Positions 1-53,526 of a stretch of DNA of 53,526 nucleotides are shown piece by piece. Within the stretch, counting starts at the first letter, position 1. Every line of letters begins with the position of its first letter. The stretch is taken from the NCBI GenBank assembly GCA_012512925.1, contig JAAZDE010000099.1, positions 1-53,526 of the forward strand, written 5' to 3'. A program made the position numbers and the translations under genes. This DNA comes from Desulfuromonadaceae bacterium (GTDB lineage: Bacteria > Desulfobacterota > Desulfuromonadia > Desulfuromonadales > JAAYDE01). The notes under the pieces are model-generated. The model made no database searches and was not told the origin of the DNA. It was given only the letters and a program-made list of their open reading frames with translations.

Positions 1-3000
1 CCGTGGTACCTTTCCTTTTCGTCAAAATGGGCTATTTGCTGAGGTTTGCCGTCGGGGTGGAATTCTTCGCTCTTGCGGCGGACATTCTGTTCGTAGGTTC
101 GGCGCTCCTTTAACGCCCCCGCGTGGGGGCCTTCGGGGTAAAAATGCATCCATTGACCGTGTTTGATCAGGGTCCCGCGAAAGACCTGGTATTTTTTGAC
201 GACCACCAGTGAGCCGTCGGGAAGCTTGTAACTGTCTTCCACCCAGACCACGTCGCCCCCCCCTTCAACGGTCAGTGTTGCCTTGTCGAAGGCGACGACG
301 CGGCCTTCGGAGGTAATCATCTGGACACTTATCCGGCACGTACCTGAAGAAGGCAGCATGAAAACGGCCTGGGGAGCGGTGGTCTCTTTCGCTTGGTGAT
401 TATCGATCTGCCAGGTGTAGGTGGCCCCTTTCGGGACGTTGGCCACCGAGGCCGACACGGTGAAATCCTTTCCGGCCGGCACCGTGATGTTGCGGGCTTC
501 CAGCGTTATGCCAGGTTCCCGACCTTTGTTCACCCGGATCGGCAGCTGGGCGGCGGCAATCGGTTTATCATTGGCGAGAAGATCCGCCCGCAGGGTGTAG
601 TCCCCTGAGTCCGGCCAGGCGTGGCTGTATTGGGAAGTGAATCGGCCGTTCTTCCTAACGACCGGTGTTTCCTTCTGAATCCCCGGAACCGGGCGCCAGC
701 GCACTTTCAGTTGGTCGGGTTCGATGTCTTTCGGCACGACATCCGCCAGCGCATGAAAAGTCGCCTCCTTCAGAGCCTCGGGATTTTCGGCGGCGGCCGG
801 TTCGATGCGGAAATCGAGATTGCTGAGAACCCGCACCTTGACCTCCGCAGCCTTGTCGGAACTGTTGGCGGCGACCAGATACAGCATATCGCCGGCACCG
901 ACGGAGATCTCGGCGGAAGGGTTCGCGCCGCTCAGGGACGCCGCCGGCTTGGCGCCGGCGGCGGATCGGTTATTATCCTTCAGGACATAGGCGTTCACTC
1001 GTGTCAGGGACGCCACATCCCCCTCGACCTCCACCGTTACCCTCCGGGCCGGCGGCTTTTCTTCCTTTTCGGCAATGGGGTTTTCCACCGACAAGGCCCA
1101 GATGTCGGCCGTACCGTGGGCTGAGGTTTTCAGAATCCCCTCGATCTTCTCGTCATCAAGGGCCAGACCCCCGATCGTGTGATACTGCGCCGCCAGGTCA
1201 AGGAGTTGGGAACTGTCGGAAACCAGCTTCTTGCAGGTGTCATCCAGCAACGCCCAAGCCACAAACTCGGCATAAGCATCGGCCAAAGTGGTTCCTCGGG
1301 CGCGCAGAAATCGGTCGATCATTCCGCAAGTCACCATCACCGTATAGGTTTCGAAAGGGTGGTCCACCCCGAGGAGTTTTTTAAAGAGAGCGAAGTCCGG
1401 CGCGCTGATCTCCTCCATGGCCAAAAGGCCGCTGGGGACACTCAGCGTTTCAACGGTCAGCTCTCGAAAATCAATCCCCTTTTGCGACACCATGAAACGG
1501 ACGAACTGGGAACAGGCATATTCGTGATAGCCGTCGACCGTGGTCAGGGGAAGTTTGAAAAAATCCGATTGCATGCCTTTTTGTGCCACGGTGAGACCCC
1601 ACACGGTTCGCGGGGCGAACTCGGCCAGCGCCTCGAGCCACCAGGTGCGGTAATTCATCGACATGATGGCCATGCCCAGATATTCCGCCTGCACGGTGTG
1701 AAAAAACTCGTGGGCGGAATTCGCCCTCAGAGTGGTCGGCCGCCAGGTGGCGGTGGGCGTGATCTCGATCGTTCCCAGCAGTTTGCCGCGATGGTTCTCG
1801 TCGCTCAGCGGTGAATTGACGCCGACATAGATATCGGTCCGGGTCCACTCGGGAACGTTGAACCCCAAATCCTTGTAGCGGTGCCAGGCGTATTCCAGGG
1901 CCTTGGCCATATAGACGATGTAGGTCGGCACGTCGTTTCGCCCTTCGACGACGATGGTTTCGGAGTCGACCTGGTGGGCCAGGCCGATCGGCTCCCCGTT
2001 GGATTCGAGATCATTGACCAGTTTGTCGGACCATCGTCCCTCGTTAACTTCAGTGTCTGTGAGGATGGTTTCCTTGCTGTAAAAGAGGGCGAAATGATCG
2101 GTGTATACCGCGTCGTGAATCAGGTTGTTGACAGGGCGAAGGACGATCGTCAGGAGGGTGAGGTGGCGGGTGCGGATCTCCACCTGACCGGTTTCCGCGT
2201 CGTAGGATACCGGAGTGTACACCCAGGCGCGGGCCGTTTCGTGGAAGTACATGGCGGCCAGTGGCTGGTTCCTCTGGGCCGCCCTTTGCACCGTTTCGGG
2301 AGGAAGTTGGAAGCGCAGGGTCAGGGGCTTGTCAAAGACATGGTGTTCCCCTAAAGAGACCTGCCAGGTCACGACGGCCTCCAGGCCCTTCACGGGAAGC
2401 GGAGCCGGGCTGACAGCCCGGGCAAGGACCAGCACTTCCGGTTTTTCCATGATTTCCGGGGGAATGACCACTTCGGCGCTGTCCACCTTTACCGTGACAG
2501 GATCCCGTTCCGCAAAAACCGTTTTGTCGTGGAGACGGCGCAGATCCACGCGCACCTCGGCCGGATCAACCCTCCCGTCGTTCGACTGTCCACGGCGAAA
2601 CCAACTGGCCTTGACGGCTTCGGTTGGTTTTCCGGAACTCTCCCTGGCGACATGCCGCGCGGATCCGGAAGCGGTTTCCTGAGCCGGCTGTCCGGGGGGT
2701 TGGCCGGTGACGGCCAGGTATTTTTCCAGTTTTCTCACCCGCTCAGCGATGACCGGATCGTCTTTCAGGGCCAACCCGGATTTATATTTTTCGAGGGCCT
2801 CCCCAAACCGATCCTGCAGCTGCAGTTGTTCCCCTTCTTTCCACAAGATGCCGGCCTTTCGGACATCGTTTTCGCCAAGTGCCCCCTGTTTCGGTCCCTG
2901 GGGAAGAATTTTTTCTCCGTCCCATGGCGCTTCAGAAGGATTCTCGCAGTGCCCCCAAACCCCTTCAAAGCGATCGTTGTTGGTAAAGCGGAAACGGAAC

Positions 3001-3293
3001 CGCCCCCAATAGTAGCTGCCGTTTTTGGGCGAGGAACAGCGATGAGCCGAGGTGTTTTCTGTCCAATAACCGGCCAGCGTGTCGCCCTTTAACTCCCCTG
3101 CAAGGGTGCCTCCCTCCCGGGCATAAGTCCCCGTCGTTGAAGAGTCCTGGAGGCGAAGATCCAGATCGCCTTTTGTGGTCCGCCATACCCCCTGAATATC
3201 GTCAAGGTCCATCGCGGCCATCGATGCGCCGGCGGAGAGGCAGGCCGCCACCCAAAAAAAAGCCGCCGGGATCCAGCACGAAAACCGTTTCAT
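1..3293 (-). CDS. Secreted gluzincin-like metallopeptidase homologue with Ig-like and MORN-like tail (3' end outside window)
   Basis: One frame stays open from an ATG at 3293 to the left edge (1097 codons, no stop), so the ORF track shows only shadows here. The N-terminus is a signal peptide; VAAC at residues 15-18 could be a lipobox, but cleavage after ASMA is also possible. A small beta-type domain covers roughly residues 30-130, then a charged, helical, TPR-like stretch and a region with a PxxVxFxLP flavour. The motif HEFFH is at residues 528-532 and is followed by WWLEALAEF, whose Glu554 is spaced like the third zinc ligand of gluzincins, so an active zinc peptidase is likely. Residues about 740-1035 look like beta-sandwich (Ig-like) repeats. 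The last ~55 visible residues contain KHGQWMHFYPEG and similar text typical of MORN_2 repeats. I do not recognise the whole architecture; substrate and final location (periplasm, outer membrane or exported) are unknown. It reads away from its neighbours and appears monocistronic at its start. Confidence 0.85.
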   Translation of the reverse strand, partial: MKRFSCWIPAAFFWVAACLSAGASMAAMDLDDIQGVWRTTKGDLDLRLQDSSTTGTYAREGGTLAGELKGDTLAGYWTENTSAHRCSSPKNGSYYWGRFRFRFTNNDRFEGVWGHCENPSEAPWDGEKILPQGPKQGALGENDVRKAGILWKEGEQLQLQDRFGEALEKYKSGLALKDDPVIAERVRKLEKYLAVTGQPPGQPAQETASGSARHVARESSGKPTEAVKASWFRRGQSNDGRVDPAEVRVDLRRLHDKTVFAERDPVTVKVDSAEVVIPPEIMEKPEVLVLARAVSPAPLPVKGLEAVVTWQVSLGEHHVFDKPLTLRFQLPPETVQRAAQRNQPLAAMYFHETARAWVYTPVSYDAETGQVEIRTRHLTLLTIVLRPVNNLIHDAVYTDHFALFYSKETILTDTEVNEGRWSDKLVNDLESNGEPIGLAHQVDSETIVVEGRNDVPTYIVYMAKALEYAWHRYKDLGFNVPEWTRTDIYVGVNSPLSDENHRGKLLGTIEITPTATWRPTTLRANSAHEFFHTVQAEYLGMAIMSMNYRTWWLEALAEFAPRTVWGLTVAQKGMQSDFFKLPLTTVDGYHEYACSQFVRFMVSQKGIDFRELTVETLSVPSGLLAMEEISAPDFALFKKLLGVDHPFETYTVMVTCGMIDRFLRARGTTLADAYAEFVAWALLDDTCKKLVSDSSQLLDLAAQYHTIGGLALDDEKIEGILKTSAHGTADIWALSVENPIAEKEEKPPARRVTVEVEGDVASLTRVNAYVLKDNNRSAAGAKPAASLSGANPSAEISVGAGDMLYLVAANSSDKAAEVKVRVLSNLDFRIEPAAAENPEALKEATFHALADVVPKDIEPDQLKVRWRPVPGIQKETPVVRKNGRFTSQYSHAWPDSGDYTLRADLLANDKPIAAAQLPIRVNKGREPGITLEARNITVPAGKDFTVSASVANVPKGATYTWQIDNHQAKETTAPQAVFMLPSSGTCRISVQMITSEGRVVAFDKATLTVEGGGDVVWVEDSYKLPDGSLVVVKKYQVFRGTLIKHGQWMHFYPEGPHAGALKERRTYEQNVRRKSEEFHPDGKPQQIAHFDEKERYH

Positions 3294-3349
3294 TTCCGAT
3301 TTTCCCTCCGTTTTTTTGAGGGGTACTTTATCATTTTTCATGCCGATAT

Positions 3350-3625
3350 TTGGTAAGGAGAAAGGATTTCCAAAAAACTGAGGGCGCCACCGCCCTGCAT
3401 TGCGTCCTCACCTCCGAGGATTCGACCCGGATTGTTCCGCTGCTGCTGGCCGCCGGTGCCGACCCCAATGCTCGGGGTGCAGGCGGCGAAACATCACTGA
3501 ACCGGGTAAGAATGGTTTTTATCGAACTCCGTGAGGCAGTCGGCGGCGCAACCAACCCGCCGCAGACGACAACGCCCCTGATTTACCGTTGCAGGGGCGT
3601 TTTTTCATTCAGAGCAACCGCTTAA
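3350..3625 (+). pseudogene. Ankyrin-repeat protein remnant
   Basis: The 91-codon frame contains one good ankyrin repeat: GATALHCVL followed by VPLLLAAGADPNARG and GGETSLN. The start would be a TTG without a convincing ribosome binding site. After about residue 50 the text stops resembling anything and runs into a terminator. Ankyrin proteins normally have several repeats, so this is probably the last surviving piece of a deleted gene whose own terminator still follows it. A short expressed protein cannot be excluded. It lies divergently from the metallopeptidase gene in a patch of other relics. Confidence 0.55.
3572..3606 (+). terminator. Rho-independent terminator after ankyrin remnant
   Basis: Perfect 9-bp inverted repeat ACGCCCCTG / CAGGGGCGT with an 11-nt loop, followed immediately by a run of Ts. 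Only the plus direction has the T-tract. Confidence 0.8.
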
Positions 3626-3690
3626 CACCGGGAGGAGAATAATCTTTCAGGGTGACTTTTGGCGGCCAGCGGCTGATTCTTTGCTCATCG

Positions 3691-4119
3691 CTATCTTCCC
3701 TTAGGAACTTGGAGGAATTCGACCTCATTTAGATTCACCCCCTCCCGGGTTGGCGCCGGCTTGGGTTGGTAGTCAACGTTGTTGGTCCAGCGGTAACCGC
3801 AACACTGCGCCCGAAAAAGGGTGTAGTGCTGATGATCCTGGTTAAGCCTGGATATTTTATCCCTGATCCGGGTTTTTAGAATTCTGGTGTTTTCTTGCAC
3901 ATACTTCATTTGCCGATCTATTTCCTGCCGGGATTGAAAGGCTAAGCCCAACACATTCCGGGCTTCCTCCTTGGTCAAAGGGATGAAGGTGTCTCTCTGG
4001 GTGGTGAATCTACCCCGAACAGGATAATTCAATCCCCTGTAGTAAAAGGATTGCATGGACTTGACCCGTTCAAGGTATTGAGCGCTGCTTTTATTGGGGA
4101 AATAATGGATTCTATACAA
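3691..4119 (-). CDS. Hypothetical protein, possibly a truncated relic
   Basis: An open frame of 142 codons starts at a TTG with no visible Shine-Dalgarno; the first internal ATG is at residue 22. The protein is basic and polar, with a predicted helical middle (SRQEIDRQMKYVQENTRILKTRIRDK) that may form a short coiled coil, and no signal peptide or membrane segment. I do not recognise a family. It overlaps another minus-strand open frame (4029-4238) and a plus-strand open frame (4123-4284), which suggests a rearranged patch. It could be the tail of a broken gene. Confidence 0.35.
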   Translation of the reverse strand: MYRIHYFPNKSSAQYLERVKSMQSFYYRGLNYPVRGRFTTQRDTFIPLTKEEARNVLGLAFQSRQEIDRQMKYVQENTRILKTRIRDKISRLNQDHQHYTLFRAQCCGYRWTNNVDYQPKPAPTREGVNLNEVEFLQVPKGR

Positions 4120-4285
4120 TAAGGTAAATTACAGAAAGCGCATTCAGGACAACTTGTCTCGTCAAGATTCATTTTCCAAACAGGCAGTGGTGCTTCTGAG
4201 CGTATTCCCGCTGTGGTCTCTATAGGTACGAATACCAATCGAGTCCGTGCTTCCCTGGAGGTTGTTACGGCGGTCGAATTTTAAG

Positions 4286-4693
4286 TCATAAACCGGGAAT
4301 AATCGTTTCCTTCTTCCGGTAGACCATCCCCTGAAACAGAGCTACCGTTTCTCCGGTATCGTCGGTGATATGAACCGAGTAGGACGCCAACTTGTGGTTT
4401 CTTGCCTGTTCTCTGGCTTCGGCAAAAAGAGTGCCCCGGGTGGCCGCCTTGACGAAAGAGATGCTGTTGTTGATACCCACGGCCAGGGGCCCATGAGAAT
4501 TCGAGGCCACGGCGAAAGCGAAATCGGCCAGGGTGAAGATGGCCCCGCCCTGGACCGTCTTGGCTCCGTTCAGATGATACGGCTCGATCTTCATGGATGT
4601 TTTGGCCCAGCCGATGCCCGCTTCGAGGAGTTCGATTCCGCAATGACACGCGAATTTGTCCTCGGTGGAAAAAAACTTTTTCAGAATTTCCAT
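4286..4693 (-). CDS. PaaI-family hotdog-fold thioesterase
   Basis: Predicted acyl-CoA thioesterase of 135 residues. The start at 4693 is chosen over the longer ORF-track start (4948) because a strong GGGGGAGA precedes this ATG by a few bases and the upstream residues look unrelated to the family. The hotdog core is clear: NGAKTVQGGAIFTLADFAFA near residues 42-61, with the acidic residue of TLAD at position 57 as the likely catalytic base, then GINNSISFVKAA and a C-terminal strand. In PaaI proteins the central motif is usually HGG; here it reads QGG (Gln48). The substrate cannot be named. The gene stands alone between relic DNA and a 400-base spacer, so its context gives no pathway. Confidence 0.85.
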   Translation of the reverse strand: MEILKKFFSTEDKFACHCGIELLEAGIGWAKTSMKIEPYHLNGAKTVQGGAIFTLADFAFAVASNSHGPLAVGINNSISFVKAATRGTLFAEAREQARNHKLASYSVHITDDTGETVALFQGMVYRKKETIIPGL

Positions 4694-4739
4694 AAATCTC
4701 CCCCTTTTTCTGGTCCTTGGAAAAATCCCCGGGAAGCAT

Positions 4740-5122
4740 ATCACGGCTGAATGGGATCTTAAATGTGTTATCTGGTCAAAGCATGTGCCAAAGAGTGATC
4801 TGGACAGTGGCAAATCGTATTGTAATAAAAAAAGGAGATCACCAAAGGTCAAGATGGCGGTGCCAGCACTTTTCGACGAGTAAAGCTTCCGGAAATGGGG
4901 GCCGGTGATGACGGTTGTTGAAGGTTTCTTCGAAAAGCCGGGAGACAATATTATCTTCGATACCGGTTATCCGGGGAAGGGCACTCTTCACCCCGTCCCC
5001 AGGAATGGAAAACCTTAACCGGCATCAACCGGGGAACTTTTTGTTGCCAAAAACGGCGCGGACCGACATGATTGTTGTAATCTTATGGAGGGTTCCCTTC
5101 CGATGCGGCAGAGAAAGAATCC
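4740..5122. other. Spacer with no convincing gene; possible metallo-beta-lactamase-fold scrap
   Basis: The spacer separates the divergent thioesterase gene and the DUF2868 gene. I see no tRNA, terminator or clear promoter. A 36-codon plus-strand frame at 4908-5018 includes GDNIIFDTGYPGKGTL, which resembles the ILFDTG segment near the start of metallo-beta-lactamase-fold hydrolases, and then stops. If real, it is a gene fragment. Confidence 0.4.
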
Positions 5123-6754
5123 GTGACCGATCCTCAACCGTTCAAAAACCCAGATCCATCCGAGGGGTTTAAACCTTCAGCAAGGAGGTCCCGCTGGGAT
5201 ATCGGCGACCTGATCGACCTCGAGTATTTTCTTCATGGCGATGAAAAGGAAAACGACGATTTTCTTCACCGGCGCGACCGAACCATTTTCCTTTCCAGCC
5301 CCCTCTCCCGGCAGACGCCGACACCTCCCCGACGAATACTGATTCGCCGCTGGCTTGAAATCAGAAGGAAAGTGGCAGGGAAGGGAACGGAAGGATCGCC
5401 CCCTCTTTTCCCCGGAACCGTGTTCCGCGAAACCATGAATCTGGCCAAGTGGATAGTTCTGGCTCTGGGATTTCTTTTCGGCGCCGGCCTGGCCTTTTCT
5501 CTGTTGAACTATCGGGGGGTCGAGCCAGTTAATGTATCCGGTTATGTTTCCCTGTTGATAGGAATGCAAATCCTTTTTCTTTTTTTCCTCATGGCCGGCT
5601 CCCTGCTGCGGCGCCGATTCAGAAGATGGACGCTGACGGCCTCCTTTTGGGGAGGATTGCTCCACCTTTTGTGCCGGCGCGCCGCCAGAGCCGCTTCCAA
5701 GGGCCTTTCCGTCAGCTTCCGCGACCGGTTCAACGCCGCCTTCGGACTGCTGAAGAGCAAGCGGTCCGTCTACGGCAACCTTTTTATCCTGCCTTTTTTC
5801 CTGATCAGCCAGCTTTTCGGCCTCAGCTTCAATATCGGAGCGTTGATCGCAACCCTGGCCAAGGTGCTGACCTCCGATTTGGCCTTCGGTTGGCAAACCA
5901 CGGTTCAGGTGGGCCCGGCGGCGGTCCACCAATTGGCGCGGCTGCTTGCCCTCCCCTGGTCGTGGATGGTCCCGGAAGGAACCGGCTACCCGTCCCTGCA
6001 GCAGATTGAAAACAGCCGTATAATACTCAAAGAGGGGATCGCTCACCTGGCCACCACCGATTTGGCTTCCTGGTGGCCCTTTCTCTGCCTTGGTCTTCTC
6101 TTCTATGGGATCCTCCCCCGCTTCCTTTTGTTTCTGGGGACCTGGGTGAGCAAAAAAATTGCCCTGGCTCGCCTCGACTTTTCCCATGCCGCCTGTGATC
6201 GCCTGGTCATGAGAATGCAGACCCCCCTGCTGGAAACTTCTCATCCCTTCAGCGCCGCTTCCCCGGGGAATTCGCCAACCTTGAACAGAGGTTTTCCGGC
6301 CGAAGAGGCCGCGCCGGCGGGGAACGCGCCGGACGCCGTCGCCCTCGTCGATGAAACCCTCCTCCCGCAGGCCCCCCGTGAAGAGGTCGTCAAGGCCGGC
6401 AGGGGTCTTTTCGGGGTGGAGATAACCGAGATTCTCCCCTTGTCCGGAGAACTCCGCCAGAACAAGCAGGTTCTGGAGCAACTCCGAAATTGGCCGTGGA
6501 AAAGGGGTCAGGCCGGAGTCTGCCTGATTCAGGAAGCCTGGCAGCCGCCGATTCTTGAATCCCTTTCCTTCCTACGCGAGATACGAGACGTTTTGCCGGA
6601 AAAGGGGAAGATTTACCTGCTGCTCGTCGGCAAACCGAGGCCGGAAACGGTCCTTACCCCTCCCGCCGCAAACGATCGCAAGGTCTGGGAATGGCAGCTG
6701 AAAAGCCTTGCGGATCCCTATCTCGGCGTCGGCTGGCCCAATAATGGAGCCTGA
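5123..6754 (+). CDS. DUF2868 membrane protein
   Basis: Uncharacterised inner-membrane protein of 543 residues, assigned to DUF2868 from its overall pattern and from the DUF3482 GTPase gene that follows it, a pairing known in other proteobacteria. The GTG start at 5123 has only a weak purine-rich site upstream. Residues 1-105 are soluble and charged (the segment WDIGDLIDLEYFL is near 25-37). Membrane segments lie at about 108-128, 139-161, 216-248 and 318-342. A soluble C-terminal half begins near 350 and includes alternating strands such as VCLIQEAWQPP and KIYLLLVGKP, which look like a degenerate nucleotide-binding-type fold. Its stop overlaps the region before the GTPase start, implying translational coupling. 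The function is unknown; a plausible role is to anchor or gate the GTPase at the membrane (inference). Confidence 0.75.
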   Translation: MTDPQPFKNPDPSEGFKPSARRSRWDIGDLIDLEYFLHGDEKENDDFLHRRDRTIFLSSPLSRQTPTPPRRILIRRWLEIRRKVAGKGTEGSPPLFPGTVFRETMNLAKWIVLALGFLFGAGLAFSLLNYRGVEPVNVSGYVSLLIGMQILFLFFLMAGSLLRRRFRRWTLTASFWGGLLHLLCRRAARAASKGLSVSFRDRFNAAFGLLKSKRSVYGNLFILPFFLISQLFGLSFNIGALIATLAKVLTSDLAFGWQTTVQVGPAAVHQLARLLALPWSWMVPEGTGYPSLQQIENSRIILKEGIAHLATTDLASWWPFLCLGLLFYGILPRFLLFLGTWVSKKIALARLDFSHAACDRLVMRMQTPLLETSHPFSAASPGNSPTLNRGFPAEEAAPAGNAPDAVALVDETLLPQAPREEVVKAGRGLFGVEITEILPLSGELRQNKQVLEQLRNWPWKRGQAGVCLIQEAWQPPILESLSFLREIRDVLPEKGKIYLLLVGKPRPETVLTPPAANDRKVWEWQLKSLADPYLGVGWPNNGA

Positions 6755-6758
6755 CCTG

Positions 6759-8201
6759 ATGAACCTTTCCGCCCCTCTGCGCTTTGCCGTTGTCGGCCAC
6801 CCCAACGAAGGAAAATCCTCGGTGGTCTCGACCCTGGCCGAAGACGATACGGTCCCGGTCGGCCCTTTCCCTGGGGAGACCCGTTCCTGCCACGTCTATC
6901 CGGTCATTGTCGATGGCCGGCCCATCGTCGAGTTTATCGACACCCCCGGTTTTCAGAATCCCCGTCATACCCTTGCCTGGCTGGAGGAGTGCGGCATCCG
7001 TGACGAGGAAGCGGTTAAGGCCTTCCGCATTGCTCACCAGGATCTCCCGGAATACCGCCATGAACTCGAATTGCTGCGGCCGATCGAAGAAGGGGCCGGC
7101 ATTATCTACGTGGTCGACGGCTCGCGTCCCCTGCACAAAGACGACCGGGCGGAAATGGAGATTCTGCGCCGGACCGGCCGTCCCCGTCTGGCCATCATCA
7201 ACTTCAAGGACCAGGATGACCGGTACCTGGAGGAGTGGAAAGGGGCCTTTCGGCGAAACTTCAATTCGGTGCGGGTCTTCAACGCCCATCACGCCAACTA
7301 CGCCGAACGGATCGCTCTTCTGGAAACCCTCGAAAATATCGATCAGGATTGGCAACCGGCCATGGAGCAGGTGATCAGCGCCTTTCGCCGTGACTGGCGG
7401 CAGCGCCTGGCCCGGACCGTCGATCTGATCTGCGACCTGCTCGAAAAGTCCCTGGGGCATGTCACCCTCGCCAAGTACGACGAGAAGGAGAAAGAGTCGG
7501 CCGAAGAGCGCCTCAAGGAGCGATTCTGCCGCGATCTGGGAGAATTGGAACAAACCTTCCACCAGCGCATCCGCAGGCTTTTCAAACACAATATCTTCAA
7601 GTATCAACCCCCTCCCAACTCGGCTCTGAGAGACAACCTTTTCAGTGAACGGGTGTGGAAGGTGCTGGGACTCGACCGCTCGCAGCTGACCTGGGCCGCC
7701 GCCCTGGCCGGAGGGGCGGCGGGAGCCGGGCTCGATGTGGCCTTTACCGGCATCAGCGCCGGTGTCTTTACCGCTACGGGGGCGCTTATCGGCGCTCTGA
7801 GCGCCTATCTGGGCGGCGAGAATCTGGCCCGGGTCAAGGGGATGGGACCACGTCTTTTCGGTCTCAGGCTTCTACCCAGTATCGGGAAAATCGAGTTGAA
7901 AATCGGCCCGCTGCACAATCTGCAATTTTTTTTCGTGCTCATCGACCGGGTGCTGATCTTCTTTTCCTACGTCATCAACTGGGCCCACGGCCGTCGCGAA
8001 CCCCTCCCCGAGGATTCTCCGGGAGAAGCCCGGGAAGGCTATACGGCGCAATGGTCCGATGAGCAGAGACGGGTGGCCATCCGCTACTTCGAGGCGCTGA
8101 GAAACCCGGACGATGTGGACCGTCTGGAAAAAAGGCGCCTTGAGTTCCAGGCGTTCCTGCGCCATTTTCTTGCCGGGCTTTCCGGCGAAAATCCGGAATG
8201 A
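6759..8201 (+). CDS. DUF3482-type GTPase, membrane-associated
   Basis: GTP-binding protein of about 480 residues. The ORF track begins at 6708, inside the preceding gene. ATG 6759 is preferred because GGAG lies nine bases upstream; ATG 6744 is the other option. The N-terminal G domain shows the P-loop GHPNEGKS, the switch-II motif DTPG in FIDTPGFQ, and an N(x)KD-like guanine-specificity motif in INFKDQ. A helical central region follows, then a small-residue-rich stretch ([15 protein letters not shown] and [13 protein letters not shown]) that could insert in or lie on the membrane, and an acidic C-terminus. It is coupled to the upstream DUF2868 gene. Targets are not known; the assignment to the DUF3482 family is from memory of its sequence pattern. 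Confidence 0.8.
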
Positions 8202-8227
8202 AAGGACTTTCGCCGTTGCCGTCAACT

Positions 8228-8256
8228 TTGGTTGGTCCTTTCGGGCCTCTTATGTT
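8228..8256 (+). promoter_or_regulatory. Candidate sigma-70 promoter for tkt
   Basis: TTGGTT and TATGTT are separated by 17 bases, about 60 bases before the transketolase start. The match to consensus is moderate, so this is a guess from spacing and position. Confidence 0.3.
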
Positions 8257-8313
8257 AAATACTTGGATACTCCCCCCCGCGGTGGAGAAATTTACCCCAA
8301 GGAGCCTTTCCCC

Positions 8314-10386
8314 ATGTCAGAACAGAACCAAGCCGGACTTTTCACCAAGGATGTCGACCAACTGGCCATAAACTCCATCCGCTTTCTCGCCCTTGACGCC
8401 ATCGACAAGGCCAAGAGCGGCCATCCAGGTATGCCTCTGGGGGCGGCGCCGATGGCTTACCTGCTCTGGTCGCGTTTCCTCAATTTCAGTCCCCGCAACC
8501 CCTCATGGGGCAACCGCGACCGCTTCGTTCTTTCCGCCGGACATGCCTCGGCCCTGCTTTACTCTCTCCTTCACCATGCCGGTTACGATCTGTCCCTCGA
8601 AGAGATCAAAAATTTCCGCCAGTGGGGTTCAAAGACTCCCGGACATCCCGAATTCGGTCACACCCCCGGTGTTGAGGTCACCACCGGACCTTTGGGACAG
8701 GGGTTTGCCATGGCGGTCGGTATGGCCATTGCCGAGCGCCATCTGGCGGCCCGCTTCAATCAGGAAGGTTTCGAAATCGTCGATCACCGCACCTACGTTC
8801 TGGCCAGCGACGGCGACCTGATGGAGGGAGTTGCCGCCGAAGCGGCCTCGCTGGCCGGGCATCTGCGTCTCGGCAAATTGATCTGCCTGTATGACAGCAA
8901 CGATATCTCCCTTTCCGGCCCCACTCATATGACCTTCAGCGAGGATACGGGGAAAAAGTTCGAAGCCATGCATTGGCAGGTACTGAAGGTGGAAGACGGC
9001 AACAATCTGGAAGCGATCGAAACAGCCATCGCCGCCGCCCGCGCGGAAACGGTCATGCCCTCGCTGATCATCGTCAAGACCCATATCGGTTTCGGCAGTC
9101 CCAAATTCCAGGACCGCCACGACGCCCACGGCTCTCCCTTCGGCGTCGATGAAACCCAGGCCACCAAAAAGAACCTCGGCTGGCCTTACAAGGAAACCTT
9201 CTTCGTCCCCGATGAGGTCAGGGAACTTTTCGTGGCCATCGCCCGCAAAGGGATCACCGCCCAAGCGGAATGGGACGGACTGATGCGCCGTTTTTCCGGA
9301 CAGAATCCCCGCCTCAAGGAGGAATGGGACCGCATTCAGGCCGGAGAACTCCTCTTGGATTGGGAAAAAGAACTGCCCACCTTTGCCGCCGGGGGAAAAG
9401 CGGTGGCGACCCGTTCGGCAAGCGGCCAGATCCTCAATGGGGCGGCCTTGAGTGTGGACAACCTCATCGGCGGTTCCGCCGACCTCGATCCCTCCACCAA
9501 GACAGTGATGAAAAACAAGGGTTTTTTCGAAAGCCCCCTGACCCTTCCCCAGGGTTTGCAGAACCCGCCGGAGGGGAATTGGAGCTATGCCGGCCGCAAC
9601 ATTTCCTTCGGTGTGCGCGAACACGCCATGGGCAGCATCCTCAACGGCATCGCCGCCCATGGCGGACTGCGCCCCTACGGCAGCACCTTTCTGGTCTTCT
9701 CCGATTATCTGCGTCCCGCCATCCGTCTGGCGGCGCTGATGAAGCTTCCCGTCATCTACATTTTCACCCATGACTCCATCGCCGTCGGGGAAGACGGACC
9801 GACCCATCAGCCGGTGGAACAGACGGCCAGTCTGCGGGCCATCCCCGGCCTGACGGTGATCCGCCCGGCCGACGCCAACGAAACCCTGGAGGCCTGGAAG
9901 CACGCCCTGAACGCCAGGGAAACTCCCACCGCCTTTATCCTGTCCCGCCAGGATCTGCCGATTCTCGACCGGAGCCGATACGCTCCCGCCGCCGGTTTGC
10001 ATAAGGGAGCCTATATCCTTGCCGACGCCGGCAAGGGAACTCCGGATCTGCTTCTGATCGCCAGCGGCGCCGAGCTTTTCCCCGCCCTCGAAGCCTACGA
10101 ACAACTCCTTGGCGAGGGGATTAATGCCCGCCTGGTGAGCATGCCCAGTTGGGAACTGTTCGAGGCCCAGCCTCAGGGTTACCGGGAGGAAATTCTGCCT
10201 CCCGCGGTGAAAAAAAGGATCGCCGTGGAAGCCGGCGTCAGCCAGGGGTGGTACAAATATGTCGGCCCGGAGGGGACGGTCATTGGTGTCGATACCTTTG
10301 GCGCCTCCGCGCCGGGCGGCCTCACCCTGAAGAATTTTGGCTTTACGGTCGAGAATATCCTGAAAAAAGTTAAGGAACTACTTTAA
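8314..10386 (+). CDS. tkt: Transketolase
   Basis: Cytoplasmic thiamine-diphosphate enzyme that moves two-carbon units between ketose and aldose phosphates in the non-oxidative pentose phosphate pathway. The start is set at ATG 8314, nine bases after AAGGAG; the ORF track's earlier start lies in the GTPase gene. Length is 690 residues, close to the usual 660-690. The N-terminal domain has [18 protein letters not shown], the TPP-binding segment SDGDLMEG near residue 167 with a conserved Asn further on, and [19 protein letters not shown]. The central domain has [23 protein letters not shown] and [18 protein letters not shown], which carries the catalytic Glu and His residues. The C-terminal domain is complete. 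It is followed by a transaldolase-PGI fusion gene, giving two consecutive steps of sugar-phosphate exchange in one locus. Confidence 0.97.
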
Positions 10387-10461
10387 CTAAAAATTTGAAA
10401 CGGTTTCGAATATATGCATAAAGTAAGTCGACTCGGCACCATTTAACGAGGGGAGACGGCC

Positions 10462-13272
10462 ATGACAAGTGAGAATCCGTTACAGAAAATTCAGGCTCTG
10501 GGACAAAGCATCTGGCTCGATTACCTCCACCGGGACATGCTTCGCTCGGGGGAACTGAAGCGCCTGATTGAGCAGGACGGGGTCTGCGGTGTCACTTCCA
10601 ATCCGGCCATCTTCAAGGAGGCGATCGCCGGCAGCAACGCCTACGACGAAGCCATCACCGCTCTGGTCAAGGATGGAAAAAGCGTCGACCGGATCTATCA
10701 GAGCCTGGTGGTTGAGGATGTTCGGACCGCCGCCGACCAGTTTCTGTCCCTTTACGAGGAAACCCAGGCTCTTAACGGCTACGTCAGCCTCGAAGTGTCC
10801 CCCTATCTGGCCCGCGACCTCAAGGGGACAGTGGAGGAGGCCCGCCTGCTGTGGCGCCTTCTCGACCGCCCCAACGTGATGATCAAGGTTCCCGCCACAA
10901 TCGAGGGATGCCGGGCCATCCGCCGGTTGACCGCCGAGGGGATCAATGTCAACGCCACTCTGCTCTTCAGCGTGGACCGTTATCGGGAAGTGGCCGAGGC
11001 CTACGTGGCGGGACTGGAGGATCGAGCCGCCGAGGGAAAACCGGTGGCAAAGATTGCCTCGATGGCCAGCTTCTTCCTCAGCCGCATCGACACCCTTCTC
11101 GACCCGCGCCTCCAGGAGATCGCCGGCGGCGACGGAGAGTCCTCGAAAAAGGCCCAGGAACTGATCGGGAAAATCGCCGTCGCCTCCGCCAAACGCGCCT
11201 ATCGCGTCTTCGAGGAGATCTTCCGCGACGGCCGCTTCCAGCGTCTGGCCGCTCTCGGCGCCGCGCCCCAGCGCCTGCTGTGGGCAAGCACCGGGACGAA
11301 GAATCCCGCCTACAGCGACGTCAAATATGTCGAGGAGCTGATCGGCCCCGACACGGTCAACACCATCCCCGTCAAAACCCTTGATGCCTTCCGCGATCAC
11401 GGCCATGCCGAGGGCACCCTGACCCAGGGGATGGCCGAGGCCGAAAAGGCCCTTGAACAGCTGACAGATCTGGGCGTCGATCTGGCCGAGGGAATGGACC
11501 ATCTCGAAGAGGACGGCATCCGCAAGTTCGTCCAGCCCTTCGACAGCCTCTTCAAAAAACTGGCTGAGGAACGGATCTCCATCTTGGAGAAATGCCGCGA
11601 ATATCAGCAGTTGGATTTGGGCCTGGACACCCGTTTTGTCCAGAAAAGGCTCAACCGCATGGAGGAGGAAGGCTTCGGGCGGCGCTTCTGGTCCAAGGAC
11701 CCGACCCTGTGGAAGAGAAATCGGCAAGCCCACGAAGAAATCCGGGGATTCATGGGTTGGCTCGAGGTCATCGAGGCCATGCAGGCGCGGCTGCCGGAAC
11801 TGGAGGGCTTCGCTGCCGAAATTAAAAAAGCCGGCTTCCGTCAGGTGCTGGTCATGGGAATGGGTGGCAGCAGCATGACGCCGCTGGTCTTCCAGCGCTG
11901 TTTCCCGGTGGGGGAAAATGGTCTTCCCCTGGCCATCCTCGACACCACCGACCCTCAAACCATTCTGCGCCTCGAAGGGGAACTGCCGCTGGCCGACACC
12001 CTGTTCATCGAAGCCAGCAAATCAGGAACCACCGCCGAGCCGTCGGCCTTTTCCAGCTACTTTTGGGACCGCCTGCGACAGATCAAGGGAGAGAAAGCCG
12101 GCGGCAACTTCGCGGCCATCACCGATCCCGGTTCCCCTCTGGCGGCCCGCGCCAGGGACCTCAAATTCCGCAAAATTTTTCTCAATTATCCCGATATCGG
12201 CGGGCGCTATTCAGCCCTCTCCTGTTTCGGCCTGGTTCCGGCCGCGCTCATGGGGATCGATCTTGGCCCTTTCCTCAACAACGCCCTGATGATGAAACAG
12301 GTCTGCGGCCCCGACATTCCCGAGCATAAAAACCCCGGCATGCTGCTGGGAGCCTCCCTGGGAGAAATGGCAGTACACGGCCGCAATAAGGTCACCTTTC
12401 TTCTTCCCGAACCGATACAGACCTTCGGCTTGTGGATCGACCAGCTTATCGCCGAAAGCACCGGGAAAGAGGGTACGGGCATGCTTCCCGTCACCGGTGA
12501 ACCGATCGGGAATCCCTCGGTTTATGGGGATGACCGGGTTTTCATCCACTATCGCCTCGGTTGTGAACGAGATCCGCAACTGGAAAAACTGGCCGAGGAT
12601 CTGAAAAAACTCGACCACCCGGTGATTACCCTTCAAATCGAGGGGGTCAAGGATCTGGCCGGGGAGTTTTTTCGCTGGGAGGTGGCCACCGCCGTCGCCG
12701 CCGCGGCCTTTGGGATCAACCCATTCGATCAGCCCAACGTCCAGGAGAGCAAAAAAAACACCCTCCGCATTCTGGAAAGCGGCGCTCTCTCCTCCCCTGC
12801 CGGTGACGGATTGAAACTGGACGGAGAAAGCGCCGATACAAATTTTGTCGAAGGAATGGAGGAGTTCCTGGCCCGCCGCCGGCCCCGCGACTATCTGGCG
12901 CTGATGGCCTATCTTCCCGACAGCGAAGTCATCGAATCGTCTCTGCGGGAACTTCAGGCGCTGTTGCGCGACCGCACCCACCTGGCCGCCACCCTCGGCT
13001 TCGGTCCCCGTTTTCTCCATTCGACCGGCCAGTTTCACAAGGGGGGACCCAACACCGGCCTGTTCATCCAGATGACATGCTCTCCGCGGCGGGACCTGCC
13101 CGTTCCCGGCCTCGCCTACAGCTTCGGCGCCCTGATTCGGGCTCAGGCTCAGGGTGATCTGGAAGCGCTGGGCAAAGCCGGCCGCCGTGTCCTCCGCATC
13201 GATCTGGGGGAGAATCCCGGGCAAAAGCTGGCTGAGCTGGTCAAGCTGGTCCAGGACCGAGTTGTCATTTGA
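10462..13272 (+). CDS. tal-pgi: Bifunctional transaldolase / glucose-6-phosphate isomerase
   Basis: Fusion enzyme of 936 residues. Residues 1-370 are transaldolase: GVTSNPAIFKEAI near the start and NVMIKVPAT, with Lys142 as the expected Schiff-base lysine. From about residue 385 the protein is phosphoglucose isomerase: VLVMGMGGSSM, the sugar-phosphate motif EASKSGTT near 517-524 and, near the C-terminus, GPRFLHSTGQFHKGGPN. The ATG is preceded by GAGGGGAG. Such fusions are known in several bacteria. Joining the two activities would let fructose-6-phosphate made by transaldolase pass straight to glucose-6-phosphate, helping pentose-phosphate cycling or gluconeogenic supply (inference). The transketolase gene lies just upstream, 75 bases away; that gap contains TTGAAA and CATAAA 16 bases apart, a weak possible extra promoter. 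Confidence 0.96.
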   Translation: MTSENPLQKIQALGQSIWLDYLHRDMLRSGELKRLIEQDGVCGVTSNPAIFKEAIAGSNAYDEAITALVKDGKSVDRIYQSLVVEDVRTAADQFLSLYEETQALNGYVSLEVSPYLARDLKGTVEEARLLWRLLDRPNVMIKVPATIEGCRAIRRLTAEGINVNATLLFSVDRYREVAEAYVAGLEDRAAEGKPVAKIASMASFFLSRIDTLLDPRLQEIAGGDGESSKKAQELIGKIAVASAKRAYRVFEEIFRDGRFQRLAALGAAPQRLLWASTGTKNPAYSDVKYVEELIGPDTVNTIPVKTLDAFRDHGHAEGTLTQGMAEAEKALEQLTDLGVDLAEGMDHLEEDGIRKFVQPFDSLFKKLAEERISILEKCREYQQLDLGLDTRFVQKRLNRMEEEGFGRRFWSKDPTLWKRNRQAHEEIRGFMGWLEVIEAMQARLPELEGFAAEIKKAGFRQVLVMGMGGSSMTPLVFQRCFPVGENGLPLAILDTTDPQTILRLEGELPLADTLFIEASKSGTTAEPSAFSSYFWDRLRQIKGEKAGGNFAAITDPGSPLAARARDLKFRKIFLNYPDIGGRYSALSCFGLVPAALMGIDLGPFLNNALMMKQVCGPDIPEHKNPGMLLGASLGEMAVHGRNKVTFLLPEPIQTFGLWIDQLIAESTGKEGTGMLPVTGEPIGNPSVYGDDRVFIHYRLGCERDPQLEKLAEDLKKLDHPVITLQIEGVKDLAGEFFRWEVATAVAAAAFGINPFDQPNVQESKKNTLRILESGALSSPAGDGLKLDGESADTNFVEGMEEFLARRRPRDYLALMAYLPDSEVIESSLRELQALLRDRTHLAATLGFGPRFLHSTGQFHKGGPNTGLFIQMTCSPRRDLPVPGLAYSFGALIRAQAQGDLEALGKAGRRVLRIDLGENPGQKLAELVKLVQDRVVI

Positions 13273-13281
13273 GGACAGTGA

Positions 13282-13731
13282 ATGGGGAAGGATAAGTTGC
13301 CGACACGGGGCGGTTTTATAGGCTTGGCCGCCCTTCTGGTCTATATGGGGATACTGCTCTGGCTTTCCCTTGCCCCCCGCCTCCCGACGATCCCGGTTCC
13401 GGCGCTTTCCTCGGACAAACTGCACCATTCCGCGGCCTATTGCGTTCTCACCCTGCTGGCCTGCCGAGCCTTCGCTCCGTTGCTTCCACCGGGGGTGAAG
13501 GTCCGCCTGGCGGCTTTTTTCTTCGCCTTCTGTTTCGGGGGGCTCGTGGAAATGGCCCAGGGGCTGCTTACCACGGTGCGCAGCGCCAGCGTCCTCGATC
13601 TGCTCGCCAACACCATCGGCGCTCTCGCAGCCCTTCTGATCGCTCCCCTCTTGTTCAGGCCGCCTCGGGCGAAAACCGCCGGGGGCTTTACCGCCCCCCG
13701 CCCCCTGGGCGAGGAGAAAAAGGTTTCCTGA
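13282..13731 (+). CDS. VanZ-like integral membrane protein
   Basis: Small membrane protein of 149 residues with four predicted hydrophobic segments (about 11-29, 50-68, 79-99 and 108-125). The VanZ-type pattern is visible: SSDKLHHSAAYCVLTLLA, then a loop ending in EMAQGLLTTVRSASVLDLLANTIGA, where the Asp and Asn of DLLAN are typical. VanZ proteins are linked to teicoplanin resistance in some Firmicutes, but most chromosomal homologues in Gram-negatives have no known role. The gene starts nine bases after the tal-pgi stop and ends three bases before recC, so it is likely carried on the same transcript without a functional tie to either. Confidence 0.85.
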   Translation: MGKDKLPTRGGFIGLAALLVYMGILLWLSLAPRLPTIPVPALSSDKLHHSAAYCVLTLLACRAFAPLLPPGVKVRLAAFFFAFCFGGLVEMAQGLLTTVRSASVLDLLANTIGALAALLIAPLLFRPPRAKTAGGFTAPRPLGEEKKVS

Positions 13732-13734
13732 CCG

Positions 13735-16700
13735 ATGGCTTCGTTTCATCTCTTTACGGGAAACCGCCTGGAAACCCTGGTCGAGGCTCTGGCTGATCTT
13801 CTCAGAACATCCTCAGCTTCTCCCCTTGAGCGGGACATCATCCTGGTGCAGAGCAAGGGAATGGAATCGTGGCTTTCCCTGCAACTGGCGGCCCGATTCG
13901 GCATTTGGGCCAATTTTGAGTTCCCGTTTCCCAATGCCTTGATCGACCGGATAATCTCGAATGCCGTCGGCGAAAAGGTTGCCGAAGACCCCTTTGACCG
14001 GGAGGTCATGGCCATGCGCATCCAGGCCCTCCTTCCCGAATTCCTCAACGATAGCCGTTTTCACCCTTTGAGCCGTTTTCTCAAGGGCGGCGGCCAGGAG
14101 TTGAAAGGTTATCAACTGGCGCGAAGACTGGCCTATCTCTTCGACCAGTATTCGGTCTACCGGCCGGACATGCTCCTTTCCTGGGAAGAGGGACAAGATC
14201 CCGACTGGCAGGCCCAATTGTGGTGCCGCCTGGTCGCCTCTTCCTCCGTCAGCCACCGCGCCCGGCGGCAGCGGGAGTTTTTGCGGCGCTGCGCCGAAAA
14301 CACCCTGTCGAAATCGATTTTTCCGGCGGCAATCCATCTTTTCGGAGTTTCGGCCCTGCCCTCCTATCATATCGACGTCCTGGCCGCCGCCGCCACTTTC
14401 TGCCGGGTCAATCTCTTCCTGCTCAATCCCTGCCGGGAATATTGGTTCGATATCCTTTCCCCCAAATCGGTCTTCCGCCGGGAGGCCTTTTTCGCTGGCG
14501 GCAGAGGGGATTTCGACAGCCTCCATTTCGATGCCGGCCATCCCCTTCTTGCCTCCTGGGGACGATCGGGGCGGGAATTTTTTGAAATGATCTGGGAAAA
14601 AGCAGATCCCCAGGAGGAGAACCTCTTTACCGAAACAGCGGAGAACTCCCTCCTTAACAGGCTGCAGAACGACCTTCTCCATCTCCGGGACCGCTGCCGG
14701 ACGGGTCCAAAGACAATCATCGCGCCCCATGACCGCTCTCTGGAGATCCACTCCTGCCACACCCAGTTGCGGGAAATCGAAGTGCTGCACGACTATCTGC
14801 TGGGCTGTTTCCGGGACGATCCTTCACTGACCCCAACCGATGTGCTGGTCATGACTCCGGATATCGCCGCCTACGCTCCCTACATCTCCGCCGTTTTCGG
14901 GGCCGCAGCGGATCCATGCCGGCGGATTCCCTTCGCCGTCGCCGACCTCAGCCGCAAGAGAGAGAGCCGCCTGGCCGCCCATTTTTTCAATCTCCTGGCT
15001 TTGCGCCATTCCCGCCGCAGCGCTCACCAGATTCTCGATCTTGTCGATTTTCCCGAGGTCATGGCACGTTTTCAGCTTTACCCCCAGGATCTCGAGCGGA
15101 TCATCCACTGGATCGAGGAACTCCACATCCGCTGGGGGCTGGACGCCATCGACCGTTCCCGTTTCGGAATTCCCGCCTTTCAGGAAAACAGCTGGCGGGC
15201 CGGATTGGACCGCTTGCTGCTGGGTTTCGCCCTGCCCGCCGATGGGGCCCTGTTCGAAGATATCCTCCCCGCCGACGGAGTAGAGGGGGAGAGCGCCCGA
15301 ATTCTCGGCCGGCTCGCCGAATTCATCGCCGCCATCGACGATCTTCTGGCCTCGCTGAGGGAAGCGCGAACCATGAAGGAATGGGGGGATTTTTTTCTTT
15401 CGGTCCTCGACCGGTTCTTTCAGCCGGGCCTCGACCCAGAACCGGGTTTTTCGATCCTCGAAGAACTTTTTCACTCACTGACAGCAACGGCGGAGTCCTC
15501 CGGATTTCAGCGCCCGGTGGCGATCGATGTGGCCGAAGCCTGGTTGAACGACCGGCTCGAATCGGCTTTCTCCTCCTCGGGACGGTTCCTTTCCGGCGGG
15601 GTCACTTTCGCCGCTCTGCTGCCGATGCGCAGCATCCCCTTCAAAGTCATCGCGATCGTCGGCATGAATGACGGCTCCTTTCCCCGTTCCGTTTCTGCCG
15701 AAGAATTCGACCGCATGGCCGCCCACCCCCGCCGCGGCGACCGCTCACTGCGCCATGAAGACCGCTATCTCTTTCTCGAAACCCTGCTGTCGGCCCGCAA
15801 CCGGCTCTACATCAGCTACCTCGGCCAGAGCGTCCGGGACAACTCGCCTCTTCCGCCATCGGTGCTGGTCGCCGAACTGATCGATTATCTCCAGAAAAGT
15901 TTCCTGTTGGCCGAGGAGGAGTTCATCATCCGTCACCGCCTTCAGGCTTTCCACCCCTCCTGTTTCAGCCCTGACGCTCCAACAGTCAGTTTCTCCGAGG
16001 AAAACTTCCGCACCGCCCTGGCATCGAGGGAGCCCCCTTCCCCGGTTGAAGGCCTGCACAAGCCCCTGCCGCTGCCCGACGAGGAATGGAAAGAGATCGA
16101 TTTAAGCCAATTGACAGCTTTTTTCCTCCATCCGGCGCGCTTTTTCACTCAGCATCGCCTGGGACTCATTTTCCGGGAGTTGCCGGTCCCGCTGGAAGAA
16201 AGGGAGCCCTTCGCCCTTTCCTCCCTGGACCGTTACCGTCTTGGCGGAGAACTGACCGAGGCTGCTCTGGCCGGGGCAGAGCCGCTGAATCTCTATCCGC
16301 GTATCCGCGAGGAAGGATGGCTGCCGGTGGGGGCCGCCGGCAGGATCGGTTTTACCGATCTCGCCCTGGAGGCGAAACGGTTCGCTGCCGATATCCGCGC
16401 CGTCGCTGCGGGAAATTGCCGGGTGCAAGAGGAATTTTTGGTGGAGATCGAGGGTTGGCGGATCGCCGGCAAGTTCCCTCAGATCCATGGCGACAAGGCG
16501 GTTCACCATCGTTTCGCCCGGATCCGGGGGAAGGACCGGCTGGTTGCCTGGCTGAACCGCCTGGTCCTCGACGCCGCGGGGGACAATCGGGCGCCGGAGG
16601 GCAGTTTTCTTTTCGGCAGGGACGGCGGGTACTGCTATCGTCAGGCGGCCGACGCCCTTAACATCCTGGGGAGACTGCTGGCCATCTTTCGCAGCGGGCT

Positions 16701-16956
16701 TTGCCGTCCCCTTCCCTTCTTCCCTGATACCTCCCTGTCTTACGCCGAGGGACTGGCCCGCCATCCGGAAGCTCCGGAGAAGGCCCGTCAGGCGGCCCGC
16801 CAAAGCTGGCAGGGAAATTCTTTTCAAAAAGGCGAAAAGGAAGACGCCTGCTGGCGATACTGTTTCGGCCAGGCCGATCCCCTGGATAAGGAGTTCGAGC
16901 GTCTCGCCCTGGAGATTTTCTCTCCCCTCCTGGCACATCAGGAGAAGATGTCATGA
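13735..16956 (+). CDS. recC: Exodeoxyribonuclease V gamma subunit RecC
   Basis: The Chi-recognition subunit of the RecBCD helicase-nuclease, which processes double-strand breaks for RecA loading. The 1073-residue length is usual for RecC. The N-terminus FHLFTGNRLETLVEALADLL and the segment VQSKGMESWLSLQLA with IWANFEFPFPN are characteristic of the inactive helicase-like domain. FKVIAIVGMNDGSFPR and RSLRHEDRYLFLETLLSARN, around residues 640-690, are strongly conserved RecC text. The C-terminus is a degenerate nuclease-like domain. The ATG has an upstream GAGGAGAAAAAGG. The stop overlaps the recB start (ATGA), so recC and recB are translationally coupled, and the order recC-recB-recD keeps all three subunits on one transcript. 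Confidence 0.96.
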   Translation: MASFHLFTGNRLETLVEALADLLRTSSASPLERDIILVQSKGMESWLSLQLAARFGIWANFEFPFPNALIDRIISNAVGEKVAEDPFDREVMAMRIQALLPEFLNDSRFHPLSRFLKGGGQELKGYQLARRLAYLFDQYSVYRPDMLLSWEEGQDPDWQAQLWCRLVASSSVSHRARRQREFLRRCAENTLSKSIFPAAIHLFGVSALPSYHIDVLAAAATFCRVNLFLLNPCREYWFDILSPKSVFRREAFFAGGRGDFDSLHFDAGHPLLASWGRSGREFFEMIWEKADPQEENLFTETAENSLLNRLQNDLLHLRDRCRTGPKTIIAPHDRSLEIHSCHTQLREIEVLHDYLLGCFRDDPSLTPTDVLVMTPDIAAYAPYISAVFGAAADPCRRIPFAVADLSRKRESRLAAHFFNLLALRHSRRSAHQILDLVDFPEVMARFQLYPQDLERIIHWIEELHIRWGLDAIDRSRFGIPAFQENSWRAGLDRLLLGFALPADGALFEDILPADGVEGESARILGRLAEFIAAIDDLLASLREARTMKEWGDFFLSVLDRFFQPGLDPEPGFSILEELFHSLTATAESSGFQRPVAIDVAEAWLNDRLESAFSSSGRFLSGGVTFAALLPMRSIPFKVIAIVGMNDGSFPRSVSAEEFDRMAAHPRRGDRSLRHEDRYLFLETLLSARNRLYISYLGQSVRDNSPLPPSVLVAELIDYLQKSFLLAEEEFIIRHRLQAFHPSCFSPDAPTVSFSEENFRTALASREPPSPVEGLHKPLPLPDEEWKEIDLSQLTAFFLHPARFFTQHRLGLIFRELPVPLEEREPFALSSLDRYRLGGELTEAALAGAEPLNLYPRIREEGWLPVGAAGRIGFTDLALEAKRFAADIRAVAAGNCRVQEEFLVEIEGWRIAGKFPQIHGDKAVHHRFARIRGKDRLVAWLNRLVLDAAGDNRAPEGSFLFGRDGGYCYRQAADALNILGRLLAIFRSGLCRPLPFFPDTSLSYAEGLARHPEAPEKARQAARQSWQGNSFQKGEKEDACWRYCFGQADPLDKEFERLALEIFSPLLAHQEKMS

Positions 16957-19900
16957 CCTCGCCTCTGGAGCGGCTTCCCGCCCCCCTCAAGGGATTTCAC
17001 CTGATCGAGGCCAGCGCCGGAACCGGCAAGACCCGGACCATCACCGATCTTTTCGTGCGCTTGCTGCTGGAGGGGCACGGGGTGGGAGAAATCCTCGTCG
17101 TCACCTTTACCGAGGCCGCCACCAAGGAGTTGAAAAGCCGCCTGCGGCGAAGACTGTTGGAGGCCCTGGCGGTCGTGGACGGCCTGCACGGCGATCCCGA
17201 ACTGGAACGGCTGGTTCAGGCCGCGGCAGGAAATCGGCGCGGTCTCAGGGCGCGGCTCCAGGGGGCGGTGACCGGCTTCGACGAGGCCGCGGTATTCACC
17301 ATCCACGGTTTCTGCCGGAAGATTCTCCAGGAGCACTGCTTCGAGTCGGGTCAGCTTTTTGACGTGGAACTGATCGCCGATCCCTCTTTTCTGCTCCAGG
17401 AGGCGGTGGAAGATTTTTGGCGCCGCCTCCTGCCCGAGGTCTCCCCTCTTTTCCTCCGTTTTCTGCTCAAACTGCTTCAGGACCGCAGAAGAGACCGGGA
17501 CGCCCCCGATCTTCTGGCCGACTTTGCCCGGCAGGTGTTGAGCCGTCCCGACCTGCGGGTTCTCTCTCCCCCTGCCCCGGACGGTCTGACGGAAACCGAA
17601 CAGGAGGTGGCCGGCCTCTTCGCCGCAATGCGGATCCTGTGGGAAAGAGAACGGGAAAAAATCTTTTCCCTTTTGCAGGACCAAGGTCTGAACCGGAGGA
17701 GCTACCCGGTCAACCGAATCAGCCCGTGGATGTCCGAAGGGGACGATTTTTTTCTCTCCGCCGATCCCTTTTTCGAGTGGAAGCATCTCGACAGATTTTC
17801 CGTCGAAACCCTCGCCGCCGCCTGCAAGAAGGGGTTTTCTCCGGTTCATCACCCCTTTTTCGAGGATTGCCGGCTTTTCCTCCAGAAGCGCGACCGCCTT
17901 AAGGAGGATTACAGCCTTCGCCTGGCCCGCCTCAAAAACGACCTGATCCACTTCCTGGACAAAGAAATGGCCCGCCGCAAGGAGACCTTGAGAATACGAT
18001 CCTTTGACGACCTGCTTCACGATCTGCGGAACGCCCTGACTTCCTCCGGCGGCACCCTGGCAGCCGCCGTCCGAAGCAAGTTCCCGGTCGCCCTGATCGA
18101 TGAATTTCAGGACACCGACCCGGTTCAGTACCAGATCTTCCGCTCCATCTACGCTTCTCCGGACACCCTTCTTTTCATCATCGGCGATCCCAAGCAGGCG
18201 ATCTACAGTTTCCGAGGGGCCGATATCTTCACCTACATGGCGGCGGGGAAGGATGCCGCGAAGATTGCCCTGGAGGTCAACTGGCGCTCGGCCCCGCAAC
18301 TGGTGCGGGGGGTCAACACCCTTTTCGCGCGCTGCCCCAATCCCTTCCTTTTCGACGCCATCCGCTTCCGTGAGGTGGCTGCGGCCGACAAGGAGGAAAG
18401 AGAGATTCTTCATCTTTCAGGAGTTCTTCCGTCCGCGCCGCTGCGGCTCTGTTTTTTTCCCCGTATGACGGAGGAAAGGGAGATCGGCCGGGAACGGGCC
18501 GACGAGATCGTTCCCCGCTCGGTGGCGGCGGAAATCAGCAGCCTTCTGCAGCGTGGACGGCGCGGCGAGGCTCGCCTGCTCCAAGTGGCAAAGGGAAAGG
18601 ACGGAGAAGAGCAGACCCTGTCTGAAAGGCCTTTGGAAGCGGGGGATATCGCCGTCATCGTCCGCACCAACCTGGAGACCCGCCTGGTGCGGGATGCACT
18701 GCTTGGCCAAGGCATTCCGTCGGTGATTCACGGCAGCGAAAGCCTCTTCGCCTCTGTCGAGGCCGAAGATGTGCTGCGGCTGCTGCAGGCGCTGGCTGAA
18801 CCGGGCCGGGAAAGCCTGATCAAGGCCGCTCTGGCCACCCCCTTTTTCGGTTTCACCCCGGCCCGCTTCCATGAACTGATCGAGGATGAAAAGGGGTGGG
18901 GGGAATGGCTGGAAAAATTCACCGAATGGCACCGCCTGTGGCTGGACTTCGGCCTCATCACCATGGCAACGGCGCTGATGAACCGGGAAGGAGTCAGGGA
19001 GCGTCTGATCCGCCTGCCACAGGGGGAGCGGCGCCTGACCAATCTTGTCCATTGCTGGGAGATTCTCCACCGAACCGCCGAAGAGCGTCATCTGGGAATG
19101 AAAGGGGTGATTACATGGTTCGCCCGCCAGGTGGCCGAACGCCCGGAGCAGGAGGAATACCAGCTGCGTCTGGAAACGGACGACAGGGCGGTCCAGGTGA
19201 TCACCATCCACCGCAGCAAAGGGCTGGAATTCCCGGTGGTATTCGCCCCCTACTGCTGGTCCGGCGGGGGTTCCGGCAACCTGGTCTTTTTCCATGACCA
19301 GAAGCAGGAAAACCGCCTCACCCTTGATCTCGGCTCCGCTGAACTGGCAGCCCACAAAACCGCCATGGCCGCCGAGGAACTGGCGGAAAACATGCGCCTC
19401 CTCTATGTGGCCCTGACCCGCGCCAAACATCTGTGCCATCTGGCCTGGGGGGCTTTCAAGGGGGGCGAGAGATCAGCCGTCGCCTATCTTTTTCACGGCC
19501 AAGACGAATCCCGCCAGGAGCCCTTTGCCCTCGACTTCAGCCGCCTCAGCGATGACGATCTGCGCGAGGATTTGAACCGGGCCATCGGCGGGCCGGAAAC
19601 CGGGATTGTGGTGACCGTCCCTCCTGCCGCCGAGGAATGTGCCCGCCGACCGCTCATCAGCGGGGAAGAATGCCCGCCTCTGGAATTGCCCGTCCCCCCC
19701 AGGACGATTCCCCGCCCCTGGCGGATGAGCAGCTTCTCTTCGCTGATCTCAGGCAGCCGTCGCGATGAGGGAGTGCCGGAGATCGAATCTCTGGAAGACT
19801 TTTTCCCCACCCAGGAACCTTCCCTTCGGCCGGAGAAACCTCTCACCCTGTTCGATTTCCCCCGGGGCATCCGGCCGGGGCTCTGCCTTCACCACATCCT

Positions 19901-20594
19901 GGAGAGAGTGAAGTTTCAGGGAGCACGGCAAGAGGAGCGGCGGCCGGTTATCGTTGACGGTCTGCGCCGCTACGGCCTGGACGAGGAGTTGTGGCTGGGA
20001 CCGGTTGCCGGGATGGTGGAGAAACTGCTTGCGGCTCCCTTGTCCCCAGGGGCAGAGAACTTTTCTCTGAATAATATTGAAAATGGCTCTCGGATCGCGG
20101 AGATGGGGTTCTATTTCCCGCTGCAGGGGCTCACCAATGACGACCTCATCGGGGCCTTATCAAACTCCTCTTCCTGCTCGGCGGCTTTCCTCCAGCGCCT
20201 GAAAAAATTGCCGGAGGAAAGCCGCGGCGGGTTCATGAAGGGTTTTATCGATCTGGTGTTCGAACATCAGGGGCGTTATTACATCATTGACTGGAAATCC
20301 AATTATCTCGGGCGCCGGCTGGAGGATTACCGCCCTCACAGGCTGGAAGAAGTTATGGACAGGGAACTCTATCTGCTGCAGTACCATCTCTATGCCCTCG
20401 CCCTGCACAAACATCTCCGCTTCCGGCTCCGGGATTACCACTACGAGCGGCATTTCGGCGCAGTCTTTTACATCTTCCTGCGGGGCATAGGGGGTCCGGA
20501 AGGGTGCGGGATTTACCGGGACCGTCCATCCGTCCAAACCATCGAGGCCCTGGAAAGTTGTTTCCAATGGGGACCACAGGGAGGAACGGGGTGA
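16953..20594 (+). CDS. recB: Exodeoxyribonuclease V beta subunit RecB
   Basis: 3'-5' helicase plus nuclease subunit of RecBCD, 1213 residues (E. coli RecB is near 1180). The superfamily-1 motifs are intact: Walker A EASAGTGKTRTI near residues 17-28, TIHGFCRKILQEHCFESG, the Walker B region LIDEFQDTDPVQYQIF, GDPKQAIYSFRGADIFTYM, the late helicase motif VQVITIHRSKGLEFPVVF, and LYVALTRAKHLC. The C-terminal nuclease domain has GFIDLVF and YIIDWKSNYLG near residue 1110, where the Asp and Lys of DWKSN are the catalytic nuclease residues, so the enzyme should be active. It begins inside the recC stop codon and ends overlapping the recD start. Confidence 0.97.
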   Translation: MTSPLERLPAPLKGFHLIEASAGTGKTRTITDLFVRLLLEGHGVGEILVVTFTEAATKELKSRLRRRLLEALAVVDGLHGDPELERLVQAAAGNRRGLRARLQGAVTGFDEAAVFTIHGFCRKILQEHCFESGQLFDVELIADPSFLLQEAVEDFWRRLLPEVSPLFLRFLLKLLQDRRRDRDAPDLLADFARQVLSRPDLRVLSPPAPDGLTETEQEVAGLFAAMRILWEREREKIFSLLQDQGLNRRSYPVNRISPWMSEGDDFFLSADPFFEWKHLDRFSVETLAAACKKGFSPVHHPFFEDCRLFLQKRDRLKEDYSLRLARLKNDLIHFLDKEMARRKETLRIRSFDDLLHDLRNALTSSGGTLAAAVRSKFPVALIDEFQDTDPVQYQIFRSIYASPDTLLFIIGDPKQAIYSFRGADIFTYMAAGKDAAKIALEVNWRSAPQLVRGVNTLFARCPNPFLFDAIRFREVAAADKEEREILHLSGVLPSAPLRLCFFPRMTEEREIGRERADEIVPRSVAAEISSLLQRGRRGEARLLQVAKGKDGEEQTLSERPLEAGDIAVIVRTNLETRLVRDALLGQGIPSVIHGSESLFASVEAEDVLRLLQALAEPGRESLIKAALATPFFGFTPARFHELIEDEKGWGEWLEKFTEWHRLWLDFGLITMATALMNREGVRERLIRLPQGERRLTNLVHCWEILHRTAEERHLGMKGVITWFARQVAERPEQEEYQLRLETDDRAVQVITIHRSKGLEFPVVFAPYCWSGGGSGNLVFFHDQKQENRLTLDLGSAELAAHKTAMAAEELAENMRLLYVALTRAKHLCHLAWGAFKGGERSAVAYLFHGQDESRQEPFALDFSRLSDDDLREDLNRAIGGPETGIVVTVPPAAEECARRPLISGEECPPLELPVPPRTIPRPWRMSSFSSLISGSRRDEGVPEIESLEDFFPTQEPSLRPEKPLTLFDFPRGIRPGLCLHHILERVKFQGARQEERRPVIVDGLRRYGLDEELWLGPVAGMVEKLLAAPLSPGAENFSLNNIENGSRIAEMGFYFPLQGLTNDDLIGALSNSSSCSAAFLQRLKKLPEESRGGFMKGFIDLVFEHQGRYYIIDWKSNYLGRRLEDYRPHRLEEVMDRELYLLQYHLYALALHKHLRFRLRDYHYERHFGAVFYIFLRGIGGPEGCGIYRDRPSVQTIEALESCFQWGPQGGTG

Positions 20595-22438
20595 AAGCGG
20601 CCGACCATCCCCGCTTGAGCGGCTTATTTTCAGGCCTGGAGCACCATTTCGCCGACTTCATGGAGAGACTCTCCGGCGGGGATCGGCACGAATTGTGGCT
20701 GGCCGCCGCCCTTCTCTGCAGGCAAACCGCCGCGGGGCATATCTGCCTCGATCTGCGCCGATGGGATCCGCAGGCGGCATTCCCCGCCGCGGCCATTTCT
20801 TTTCCCTCCCCTTCCCTCTGGCTGGAAAAACTCCAAGGGGCGGCGGTGGTGGGCCGGCCGGCCACGAGGCACCCCTTGATCCTCGATGAAAAGGGCCGTC
20901 TATACCTCAACAAATACTGGAACTATGAAAGGGAATGCGCTGAAACTATAAATAAAATGATTTCTTCGACGGTTACTGTCGACGAGTCTCTGCTGGCCGC
21001 CGGGCTGGCCCGTCTTTTTCCCTCTCCAGCCGAACCGGAAATCGACTTGCAGAAAACGGCCGCCGCCATTGCCGTGCTCAAGCGTTTTTGCGTCATCTCG
21101 GGCGGTCCCGGCAGTGGCAAAACCACCATCGTTGTCCGCGTGCTGCTGCTGCTGATGGAACAGTCCCCGGCCAAGCCGCCGAGCATCCTGCTGGCGGCCC
21201 CCACCGGCAAGGCGGCGGCGCGCCTCAGGGAAACCATTCGCGGCTGGAAGGGGCGCCTGGAAGCGGAACCCCATCTGCTTGAGGCCATTCCCGATGAGGT
21301 TTTCACCCTCCACCGGTTACTCGGCTTCCACCCCTTTACCGGCAAATGCCGGCACCATCGGGACAACCCTCTGTCCTGTGATCTGCTGGTCATCGACGAA
21401 GCGTCTATGGTCGATCTCCCCCTGTTGGTGCGGGTGATGAGGGCGCTCCATCCCGAATCTCGTCTGCTGCTGCTTGGTGACCATCATCAGCTCGCCTCGG
21501 TGGAAGCGGGAGCGGTGCTCAGTGATCTTTGCGGTCCCCGAGCGGAGAACGCCTTCTCCCCCACCCTGTCGACACGTCTCGAAAAGCTTCTGTCCATCCT
21601 TCGTACCAACCCCTCCGTTGACGAATCCTTCCGCCCTCCTCTTCTTTCCGATTCCCTGGTTTTTTTACGGAAAAGCTACCGTTTCGATGAATCGGGAGGG
21701 ATCGGAAAGGCGGCCCGCCTGATCAAGGCGGGAAAAGGGCAAGAGACGGTGGCCTTCCTCTCCGACCCCACGGCGACGGCATGCCGGCTCCATCCTTCCG
21801 CTTCCCCCGGGAAGATCGCGGCGACCATCGTGGAACAATTTCACGATCATTATCAAAATCTTTTTTCAAGCCCCGATCCCTGGACCTATCTCCAACGCTT
21901 TTCCCGTTTCGCGGTTCTCTGCGCCCTGCGACAGGGGCCTTTCGGCGCCGAGGAATTCAATCCGCTTCTGGAAAGGGAGATGGCACGACGGGGGCTGATT
22001 TCTTCCTTCGGCCCCTGGTACCACGGACGACCGATCATGATCACCAGCAATGATTACCGTCTCGGCCTTTTCAACGGAGATGTCGGCGTCGTTTTCCGAA
22101 AACCGGCAGACCAGCGGATGACGGCCTTCTTCCCCACTCCGGACGGGGGCTTGCTGCCACTCTCCCCCGGCCGCCTGCCGGCTCATGAAACGTCATTCAC
22201 CATGACCATTCACAAAAGCCAGGGATCGGAATTCGACAGGGTCTTCCTCTTGTTGCCCCCCCATTTTTCAGAGGTATTGACCAGAGAACTGGTCTACACC
22301 GGGCTCACCCGAGCCAGACGGGAGGCAGTCATCTGCGCACCGGACGATATCCTGGCCAGGACGGTGGAGCGCAAACTGGTTCGAAGTTCGGGACTGTACG
22401 ATCACTTCTGGGGCCATAAAACCCTTGATTCGCGTTGA
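20591..22438 (+). CDS. recD: Exodeoxyribonuclease V alpha subunit RecD
   Basis: 5'-3' helicase subunit of RecBCD, 615 residues. I place the start at GTG 20591 rather than the track's 20504: AGGGAGG sits six bases upstream and the GTG overlaps the recB stop (GTGA), matching the coupling seen between recC and recB. Helicase motifs are intact: Walker A SGGPGSGKTTI near residues 170-180, APTGKAAARLRE, Walker B LLVIDEASMVDLPLL, GDHHQLASVEAG, and the C-terminal TMTIHKSQGSEFDRVFLLLP followed by LVYTGLTRARREAVI. The N-terminal segment before the P-loop is the RecB-contact domain. With all three subunits present and apparently catalytically competent, a functional RecBCD complex is expected. Confidence 0.96.
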   Translation: MKAADHPRLSGLFSGLEHHFADFMERLSGGDRHELWLAAALLCRQTAAGHICLDLRRWDPQAAFPAAAISFPSPSLWLEKLQGAAVVGRPATRHPLILDEKGRLYLNKYWNYERECAETINKMISSTVTVDESLLAAGLARLFPSPAEPEIDLQKTAAAIAVLKRFCVISGGPGSGKTTIVVRVLLLLMEQSPAKPPSILLAAPTGKAAARLRETIRGWKGRLEAEPHLLEAIPDEVFTLHRLLGFHPFTGKCRHHRDNPLSCDLLVIDEASMVDLPLLVRVMRALHPESRLLLLGDHHQLASVEAGAVLSDLCGPRAENAFSPTLSTRLEKLLSILRTNPSVDESFRPPLLSDSLVFLRKSYRFDESGGIGKAARLIKAGKGQETVAFLSDPTATACRLHPSASPGKIAATIVEQFHDHYQNLFSSPDPWTYLQRFSRFAVLCALRQGPFGAEEFNPLLEREMARRGLISSFGPWYHGRPIMITSNDYRLGLFNGDVGVVFRKPADQRMTAFFPTPDGGLLPLSPGRLPAHETSFTMTIHKSQGSEFDRVFLLLPPHFSEVLTRELVYTGLTRARREAVICAPDDILARTVERKLVRSSGLYDHFWGHKTLDSR

Positions 22439-22455
22439 TGTTGATAGCTTTTAAC

Positions 22456-22483
22456 TTGACTTGAAATTCTTCAGCATTATAGA
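22456..22483 (+). promoter_or_regulatory. Candidate sigma-70 promoter upstream of livK
   Basis: TTGACT and TATAGA are 16 bases apart in an AT-rich gap of 152 bases after recD. A second, weaker TTGACA occurs at 22517. No terminator for recD is visible in the gap. Confidence 0.5.
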
Positions 22484-22590
22484 TTTCAATCTTAAATTCA
22501 GCGGATTGGATGTTTTTTGACATGACTCGAAAAAGCTGTTTATCCGTTGGCCCGTTGCCAACTTTCCATTAACGCCTGGAGGTAATAAAA

Positions 22591-23757
22591 ATGGCACGAT
22601 TCAAAAATGCACAATCGCTGAAAAAAGGATTTGTCCTGACCGTTGCGGCGGTGGCTTTTGTCGCTCTTGTGGTTCTGCCCGCGACCTCTTTTGCCGCCAA
22701 AGACGCCAAAGCCGGGCCGCTCAAAATCGGCGTGGGCGGCGCCCACAGCGGCGACCTGGCCTCTTACGGTCTGCCCACCGTCAAAGCCGTCGAACTGGTG
22801 GTCAAGGCCAAGAACGATGCCGGCGGCATCAATGGCCGTATGATCGAACTTCTGACCCAGGATGACGCCTGTAAGCCGGAAATGGCTGTCAATGCCGCCT
22901 CCAAGCTGGTGACCGACGGCGCCGAGGCAATTATCGGCCATATCTGCAGCGGTGCCACAAATGCCGCGCTGGGCATCTACAAGGACGCCAAACTCGTGGT
23001 CATTTCCCCTTCAGCAACCAACACCGACCTCACCCATAGTGGCAACAATCCTAATTTTTTCAGGACCATTGGATCTGATTACGCTCAAGCGAAATCCATT
23101 GTGGATTTTAGTCTCAAAAATCTGAATGCAAAAAATATCGCCGTCATCCATGACAAAGGGGACTACGGCAAAGGTTTGGCCGAATTAGCCAAATCGTTAC
23201 TGGAAGCTACGCCCGGCGTCGCCGTAGCCCTGTTTGAAGGGGTCACCCCCGGGGCCGTGGACTACTCGGCGGTCGTGCAGAAGATCAAGCAGTCCAAGGC
23301 CGATGCGGTCATTTTTGGCGGGTACCATCCCGAAGCTTCTAAAATCGTCACCCAGATGCGCCGCAGAGGCATGAAAATCCCCTTCATCTCCGATGACGGC
23401 GTCAAGGACGATACTTTCATCAAGGTGGCGGGGAAATATGCTGAAGGCGTTTACGCCACCGGCCCCAAGGACACCTCCAAAAATCCTCTCACCATTAAAG
23501 CCATCGCCGATCATAAGCGGGTATACGGGGAAGATCCGGGCGCTTTTTTCATTAACGCCTACGCCGCCGCCCAGGCTCTCGTCAATGCCATCGAAAAGGC
23601 CGGCTCCACCGATTTCGACAAGATTGTCAACGCCCTGCACAACGAACCGGTGGAAACCCCGCTGGGCAACATCAAGTTTGACGAGAGGGGGGATGCCATC
23701 GGCGTCGGCTTCTCCATCTATCAGGTCCAAAACGGTGTCTACGTGGAAATGGAGTAG
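22591..23757 (+). CDS. livK: Branched-chain amino-acid ABC transporter, periplasmic binding protein
   Basis: Type-I periplasmic solute-binding protein of 388 residues. It has a clear signal peptide: a basic start, a hydrophobic core VAAVAFVALVVLP, and a cleavage site after SFA. The mature protein starts with KIGVGGAHSGDLASYG and shows GGINGRMIELLTQDDACKPEMAVNAA and VISPSATNTDLT, the expected LivK-type ligand-binding pattern; the two Cys residues (DDAC and HICSG) match the disulfide of this family. The ATG follows a strong GGAGG. The family binds leucine, isoleucine and valine but also other amino acids or small amides, so the exact ligand is not proven. It is the first gene of livKHMGF and is followed by an internal terminator. 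Confidence 0.93.
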   Translation: MARFKNAQSLKKGFVLTVAAVAFVALVVLPATSFAAKDAKAGPLKIGVGGAHSGDLASYGLPTVKAVELVVKAKNDAGGINGRMIELLTQDDACKPEMAVNAASKLVTDGAEAIIGHICSGATNAALGIYKDAKLVVISPSATNTDLTHSGNNPNFFRTIGSDYAQAKSIVDFSLKNLNAKNIAVIHDKGDYGKGLAELAKSLLEATPGVAVALFEGVTPGAVDYSAVVQKIKQSKADAVIFGGYHPEASKIVTQMRRRGMKIPFISDDGVKDDTFIKVAGKYAEGVYATGPKDTSKNPLTIKAIADHKRVYGEDPGAFFINAYAAAQALVNAIEKAGSTDFDKIVNALHNEPVETPLGNIKFDERGDAIGVGFSIYQVQNGVYVEME

Positions 23758-23775
23758 ACTGCTTACGGTATGATC

Positions 23776-23817
23776 TCAAGGGGCAGGCCGACGATGGGTC
23801 CGCCCCTTGATTTTTTT
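23776..23817 (+). terminator. Intra-operon terminator between livK and livH
   Basis: Perfect 9-bp stem TCAAGGGGC / GCCCCTTGA followed by seven Ts. It lies just after livK, so it probably trims most transcripts after the binding-protein gene and sets the binding protein in excess over the membrane parts. Confidence 0.8.
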
Positions 23818-23858
23818 CTTTGGGCAAGCATTCTCAAACCCCCGACAGCAGGCCATCC

Positions 23859-24761
23859 ATGGATTATTTTCTGGAACTATTTCTCGGCGGTCTGACCCGA
23901 GGCAGCATCTACGCCCTGATCGCCCTCGGCTACACCATGGTTTACGGCATCATCGAGCTGATCAACTTCGCCCATGGCGAAATTTACATGATCGGCGCCT
24001 TTACCGCCCTGATCGCGGCCAGCGTTCTCAATATCATGGGCTTCGGTCCGGTCACCATTCTGATTTTGGCCATGGTGCTGGCAATCGTTTATTCGTGCGC
24101 CTACGGCGTTACCATGGAGAAAATCGCCTACAAGCCGTTGCGCCATTCAACGCGGCTGGCGCCGCTGATCAGCGCCATCGGCATGTCCATCTTTTTTCAG
24201 AATTATGTTCTTCTCGCCCAGACCTCCGACTTTCTTCCCTTTCCCAGCCTGTTGCCGGAGCTCGAAATTCTCGAGCCCTACGCCTACATCATCCGCTCCT
24301 CGGAGGTGTTTATCATTCTCACCACCTTCGGGGTAATGGTGCTGCTGACCCTGCTCATCAAATTCACCCGTATCGGCAAGGCGATGCGGGCCACCGCCCA
24401 GGACCGCACCATGGCGATGCTGGTCGGGGTCGATGTGAACCGCGTCATTTCCATGACCTTCATTATCGGTTCTTCCATGGCCGCCATCGGCGGAGTGCTG
24501 ATCGCCTCCCATATCGGCCAGATCAATTTCTATATCGGTTTCATCGCCGGCATCAAAGCCTTTACCGCCGCCGTTCTGGGCGGTATCGGCAGCATCCCGG
24601 GGGCGGTTCTGGGGAGTCTGGTCCTCGGCTGGACGGAGAGCTTCGCCACCGGCTACATTTCCAGCGATTACGAGGATGTTTTTGCCTTCGGTTTTCTGGT
24701 CCTGATCCTCATTTTCCGCCCTGCCGGTCTGCTCGGCAAAGCCACAACCCAGAAGGTGTGA
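23859..24761 (+). CDS. livH: Branched-chain amino-acid ABC transporter, permease LivH
   Basis: Inner-membrane permease, one of two that form the transport channel. I use ATG 23859 (300 residues); the track start at 23820 adds 13 unlikely residues that lie right after the terminator T-run. LivH-type text is plain: GGLTRGSIYALIALGYTMVYGIIELINFAHGE at the N-terminus, RATAQDRTMAMLVGVDVNRVI (the cytoplasmic coupling loop that contacts the ATPase) and AVLGGIGSIPGAVLGSLVLG near the C-terminus. About eight hydrophobic segments are visible. Its partner livM follows after 43 bases. Confidence 0.93.
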   Translation: MDYFLELFLGGLTRGSIYALIALGYTMVYGIIELINFAHGEIYMIGAFTALIAASVLNIMGFGPVTILILAMVLAIVYSCAYGVTMEKIAYKPLRHSTRLAPLISAIGMSIFFQNYVLLAQTSDFLPFPSLLPELEILEPYAYIIRSSEVFIILTTFGVMVLLTLLIKFTRIGKAMRATAQDRTMAMLVGVDVNRVISMTFIIGSSMAAIGGVLIASHIGQINFYIGFIAGIKAFTAAVLGGIGSIPGAVLGSLVLGWTESFATGYISSDYEDVFAFGFLVLILIFRPAGLLGKATTQKV

Positions 24762-24804
24762 CCAGTATCAATTCTTTACCCTGTGGAAACTCGGGAAAAA
24801 CGCC

Positions 24805-26042
24805 ATGTGGAAGTTTTTCAGCCTGGATGAAATCAAAAAGTCGCTGTTGATGGCCCTCTGGTTCATCTTCCTGACCTTTCCCATCATGGTGATTCGGGTC
24901 AATCCCATTTATAACGTGGTCGAGTGGCGCTGGCAGAACATGGCGCTGGTGGGTGCCGGCGCTTTCTTCCTTTCATTTCTGTGGCGCTATTTTCTGGAAT
25001 ACAAAAACCCGGCACCCTCGAAACCTGCCGATGACGCCGCAGTTTCCAGAAGTGGCAGATTTTCGGAACTGCTGCGCAGTTCCGGAACCCGCCGTCTGGC
25101 TATCGGTGCGGCGGTGATCTTGGCCTTGGCCTTCCCCTACCTCTTTTCCAGCTATCAGGTCAACATCATGACCACGGCCCTGATCTATGTGGTCCTGGGC
25201 CTCGGGCTGAATATCGTCGTCGGTCTGGCCGGCCTTCTCGATCTCGGTTATGTGGCCTTTTACGCTGTCGGCGCCTACAGCTACGCTCTCCTCAACCTCC
25301 ATTTCGGCCTCAGCTTCTGGATCTGTCTGCCCATCGGGGCGGCTCTGGCGGCTTTGTTCGGCATCCTGCTCGGTTTCCCGGTGCTGCGCCTGCGGGGGGA
25401 CTATCTGGCCATCGTCACCCTCGGTTTCGGCGAGATCATTCGCCTGGTTCTGGAGAACTGGAACGATTTTTCCAAAGGCCCGAGCGGCATTGCCGGAATC
25501 CCCCGCCCCGGAATTCCGGGCATCGAGATGTCCCTCAACGCCAGCAGCGTTTTCCTTTATTTTCTGATGATCGCCCTGGCTCTGTTTACCATCATGGTGG
25601 TAAGCCGGCTTCGCAATTCCCGGATCGGGCGGGCCTGGATCGCCCTGCGCGAGGATGAGATCGCCTGTCAGGCCATGGGGGTCGACAAGACCAAAACCAA
25701 ACTGACCGCCTTTGCCTTGGGCGCCACCTGGGCCGGCATGGGGGGGGTCATGTTCGCCGCCAAAACCACTTTCATCAACCCGGCCAGCTTCACTTTCCTG
25801 GAATCGGCCATCATCCTGTCCATCGTTGTCCTCGGCGGCATGGGCTCCATCATCGGCGTCATCGCCAGCGCCTTTATTCTGATTCTGCTTCCCGAATATC
25901 TGCGCGCCTTTTCCGAATACCGGATGCTGATCTTCGGCGCCGTTCTTGTCATCATGATGGTCTTCCGACCCCAGGGGCTGATCAGCAATGTCCGTCAAAC
26001 TTATCGTTTTAAAGGACTGCAGGAAAACAAGGAGGGAGACTG

Positions 26043-26043
<1 letters not shown>
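24805..26043 (+). CDS. livM: Branched-chain amino-acid ABC transporter, permease LivM
   Basis: Second permease, 412 residues. The N-terminal ~95 residues hold two extra hydrophobic segments and a Pro/Ala/Asp-rich linker before the conserved core, as in E. coli LivM, which is also longer than LivH. The core contains [38 protein letters not shown], then [23 protein letters not shown], the coupling loop [23 protein letters not shown], and [15 protein letters not shown]. The start ATG has only a weak GGGAA upstream. Its TGA shares bases with the livG ATG (TGATG), so the two are coupled. Confidence 0.93.
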
Positions 26044-26823
<780 letters not shown>

Positions 26824-26831
<8 letters not shown>

Positions 26832-27531
26832 AATCAGGAATATTCGAACTTATTACGGAAACATACAGGCTCTCAAGGGGATCACTCTCGATATCGCCGA
26901 AGGGGAGATCATCACCCTGATCGGGGCCAACGGCGCCGGGAAAAGCACCACACTGATGTCGATTTGCGGCGTGGCGCGGCCACGTTATGGAGAAATCTTT
27001 TTCCGCGGCACGCCGATTCATGAAATGTCCACGGAAAAAATCGTCGCTCTCGGCATTTGTCAGGTACCGGAAGGAAGACGCATCTTCCCCAATCTTACCG
27101 TCATGGAAAATCTGGAGATGGGAGCTTTCCTTCGCCGCGATGGCCACGGCATCAAAAATGACCTTGACCATGTTTTCGATCTCTTCCCCATACTGGCCCA
27201 GCGCCGGTCCCAGGCGGGTGGCACCCTGAGTGGCGGGGAACAGCAGATGTTGGCCATCTCCCGGGCGCTCATGGCCCGCCCCAAGCTCCTGCTGCTCGAC
27301 GAACCCTCCCTTGGGTTGGCGCCCCTGATCATTCAACAGATTTTTGAAATCATCAAAAAGATCAATGCGGAGAGCAAGACCACCATCTTTCTGGTGGAAC
27401 AAAACGCCAATCTGGCCCTCAAGGTGGCCCATCGCGGCTATGTCATGGAAAACGGCCTCATCACCATGAGCGATTCGGCAATCAATCTCCTGGGCAACGA
27501 AGAGGTGAAAAAAGCCTATCTGGGCCTCTGA
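26824..27531 (+). CDS. livF: Branched-chain amino-acid ABC transporter, ATPase LivF
   Basis: Second ATPase of the importer, 235 residues. The ATG at 26824 overlaps the end of livG by eight bases and is preceded by GGGGGAAG; the ORF track's earlier start lies within livG and is rejected. Motifs: Walker A GANGAGKSTTLMSICG, the Q-loop text GICQVPEGRRIFPNLTVMENLEMGA that is characteristic of LivF, signature LSGGEQQMLAISRAL, Walker B LLLLDEPSLGLAP and the switch His replaced by VEQNA, as is normal in LivF. It ends the liv operon; the 88 bases up to the convergent gmhB gene show no strong terminator. Confidence 0.95.
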
Positions 27532-27619
27532 CAAGCAAGCTCTTTTTCTTCCCCACTTGCAAAATCCTTGATCCCTACTCAAAGCGTAATTTTTGGATGA
27601 CCACACCCGACAGGTGATC

Positions 27620-28204
27620 TCAGGACAGGGAAAGGATGTATTCGACAGCTCCCGGCAGGTCGGCAAAGGTGAGAACATTTTCCGGTAGAATCTTTCTCGC
27701 CGTTTCTTCTCCGTAACCTGTCAGGACCAGCAGCGGTCGGCAGCCGGCATTCCTTCCTGCCTCGATATCGGAGGTCTTGTCGCCGATCATGAAAGAATTG
27801 GGGAGGTCTATGCCGAAATCCGCCGCGGCCTGCAACAACATTCCGGGATGTCCTTTGCGACATAAACAGGTTGTGCGGAAGGGTGGAATCCCCTCGGGAT
27901 GGTGGGGGCAGACATAGAAAGCGTCTATGGTTGTCCCCTCTCGCTTCAGCAGAGCTTGGATGTGGCGATGGACGAGATTCACTTCGAAGAGGGTGAAATA
28001 GCCTCTGGCCACCCCCGATTGGTTGGTAATGACAATGACCAGAAATCCGGCTTGCCTGAGTTGACCGATCGCCTGAGGTACACCGGGGAAGAATTCCAGA
28101 TCCTCGGCGTGACAAAGATACCCTTTCTCCACATGAAGGGTTCCGTCCCTGTCGATGAAAACGGCCCTGCGCAATTCAGGACGGTTTGCCGACACCGTTT
28201 TCAA
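27620..28204 (-). CDS. gmhB: D-glycero-D-manno-heptose-1,7-bisphosphate 7-phosphatase
   Basis: HAD-family phosphatase of 194 residues that removes the 7-phosphate from heptose 1,7-bisphosphate during ADP-heptose synthesis. The nucleophile motif is FIDRDGTL (residues 16-23), followed by GVARGYFT and the zinc-site pattern [20 protein letters not shown] that marks GmhB-type histidinol-phosphatase relatives, and [12 protein letters not shown] near the C-terminus. The start is a TTG whose last two bases plus the next overlap the hldE stop (TTGA), with GGAG five bases upstream. It is the last gene of the heptose operon. Confidence 0.95.
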
Positions 28205-29664
28205 AAGCGCTCCAGAATCCGGTTGATGAGTTGGGTTGTGGAACGCCCTTCCACGAAGCGAATGATCTCCACCCTTCCGCCATACCCTTCAACCTGTTCC
28301 CGGCCAACGACCCCTTCCGGGGTGTAATCCCCTCCCTTTACCAGGATATCGGGGCGCAGGGCGGCGATCAGGTCGAGAGGGGTGTCCTCATCGAAAATAG
28401 TCACATAATCGACACAGCTCAGGGCGGCCAGGATTTGCGCCCTTTCCTCTTCTCCGATCAGGGGGCGTTTTTCCCCTTTGAGACGGTGCACCGAGGCGTC
28501 GGAGTTGAGGCCGAGAATCAGCAGATCCCCCAATTGGCGCGCCTGCTGCAGATATTTGACGTGTCCGACATGCAGAAGATCGAAACAACCGTTGGTGAAA
28601 ACAACCGATTTCCCAACCTTGCGGGCCGCGGCGACGATCTTCTCCAGGCAATTCCCGGTCTGGATTTTGGAATCGGTTCCATACAACTGGCGCCGGGCCT
28701 CTTCCAGCATTTCTTCCGCGCGGACGGTCGAGGTGCCGACCTTGCCGACCACGATCCCCGCCGCCAGATTGGCCGCCTGGGCCGCCTCGGTAAAGGAAAG
28801 GCCCCCTCCCAGCCCGGCCCCCAGAAGAGCGAGAACCGTATCTCCGGCGCCCGACACATCAAACACCTCCCGCGCCCGAGTCTGCAGATCGATCTCATCA
28901 CCATTTTGGAAAAACAGGGTCATCCCCTCTTCCGAGCGGGTCAGGGCCAAAGCCTCCAGTTCGAGGGAAGCCACGATCCTTTTACCCGCCTTGCGCAGAT
29001 TGGCGTCGGTCATGGGGAAAAGGTCGGTTGCCTGCAGAAGTTCTCTGCGGTTGGGAGTCAACAAAGTGGCGCCGCGGTATTTGGTGAAATCTTTTCCCTT
29101 GGGATCGACCAGCACCGGAATCCCTTTGGCGCGGGCCATGGCGATCAGTTCCCTCAGCAGGCTATCGGTCAATACGCCCTTCCCGTAATCGGAAAGCAAC
29201 AGGCACTGGCAGTCGTCGAGCTTCTCTCCACAGCAGGTCAACAAGCGCTCTTCCACCGCCGGCGGAATGGCCTCACGGCTCTCCCGGTCGATTCTCATCA
29301 TCTGCTGATTGCTGGCCAATATGCGGGTTTTGCGACTGGTTTTGCGGTCCGGCTGAAGAATCACTCCATCACTGGACTTTTGCAGGGCGGAAAGCAGGGC
29401 CAGGACCCTTTCCCCATCTTGGTCCCCCCCGACCACACTCACCGTCTCCACCTGGCAGCCCAGTGAATGAAGATTGTGGATCACATTGCCGGCGCCGCCA
29501 AGGCGCAGGTCTTCTTGGTGAATATCGACAATCTGCACCGGCGCTTCGGGAGAGATCCGTTCGGTCGTCCCCCACAAATACTCATCCAGCATCAGATCTC
29601 CGACAACCAGAATATGGATACCGGGAAGCCGCTCCACAAACCCTTCAATCGCCGTTCGCTTCAT
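28201..29664 (-). CDS. hldE: Bifunctional heptose-7-phosphate kinase / heptose-1-phosphate adenylyltransferase
   Basis: Enzyme of 487 residues that performs two steps of ADP-heptose synthesis for LPS inner core. Residues 1-320 are a ribokinase-type kinase: [14 protein letters not shown] near the start, [13 protein letters not shown], and [19 protein letters not shown] with the catalytic Asp near residue 270. Residues about 345-480 are a nucleotidyltransferase with [17 protein letters not shown] (the HxGH motif) and [15 protein letters not shown]. Length matches E. coli HldE (477). It begins at an ATG overlapping the stop of the upstream gene by four bases and its own stop overlaps the gmhB start, so the three are tightly coupled. 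Confidence 0.97.
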
Positions 29665-30632
29665 GGCCGCGTTCTTTTCTCCCCATGTAGTCGATCCAGA
29701 ATAGCGGCGGCCAGCAGCGGGATGTTGATCTCGTGATGGCCGGTGATGGAATAGCCGCGTCCCCGGCAGGAAGTCGGCCTTTTGACCACATTCTGCAGCG
29801 GACGGTAGTGCCGGATCATGTCGAAGTCGGCGGTGGTGAAATCATCGAGAGATTTCCCGAGGTTCCGGGCGATCGACAGGGCTTTCAGAAAAACCTCGGG
29901 CAACAGGACCGCCGAACCGACGTTGAGCCATACCCCTCCGCCGCCCAGTTCGCCGACAAGGGATACCAGCAGGCGGAAATCCCGAAAAGTCATCTCTCCG
30001 GTCACGCTCCCGTCCGCCAGCGGATGCTGATGAATGATGTCGGTACCGATGGCCACATGGACCGTCGCCGGCACTTCGTTTGCGGCACAGGCAGCCAGCA
30101 GACTGAAATCTTCAAAGGGGTGGGCATGATCAATAATCCAGCGTCCGATCGCCTCGCCGAAACCGATATTTTCTTCACTTCCTTTTTTGAGCGCCCGGTT
30201 CATGCCGGACCCGGTCTCCTCGGCGAATCCGAAATCGCCGGAATGGAGAACCGCGCCGACATCTTCCGAGGTGGCGCCGATCAGGGAAACCTCGAAATCA
30301 TGGATGGCCGCCGCTCCATTCATGGCCACCGCGGTGATGACATCCTCCTCGATCAACTGCTTTATAATCGGTTGCAGCCCGCATTTGATCACATGCCCCC
30401 CCAGGGCCATGACCACCGGTTTTCCCTGGTCTCTCGCCGAAAGGATGTCCTCCGCCACCTGGCGCAGGTTTTCGGCCCCCAGCAGATTGGGAAGGCGGCT
30501 GAAAAAATCGCCGAAGGAGAGATTCGGGGGAAAGGCCCGGGCGAAATGCTCGCGCACATTCACTTTGTTGTCGCGGGACACGATGGGATAGGTTTTGACC
30601 TGGGTCAGGTCCGCCGGTTCTTTTTTTTTCAT
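29661..30632 (-). CDS. Conserved protein of unknown function, faintly deoxyhypusine-synthase-like
   Basis: Soluble protein of 323 residues with no signal peptide. I do not know a function. The conserved-looking core is [17 protein letters not shown], then [24 protein letters not shown], and later [13 protein letters not shown] and [22 protein letters not shown]. The order of a GGxxxKxG element, an NGA...DFE element and a late GS-containing strand recalls the NAD-binding Rossmann-like fold of deoxyhypusine synthase, but the similarity is weak and bacteria lack eIF5A. The gene sits between the LPS-kinase-like gene and hldE, with seven bases before it and a four-base overlap after it, so an LPS or heptose-related role is likely from context alone. 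Confidence 0.8.
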
Positions 30633-30639
30633 GTCTGTG

Positions 30640-31323
30640 TCAGGTTGGGTTGGGAGGTCGAAAAAAGGGGACCTCCTTGGTCAGTCGCTGCCAGAACCGC
30701 TCCTTTTCATTCGAACTCAGCAAAGAAGCATCCATATAATTCCGTACAAAAGATTCGACTCCATTGGCCTCGATCCGTTTCCTGTCCTCTTCATAGCGAA
30801 TCATGTGCTTGAAGTTTCTCACCCTTTTGGAAAGGCTCAAAGCTGCTTTGTGAATAGTCATATCGGCGACATCGATCAGGGCAAAAGGATTATCTCCCTC
30901 GGAGACAATGACATTGCCGAAATGTATGGAACGGAAAAATATTCCCTTGCCGTGAAGTTGGGCAAAAAAGATGGAAAAGCGGGCCAGGATATCATCCCTG
31001 CCGGCTGGGTCCGCCAGCACCTCGCGCAAGGTGCGGCCGGCTACGGAGCGGTAAAGCACGAGGTGTTGTTTCTTGGCGGGGCAGGTGAAAATGTTTTCCA
31101 CATCCACCGTCTTTACCCCGAGAACCAGCAGCGATTCGGCGTTTTGTTGAAAACGGACCGCGTAAGGCCGAAGAAAATCGGAGGTGATAAAGTTTCGGCG
31201 GCGGAATATTTTGACGATCATCCCGTCGGCAAGTTCGAAAACCTTGACCCCTCGCCCGTCTCTGGCCAATGGTCGAGCTCTATCCAGAAGTTGCTGGTAT
31301 TGATCGGTGGATAAATGATTCAT
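30640..31323 (-). CDS. LPS-kinase / 'toluene tolerance' family protein
   Basis: Protein-kinase-fold protein of 227 residues, similar to the WaaP/Kdo-kinase relatives often annotated toluene tolerance. The start ATG at 31323 overlaps the gmhA stop (ATGA); the longer track start is inside gmhA. Visible elements: KVFELADGMIVKIFRRR (the Lys of the ATP site), LVLYRSVAGRTLREVL, LHGKGIFFRSIHFGNVIV where the catalytic loop is expected, and FALIDVADMTIHK, whose Asp fits the metal-binding DFG position. In the catalytic loop the usual HGD is replaced by FRSIH, a form I recall in this subfamily, so activity is uncertain. Its place among heptose genes suggests phosphorylation or another modification of LPS core sugar. 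Confidence 0.8.
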   Translation of the reverse strand: MNHLSTDQYQQLLDRARPLARDGRGVKVFELADGMIVKIFRRRNFITSDFLRPYAVRFQQNAESLLVLGVKTVDVENIFTCPAKKQHLVLYRSVAGRTLREVLADPAGRDDILARFSIFFAQLHGKGIFFRSIHFGNVIVSEGDNPFALIDVADMTIHKAALSLSKRVRNFKHMIRYEEDRKRIEANGVESFVRNYMDASLLSSNEKERFWQRLTKEVPFFRPPNPT

Positions 31324-31907
31324 AACTCCCCTTCTGGAGGGAAAAGGGCATCTTCCACCATTTTGCACAGGAGATGAATGACGGCGATATGCATCTCCTG
31401 GATATGGGGGGTCTGATCCGCGGGAACAATAAGTTTGTGATCGGCGATCCCCGCGGCTTCGCCGCCATCCCTGCCGAGCAAAGCGAGGGTGGCGCAGCCG
31501 ATTTTTCCTGCGGTGACGATTGCTTTGTTGATATTGGGGGAATTGCCGCTGGTCGAAATGGCGATCACCAGGTCTCCGGGGACGGCGAGGGCCTCGACCT
31601 GGCGGCTGAAGATGCTTTCAAAACCGAAATCATTGCTCACAGCCGTCAGTGTGGCGGAATTGCCGGTCAAGGCCACAGCTGGGAGCCCCCTTCTGTTCTT
31701 GAGAAAACGGCCGACCAGTTCACCGGCAAAATGTTCGGCATCGGCGGCGGAGCCGCCGTTGCCCATGATCAGCACCTTGTTCCCCCGGCGAAAGGTATCG
31801 GTCAGCAATCGGGCGAAGCAGACGATATCTTCACTGTTTTCCCGTTCCGTTCGCTCCAGCGTTTTCCTAAGAGCAAGAAAGTAACATCCGATGGTATTAG
31901 AAGGCAT
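31320..31907 (-). CDS. gmhA: Phosphoheptose isomerase
   Basis: SIS-domain enzyme that converts sedoheptulose 7-phosphate to D-glycero-D-manno-heptose 7-phosphate, the first committed step to ADP-heptose. The ATG at 31907 gives 195 residues, close to the usual 190-200; the track start at 31967 adds 20 residues without family resemblance. No good Shine-Dalgarno is visible before either start. Signature segments: LIMGNGGSAADAEHFAGELVGRF (residues about 46-68), ISTSGNSPNINKAI, and QEMHIAVIHLLCKMVED near the C-terminus with catalytic Glu and His residues. It leads the five-gene coupled stretch gmhA-kinase-unknown-hldE-gmhB. Its substrate, sedoheptulose 7-phosphate, is a product of the transketolase/transaldolase genes in this same window. 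Confidence 0.96.
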   Translation of the reverse strand: MPSNTIGCYFLALRKTLERTERENSEDIVCFARLLTDTFRRGNKVLIMGNGGSAADAEHFAGELVGRFLKNRRGLPAVALTGNSATLTAVSNDFGFESIFSRQVEALAVPGDLVIAISTSGNSPNINKAIVTAGKIGCATLALLGRDGGEAAGIADHKLIVPADQTPHIQEMHIAVIHLLCKMVEDALFPPEGEL

Positions 31908-31989
31908 TAATAACCCGCATGTTAGATGATTATTAGAGTGGTATCTTTTTTGGATCCACCAGTTCAAGGAAAAAAATCAATTTTTGGGT

Positions 31990-33528
31990 TCATACATTTT
32001 TTCCGAACACCAATACAGATATTTTTTTTCCATTGAATTCTTTAACCAGATGATAATTGGTCATTCCTGTTTTTAAAATATCGTTTTCAGATGTGCTCAA
32101 TACAATGAAGTCACACTGATTTTCAACGGCGGCCTTCTCCAGGTTTTCTTTATTGTTGATGGTGAAATTGTGGTATTTCTCTCTTAGCATTCCGGCGTGA
32201 AAAAGAACCCTTTCCTCCGTAGTTATGATTTTCTTGTTCAAAAGGGTTTTATTATTCTGAAGCCATAATGCGCATTCTCTGATTTCTTTCTTATTTTCAA
32301 TTGAATCGGAAAAACTTTTGGAAGCGGGATAGAACACAAAGAGAAAAAACAGGGTTAGCAAAGCGATTTTCGAATATTTTAGGTTGTTTGTCCATATCCT
32401 CGCACGCTCCAGTCCAAAACCGATAACCGGCAGCAAAAACAGAACCGCCACCATGAGATAACGGCCAGAGATAAAATTTCTGGAAATAATAAAATAATAA
32501 TTCATGGCGAGGTAGGAAAAGGAGAGCCACAACAGGACAATAAGGCCGCCCCGGTAACGATCCCGGCAAGCCAGACCCAAGGCCAGTGGTATCAGAAAAA
32601 TTGGAAAAATTTCCTTGAAAAACTTCAGAAACATTCCCCAAAGGTAGATCCAGGCCATGTTCCGTCGGGCAATTTCAAAAAAATCCTGTCCCCATTCTCC
32701 TCCACGAAACCTTCCTTCGACACTTTTGAGATAATCATAGATCTGGTGGTAATTATTAAGGAAATCGAAGGAAAAATAATGCCTGGCGAAAGGTTTCCAG
32801 GCTATCTGCAGAGCCTCGGAGGGAAAAAACCCAGTCAAAAATAAAACAGCGGAAAGGATGATAGCCAGGCTGGGAATCGCCAGGAAGACGGCCAGACCCC
32901 GAAGATATTTTCTGCGCTCGTCAGAAACGGCCAGAACCACAACCACAGCCGGGAGGTAGGCGAGGATGAAAACGATCCCTTCCAGGCGGAAAAGGGTTGC
33001 CGCCGAGGCGCTGCAAAAGGTCAGCAGAAAATAAAGAGGCCGAGGGTTTTGCAGGGCTTTGACCCCCAGAAACAAGGCGGTGAGGATGAAGAAAAGAAAG
33101 GGAGCATCCTTGACGACTTCCGCCGCAATGCTGTTGGCTGAGGGAAGCAGAATAAATACCAGCCCCGACCAAAAGGCTGCGTTACGGCCGAAAAGCTCCC
33201 TGGTGAGATAATAAAGTGGAATCAGGGTCAGCGTCAGAAAAACCGACGAAAGGATCTTCCCCGCCCAGAACCAGTCCTTTATGACCAGTTGAAAGACCCC
33301 GAGGGTCAGGGAATAAAAAAGCATTTTTTCGTGACCGAAAGCTTCCCGGAAATTCCCCTGCAGCAAATGGTGGGCGGAGTTGGCATAGCGGACGCCATCA
33401 GGATTGATAACCATGACATGGGGAATAATGACGGCTTTGACCAGAACCGACAACAAGACCAGCATAAGGATCTTTTTGTAATCGGATCCCTCCACGAAAT
33501 CTGCCAGGAACGCTTTCATCGCGGCCAC
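31990..33528 (-). CDS. Glycosyltransferase family 39 (ArnT/PMT-like) membrane protein
   Basis: Integral membrane protein of 512 residues with about ten to twelve hydrophobic segments. The first luminal loop carries INPDGVRYANSAHHLLQGN, whose Asp44 matches the catalytic acid of GT-C enzymes that use polyprenyl-phosphate sugars, and KDAPFLFFILTALFLG fits a later conserved loop of this family. The soluble C-terminal ~95 residues are Lys/Asn/Glu-rich and, with the surrounding DNA, clearly more AT-rich than the rest of the window. It lies between ettA and gmhA on the minus strand; the seven-base gap after ettA and 82-base gap before gmhA make shared transcription possible. It probably adds a sugar to LPS, lipid A or a glycan at the periplasmic face; the acceptor is unknown. 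Confidence 0.85.
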   Translation of the reverse strand: MAAMKAFLADFVEGSDYKKILMLVLLSVLVKAVIIPHVMVINPDGVRYANSAHHLLQGNFREAFGHEKMLFYSLTLGVFQLVIKDWFWAGKILSSVFLTLTLIPLYYLTRELFGRNAAFWSGLVFILLPSANSIAAEVVKDAPFLFFILTALFLGVKALQNPRPLYFLLTFCSASAATLFRLEGIVFILAYLPAVVVVLAVSDERRKYLRGLAVFLAIPSLAIILSAVLFLTGFFPSEALQIAWKPFARHYFSFDFLNNYHQIYDYLKSVEGRFRGGEWGQDFFEIARRNMAWIYLWGMFLKFFKEIFPIFLIPLALGLACRDRYRGGLIVLLWLSFSYLAMNYYFIISRNFISGRYLMVAVLFLLPVIGFGLERARIWTNNLKYSKIALLTLFFLFVFYPASKSFSDSIENKKEIRECALWLQNNKTLLNKKIITTEERVLFHAGMLREKYHNFTINNKENLEKAAVENQCDFIVLSTSENDILKTGMTNYHLVKEFNGKKISVLVFGKNV

Positions 33529-33534
33529 CGATTC

Positions 33535-35214
33535 TCAACGGGTCAATTGACGGTATTTGATGCGGTGAGGCCGTTCCGCCTCATCTCCCAGCCGCAGTCT
33601 TCGGTCGGTCTCGTACTCCGAATAGTTCCCTTCGAACCAGACCACTCGGCTGTCCCCCTCGAAGGCGAGGATATGGGTGGCGATACGGTCAAGAAACCAG
33701 CGGTCATGGCTGATCACCACCACACAGCCGGCGAAGTTCAGCAACGCATCCTCCAGGGCCCTCATGGTGTTGACGTCGAGGTCGTTGGTCGGCTCGTCGA
33801 GAAGCAGAACATTGGCCCCTTCCCTCAGTATTTTGGCCAGATGAAGGCGGTTTCGCTCTCCTCCGGAGAGTCCGGCCGTTTTCTTCTGCTGGTCGCCTCC
33901 GGCGAAATTGAAACGGGCCACATAGGCGCGGGAATTGACCAGATGCTTCCCGAGCTGTATCTGTTCGTTGCCGCCAGTGATCTCCTGCCAGATGGTTTTT
34001 TCCGGATCGAGCCGGCGGGCCTGATCCACATAGGCCATTTTGACCGTTTCCCCGATGCGGATCGTGCCCGAATCGGGCTGTTCCTGGCCGGTGATCATCC
34101 TGAACAGGGTCGTCTTGCCGGCGCCGTTGGGTCCGATCACTCCGATGATTCCTCCCGGCGGAAGAGAAAAATTCATATTCTCCACCAGCAGGCGATCTCC
34201 GTATCCCTTGCCGACCTCTTTCGACTCGATCACCACGTCTCCCAGACGAGGTCCCGGAGGTATATAGAGCTCCAGGTTTTTCTCCAGGCTATCGGCTTCC
34301 TGGGTGAGAAGATTCTCATAGGCGCTGATGCGGGCCTTTCCTTTGGCGTGACGCCCCTTGGGGGCCATGCGGATCCACTCCAACTCCCGCTCCAGGGTCT
34401 TCTGGCGGGCCGTCTCCTGTTTTTCTTCCTGGGCGAGACGGGCCTGCTTCTGCTCCAGCCAGGACGAATAGTTCCCTTTCCAGGGGATACCGTGGCCGCG
34501 GTCGAGTTCCAGAATCCAACCCGCCACGTTATCAAGAAAATAGCGGTCATGGGTAACGGCAATGACCGTTCCCTCGTAACGCTGCAGGTGCTGTTCCAGC
34601 CAGGCCACCGTTTCCGCGTCGAGGTGATTGGTTGGCTCGTCCAGAAGAAGGATGTCCGGTTTCTGCAGCAGCAGTCGGCACAGCGCCACCCGCCTTTTCT
34701 CGCCGCCGGAGAGAACTTTGGTCGAGGTGTCGCCGGCGGGACAACGCAGGGCGTCCATGGCCATCTCCAAACGCGAGTCGAGGCTCCATGCATCGGCGGC
34801 ATCGAGTTTCTCCTGGACCTCCCCCTGGCGCTCGATCAGTCCGTCCATCTCCTCATCGGACATCGGTTCGGCAAAGCGGGCGTTGATTTCTTCGAATTCC
34901 TTCAACAGATCGACGGTTTCCTGCACCGCTTCCTCCACCACCTCGCGGACCGTTTTGGATTCATCCAATTGCGGCTCCTGCTCCAGAAAACCGATGGTAA
35001 AACCCGGGGAGAGAATGGTCTTCCCGTTGAATTCCTTGTCCACCCCCGCCATGATGCGCAGCAGGGTACTTTTCCCGGCACCGTTGAGACCAAGAACACC
35101 AATCTTGGCCCCGTAGAAATAGGACAGGGAAATGTCCTTGATAACCTGCTTTTTGTTGATGGTTTTGTTGACTCCGAGCATGGAGTAGATGATCTTCTGG
35201 CCTTCATTGCTCAT
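33535..35214 (-). CDS. ettA: Energy-dependent translational throttle protein EttA (ABC-F ATPase)
   Basis: Ribosome-associated ABC-F ATPase that gates the first steps of elongation according to ATP/ADP levels. I use ATG 35214 (559 residues; E. coli EttA is 555), which has AGGAG upstream, instead of the track start at 35388. Two ABC domains are complete: Walker A GLNGAGKSTLL and [11 protein letters not shown], signatures LSGGEKRRVALC and LSGGERNRLHLA, and Walker B LLLDEPTNHLD and LLLDEPTNDLD. The start IIYSMLGVNKTINKKQVIKDISLSYFYGAKIG and the absence of a C-terminal extension point to the EttA subgroup rather than Uup or YheS. The glycosyltransferase gene follows after seven bases. Confidence 0.95.
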   Translation of the reverse strand: MSNEGQKIIYSMLGVNKTINKKQVIKDISLSYFYGAKIGVLGLNGAGKSTLLRIMAGVDKEFNGKTILSPGFTIGFLEQEPQLDESKTVREVVEEAVQETVDLLKEFEEINARFAEPMSDEEMDGLIERQGEVQEKLDAADAWSLDSRLEMAMDALRCPAGDTSTKVLSGGEKRRVALCRLLLQKPDILLLDEPTNHLDAETVAWLEQHLQRYEGTVIAVTHDRYFLDNVAGWILELDRGHGIPWKGNYSSWLEQKQARLAQEEKQETARQKTLERELEWIRMAPKGRHAKGKARISAYENLLTQEADSLEKNLELYIPPGPRLGDVVIESKEVGKGYGDRLLVENMNFSLPPGGIIGVIGPNGAGKTTLFRMITGQEQPDSGTIRIGETVKMAYVDQARRLDPEKTIWQEITGGNEQIQLGKHLVNSRAYVARFNFAGGDQQKKTAGLSGGERNRLHLAKILREGANVLLLDEPTNDLDVNTMRALEDALLNFAGCVVVISHDRWFLDRIATHILAFEGDSRVVWFEGNYSEYETDRRLRLGDEAERPHRIKYRQLTR

Positions 35215-35266
35215 GGCAGACAGGGCTCCTCGAGTGATTGGTTTTTCAGTGACCTTTGAGTGGACG

Positions 35267-35563
35267 TCATTCCGAATTGTTGAGGCGTTGCAGATATTCC
35301 TCCCACTCCAGCGGCAGGAGATACTTCTTGCGGCTGTTGCATTCCTTGCATGCAGGCACGCAGTTGCCACGGGTGCTGCGACCGCCACGGATGAGGGGAA
35401 CCAGATGGTCCAAAGTCAACTCTGCAGGCGCCACTTCGGCGCCGCAGTAATGGCAGCGGCCGGCGGCTGTTTTCTGACTCCACCAACGGCTTTTGCGCAA
35501 TTCCCTGGCTTTTTCCTTTTCCCGGCGCAATTGTTGGTCGGAAACCTCGACCAGAAATCCCAT
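35267..35563 (-). CDS. Small HNH endonuclease-family protein
   Basis: Predicted zinc-binding HNH protein of 98 residues. The start at ATG 35563 (MGFLVEVSD) follows GGGAAAG; the track start at 35722 lies beyond the opposite trkA promoter and is rejected. A basic N-terminal helix (QLRREKEKARELRKSRWW) is followed by the HNH fold: CHYCG, LTLDHLVPLIRGG (the DH general-base pair), NCVPACKECNSRKK, with the two CxxC pairs holding structural zinc. Small proteins of this type are common in bacteria; some nick DNA, many are uncharacterised. It reads toward ettA, 52 bases away, and may share its transcript. Confidence 0.88.
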   Translation of the reverse strand: MGFLVEVSDQQLRREKEKARELRKSRWWSQKTAAGRCHYCGAEVAPAELTLDHLVPLIRGGRSTRGNCVPACKECNSRKKYLLPLEWEEYLQRLNNSE

Positions 35564-35635
35564 TGTCTTTCCCACTCTTTCAAATTCATTTATATTACCC
35601 CAAACAGGCCTGCCCGGGCAACAGCCGTCGGGGTT

Positions 35636-35664
35636 TTGAACTTGCGCCGGGCATGATTTAATGT
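35636..35664 (+). promoter_or_regulatory. Candidate sigma-70 promoter for trkA
   Basis: TTGAAC and TAATGT are 17 bases apart, 56 bases before the trkA ATG, in the gap shared with the divergent HNH gene. Confidence 0.4.
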
Positions 35665-35720
35665 AGATTGATACAGCGGGTTTATCAACATTCCAATCAC
35701 CGTGAGTCAAGGGTTCGAAC

Positions 35721-37073
35721 ATGAAGATTCTGATTATCGGCGCCGGACAGGTGGGCTTTTACCTGTGCAGCCGACTTTCCGCTGAAGGACACGAGGTCAC
35801 CCTCATCGACCGTAACGCCGAACGTCTCCGGCAGGCCCAGGACAGGCTCAATGTCCTCGGCATCCACGGCAACGGCGCAGGAGCCGAATTTCTCGAACAG
35901 GGCGGGATCAAGGAAACCGACACGCTGATTGCCGTCACCGACCAGGACGAGGTCAACATCCTCGCCTGCCTTTTGGCCCGCAGTTACCAGGTACCCACCC
36001 GCATCGCCCGAGTCAAGAGCATCGAATACTCGGGGCGGGGAGCCACCCTGACCCGTGAAAAACTCGGCATCGACCTGCTGATCAACCCCCAGGATGCGGT
36101 ATCGGAGGAAATCATCAATATCGCCTCCCGAACCGGGGTTTTCGACGTCGCCGAGTTCGCTGAGGGCAAAATTCAATTCCTCGGCTACCGGATCGGCCCG
36201 GAAAGTCCCCTTTGCGAACTTTCCATGAAGGAACTTGGAGAAATTCGCGGCATGTACCGCTTCATCGTCACCGCCATCACGCGGGGGGAGAAAACCATCA
36301 TCCCCCGGGGCGACGATGTTATCAAGGCCGGGGACAGTATCTACATCTTCGCCCACAACAACGATCTTCCCGCCATCTACTATCTGCTCAAGATGGAGGA
36401 AGTGAAAAAAAAGCGCAAACCGCGGACATTCATTCTCGGCGGGGGGCGGATCGGCTTCCAGATTGCCAAACAGCTGGAACAGATCGGTTATGATGTCCGC
36501 CTGGTCGAGCACAACCAGGCCCGTTGCGAGGAACTGGCCGGCAAACTAAAAAAGGTCGTCATCCTGTGGGCGGAAGGAGACGACATCCGTACCCTGATCG
36601 ACGAAGGAGTGGAAACCGCCGATATTTTCATCGCCGTCACCGAGAACGATGAAACCAATATCCTCTGTTCCCTGCTTTGCAAACAACATGGCGCCAGCCG
36701 CACCGTCTCCCTGGTCAGCAAACCGGAGCTTCTTCGTCTGGCCCCGACTCTGGGCATCGATGCGTGCGTCTCTCCCTTTATCGCCGCCGCCTCCGCCATC
36801 CTGAAATATGTCCGCCGCGGCGAGATTCTCACCCTGGCCACCATCGAGGGGAGCAACGCCGAGGTACTGGAGGTCAAGGTACGGGACAAAGCGGAAATCA
36901 CCAATGTGCCGCTCAAGGAGCTCCATTTTCCGGAGGGCGCCATTATCGGCGCCATCGTTCGCGGCAATCACTTTGAGATCGCCACCGGCGAGACCCTCCT
37001 TCAGGTGGGGGACCGGGTGGTCATCTTTTCTCTTCCCGGCTCGGTTCCCAAGGTGGAAAGGTTCTTTGCCTGA
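35721..37073 (+). CDS. trkA: Trk potassium-uptake regulatory subunit TrkA
   Basis: Peripheral cytoplasmic NAD(H)-binding protein that gates the TrkH potassium channel. The 450 residues show the usual duplication: two Rossmann domains with IIGAGQVGFYL at the N-terminus and ILGGGRIGFQIAKQL near residue 235, each followed by a TrkA-C domain (for example FLGYRIGPESPLCELSMKEL and the C-terminal half after residue 370). The acidic residues ending the second strands (LIDRNAERL, LVEHNQARC) fit NAD rather than NADP binding. trkH starts at the base after the trkA stop, so the two subunits are coupled. Confidence 0.96.
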   Translation: MKILIIGAGQVGFYLCSRLSAEGHEVTLIDRNAERLRQAQDRLNVLGIHGNGAGAEFLEQGGIKETDTLIAVTDQDEVNILACLLARSYQVPTRIARVKSIEYSGRGATLTREKLGIDLLINPQDAVSEEIINIASRTGVFDVAEFAEGKIQFLGYRIGPESPLCELSMKELGEIRGMYRFIVTAITRGEKTIIPRGDDVIKAGDSIYIFAHNNDLPAIYYLLKMEEVKKKRKPRTFILGGGRIGFQIAKQLEQIGYDVRLVEHNQARCEELAGKLKKVVILWAEGDDIRTLIDEGVETADIFIAVTENDETNILCSLLCKQHGASRTVSLVSKPELLRLAPTLGIDACVSPFIAAASAILKYVRRGEILTLATIEGSNAEVLEVKVRDKAEITNVPLKELHFPEGAIIGAIVRGNHFEIATGETLLQVGDRVVIFSLPGSVPKVERFFA

Positions 37074-38516
37074 ATGAACATCCCCCTGACCCTGCGAATT
37101 CTCGGCATATTGCTGATATTTCTGGCCGCCGCGCTGCTGCTTCCGCTCCCTTTTTCCTTTTATTTCGCCGACGGCATGGCCACTCATTTCATCATTTCCT
37201 CTTTTCTGTCGCTGGCCGCAGGGCTGATTCTTGTCAAGGTCTTCAACAGTGATAAAGAACTGTCGATCCGTGACGGCTTCGCCGTCGTCACCTTCGGTTG
37301 GCTCTTTTATGCGGCCTTCGGCGCCCTCCCCTATCTCATCAGCGGCGTCATCCCTTCCCTCACCGACGCCTGGTTTGAAACCATGAGCGGATTCACCACA
37401 ACCGGCGCCACCATCCTTGCCAAAATCGAAGGGGTGCCGGAGAGTATCCTTTTGTGGCGGGCGCTCACCCACTGGATGGGGGGGATGGGGATCATCGTTC
37501 TTTCCCTGGCCATCCTGCCCATGCTCGGCATCGGCGGCATGCAGCTTTTCCAGGCCGAAGTGCCCGGTCCCACCGCGGATCGCCTCAAACCGCGGATCCA
37601 GGATACGGCCAAACTGCTGTGGGGTGTCTACATCCTGCTGACCGGTTTGGAGACGATCCTGCTCATGTTCGGCGGCATGACCCTTTACGAGGCCCTCTGC
37701 CACGCCTTCGCCACCCTCGCCACCGGCGGCTTCTCGACCCGTGACGCGTCGGTAGGGGCCTTCTCCAGCCCCTTCATCGATTGGGTCATCACTTTTTTCA
37801 TGTTCCTTGCCGGGATCAATTTTTCCCTTCACTACTACGCCATCCGCGGGCGCCTGGTCGAATATTTCCGCAACCAGGAATGTCTCTTCTATATCTGTCT
37901 GACCCTCATTTCCGTTGTCACCCTCATGGCTTTCAACCAGGGGAAGGTCTACGACTCCCTTTCCGACAACCTGCGCTTCAGCGCTTTCCAGGCGGTTTCC
38001 ATTCTCACCACCACCGGCTTCGGAACCGCCGATTACGAATTCTGGCCCCCCGTCACCGGCTGTATCCTCATTTTCCTGATGTTCGTGGGAGGATGCGCCG
38101 GATCCACCGGCGGCGGGATGAAGGTCGCACGGGTACTGCTGCTCTTCAAGCATGCCCGTTTTCAGCTTTATCACCTCATCCATCCCCGCTCGGTGCAACT
38201 GGTCAAACTCGGCGAGGCGCCGGTTGATCGGGAGGTCATGCAGTCGATTCTCGGTTTTTTCGCGCTTTTTGTGGGAATGTTCGTTTTCGCTACCTTTCTC
38301 ATGGCCGCCACGGGGCTGGACATGGTGACCGCGGCCAGTTCCGTGATCGCCACCCTCGGCAACATCGGCCCCGGCCTCGGTCTCGTCGGCCCGACCGACA
38401 ACTACGCCCACATCGTCCCCTTCGGCAAATGGGTACTCATCACCTGTATGCTCTGCGGCCGTCTGGAACTTTTCACCGTTCTCGTTCTCTTTTTTCCTTC
38501 CCTGTGGCGGAAATGA
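37074..38516 (+). CDS. trkH: Trk potassium-uptake channel subunit TrkH
   Basis: Potassium-translocating membrane subunit of 480 residues. Four pore-loop repeats are expected; the visible selectivity segments include FETMSGFTTTGATIL (first), CHAFATLATGGFSTRD (second), VSILTTTGFGTADYEFW (third) and SVIATLGNIGPGLGLVG (fourth), each with the conserved glycine. The segment LFVGGCAGSTGGGMKVARVLLL is the typical TrkH loop before the last repeat. It begins directly after trkA. The C-terminal segment LCGRLELFTVLVLFFPSLWRK is the usual TrkH ending, so the protein is complete. Confidence 0.96.
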   Translation: MNIPLTLRILGILLIFLAAALLLPLPFSFYFADGMATHFIISSFLSLAAGLILVKVFNSDKELSIRDGFAVVTFGWLFYAAFGALPYLISGVIPSLTDAWFETMSGFTTTGATILAKIEGVPESILLWRALTHWMGGMGIIVLSLAILPMLGIGGMQLFQAEVPGPTADRLKPRIQDTAKLLWGVYILLTGLETILLMFGGMTLYEALCHAFATLATGGFSTRDASVGAFSSPFIDWVITFFMFLAGINFSLHYYAIRGRLVEYFRNQECLFYICLTLISVVTLMAFNQGKVYDSLSDNLRFSAFQAVSILTTTGFGTADYEFWPPVTGCILIFLMFVGGCAGSTGGGMKVARVLLLFKHARFQLYHLIHPRSVQLVKLGEAPVDREVMQSILGFFALFVGMFVFATFLMAATGLDMVTAASSVIATLGNIGPGLGLVGPTDNYAHIVPFGKWVLITCMLCGRLELFTVLVLFFPSLWRK

Positions 38517-38648
38517 TCCCGGAGGATCAAAAGGCCATTCCGGGATTCCTTGGCAAACCGGGGAATTTTTGTTACTTTTCCAATATACAGCTTCCTCCTT
38601 CACTGCCGTTTCGGCACCTGTTCCGATGGGAACAAAAGGAACCGCATC

Positions 38649-40178
38649 ATGAGCCTTCAGCCCGGCAGCCTTTCCGCCAGCCCATATGACCAGGCCCTTG
38701 CCGAAAATGTGCATCCGGCGGAGTGGATCAATCCCGAACCCGCATCGCGCTACAACCTGCTGGTTATCGGCGCCGGCCCCGCCGGCCTGGTGGCCGCGGC
38801 GGGAGCCGCCGGCCTGGGAGGGAAGGTGGCCCTGGTGGAAAAAAACCTGCTGGGTGGGGATTGCCTCAACTTCGGTTGCGTTCCTTCCAAAGGGATCATC
38901 CGCGCCGGCAGGGCGATTCGCGACGCGCGCAACGCCGCGGAATTCGGTGTGGTCAACGGCGAGAAACTGAAGGTCGACTTCACGGCGGCCTTTGAAAGAA
39001 TGCGCCAGGTTCGGGCGCGCCTCAGCAATCACGATTCGGCCCGACGTTTCCGAGAGGAGTTGGGTGTCGATGTGTTCTTTGGGGCGGCCCGGTTCACCGG
39101 TTCCGACACCGTGGAGGTAGAGGGGCAAAAACTCACTTTTCACCGCGCCGTGATCTGCACCGGATCCTTCGCCCGCATTCCGCCGATTCCCGGTCTTGAA
39201 GAGACCGGATACCTCACCAATGAAACGGTCTTTTCCCTGAACACTTGTCCCGAACGTCTGACCATAGTCGGCGGTGGGCCGATCGGCTGCGAGTTGGCCC
39301 AGGCCTTCGCCCATCTGGGAAGTACCGTTACCATTCTCAATTCGGGAAAACGGATTCTCCCCCGGGAGGACCCGGAAACCTCGGAGTTTATCCACAACGC
39401 CCTTGAGCGGGATGGCATCATTATCTACAATGAGATAAAGATCCTCGAGGCGACAAAAAGCGAAGGGGAAAAGCTCCTGATCTTTGAGCAACAGGACCAG
39501 CAGCGTTTCACCGTTTCCGCCGATCAGATTCTCATTGGCGCCGGACGCACCCCAAACGTCACCCAACTGGACCTGGAAAAGGCCGGCGTCGATTATGATC
39601 CCCTTGAAGGGATTCGGGTCAACAGCCGTCTGCGCACCGGTAATTCGCGGATTTACGCCGCGGGGGATGTCTGCAGCCCCTTCAAGTTTACCCACGCGGC
39701 GGACGCCATGGCGCGGATCGTGATCGCCAACGCCCTTTTCGGAGGGAGGCAGACCGTCTCCGGGCTGGTCATCCCCTGGTGTACCTATACCACGCCGGAG
39801 GTGGCCCACGTCGGCATGAACAGAAGGGAGGCGGAGGAAAAAAACATCGAGATCGACAGTTACTCGGTGTCCCTGGCCGAAGTGGACCGGGCCCTCCTTG
39901 ACGGCGAAGAGTACGGTTTCGTAACGGTCCATGTAAAAAAGGGAACGGATCGCATTCTCGGCGCCACCATCGTCGCCCGCAATGCGGGGGAAATGATCAA
40001 CGAGTTCACTCTGGCCATAACCGCCGGAATCGGTCTTTCCACCATCGCTGCCACCATCCATCCCTACCCTACCCAGGGGGAGGCGATCAAAAAGCTGGCC
40101 GACAGCTACAGACGAACCAGGCTTACCCCGGGGATAGGCAAGATACTGTCCATCTGGTTGCGCTGGAAACGAAATTAG
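38649..40178 (+). CDS. Mercuric-reductase-like pyridine nucleotide-disulfide oxidoreductase
   Basis: FAD flavoprotein of 509 residues. The start ATG 38649 has AAGGAA nine bases before it; the track start lies 99 bases upstream. FAD-binding [15 protein letters not shown] is near residue 37, the redox-active disulfide is [14 protein letters not shown] (Cys72 and Cys77), a second dinucleotide motif is [16 protein letters not shown], and the FAD C-terminal motif is IYAAGDV. The C-terminus carries HPYPTQGE, the counterpart of the HxHPT catalytic His-Glu pair of dihydrolipoamide dehydrogenases. It lacks the N-terminal metal-binding domain and the C-terminal Cys pair of true MerA, so mercury reduction is unlikely; the real substrate is unknown. 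It sits between trkH and tatA with short gaps. Confidence 0.9.
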
Positions 40179-40206
40179 ACCGCAATTTTTTTATAAGGAA
40201 CCGCAT

Positions 40207-40395
40207 ATGTTCGGACTTGGCATACAGGAACTGCTTATCATCCTTGTGCTGGTGCTGATTCTCTTCGGCGCAGGCAAACTTCCTCAGGTGGGAGGGTCTC
40301 TTGGCAAGGGGGTGAAAAATTTTAAAAAAGGACTTTCCGGAGAAGATGAAAAGGATGAAGAAGCGGAAAAACCAAATGATTCGTCGAAAAAATGA
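40207..40395 (+). CDS. tatA: Twin-arginine translocase subunit TatA
   Basis: Small membrane protein of 62 residues. It begins [27 protein letters not shown], the single N-terminal membrane helix with the FG hinge motif of TatA/TatE, followed by an amphipathic helix ([16 protein letters not shown]) and an acidic/lysine tail. An AAGGA site precedes the ATG. It forms the protein-conducting part of the Tat pathway, which exports folded cofactor enzymes such as hydrogenases; no tatB or tatC is in this window. It starts 28 bases after the oxidoreductase gene. Confidence 0.93.
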
Positions 40396-40470
40396 AATAA
40401 CCTTTCCCCAAATCACCCGTTTTGACCCTCATCCACCTGTTCCCGGAGTTTCCTTCATCGGACAGTCGCC

Positions 40471-40779
40471 ATGCCCCTTCTGAGATGTGTCCTGTCCCCT
40501 TATCCCGGCCTTCCCACACAGTCGCGGTTCTGGGATGCTGTCCGTGTCGATTCCCGCACTCAGGTTCTTTCTCTCGATCCTTTCCAGGATGAGCGCGATG
40601 TGCTGCGGGAACTGCAGCGGCGCGGCGTGATCGGCGGCAAGGCTTTGCTGGAGAATTTTCACATCGAGAAAGCCGTCGATGAGGATTTGTGGCGGCTGCT
40701 TTATGTCCTGGGCAAAAAGCCGACCATCCTGCTGGAAATCAAACCGCCCCCGGATCGCCAACTCGATCTGTTTGCCTGA
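40471..40779 (+). CDS. Hypothetical protein upstream of sigma-54 regulator
   Basis: Frame of 102 residues with a weak ribosome binding site. No signal peptide or membrane segment; the middle is helical and charged (DERDVLRELQRRGVIGGKALLENFHIEKAVDEDLWRLL) and the end reads RQLDLFA. I do not recognise the family. The regulator gene starts 15 bases downstream, so the two are probably cotranscribed. No shadow gene on the other strand competes for the region, and codon use looks like the neighbours, which supports a real gene. Confidence 0.6.
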   Translation: MPLLRCVLSPYPGLPTQSRFWDAVRVDSRTQVLSLDPFQDERDVLRELQRRGVIGGKALLENFHIEKAVDEDLWRLLYVLGKKPTILLEIKPPPDRQLDLFA

Positions 40780-40794
40780 ACGGCGTCTGGAAAA

Positions 40795-42183
40795 ATGACA
40801 CAATCCAAGAAAACCATCTCGCCATTGATCCGCACCTCCACCGAAGCGATTCTGGAAAGCATCTCGGACGGTGTTTTCACCGTCGATCTGCAGTGGCGCA
40901 TCACCTCCTTCAACAGGGCCGCCGAAAAGATCACCGGCACTCCCCGTCAGGAAGCCATCGGGCGGCTCTGTTCCGAGGTCTTCCGCTGCAGTATGTGCGA
41001 AGCGGAATGCGCCTTGCGCAAAACCATTCGCAACGGCAAGGCGATCATCGGCCGGTCGGGCTACATCATCAATGCCGAGGGCGCCCGCATCCCCATCAGC
41101 GTCTCCACCGCAGCGCTGCGGGATGAAACGGGAACCATCATCGGCGGGGCGGAGACCTTCCGCGATTTGAGCGAAATCGAAGCCCTGCGCCGTGAGTTGG
41201 AAGGAAGTTCCAGGGTCGGCGACCTGGTCAGCCACAGCCCGCTGATGCAGCACATCTTCGAAATCCTTCCCGCTGTCGCCGCCAGCCCCAGCACCGTGCT
41301 GATCACCGGGGAAACCGGGACCGGCAAAGAACTGATCGCCCGCACCCTTCATGAACTGAGCCCCCGCCATAAGGGCCCGTTTGTCGCCGTCAACTGCGGA
41401 GCGTTGCCCGATACTCTCCTGGAATCGGAGCTTTTCGGCTACAAGGCCGGCGCCTTCACCGGAGCCGCCAGGGACAAATCGGGGCGATTCACCCTGGCCT
41501 CCGGCGGAACTCTTTTTCTCGATGAAATCGGTGAGGTGAGTCCCGCCCTGCAGGTGCGTCTGTTGCGGGTCCTCCAGGAAAAAACCTTTGAACCCCTCGG
41601 TGCCACCCGCAGTGAGAACTCCGACGTCCGCATCTTGGCCGCCACCAACCGGGATCTGGGTGATCTGGTGAAGCAGGAGCGTTTCCGGGAGGATCTCTAT
41701 TATCGGATCAATGTGATTCGTCTGGAACTTCCGCCTCTCAGAAAACGTAAAGAGGATATTCCCCTGCTGACGAACCATTTCATCGAACATTTCAACCGTC
41801 TCCAGGGCCGCTCGATCCGTGCCGTCAGCGGGGAAGTCCTGTCCCTGCTTATGGCCCATGACTGGCCCGGCAACATCCGGGAGCTCGAGAACATCATCGA
41901 AAGGGCGTTTATCATGTGCCGGGACGAGGTGATCCATATCCCCCATCTCCCACCCGAATTGACCCGGCATCCTGAAACGGCCGCCTCCGGCGTCGATATC
42001 CGCACCGCCCGGGAACTGCTGGAAACGGAAACCATCCGCAAGGCCTTACAGGAGTGCGACTACAATCGCCTCGCCGCCGCCAAAAAACTCGGCATCCATA
42101 AAAGCACCCTGTTCCGCAAAATCGCTCAATTGGATATTTCCCTCCCTTTGCGTGACGGCCGTTCCAGAAAAAAAGTCCAATAA
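40795..42183 (+). CDS. Sigma-54-dependent activator with Cys-rich PAS domain
   Basis: NtrC-family transcription activator of 462 residues. Residues about 12-128 are a PAS domain holding a cysteine group, Cys59, Cys65, Cys68 and Cys72 (CSxxxxRCSMCEAEC), which may bind a metal or Fe-S cluster or sense redox state. The central AAA+ domain has Walker A GETGTGKE (172-179), the sigma-54 contact loop GAFTGA (219-224), LFLDEIGEV, and DVRILAATNRDL. The C-terminus is a Fis-type helix-turn-helix (NRLAAAKKLGIHKSTLFRKI). All catalytic elements are intact. The nearest downstream gene is the NifX-like protein, but no convincing -24/-12 promoter was found in the 280 bases between them, so its target promoter may be elsewhere. 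Confidence 0.94.
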   Translation: MTQSKKTISPLIRTSTEAILESISDGVFTVDLQWRITSFNRAAEKITGTPRQEAIGRLCSEVFRCSMCEAECALRKTIRNGKAIIGRSGYIINAEGARIPISVSTAALRDETGTIIGGAETFRDLSEIEALRRELEGSSRVGDLVSHSPLMQHIFEILPAVAASPSTVLITGETGTGKELIARTLHELSPRHKGPFVAVNCGALPDTLLESELFGYKAGAFTGAARDKSGRFTLASGGTLFLDEIGEVSPALQVRLLRVLQEKTFEPLGATRSENSDVRILAATNRDLGDLVKQERFREDLYYRINVIRLELPPLRKRKEDIPLLTNHFIEHFNRLQGRSIRAVSGEVLSLLMAHDWPGNIRELENIIERAFIMCRDEVIHIPHLPPELTRHPETAASGVDIRTARELLETETIRKALQECDYNRLAAAKKLGIHKSTLFRKIAQLDISLPLRDGRSRKKVQ

Positions 42184-42463
42184 TCCTCTTATCGCCCCTT
42201 CATTTGTTAAAGGCCTTTTTCCGCCCTTTTCTTTCATTGACGGAATGAAAATGATTTGCGAGGATTGCTTCCGGTTGTGCCCGGCCAGGGACAATGACTC
42301 GGCGGCGAAACCGACCCTCGCTGGTGGACACGACCGGCAAAGAGTCCTTTTCCCGCCCGCCGTTCCGGTATTCGAGCTGCCATCCGCATCGGAAAAACCC
42401 CTCTCCGCTCATCGCAAAAAGACGGAGACCACCTGAAAACAAAGTGAAGAAGGAGAACACAAC

Positions 42464-42802
42464 GTGAAAATCGCCATTCCCCTGGCCAATGGAAAACTGT
42501 CGATTCATTTTGGCCATTGTAAACAATTCGCACTGCTGGAGGTCGATCCCTCTTCCCGCCGGATTCTGCGACGGGAAGACCTTGAAGCCCCGCCCCACGA
42601 ACCGGGCCTGCTTCCTCCATGGCTGGCGGATCAGGGAGCCAACGTCATCATAACCGGTGGCATGGGACAGCGGGCCCAGGCGCTGTTTGCCCAGGAAGGA
42701 ATTCAGGTCATCGTGGGGGCTCCCGTCGACACCCCGGAAAGCATCGCCGCCTCCTATCTGGCCGGAACCTTACAGACCGGTGCCAACCCCTGCGATCACT
42801 GA
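42464..42802 (+). CDS. NifX/NifB-family dinitrogenase-cofactor-type protein
   Basis: Small protein of 112 residues in the dinitrogenase iron-molybdenum cofactor fold (MTH1175-like). It shows the N-terminal MKIAIPLANGKLSIHFGHCKQFALLEVD, where HFGHC is the family motif, the central loop ITGGMGQRAQALF, and VDTPESIAASYLAGTL near the C-terminus, ending in Cys-Asp-His. A GAAGGAG site precedes the GTG start (42464). These stand-alone proteins are widespread in anaerobes and are often found beside sigma-54 regulators and Mrp-type ATPases; they are not by themselves evidence of nitrogen fixation. The frame between it and the regulator (42184-42463) holds no other supported gene. Confidence 0.9.
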   Translation: MKIAIPLANGKLSIHFGHCKQFALLEVDPSSRRILRREDLEAPPHEPGLLPPWLADQGANVIITGGMGQRAQALFAQEGIQVIVGAPVDTPESIAASYLAGTLQTGANPCDH

Positions 42803-42978
42803 CGTTCCCGGGGAGTCGACCCTCTCCGCCAACAGGAGGTCTTCAGGTCCGTGCCCTTTTCCGACGGGCCTGACGAATATGGCATTCAACCGGACCGGGC
42901 CTCCCCCTTTTCATCCCGGCTAGAATCGCAAACACCTCGGTAACCGTTCGAAAACTTTTACATCAGAGGAGGAAACCA

Positions 42979-43677
42979 ATGCCAGGAAAATCGCAAATCT
43001 TCGATAGCTGGTCGGACAAATACGAGCAGTGGTTTGCCACCCCTCTCGGAAAAATCGTTCGGGAAACCGAGCTCAACCTGCTGCTGGAGTATCTGGCCCC
43101 TGCCCCGGGCGAACGGATCCTCGACGCCGGTTGCGGCACCGGCATCTTCACCACCGACTTCCTGGCCGCCGGAGCAGAAGTGGTGGGTATGGACATCTCC
43201 GCCGCCATGCTTCAGACCGCGGCCCGCAAAGCCACCAGGATATCCAAAGAGAAGGATTTTCTGGCGGTCAAGGGGAACATCCTCGATCTGCCTTTCCTGG
43301 ATGGCACTTTCGACAAGGTGATTTCCAACACCGCCCTCGAATTTATCGCCGAAGGGAATGAAGCTGTCGGTGAACTGTTCCGGGTGCTGAAACCGGGGGG
43401 CCTCCTGGTCATCGCCACTCTCAACCGCCTCTCGCCCTGGGCCGAAGAACGTATCGGGCGCGCCAAGCGAGGGGAAACCGACCTTTACGACAAGGCTTTT
43501 TTCCGTTCCCCCCAGGAACTTCTGGCTCTGGCGCCGGTTTCCGGAGAATTCAGGACGGTGGTCCACTTCTTCAAGGACGAGGAACCGGAAAAGGCGCGAC
43601 GGATTGAACGGGAAGGAATCGAGAAAAAACTCGACACGGGAGCATTCCTGGTGGCGAAATGGGTCAAGCCGAACTGA
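42979..43677 (+). CDS. Class I SAM-dependent methyltransferase
   Basis: Cytoplasmic methyltransferase of 232 residues with a Methyltransf_11 type fold. Motif I is ILDAGCGTGIFTTDFLAAG (residues about 42-60), motif II includes VVGMDISAAML, and the segment DLPFLDGTFDKVISNTALEFI is the usual post-I/motif IV region, followed by VLKPGGLLVIATLN. A strong GGAGGAAACC lies before the ATG. The N-terminal FDSWSDKYEQWFATPLGKIVRETE resembles methyltransferases of quinone or small-molecule type, but the substrate cannot be named. It stands alone between the NifX-like gene and a long spacer. Confidence 0.88.
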   Translation: MPGKSQIFDSWSDKYEQWFATPLGKIVRETELNLLLEYLAPAPGERILDAGCGTGIFTTDFLAAGAEVVGMDISAAMLQTAARKATRISKEKDFLAVKGNILDLPFLDGTFDKVISNTALEFIAEGNEAVGELFRVLKPGGLLVIATLNRLSPWAEERIGRAKRGETDLYDKAFFRSPQELLALAPVSGEFRTVVHFFKDEEPEKARRIEREGIEKKLDTGAFLVAKWVKPN

Positions 43678-44100
43678 CATGCTGCTGAAAATCGCCCTGT
43701 TAGGCCGGTTGAGACGCCCTCCCCTGGCGCGATGTGTCGCTGGAAACGCTGGCTACCCGGACCGACACTCAAAGGGAATCGTGTCAAGAAAGGATGGACC
43801 CCGTCTGATCCAGCGGAAATAGCCATCATGGCCCGGTGCCATATCAGCGAGACGAAGAAAGGCTGACGGACCCTCGGCCAGGATAAGGCCCGCAAACCGG
43901 CCTGGGTCGTCAATTTCGATTTCCGGGCATTTCTGTAAGGGAGGGGCGAAACGAATTACTTTAAAACGGTCCCGGAACCTTCGAAACGCGTGCCTGTTCG
44001 GATTGAGTTTCCGTTATTCGGTTGTATAATGGGAATAACCTCATTCTAGCCCCTAAATTCTTATTTTAAAAATGGTTTTCTGTGAGGAAAGGAGCGGGCC
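43678..44100 (+). other. Long spacer carrying a strong promoter near its end
   Basis: About 420 bases between the methyltransferase gene and a small stress-type gene. The first 240 bases have no supported coding frame or recognisable riboswitch; the last 100 bases become AT-rich and contain the promoter listed separately. No terminator with a T-tract is visible after the methyltransferase. Confidence 0.5.
44003..44030 (+). promoter_or_regulatory. Strong sigma-70 promoter for the coiled-coil stress-type gene
   Basis: TTGAGT and a perfect TATAAT are 16 bases apart, followed by an AT-rich leader of about 65 bases and the GAAAGGAG site of the next gene. Confidence 0.75.
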
Positions 44101-44346
44101 ATGCGTATCAGAGAAGAATACGAGGACATCTTCAAATCAGAACTTGATGAAATAATGCGTCAGATTAAAACCCTGGCTTTGACTCACAGAGATGAGGATA
44201 CGTTCAGAGACTTGATGGACAAGGAGCAAAAAGCCCTGCTGAAACTGCGGGAACTTCGGGCGTCATCCAAAGACGTTTGGGGCGAAATCAAAACGGACCT
44301 CGAAAGATCCTTTGATGACTTGAGCAGAGCTTTGGCCAAATTTTAA
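44101..44346 (+). CDS. Small coiled-coil protein, sll1863-like stress-response type
   Basis: Highly charged, all-helical protein of 81 residues that should form a coiled coil. The C-terminal half (LRELRASSKDVWGEIKTDLERSFDDLSRALAKF) closely matches the pattern of the sll1863-family stress-response proteins, which end in a Trp-containing helix followed by a DL..AL..F motif. No membrane segment. A GAAAGGAG lies upstream of the ATG and a strong promoter precedes it, suggesting high or inducible expression. The molecular role of the family is poorly known. It is convergent with the unknown gene at 44478. Confidence 0.8.
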   Translation: MRIREEYEDIFKSELDEIMRQIKTLALTHRDEDTFRDLMDKEQKALLKLRELRASSKDVWGEIKTDLERSFDDLSRALAKF

Positions 44347-44477
44347 TGAGAAAAATACCGCTAAACAGGAGAAATCTTTTTGCGCCGGGATGTCCTCCGC
44401 CAAGTTTCAGGGGCACGCAAATTTAAGCTTCAATCTGTTGAATTTTCAAAGAGAAACCTTCAAAACCAAGCCCCAGG

Positions 44478-45116
44478 TCATTTCCGCAATGCCACCTGGA
44501 GGGAGGAAAACATGGTTTTTCCGGCTCCATAAGTTGAGCTGATGTTAATATTCTTCGCATTAAACTTCCCTGTTACAACAACTCTCCCTTCCTCGGGTGC
44601 AATCTTGGTCAATTCCAAAAACTTCAGGGCTGTATCCAGCCAACTGTCCAACCCGTCAAGGGAAAATTCCACAACCCCATTTTTATCGGAGAGCTGGCGG
44701 AGTTTCATTTCAAGAAAATCCTGGCCGGTTACGATGCTGAAAAATCGATTCCCTAGAGAAGCGAAAACTCCGCGAATATCCGACTTGTCGATCACCATGG
44801 TTTTTTCCTCTACTTTGAATCGAACCCTGTGGCGCCCTTCTTCCCATGCCGGTTCAAGGGCTACCGCCTTGACTGCAAAATTTACCGTCACGCCCCTATT
44901 AAACACCTTGCCGGAGACGTTAACCCCACCGTAAAAGCTTTTAATGGCAAGCTGTTTGAGCTCCGCACCAGCCGTTTTACCCAGCCTGCTCAGGTTCTTT
45001 TCAAGAATTTTATTGATAAGGTCATCCCTGACGGGAAAGTTTTTCGCTTCTAACACCTTGTCACCAATTCTAGCTAGAGCCTCTTTACAGACTTTGGCTT
45101 TTTCCCTTAAATTCAT
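44478..45116 (-). CDS. Uncharacterised protein, 212 residues
   Basis: Frame on the minus strand; the start ATG at 45116 (MNLREKAKVCKEAL) is chosen because the extra upstream residues of the track ORF (to 45470) run through a terminator-like hairpin and overlap the neighbouring U32-like gene. GAGG lies about ten bases upstream. The N-terminal ~55 residues are helical and basic; the rest alternates beta strands (GVNVSGKVFNRGVTVNFAVKAVALEPAW, and RVVVTGKFNAKNI near the end), a pattern seen in lipid-binding or periplasmic beta-barrel-like folds such as the LmeA/DUF2993 group, although no signal peptide is visible. I cannot name a family. Confidence 0.65.
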   Translation of the reverse strand: MNLREKAKVCKEALARIGDKVLEAKNFPVRDDLINKILEKNLSRLGKTAGAELKQLAIKSFYGGVNVSGKVFNRGVTVNFAVKAVALEPAWEEGRHRVRFKVEEKTMVIDKSDIRGVFASLGNRFFSIVTGQDFLEMKLRQLSDKNGVVEFSLDGLDSWLDTALKFLELTKIAPEEGRVVVTGKFNAKNINISSTYGAGKTMFSSLQVALRK

Positions 45117-45200
45117 CAGATTTAGACCTCGAAACCATATTTTTTGAGGAGTTCCCGGCAAAGAGAACCTGGGGATGCTGTCTAAAGATCTCGATAGACG

Positions 45201-45236
45201 AAGCCCCGGAAAACCAAAAGTCGTCCGGGGCTTTTT
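45201..45236 (+). terminator. Hairpin with T-tract between U32-like and unknown gene
   Basis: Perfect 10-bp stem AAGCCCCGGA / TCCGGGGCTT with a 13-nt loop and five Ts on the plus strand. Both flanking genes read on the minus strand, where it lies just after the U32-like stop; there the stem is present but the T-tract is on the wrong side. It may stop antisense transcription from the plus strand or act in both directions. Confidence 0.5.
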
Positions 45237-45276
45237 CCATCGTAGCAGAAAGCAGAAAAGGAAAAAAAGGGGAAAT

Positions 45277-46401
45277 CTACATTCTCCCGTCAAGCGTCGA
45301 TTGTTTTTTGGCCCGGGAAGCCGGACGGGAGGGCCTGGGCAGATCGGCGAAGGATTCGATCCAGCGTCCGAACAGCGTTTCGCACTTGCGGCAAGCCCTA
45401 CAGTTCTTGTCGCAGGAAGCCACGGTCTCGAAAAAATCACCAGGCAATTTGGCGTTGTCGATAAACACATCCTTGGAAAGGATCTGGGTGGCGTCGAGAA
45501 GATCGAGCAGATTGCCGTTGTATTTCCGGTCCAGGTAAGCCTGAAAGATCATCTTCATGCGATTGGGCGGCAGGGTCTTGCCACAGACCTTGAGGATGTC
45601 GGCCAGCCCTTCCAGGTGATGGATATCTTCCGGTCGCACGAAGGGAGAACGAAACACGTTGGCCGGATTCCTGAGGTTGCTGTTCTGACAGCCGTAGAGC
45701 TTGTTCAGGTTGAAGTCGTCGCAATCCGTGTCGCGATGGATCTGTTGTTGATTGTGATCATTGGACATGGAGATGAAGATGTCGTGATTGACCTTGAAGG
45801 GGCAGTGGAGCATACATCCCTCGTTGACCAGAACCTCGATCTTCAGTTTGGAATCAAAATCTTTCAGTTGCCCGCAAAGCCGCCGCAATCCCTGAAGATC
45901 CCGATTCAATCCGCGATCAATAATGACCTTTTTAGTGCGGAAAGCACCGCAGGCATCCTCAAGATAGCGGCGCATGGTGTGAAACTTCCCGATGGTGTCG
46001 ATAAAACAGTTGACGCTCGGCACCAGTTCCAGTTCCCCAATTCGCGGCTCGATGGCGATCAGTCGGCGGATATAGAAAAAATCAAGAAAAATGATCCCAT
46101 GCAACTGACCCTGATCATGGAGGTCCAGCATCAGGCGGGCGTTTTCCCGCACGTTGCCGGCGGAGTAATTGATGGGTGGGTTGTAGCGCCCGTTCAGGGT
46201 CACATACTTTTTGATCTTATCCGGCACTTTTTGCAGAGCCAGCAACAGTTCGTCGTAAGTCGGCTTGCTGTAGATGACCCTGGCGTCGTTCATGTAAGCG
46301 CTGGGGAGGGTGAAAAAGATGGAATAGATCTTTTCCTGATGAGCCTGGATTATCGACGACATGAAATCATCGGTGGTTTTGAGGGGGATATCGAATTGCA
46401 T
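45277..46401 (-). CDS. Peptidase U32-like protein with C-terminal cysteine cluster
   Basis: Protein of 374 residues with the U32 hallmark EVLVNEGCMLHCPFKVNHD near residues 188-206, on a TIM-barrel-type scaffold (NGRYNPPINYS, VPSVNCFIDTIGKFH). Relatives such as UbiU/UbiV and RlhA use Fe-S clusters and act on small molecules or RNA rather than as peptidases. The C-terminal region has VASCDKNCRACRKC, a CxxxCxxCxxC pattern, after which the chain ends in a basic, Ser/Pro-rich tail. Together with the conserved Cys residues in the core these could hold one or two metal clusters (inference). It lies downstream of ahcY, separated by a perfect hairpin, so it is likely its own unit. Confidence 0.8.
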   Translation of the reverse strand: MQFDIPLKTTDDFMSSIIQAHQEKIYSIFFTLPSAYMNDARVIYSKPTYDELLLALQKVPDKIKKYVTLNGRYNPPINYSAGNVRENARLMLDLHDQGQLHGIIFLDFFYIRRLIAIEPRIGELELVPSVNCFIDTIGKFHTMRRYLEDACGAFRTKKVIIDRGLNRDLQGLRRLCGQLKDFDSKLKIEVLVNEGCMLHCPFKVNHDIFISMSNDHNQQQIHRDTDCDDFNLNKLYGCQNSNLRNPANVFRSPFVRPEDIHHLEGLADILKVCGKTLPPNRMKMIFQAYLDRKYNGNLLDLLDATQILSKDVFIDNAKLPGDFFETVASCDKNCRACRKCETLFGRWIESFADLPRPSRPASRAKKQSTLDGRM

Positions 46402-46496
46402 GCAATCACCTGTGCGAATATTGAAATTTCCCTAAAAGGGTCTTTGACTATACCCCGCGGAGCCGGACGACATCAACACGAAAAGGTTTTTAGAGT

Positions 46497-46526
46497 GAAA
46501 GGGGCGATTATCGAATCGCCCCTTTC
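46497..46526 (-). terminator. Perfect 13-bp hairpin after ahcY
   Basis: GAAAGGGGCGATT and its exact complement flank a 4-nt loop, starting 8 bases after the ahcY stop. There is no clean T-tract on either side, but position and strength fit a terminator or mRNA 3'-end protector. Confidence 0.55.
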
Positions 46527-46533
46527 ATAATTT

Positions 46534-47958
46534 TCAATAACGGTAATGATCCGGCTTGTACGGCCCCGCCACCGGTACACCGATGTAATCGGCCTGTTTT
46601 TGCGACATTGCGGTCAGTTGAGCGCCAAGTTTGGCCAAATGCAGAGACGCCACTTTCTCATCCAGAAACTTGGGAAGAATGTAAACCTGCTTCTGATATT
46701 GGCCTCTTTTCTGCCACAGTTCCATCTGCGCCAAAACCTGGTTGGTGAAGGAGGCCGACATGACAAAGGAAGGGTGACCGGTAGCACAGCCGAGGTTGAC
46801 CAGCCTCCCCTTGGCCAGCAGGGTAATCCGCTTGCCGTCGGGCCATTCGATCTGATCGACCTGGGGCTTTACTTCATGAATCTTGAGGCCAGGGTCCTTG
46901 AACAGGGAATCGACCTGGATCTCCGAATCAAAATGGCCGATATTGCAGACAATGGCCTCGTTCTTCATTTGATTCATGTGCTCACGGGTAATGACATCGA
47001 CGTTTCCGGTACAGGTGACGAAAATGTCCCCCCACTGACAGGCATCATCCATGCGCACTACGGGAACCCCTTCCATGGACGCCTGGAGGGCGCAGATCGG
47101 ATCGATTTCGGTGACATAGACCATCGCCCCCATGCCGCGGAAAGCCTGTACGCATCCCTTGCCGACGTCGCCGTAGCCCAGAACCACACATTTCTTGCCG
47201 GCGGTCATGATGTCGGTGGCCCGCTTGATGCCGTCGATCAGGGATTCCCGGCAGCCGTAGAGATTGTCGAACTTGCTCTTGGTCACCGAATCATTGACGT
47301 TGAAGGCCGGGAACAACAGCGTCTTGTTCTTGGCCATATGGTAGAGACGATGGACGCCGGTAGTGGTCTCCTCGCTCACCCCGACCAGTCCCTCGGCCAT
47401 TTTCCGCCAGCACCGGGGATCTTCATCAAGGGTGGCGTTGAGCAGCCGGTCGATGATTTCGATCTCGGAATTTTCGGTGCAGATTGCCGGCTTGACGCCG
47501 CTGTTTTCGAACTGCCGTTCCCGTTCGACGCCGCGGTGCACCAGCAGTGTCGCGTCACCGCCGTCATCCACGATCAGGTTCGGGCCTTCCGGATGGGAGA
47601 GGGCCAATTTGGTGTATTGCCAGTATTCTTCCAGGGATTCTCCCTTGTAGGCAAAGACCGGAATGCCGCGCTCGGCAATGGCGGCGGCGGCATGATCCTG
47701 GGTCGAAAAAATGTTGCAACTCGCCCAGCGCACCTCGGCGCCCAACTCCACCAGGGTCTCGATCAGTACCGCGGTCTGGATGGTCATGTGCAAAGAACCT
47801 GTAATCCTGGCCCCTTTAAGAGGTTTGGCGGCACCAAACTCGGCCCTGGTGGCCATAAGCCCGGGCATCTCGTTTTCCGCCATACGGATCTCCTTGCGCC
47901 CCCATTCGGCCAGCTTCAAATCCTTGACAACATAGTTTTTAGCTTTTTCAACCGACAT
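46534..47958 (-). CDS. ahcY: Adenosylhomocysteinase
   Basis: NAD-dependent enzyme of 474 residues that splits S-adenosylhomocysteine into adenosine and homocysteine, clearing the inhibitor left by methyltransferases. Seen in the sequence: an N-terminal substrate domain with [21 protein letters not shown] and [35 protein letters not shown], the NAD site [25 protein letters not shown], and the conserved C-terminus [10 protein letters not shown], whose Lys-x-x-x-Tyr residues reach the NAD of the neighbouring subunit. GGAGGA precedes the ATG. It follows directly on the SahR-type regulator gene, whose stop is adjacent to the ahcY start, so the regulator and its likely target are cotranscribed. Confidence 0.97.
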
Positions 47959-48924
47959 TCATTCCTCCATGAAAAGCGACAGCGTTTCCGACTGAATCCT
48001 GCCTTCACCTTTACGGGCTCGCAGGATGAAAAGATCAAGTTGACCGTTGTTCCCTGGAATCTCTTCCCGTGACTCCAGGACAAAACCGGCGCGGTCCAAA
48101 AAATCCCCCATATCCTCAAGGCTGAAACCGAGCCATTGGTCGGCCAGTTTGTCTCTTACCCATTCCTGTTCGTGAGGGAGAAGATCGGCCACTACCAGAG
48201 TACCGCCGTTTTTCAGCACCCGGGACGCCTCTCCGAGAACGGCGACGGGATGGGGAGCATGATGAAGAACCATATTAAAAACCACCAGGTCGACCTCCCT
48301 CCCGGCCAAGGGTAGATGGGACATATCGCCGACGCGGAGATCAACACCCTGGAGACCTTCACGGAGAACCCTTTTGCGTGCCTCCTCGATCATCTCCAGG
48401 GACTGATCTATGCCGACCACGAGGATCGACTTGCGGGCCAGGCTAGGAATCAGGGAGCCGGTGCCGCAACCGACCTCAAGTGCGGTGTTTGCGTTTGGCA
48501 GAAATTTAAGGAACCGATCTTGGTAGTTGGGGAGCGGCAGAAACTTGTGCAACGTACTGTCCCAGTTCCGCGCCTGGCGATCGAAAAAATGGCGACTGGC
48601 CTTTTTCCGTTCCTCCAGACAATCGAGCATCGCCGTGGCATCACGAATGACTTCGGGCAAAAGGGCGACCTCCCCTTCGATAGCTGACCAGATACGGTCG
48701 AAAACGGCAACGTTTCTCTGCAGTCGGTAATACCCCCAGGTACCCTGGCGTTTGACGGAAACCAGCCCCGCGTCGAGGAGAACTTTCAGGTGGTGAGAAA
48801 CCAGGGGCTGCCGCAGATCAAGAATGGAGGTCAATTCACGGACCGTGAATTCACCCCCCTGGAGAACTCCAAGGATGCGTAAGCGGGTATCGTCAGACAG
48901 TGTTTTAAGGGTGGCCTTCAACAT
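47959..48924 (-). CDS. sahR: SahR-type ArsR regulator fused to SAM-binding domain
   Basis: Protein of 321 residues. Residues 1-75 are an ArsR-type winged helix (VRELTSILDLRQPLVSHHLKVLLDAG is the helix-turn-helix). Residues about 130-260 are a methyltransferase-like domain with ALEVGCGTGSLIPSLA (148-162), GIDQSLEM and VDLVVFNMVLHHAPHP. Proteins of this layout beside ahcY are known as SahR in proteobacteria, where the second domain senses S-adenosylhomocysteine and releases the operator. The gene is first in the operon with ahcY; promoter and palindromes lie directly in front of its start. No Shine-Dalgarno is visible; the A of the ATG is the last base of an inverted repeat. It could instead be a true methyltransferase, but context favours the regulator. 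Confidence 0.88.
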   Translation of the reverse strand: MLKATLKTLSDDTRLRILGVLQGGEFTVRELTSILDLRQPLVSHHLKVLLDAGLVSVKRQGTWGYYRLQRNVAVFDRIWSAIEGEVALLPEVIRDATAMLDCLEERKKASRHFFDRQARNWDSTLHKFLPLPNYQDRFLKFLPNANTALEVGCGTGSLIPSLARKSILVVGIDQSLEMIEEARKRVLREGLQGVDLRVGDMSHLPLAGREVDLVVFNMVLHHAPHPVAVLGEASRVLKNGGTLVVADLLPHEQEWVRDKLADQWLGFSLEDMGDFLDRAGFVLESREEIPGNNGQLDLFILRARKGEGRIQSETLSLFMEE

Positions 48925-48960
48925 AAACCAAAATTGATATTTTAAAGTAATTTTGGTTTA
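48924..48960 (-). promoter_or_regulatory. Perfect 12-bp inverted repeat over -10 and start of sahR
   Basis: TAAACCAAAATT and its exact complement AATTTTGGTTTA are separated by 13 bases and span from the -10 element to the start codon of sahR. Probable operator for autoregulation. Confidence 0.65.
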
Positions 48961-48987
48961 TATATTCTATTTATCCAAATTGATCAA
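48959..48987 (-). promoter_or_regulatory. Sigma-70 promoter of sahR-ahcY
   Basis: TTGATC and TATATA are 17 bases apart on the minus strand, with a predicted transcript start about 28 bases before the sahR ATG. The -35 lies inside the AATTGATCAATT palindrome. Confidence 0.65.
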
Positions 48988-48989
48988 TT
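48978..48989 (-). promoter_or_regulatory. Palindrome AATTGATCAATT at the sahR -35
   Basis: Perfect 12-bp palindrome; the half-site AATTGAT is repeated at 48932. Both features fit a dimeric ArsR-type repressor site covering the promoter. Confidence 0.6.
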
Positions 48990-49059
48990 AAAAAATATCC
49001 CCCCCCTGTGGTGCAATGCATGGCAAGTTCCTTGAAAATTCTTAAATCATTTGGGATTG

Positions 49060-49800
49060 TCATGGTAGATCGAACAGCAGAGTATGCCGCTGACCGGTCC
49101 TGACCTCTTCCAACTGCAGCCGCAGGCTCTTGGCCGATGGGGCTTCGCCGGGAAAGAAAAGAAACCCATGGGCCATCGAGCCCGCCCCGATCACCTTGTT
49201 CTGCAGTTCCTTGTTGGCCAGGTCGCGGGAGATCTGCCGTCCCGCATCCTCGGAGAGTCCCCCCTGAATACCGCCGATAGTGGCGCCGCCGGCGCCGCCG
49301 ATGGCCGCTCCCTTGGCCAGGGCGGTTCCGACATTCTCCCCGGTCAGAACGCCGATAGCGGCCCCGATCAAGGCCCCACTGGCGGCGCCGAAAATGGCTC
49401 CTTTGCCGCCCCCCTTGACGATCCGGGCATACTCGGTACTCTTCTCCATTCGCTCATAGGCCACCGAGCCCTGAAGCAGATTCCACATATTGCCCTGCCC
49501 GTCGATGAGGAAAGTCTGAGAAGTCACAATTTGCAGTTCCTGATCCCCGGTGTTGTCGATCACCACCTGAACCGGCAGAATCCCGGTGGCGCGGATGTCG
49601 AAACCGAAAACCTCCTTGGCCTGTTTCGGGTCGGCATGGGACTCCACCGCCACCTGGGCCCCCGAAACATACTGCATGTTGGCGAAAGCCGAGGGATGGC
49701 GGAAAGAAACCTCCCGACTTTTATAGGTGGCGCAGCCCGAAATCATGAGGATGATCGCAAAAGCGGTGATGAGACGGCGGATTCTAGTTGCTCTCGTCAT
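49060..49800 (-). CDS. Glycine-zipper outer-membrane-type lipoprotein
   Basis: Lipoprotein of 246 residues. The ATG at 49800 follows GGAGG by seven bases; the track start at 49845 is rejected. The signal peptide RLITAFAIILMISGC has a lipobox at its end. Residues about 30-135 form a beta-rich domain (VQVVIDNTGDQELQIVTSQTFLIDGQGN), then a glycine-zipper stretch AIFGAASGALIGAAIGVLTG plus GGAGGATIGGIQGG near 140-190, a membrane-inserting pattern. The C-terminal part (AHGFLFFPGEAP) is followed by a final strand. The role is unknown. It is preceded by the glycosyltransferase gene with a 41-base gap and may share its transcript. Confidence 0.85.
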   Translation of the reverse strand: MTRATRIRRLITAFAIILMISGCATYKSREVSFRHPSAFANMQYVSGAQVAVESHADPKQAKEVFGFDIRATGILPVQVVIDNTGDQELQIVTSQTFLIDGQGNMWNLLQGSVAYERMEKSTEYARIVKGGGKGAIFGAASGALIGAAIGVLTGENVGTALAKGAAIGGAGGATIGGIQGGLSEDAGRQISRDLANKELQNKVIGAGSMAHGFLFFPGEAPSAKSLRLQLEEVRTGQRHTLLFDLP

Positions 49801-49841
49801 GGAACGCCTCCTTTTTTCACGTTGATTCAGTTTGCTTTCCT

Positions 49842-50981
49842 TCAACTATATCCTTTTCCCGAGCGCTTGGAAAACTTCCTCCAGCGGCAAATGAACCGGT
49901 AGCAATGGAACCACAGCCAGGCCAGCAGAGTGGTCGCCCCTCTGCCGAAAGCGTTTTCAACCCAGGGGCGCATTCCGGCATCATAGGCGCCGAGAAAAGG
50001 GGTTTCCTTAACCGGCGGCAAATGACCCCCCTTCACCCAGCGGCGCACATCGAGGAGGAGAGCGACCTGCCACGCGTTGGAGTTGATGTAAGCACCGGTT
50101 CGCCGCCAGAGCCGGAAGCGGCGCCGCCAGGACTCTTCCCTCAGCAGTTCGGCCGTTTTGTCGAAAAATGGAAGCAGTTCCAGTCGGCCGCATTCATGCT
50201 GCTGACGGTAGATGCCGCGGCTCTCCGAGAAGAACGGATGCCAGCCGATGGCGCGGCAATTCATGATCAGGGCATTGAGGATTTGGCGCTCGAAAAGACC
50301 CTCCTCTTGGAAGCGGCGCGCCGAAGTGCCGATTTCTGCAGGCAACAAAACCCATTTTCCTCTGGCAAAGACCGCATCGGCCAGAGCTTCATCCTCCAGT
50401 ATCGGCAGATCTTCACGGTACCCCCCCAGGTCGCTGAAAAAGGCTTGGGCCATCATGAATCCCTGGTCGCCATGGATACATCCGACACGGGTGAGGCGAG
50501 CCTTGGTTTCGTAGAAAAGATACGGCGTGGAGAAAACATCCCGCCCGCGTTCAAAGCGCAGAGCGAAGCGCCCGGCCGCGGTGAAATCCCCATCTCTTTT
50601 CCATTCGGCCTTGAGTGTATCCAGACCCTGCCGCAAGGCCAGAGGATTTTTAAAAGAGGAATCGACATGAAGGAACAGAAGCGTTTCCGCCCGGCTTTGG
50701 CCGATGCCGGCGTTCATCTGACGGCCGCGACCGGCCGCCCCGCTGACGACCTTAACGGGGAAAAAGGCGCCGGCGGCACAATTATAGATAATATTCAGAG
50801 ATTCATCCGCTGATCCCCCGTCACAGAAAATGACCTCGAAAGCTGCCCTCTGCTGACGAAAAAGATTGTCAAACAAGGCCTTAAGTGACTTTTCCTCATT
50901 TAACACAGGAACGATGATGGACAATTCAATTTGGTCCTTTTCCGCCAAGCATCCCTCTCTTTCTTGATTTTTCTTTTCCAC
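49842..50981 (-). CDS. Family-2 glycosyltransferase, TIGR04283 type, with C-terminal extension
   Basis: Cytoplasmic-face glycosyltransferase of 379 residues. The GT-A core shows LSIIVPVLNEEKSLKALFDNL, EVIFCDGGSADES, GRGRQMNAGIGQSRAETLLFLHVDS (the DxD-equivalent) and GDQGFMMAQAFFSDLGGYREDLPILEDEAL, all typical of the TIGR04283 group, whose members are near 220-240 residues. About 130 further residues follow, beginning at FFSESRGIYRQQHECG; part of that tail is hydrophobic (TTLLAWLWFHCYRFI) and could anchor it to the membrane. The track start is a GTG with little ribosome-binding signal; a TTG at 50948, after GAGGGA, is a good alternative. The acceptor is unknown. Confidence 0.85.
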   Translation of the reverse strand: MEKKNQEREGCLAEKDQIELSIIVPVLNEEKSLKALFDNLFRQQRAAFEVIFCDGGSADESLNIIYNCAAGAFFPVKVVSGAAGRGRQMNAGIGQSRAETLLFLHVDSSFKNPLALRQGLDTLKAEWKRDGDFTAAGRFALRFERGRDVFSTPYLFYETKARLTRVGCIHGDQGFMMAQAFFSDLGGYREDLPILEDEALADAVFARGKWVLLPAEIGTSARRFQEEGLFERQILNALIMNCRAIGWHPFFSESRGIYRQQHECGRLELLPFFDKTAELLREESWRRRFRLWRRTGAYINSNAWQVALLLDVRRWVKGGHLPPVKETPFLGAYDAGMRPWVENAFGRGATTLLAWLWFHCYRFICRWRKFSKRSGKGYS

Positions 50982-51220
50982 CTAAACTATCATCGAAATT
51001 ATTCGGCGTGTTGGCAAAGGTTTTTGAGCAAATATTTAACACTATTTTTTCCCGCTGATTTTTTTGGCGCATCTGGAATTATGTTGACCCATTTTTTATT
51101 AAATGCCGAAATTTTCAACTATTTTTCAGTTATTTGGCATACGGGAGGTTTAAGGCGGTTCCCGTGGCGGGAACCCCTTCCGATCCTGATCTTCCGTTCT
51201 CAGCCTTCATGGAGTCTTCT

Positions 51221-51460
51221 GTGTGTCTTGCCGTTCCCATGAGGATCATCGTCCTGGAAGGTGATTCCGCGCTCTGCGAAATCGATAATGTCCAGCGCCG
51301 CGCCAGCGTCACCATGATCGAAAATCCTCAAGTTGGCGATTACGTTCTGGTCCACGCCGGTTACGCCATTGAAAAACTCAATGAAAAAGAGGCCGAAGAA
51401 ACCTTGCGCCTGTTCCGTGAAATGTCGCAAGATCCGGGCACACCCTTTGAAATACTCTAA
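51221..51460 (+). CDS. hypC: [NiFe]-hydrogenase maturation chaperone HypC
   Basis: Small chaperone of 79 residues that works with HypD to build the Fe(CN)2CO group and passes it to the hydrogenase large subunit. I set the start at GTG 51221: the protein then begins Met-Cys-Leu-Ala-Val-Pro, the invariant HypC N-terminus with its essential Cys2, and GGAG lies six bases upstream. The track's longer start (51134) would bury this end. The remaining text (ALCEIDNVQRRASVTMIENPQVGDYVLVHAGYAIEKL) is a normal HypC. The 240 bases before it are AT-rich and probably hold its promoter, but no clear sigma-70 or -24/-12 element was found. hypD overlaps its 3' end. Confidence 0.94.
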   Translation: MCLAVPMRIIVLEGDSALCEIDNVQRRASVTMIENPQVGDYVLVHAGYAIEKLNEKEAEETLRLFREMSQDPGTPFEIL

Positions 51461-52538
51461 GGAATTCCGCGATCCGAAGGTCGCCGCACGCTTCCTGGAA
51501 ATCCTGGCCAGGGCCAATGACGAGCTTGACCGGGTCAAAACCCTGATGGAGGTTTGCGGCACCCACACCATGGCTATCCATCGCCATGGCCTTCGCTCCC
51601 TGCTCCCCGACCGAATCCGCCTCATCTCAGGTCCCGGCTGCCCGGTCTGTGTCACCCCCGTCGATTTTGTCGACAAGGCCGTGGCCCTCTCCCGCCATAA
51701 GGAGATCATCATCGCCACCTTCGGTGACATGGTGCGGGTTCCCGGTTCCAGCACCAGCCTGCTGAAGGAAAAAGCCAAAGGGATCGACCTGCGCATCGTC
51801 TACTCCCCCGCCGACGCTGTTGCCCTCGCTGTCCGCAATCCTCACCGCCGCATTGTGTTTCTCGGCGTCGGTTTCGAAACCACGGCCCCCACCGTGGCGG
51901 CTTCTCTTCTTGAAGCCCGCGATATGGGGCTGAAAAACTATTTCCTCCTCTGTGCCCACAAGACCATTCCCGAAGCCATGGACCTCCTCACCAGGGATCC
52001 GCAGCTCGACATCGATGGCTATCTCTGTCCGGCCCACGTCAGCGCCGTCATCGGCTGCCGGGCCTATTCCCATCTCGCGGAGGATCGGCGCATCCCCTGT
52101 GTTGTCACCGGCTTTGAACCCCTCGATATCCTGCAGGGGGTGACCATGCTGATCAGCCAGATCCTCGGCCGCCGCGCCGAGGTGGAAAATCAATACAGCC
52201 GCTTTGTCCGCAATGAAGGCAACCCCAAGGCTCTGGAAATCCTCCATCGCGTTTTCGAACCTTGCGACGTCCGCTGGCGCGGCCTGGGAATGATTCCCGG
52301 CAGCGGTTTGCGAATCCGCGAGGAGTTCTCCGCCTTCGACATCGAGAAATGTCTGGCCATCGATGCCGAACCGGCCCGAGAACCGGACGGCTGCCGCTGC
52401 GGCGATGTCCTCAAGGGGAAGATCGGACCTAAGGAATGTCCCCTTTTCGGCGCCGTCTGCACCCCGGAGGAGCCGGTGGGCGCCTGCATGGTCTCCAACG
52501 AAGGGGCCTGCGCCGCCGCCTACCGCTATGGCGGCTGA
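51447..52538 (+). CDS. hypD: [NiFe]-hydrogenase maturation protein HypD
   Basis: Fe-S scaffold on which HypC, HypE and HypF assemble the cyanide- and CO-bearing iron group. Cysteine motifs are complete: MEVCGTHT, SGPGCPVCVTP, and the C-terminal cluster CRCGDVLKGKIGPKECPLFGAVC that binds the [4Fe-4S] cluster. The start is ambiguous: TTG 51447 gives 363 residues beginning LKYSKEFRDPK, the pattern expected for HypD, while GTG 51417 adds ten residues; neither has a strong ribosome binding site, so translation probably depends on hypC, which it overlaps by 14 bases. hypE follows after 22 bases. Confidence 0.95.
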   Translation: MKYSKEFRDPKVAARFLEILARANDELDRVKTLMEVCGTHTMAIHRHGLRSLLPDRIRLISGPGCPVCVTPVDFVDKAVALSRHKEIIIATFGDMVRVPGSSTSLLKEKAKGIDLRIVYSPADAVALAVRNPHRRIVFLGVGFETTAPTVAASLLEARDMGLKNYFLLCAHKTIPEAMDLLTRDPQLDIDGYLCPAHVSAVIGCRAYSHLAEDRRIPCVVTGFEPLDILQGVTMLISQILGRRAEVENQYSRFVRNEGNPKALEILHRVFEPCDVRWRGLGMIPGSGLRIREEFSAFDIEKCLAIDAEPAREPDGCRCGDVLKGKIGPKECPLFGAVCTPEEPVGACMVSNEGACAAAYRYGG

Positions 52539-52560
52539 GATATCAGCAAGGAGTTTCGAG

Positions 52561-53526
52561 GTGAAAAGCGACGTTGTTCTGCTCGGCCACGGCAGCGGTG
52601 GCAAACTCAGCCATCAGCTGCTCGACGATATCATCATCCCCCATCTTTCCGGAATCCCGCAAAAGCACCAGAACGATTCCGCCGTCATTCCCTTCAGCGG
52701 GGAACGCCTGGCCTTTACCACCGACTCCTATGTGGTCGATCCGATCTTCTTCCCCGGCGGCAACATCGGCGATCTGGCCGTCAACGGCACCGTCAACGAT
52801 CTGGCCATGAGCGGTGCCCGTCCCGTGGCCATCAGCGTCGGCCTGATTCTGGAGGAGGGCCTTCCCATGAGGGATCTGGAGCGCATTGTCCGCTCCATGA
52901 GGCAAGCCGCCGATCAGGCGGGGGTGGCCATCGTCACCGGGGACACCAAAGTGGTGACCCGCGGCGGAGCCGACAAGATATTCATCAATACCTCCGGCAT
53001 CGGTGTTTTCGATCATCCCTTCCGCATCGAAGGGAACGGCGCCCGGCCCGGTGACACGATCCTCATCAACGGCCCCATCGGCGACCACGGCATGGCCATC
53101 CTGGCCAGCCGCGAAGGACTGGAACTGGGGAGCGACATCCAGAGCGACAGCGCTTCGCTCAACGGCCTGGTAGCCCTCCTTCTGAAGAGCCATGGGAAGC
53201 ATATCCACGTCCTCCGTGACCCTACCCGCGGCGGAGTGGCGACCACATTGAAGGAGATCGCCCGCCAATCGGGCGTCGACATCGCCCTTGAGGAATGCGC
53301 CATCCCGGTGCGGCAATCGGTCGAGAACGCCTGCGCCATTTTGGGGCTGGACCCCTTGTATGTCGCCAACGAGGGGAAAATGCTGGTCATCGTCGACCGG
53401 GAAGCGGACCGGGAAATTCTCGATCTTCTCCGCCGTCATCCCCTGGGTGAAAAAGCCGCCGTCATCGGCAAGGTGGACGCTTCCGTGGCGGGGCAAGGAA
53501 GAGTCTTTCTGCGCACCGCCATCGGC
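52561..53526 (+). CDS. hypE: [NiFe]-hydrogenase maturation protein HypE (3' end outside window)
   Basis: HypE dehydrates the thiocarbamoyl group carried on its C-terminal cysteine to make cyanide for the hydrogenase iron site. The GTG start at 52561 follows AAGGAG by seven bases. The ORF is open for 322 codons to the right edge, so only the last dozen or so residues (including the catalytic C-terminal Cys) are missing; the track omits it for lack of a stop. Visible features: LLGHGSGGKLSHQLL at the N-terminus, FTTDSYVVDPIFFPGGNIGDLAVNGTVNDLAMSGARP, GDTKVV and RGGADKIFINTSGIG, and DPTRGGVATTLKEIA, all characteristic of the PurM-like HypE fold. Confidence 0.96.
   Translation, partial: MKSDVVLLGHGSGGKLSHQLLDDIIIPHLSGIPQKHQNDSAVIPFSGERLAFTTDSYVVDPIFFPGGNIGDLAVNGTVNDLAMSGARPVAISVGLILEEGLPMRDLERIVRSMRQAADQAGVAIVTGDTKVVTRGGADKIFINTSGIGVFDHPFRIEGNGARPGDTILINGPIGDHGMAILASREGLELGSDIQSDSASLNGLVALLLKSHGKHIHVLRDPTRGGVATTLKEIARQSGVDIALEECAIPVRQSVENACAILGLDPLYVANEGKMLVIVDREADREILDLLRRHPLGEKAAVIGKVDASVAGQGRVFLRTAIG

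Follow-up and report, generated by a model that had tools for sequence, protein, structure and literature searches.

What controls the sahR-ahcY operon of a Desulfuromonadaceae bacterium, and why do inverted repeats run through its promoter as far as the sahR start codon? The question is raised by a contig of 53,526 nt (JAAZDE010000099.1, the whole of which is referred to here as the window), for which a sequence-only reading had proposed two palindromic operators covering the promoter and start codon of sahR. SahR is an ArsR-family regulator responsive to S-adenosylhomocysteine (SAH) whose motif is a 20-bp palindrome, whose core targets include sahR and ahcY, and whose regulons occur in six of nine Desulfuromonadales genomes (Leyn et al. 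2014, PMC4239095). A further source describes SAH-dependent operator binding by SahR in Desulfovibrio and autoregulation by SahR in Ensifer aridi (PMC8877191).

The locus comprises two adjoining genes and a downstream hairpin:
47959..48924, minus strand: sahR, 321 aa, with an ArsR/SmtB-type helix-turn-helix (HTH; residues 4-70) and a class-I SAM-methyltransferase-like domain (residues 145-250); recognition helix RQPLVSHHL
46534..47958, minus strand: ahcY, S-adenosylhomocysteine hydrolase, adjoining sahR, with its own strong Shine-Dalgarno (SD) sequence, GGAGGA, located within the 3' end of sahR
46496..46527, minus strand: hairpin with 14-bp perfect arms (TGAAAGGGGCGATT...AATCGCCCCTTTCA), just 3' of the ahcY stop codon

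The gene identities first assigned to this pair are borne out. The ahcY product scored 607.6 bits against TIGR00936 (NCBIfam; cut-off 497.6), the N-terminal HTH of SahR matched NF033788 (81.5 bits, cut-off 55) as well as PF01022, and its C-terminal methyltransferase-like domain matched PF08241 over residues 149-245 (E 1e-24); PDB relatives match single domains only. An ArsR-type HTH joined to a methyltransferase domain is the architecture of SahR, in which the methyltransferase-like domain is the putative SAH sensor. The stop codon of sahR abuts the start of ahcY, and ahcY directly follows sahR on the same strand in 47 of 47 loci tested. Judged by sequence, the product of 48924-47959 is SahR-like and its gene forms one operon with ahcY, of which the hairpin at 46496-46527 is the probable terminator. 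Directly upstream on the same strand (49060-49845) lies a gene whose product has a lipoprotein-like signal sequence and glycine-zipper-like repeats, and for which no Pfam match was found.

The most conspicuous repeat at the sahR start is a perfect inverted repeat, ATAAACCAAAATT / AATTTTGGTTTAT, with arms at 48923-48935 and 48949-48961 that lie 13 nt apart. This had been described as a 12-bp repeat running from the -10 element to the A of the ATG; the repeat is real, but its arms are 13 bp long and it reaches from the 3' portion of the proposed -10 element to both the A and the T of the start codon (48924-48922). None of 1000 dinucleotide-preserving shuffles of 48850-49060 produced as long a perfect arm (mean longest arm 6.7, maximum 11), and the window holds just two further perfect repeats whose arms are at least 11 bp long and whose spacer is at most 30, one of them the terminator-like hairpin after ahcY. 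As had also been noticed, a palindrome, AATTGATCAATT, at 48978-48989 overlaps the -35-like TTGATC, and the half-site AATTGAT is present in both repeats (48932-48938 and 48978-48984). The promoter elements to which these positions refer are:
48982..48987, minus strand: proposed -35, TTGATC, 17 bp from the -10; kept in the sister species (locus L013), TTGACC in most orthologues
48959..48964, minus strand: proposed -10, TATATA, likewise placed and spaced in the sister species and in class orthologues

A generic promoter consensus scan reported no promoter here at its threshold, the TTGATC/TATATA pair matching at 8 of 12 positions. The reading of these hexamers as -35 and -10 is nevertheless supported because the pair is conserved, the sister species having TTGATC-N17-TATATA in the corresponding position and most relatives TTGACC-N17-TATATC.

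A repeat that ends in a start codon could also act in RNA, folding in the mRNA to hide the AUG and so control translation, for example on transcripts that read through from the upstream gene. Such read-through is possible, since a terminator scan found no terminator between that gene and sahR, and a transcript containing the whole repeat can pair into a 13-15 bp stem whose end takes in the AU of the AUG, at about -14 kcal/mol (z -2.4 to -3.9); in the sister species the stem has 9 bp and shows two compensatory changes (-6.8, z -1.7). However, the proposed -10 overlaps the left arm, which a transcript from this promoter would therefore lack, and from the predicted transcription start site (TSS) the structure is no better than chance (-5.2, z +1.0). 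The third genome of the window's family with SahR (locus L014) has no such hairpin, a covariance-model search of 46000-50000 against Rfam, SAH riboswitch included, gave no match, and in the rest of the class it is a DNA operator that is repeated. We consider control by such a hairpin improbable.

The nature of that unit emerges from the upstream regions of 52 order-level and about 80 further class-level orthologues, which provided 125 distinct sahR promoters outside the window's own family (f1). The operator of the class is ATCAA-N6-TTGAT, placed over the -10 (op1), with the shared form TAnATCAAGAAAAnTTGATnTA; its palindromic core, ATC-N10-GAT, is present in the orthologues' own sahR promoters. 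Unexpectedly, a downstream GAT lies at exactly +36 from op1 in 101 of the 125 promoters and at +35 to +37 in 123, and the (T)TGAT to which it belongs is the right half of op1 repeated 23 bp downstream. When a position weight matrix (PWM) of the operator was used, the best secondary site fell at +23 in 73 of the 125 and at +22 in 12, against an expectation of 1.3 per offset; TTGAT at the +23 place matched at five of five positions in 65 promoters and at four of five in 42, compared with 1 and 15 of 375 control placements. In most relatives this second site (op2) consists of one good half-site only. While its offset from op1 is locked, the number of bases that separate it from the start codon differs widely between promoters, and the half-site is therefore in register with the operator and not with the ribosome; for the same reason we rejected TTGAT before the ATG as a translation signal. 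SahR promoters of the class carry a putative second site that keeps register with the first and borders on the start codon; a half-site close to the start codon is the norm among them. The "unusual operator reaching the start codon" of the earlier description is accordingly real and conserved, and unusual only in its divergent sequence.

Sampled loci from outside the class mostly carry the operator, and nearly all of those with a recognisable one have no GAT at +35 to +37 on the sense strand, so that the downstream site looks class-specific. In three out-of-class sahR promoters (L231, L233 and L238) a second half-site is seemingly upstream, at about 22 bp. One promoter (L042, genome G132) breaks the 23-bp register: its two complete canonical operators, ATCAAGAAAAGTTGAT and ATCAAACTGGTTTGAT, stand only 19 bp apart. 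In the sahR-ahcY operons of Kiritimatiellota/Pontiellaceae (L005 and L006), ATC-N10-GAT sites that contain ATCCG half-sites lie close to the start codon (ATCCGGAAATACAGAT, ATCCGAAGAAACGGAT).

Placed in this register, the window presents three sites at 23-bp steps:
48969..48984, minus strand: op0, ATCAATTTGGATAAAT, a weak SahR-like site right after the TTG of the -35, shifted -23 from op1
48946..48961, minus strand: op1, ATAAACCAAAATTACT, at the canonical operator position, overlapping the -10 and the predicted TSS and holding the upstream arm (sense) of the inverted repeat
48923..48938, minus strand: op2, ATCAATTTTGGTTTAT, 23 bp downstream of op1, ending in the AT of the ATG

With the PWM, which was built from the 125 promoters without f1 and, given the changed recognition helix described below, may not be the true motif of this genus, op2 (48920-48941, 7.3) and op1 (48943-48964, 2.2) are the two best matches of the entire window, although op1 averages 29.6 elsewhere in the class and both are weak by that measure. 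Their cores are degenerate (ATC-N10-TAT in op2, ATA-N10-ACT in op1). Read on the other strand op2 is ATAAACCAAAATTGAT, identical to op1 at 14 of 16 positions; a single 16-bp operator occurs here twice, in opposite orientations and at a distance of 23 bp, which generates the long inverted repeat. The ATCAA of op0 directly follows the TTG of the -35, which likewise generates the palindrome TTGATCAA. The proposal of two palindromic operators was therefore right as to operator class but not as to the units, and TTGATCAA in particular is a -35 joined directly to the ATCAA half of a weak third operator. The footprinting of sahR promoters suggested at the time bears this out, the operator and the +23 half-site being conserved among the 125 promoters and TTGATCAA as a palindrome being confined, beyond the window, to the sister species and two relatives at order level. 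On its own op0 scores -13.8 in the window (P 0.45), but it is the top-scoring site in L013 (6.1) and L014 (6.3). When three equally spaced sites were sought at spacings of 12-44 bp, 23 was best in all three f1 genomes that carry SahR (the window, its sister and L014) and none of 400 shuffles reached this result at any spacing, in a test where the -35 fixes part of op0 and the -10 part of op1; in two loci of another family (L029 and L031) the best spacing was 22. The repeats are best read as three evenly spaced, weak putative SahR-binding sites.

The long inverted repeat might instead be a single 39-bp palindromic operator, one SahR oligomer reading the outer arms ATAAACC...GGTTTAT with a specificity new to the genus, and AATTGATCAATT being only a -35. 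That its 13-bp perfect arms form the best inverted repeat of the region, that the helix (RQPL) is unlike that of every other class orthologue and that op0 alone is not significant in the window would all suit such an operator. However, the sister species does not keep the arm length (ATAAATT/AATTTAT, then mismatches), whereas the 23-bp-spaced sites are kept in the window, the sister and L014, and the half-site is locked at 23 bp throughout the class. We regard a single long operator as unlikely.

The recognition helix is GQS[R/K][I/V]S in 125 of 125 class orthologues outside f1, and the Arg/Lys is lost in all three f1 proteins (RQPLVS in the window and sister, GQSTIS in L014). The window SahR thus departs from the pattern GQS[RK]xS, which is drawn from our own comparison and not from a published criterion. 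Its loss is confined to f1, the family in which op1 has decayed, an association that in three genomes is a correlation and not proof. Loss of an otherwise invariant residue, together with an f1 op1 of about 1-2 bits against the class mean of 29.6, might indicate that SahR regulation has itself decayed in f1, its sites merely drifting. Persistence of the three-site 23-bp register in three divergent genomes, and an intact sahR beside ahcY, make this very unlikely. It is possible, with the chances a little short of even, that the f1 SahR combines a changed DNA-reading helix with the exchange of one strong operator for three weak, cooperative ones spaced by 23 bp from the -35 to the start codon, a natural co-divergence of repressor and operator from a tandem ancestor common to the class. 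Comparison of canonical and f1 systems offers a clean test of joint change in helix and operator, and of the replacement of one strong site by many weak ones.

Translation signals differ between the two genes. As the sequence-only reading had it, sahR is preceded by no SD-like tetramer, and ahcY has GGAGGA. Such a tetramer precedes ahcY in 45 of 47 loci and sahR in 7 of 45; ahcY served as the control because starts of the crude window ORFs were too unreliable to be informative. Absence of an SD before sahR is, on this count, a feature of the class, and would hold SahR at low levels compared with AhcY. A second site at the start codon would account for the missing sahR SD beside the strong one of ahcY, op2 taking up the space where an SD would lie.

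Our working model is that the sahR-ahcY promoter probably carries a tandem array of SahR operators giving cooperative repression by apo-SahR and release by SAH. Dimers of apo-SahR would occupy up to three degenerate ATCAA-N6-TTGAT-type sites in 23-bp steps (about two helical turns), op0 lying just behind the -35, op1 on the -10 and TSS and op2 at the start codon, and their joint occupancy would block RNA polymerase. SAH, on accumulating, would bind the methyltransferase-like domain, SahR would leave the DNA and the operon would be transcribed; AhcY, with its strong SD, would be made in excess over SahR, SAH would be hydrolysed and repression would return. In f1, with the usual helix Arg/Lys lost, a single strong operator would have decayed into several weak ones. 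The operon, the sites with their spacing and conservation, the helix change and the SD contrast are read directly from the sequences, whereas binding, cooperativity and repression at this promoter are inferred, as is the response to SAH, by way of characterized SahR proteins. The region is most likely, from its sequence, a real autoregulatory SahR operator region, variant in its layout and in the divergence of helix and operator.

Regulation by SahR seems to be local in this genome, since no convincing SahR-like sites were found near metK, metF or metH in it or in most relatives, 5' coverage being incomplete for some of these loci; control of such SAM-cycle genes is not a feature that every SahR must have. 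A scan of the whole genome for ATCAA-N6-TTGAT with one mismatch allowed gave 31 sites. Rescoring of the retrieved loci with the PWM left two: a high scorer (L212) inside a coding frame of 1183 aa, and an intergenic site (L215) flanked by genes for a TonB-type receptor and an S1-domain-like protein; neither concerns a SAM-cycle gene and both were judged chance matches. The TonB-receptor-like frame at L215 (about 80-160, contig G000:C167, minus strand) has a run of about 18 glycines, a possible slippage tract.

An SAH-responsive SahR switch is already known, and the SahR regulon, that of an ArsR-family SAH-responsive repressor, was reportedly the subject of a 2014 study by Novichkov et al. The tandem layout and altered helix look undescribed in the passages compared here, and tandem sites may have been mentioned before. 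The likeness to the SahR regulon extends to the ArsR HTH with a methyltransferase-like sensor, the ahcY operon, a promoter-overlapping operator of ATC-N10-GAT type and an expectation of autoregulation; the difference is that the regulon report, in the passages compared, gives a 20-bp palindrome and does not mention a +23 half-site at the start codon, a triple array or a changed helix (PMC4239095). SamR of the Xanthomonadales is related to SahR and has the ATC-N10-GAT core in common with it, but according to the same report it targets metH, metB, metE, metF and metK, leaving out other SAM-cycle genes (PMC4239095), whereas the target here is ahcY. With an SAH riboswitch upstream of ahcY the locus would share SAH-linked control of ahcY at the leader, and it differs in having no Rfam match there and, in place of an RNA sensor, putative operators in the DNA.
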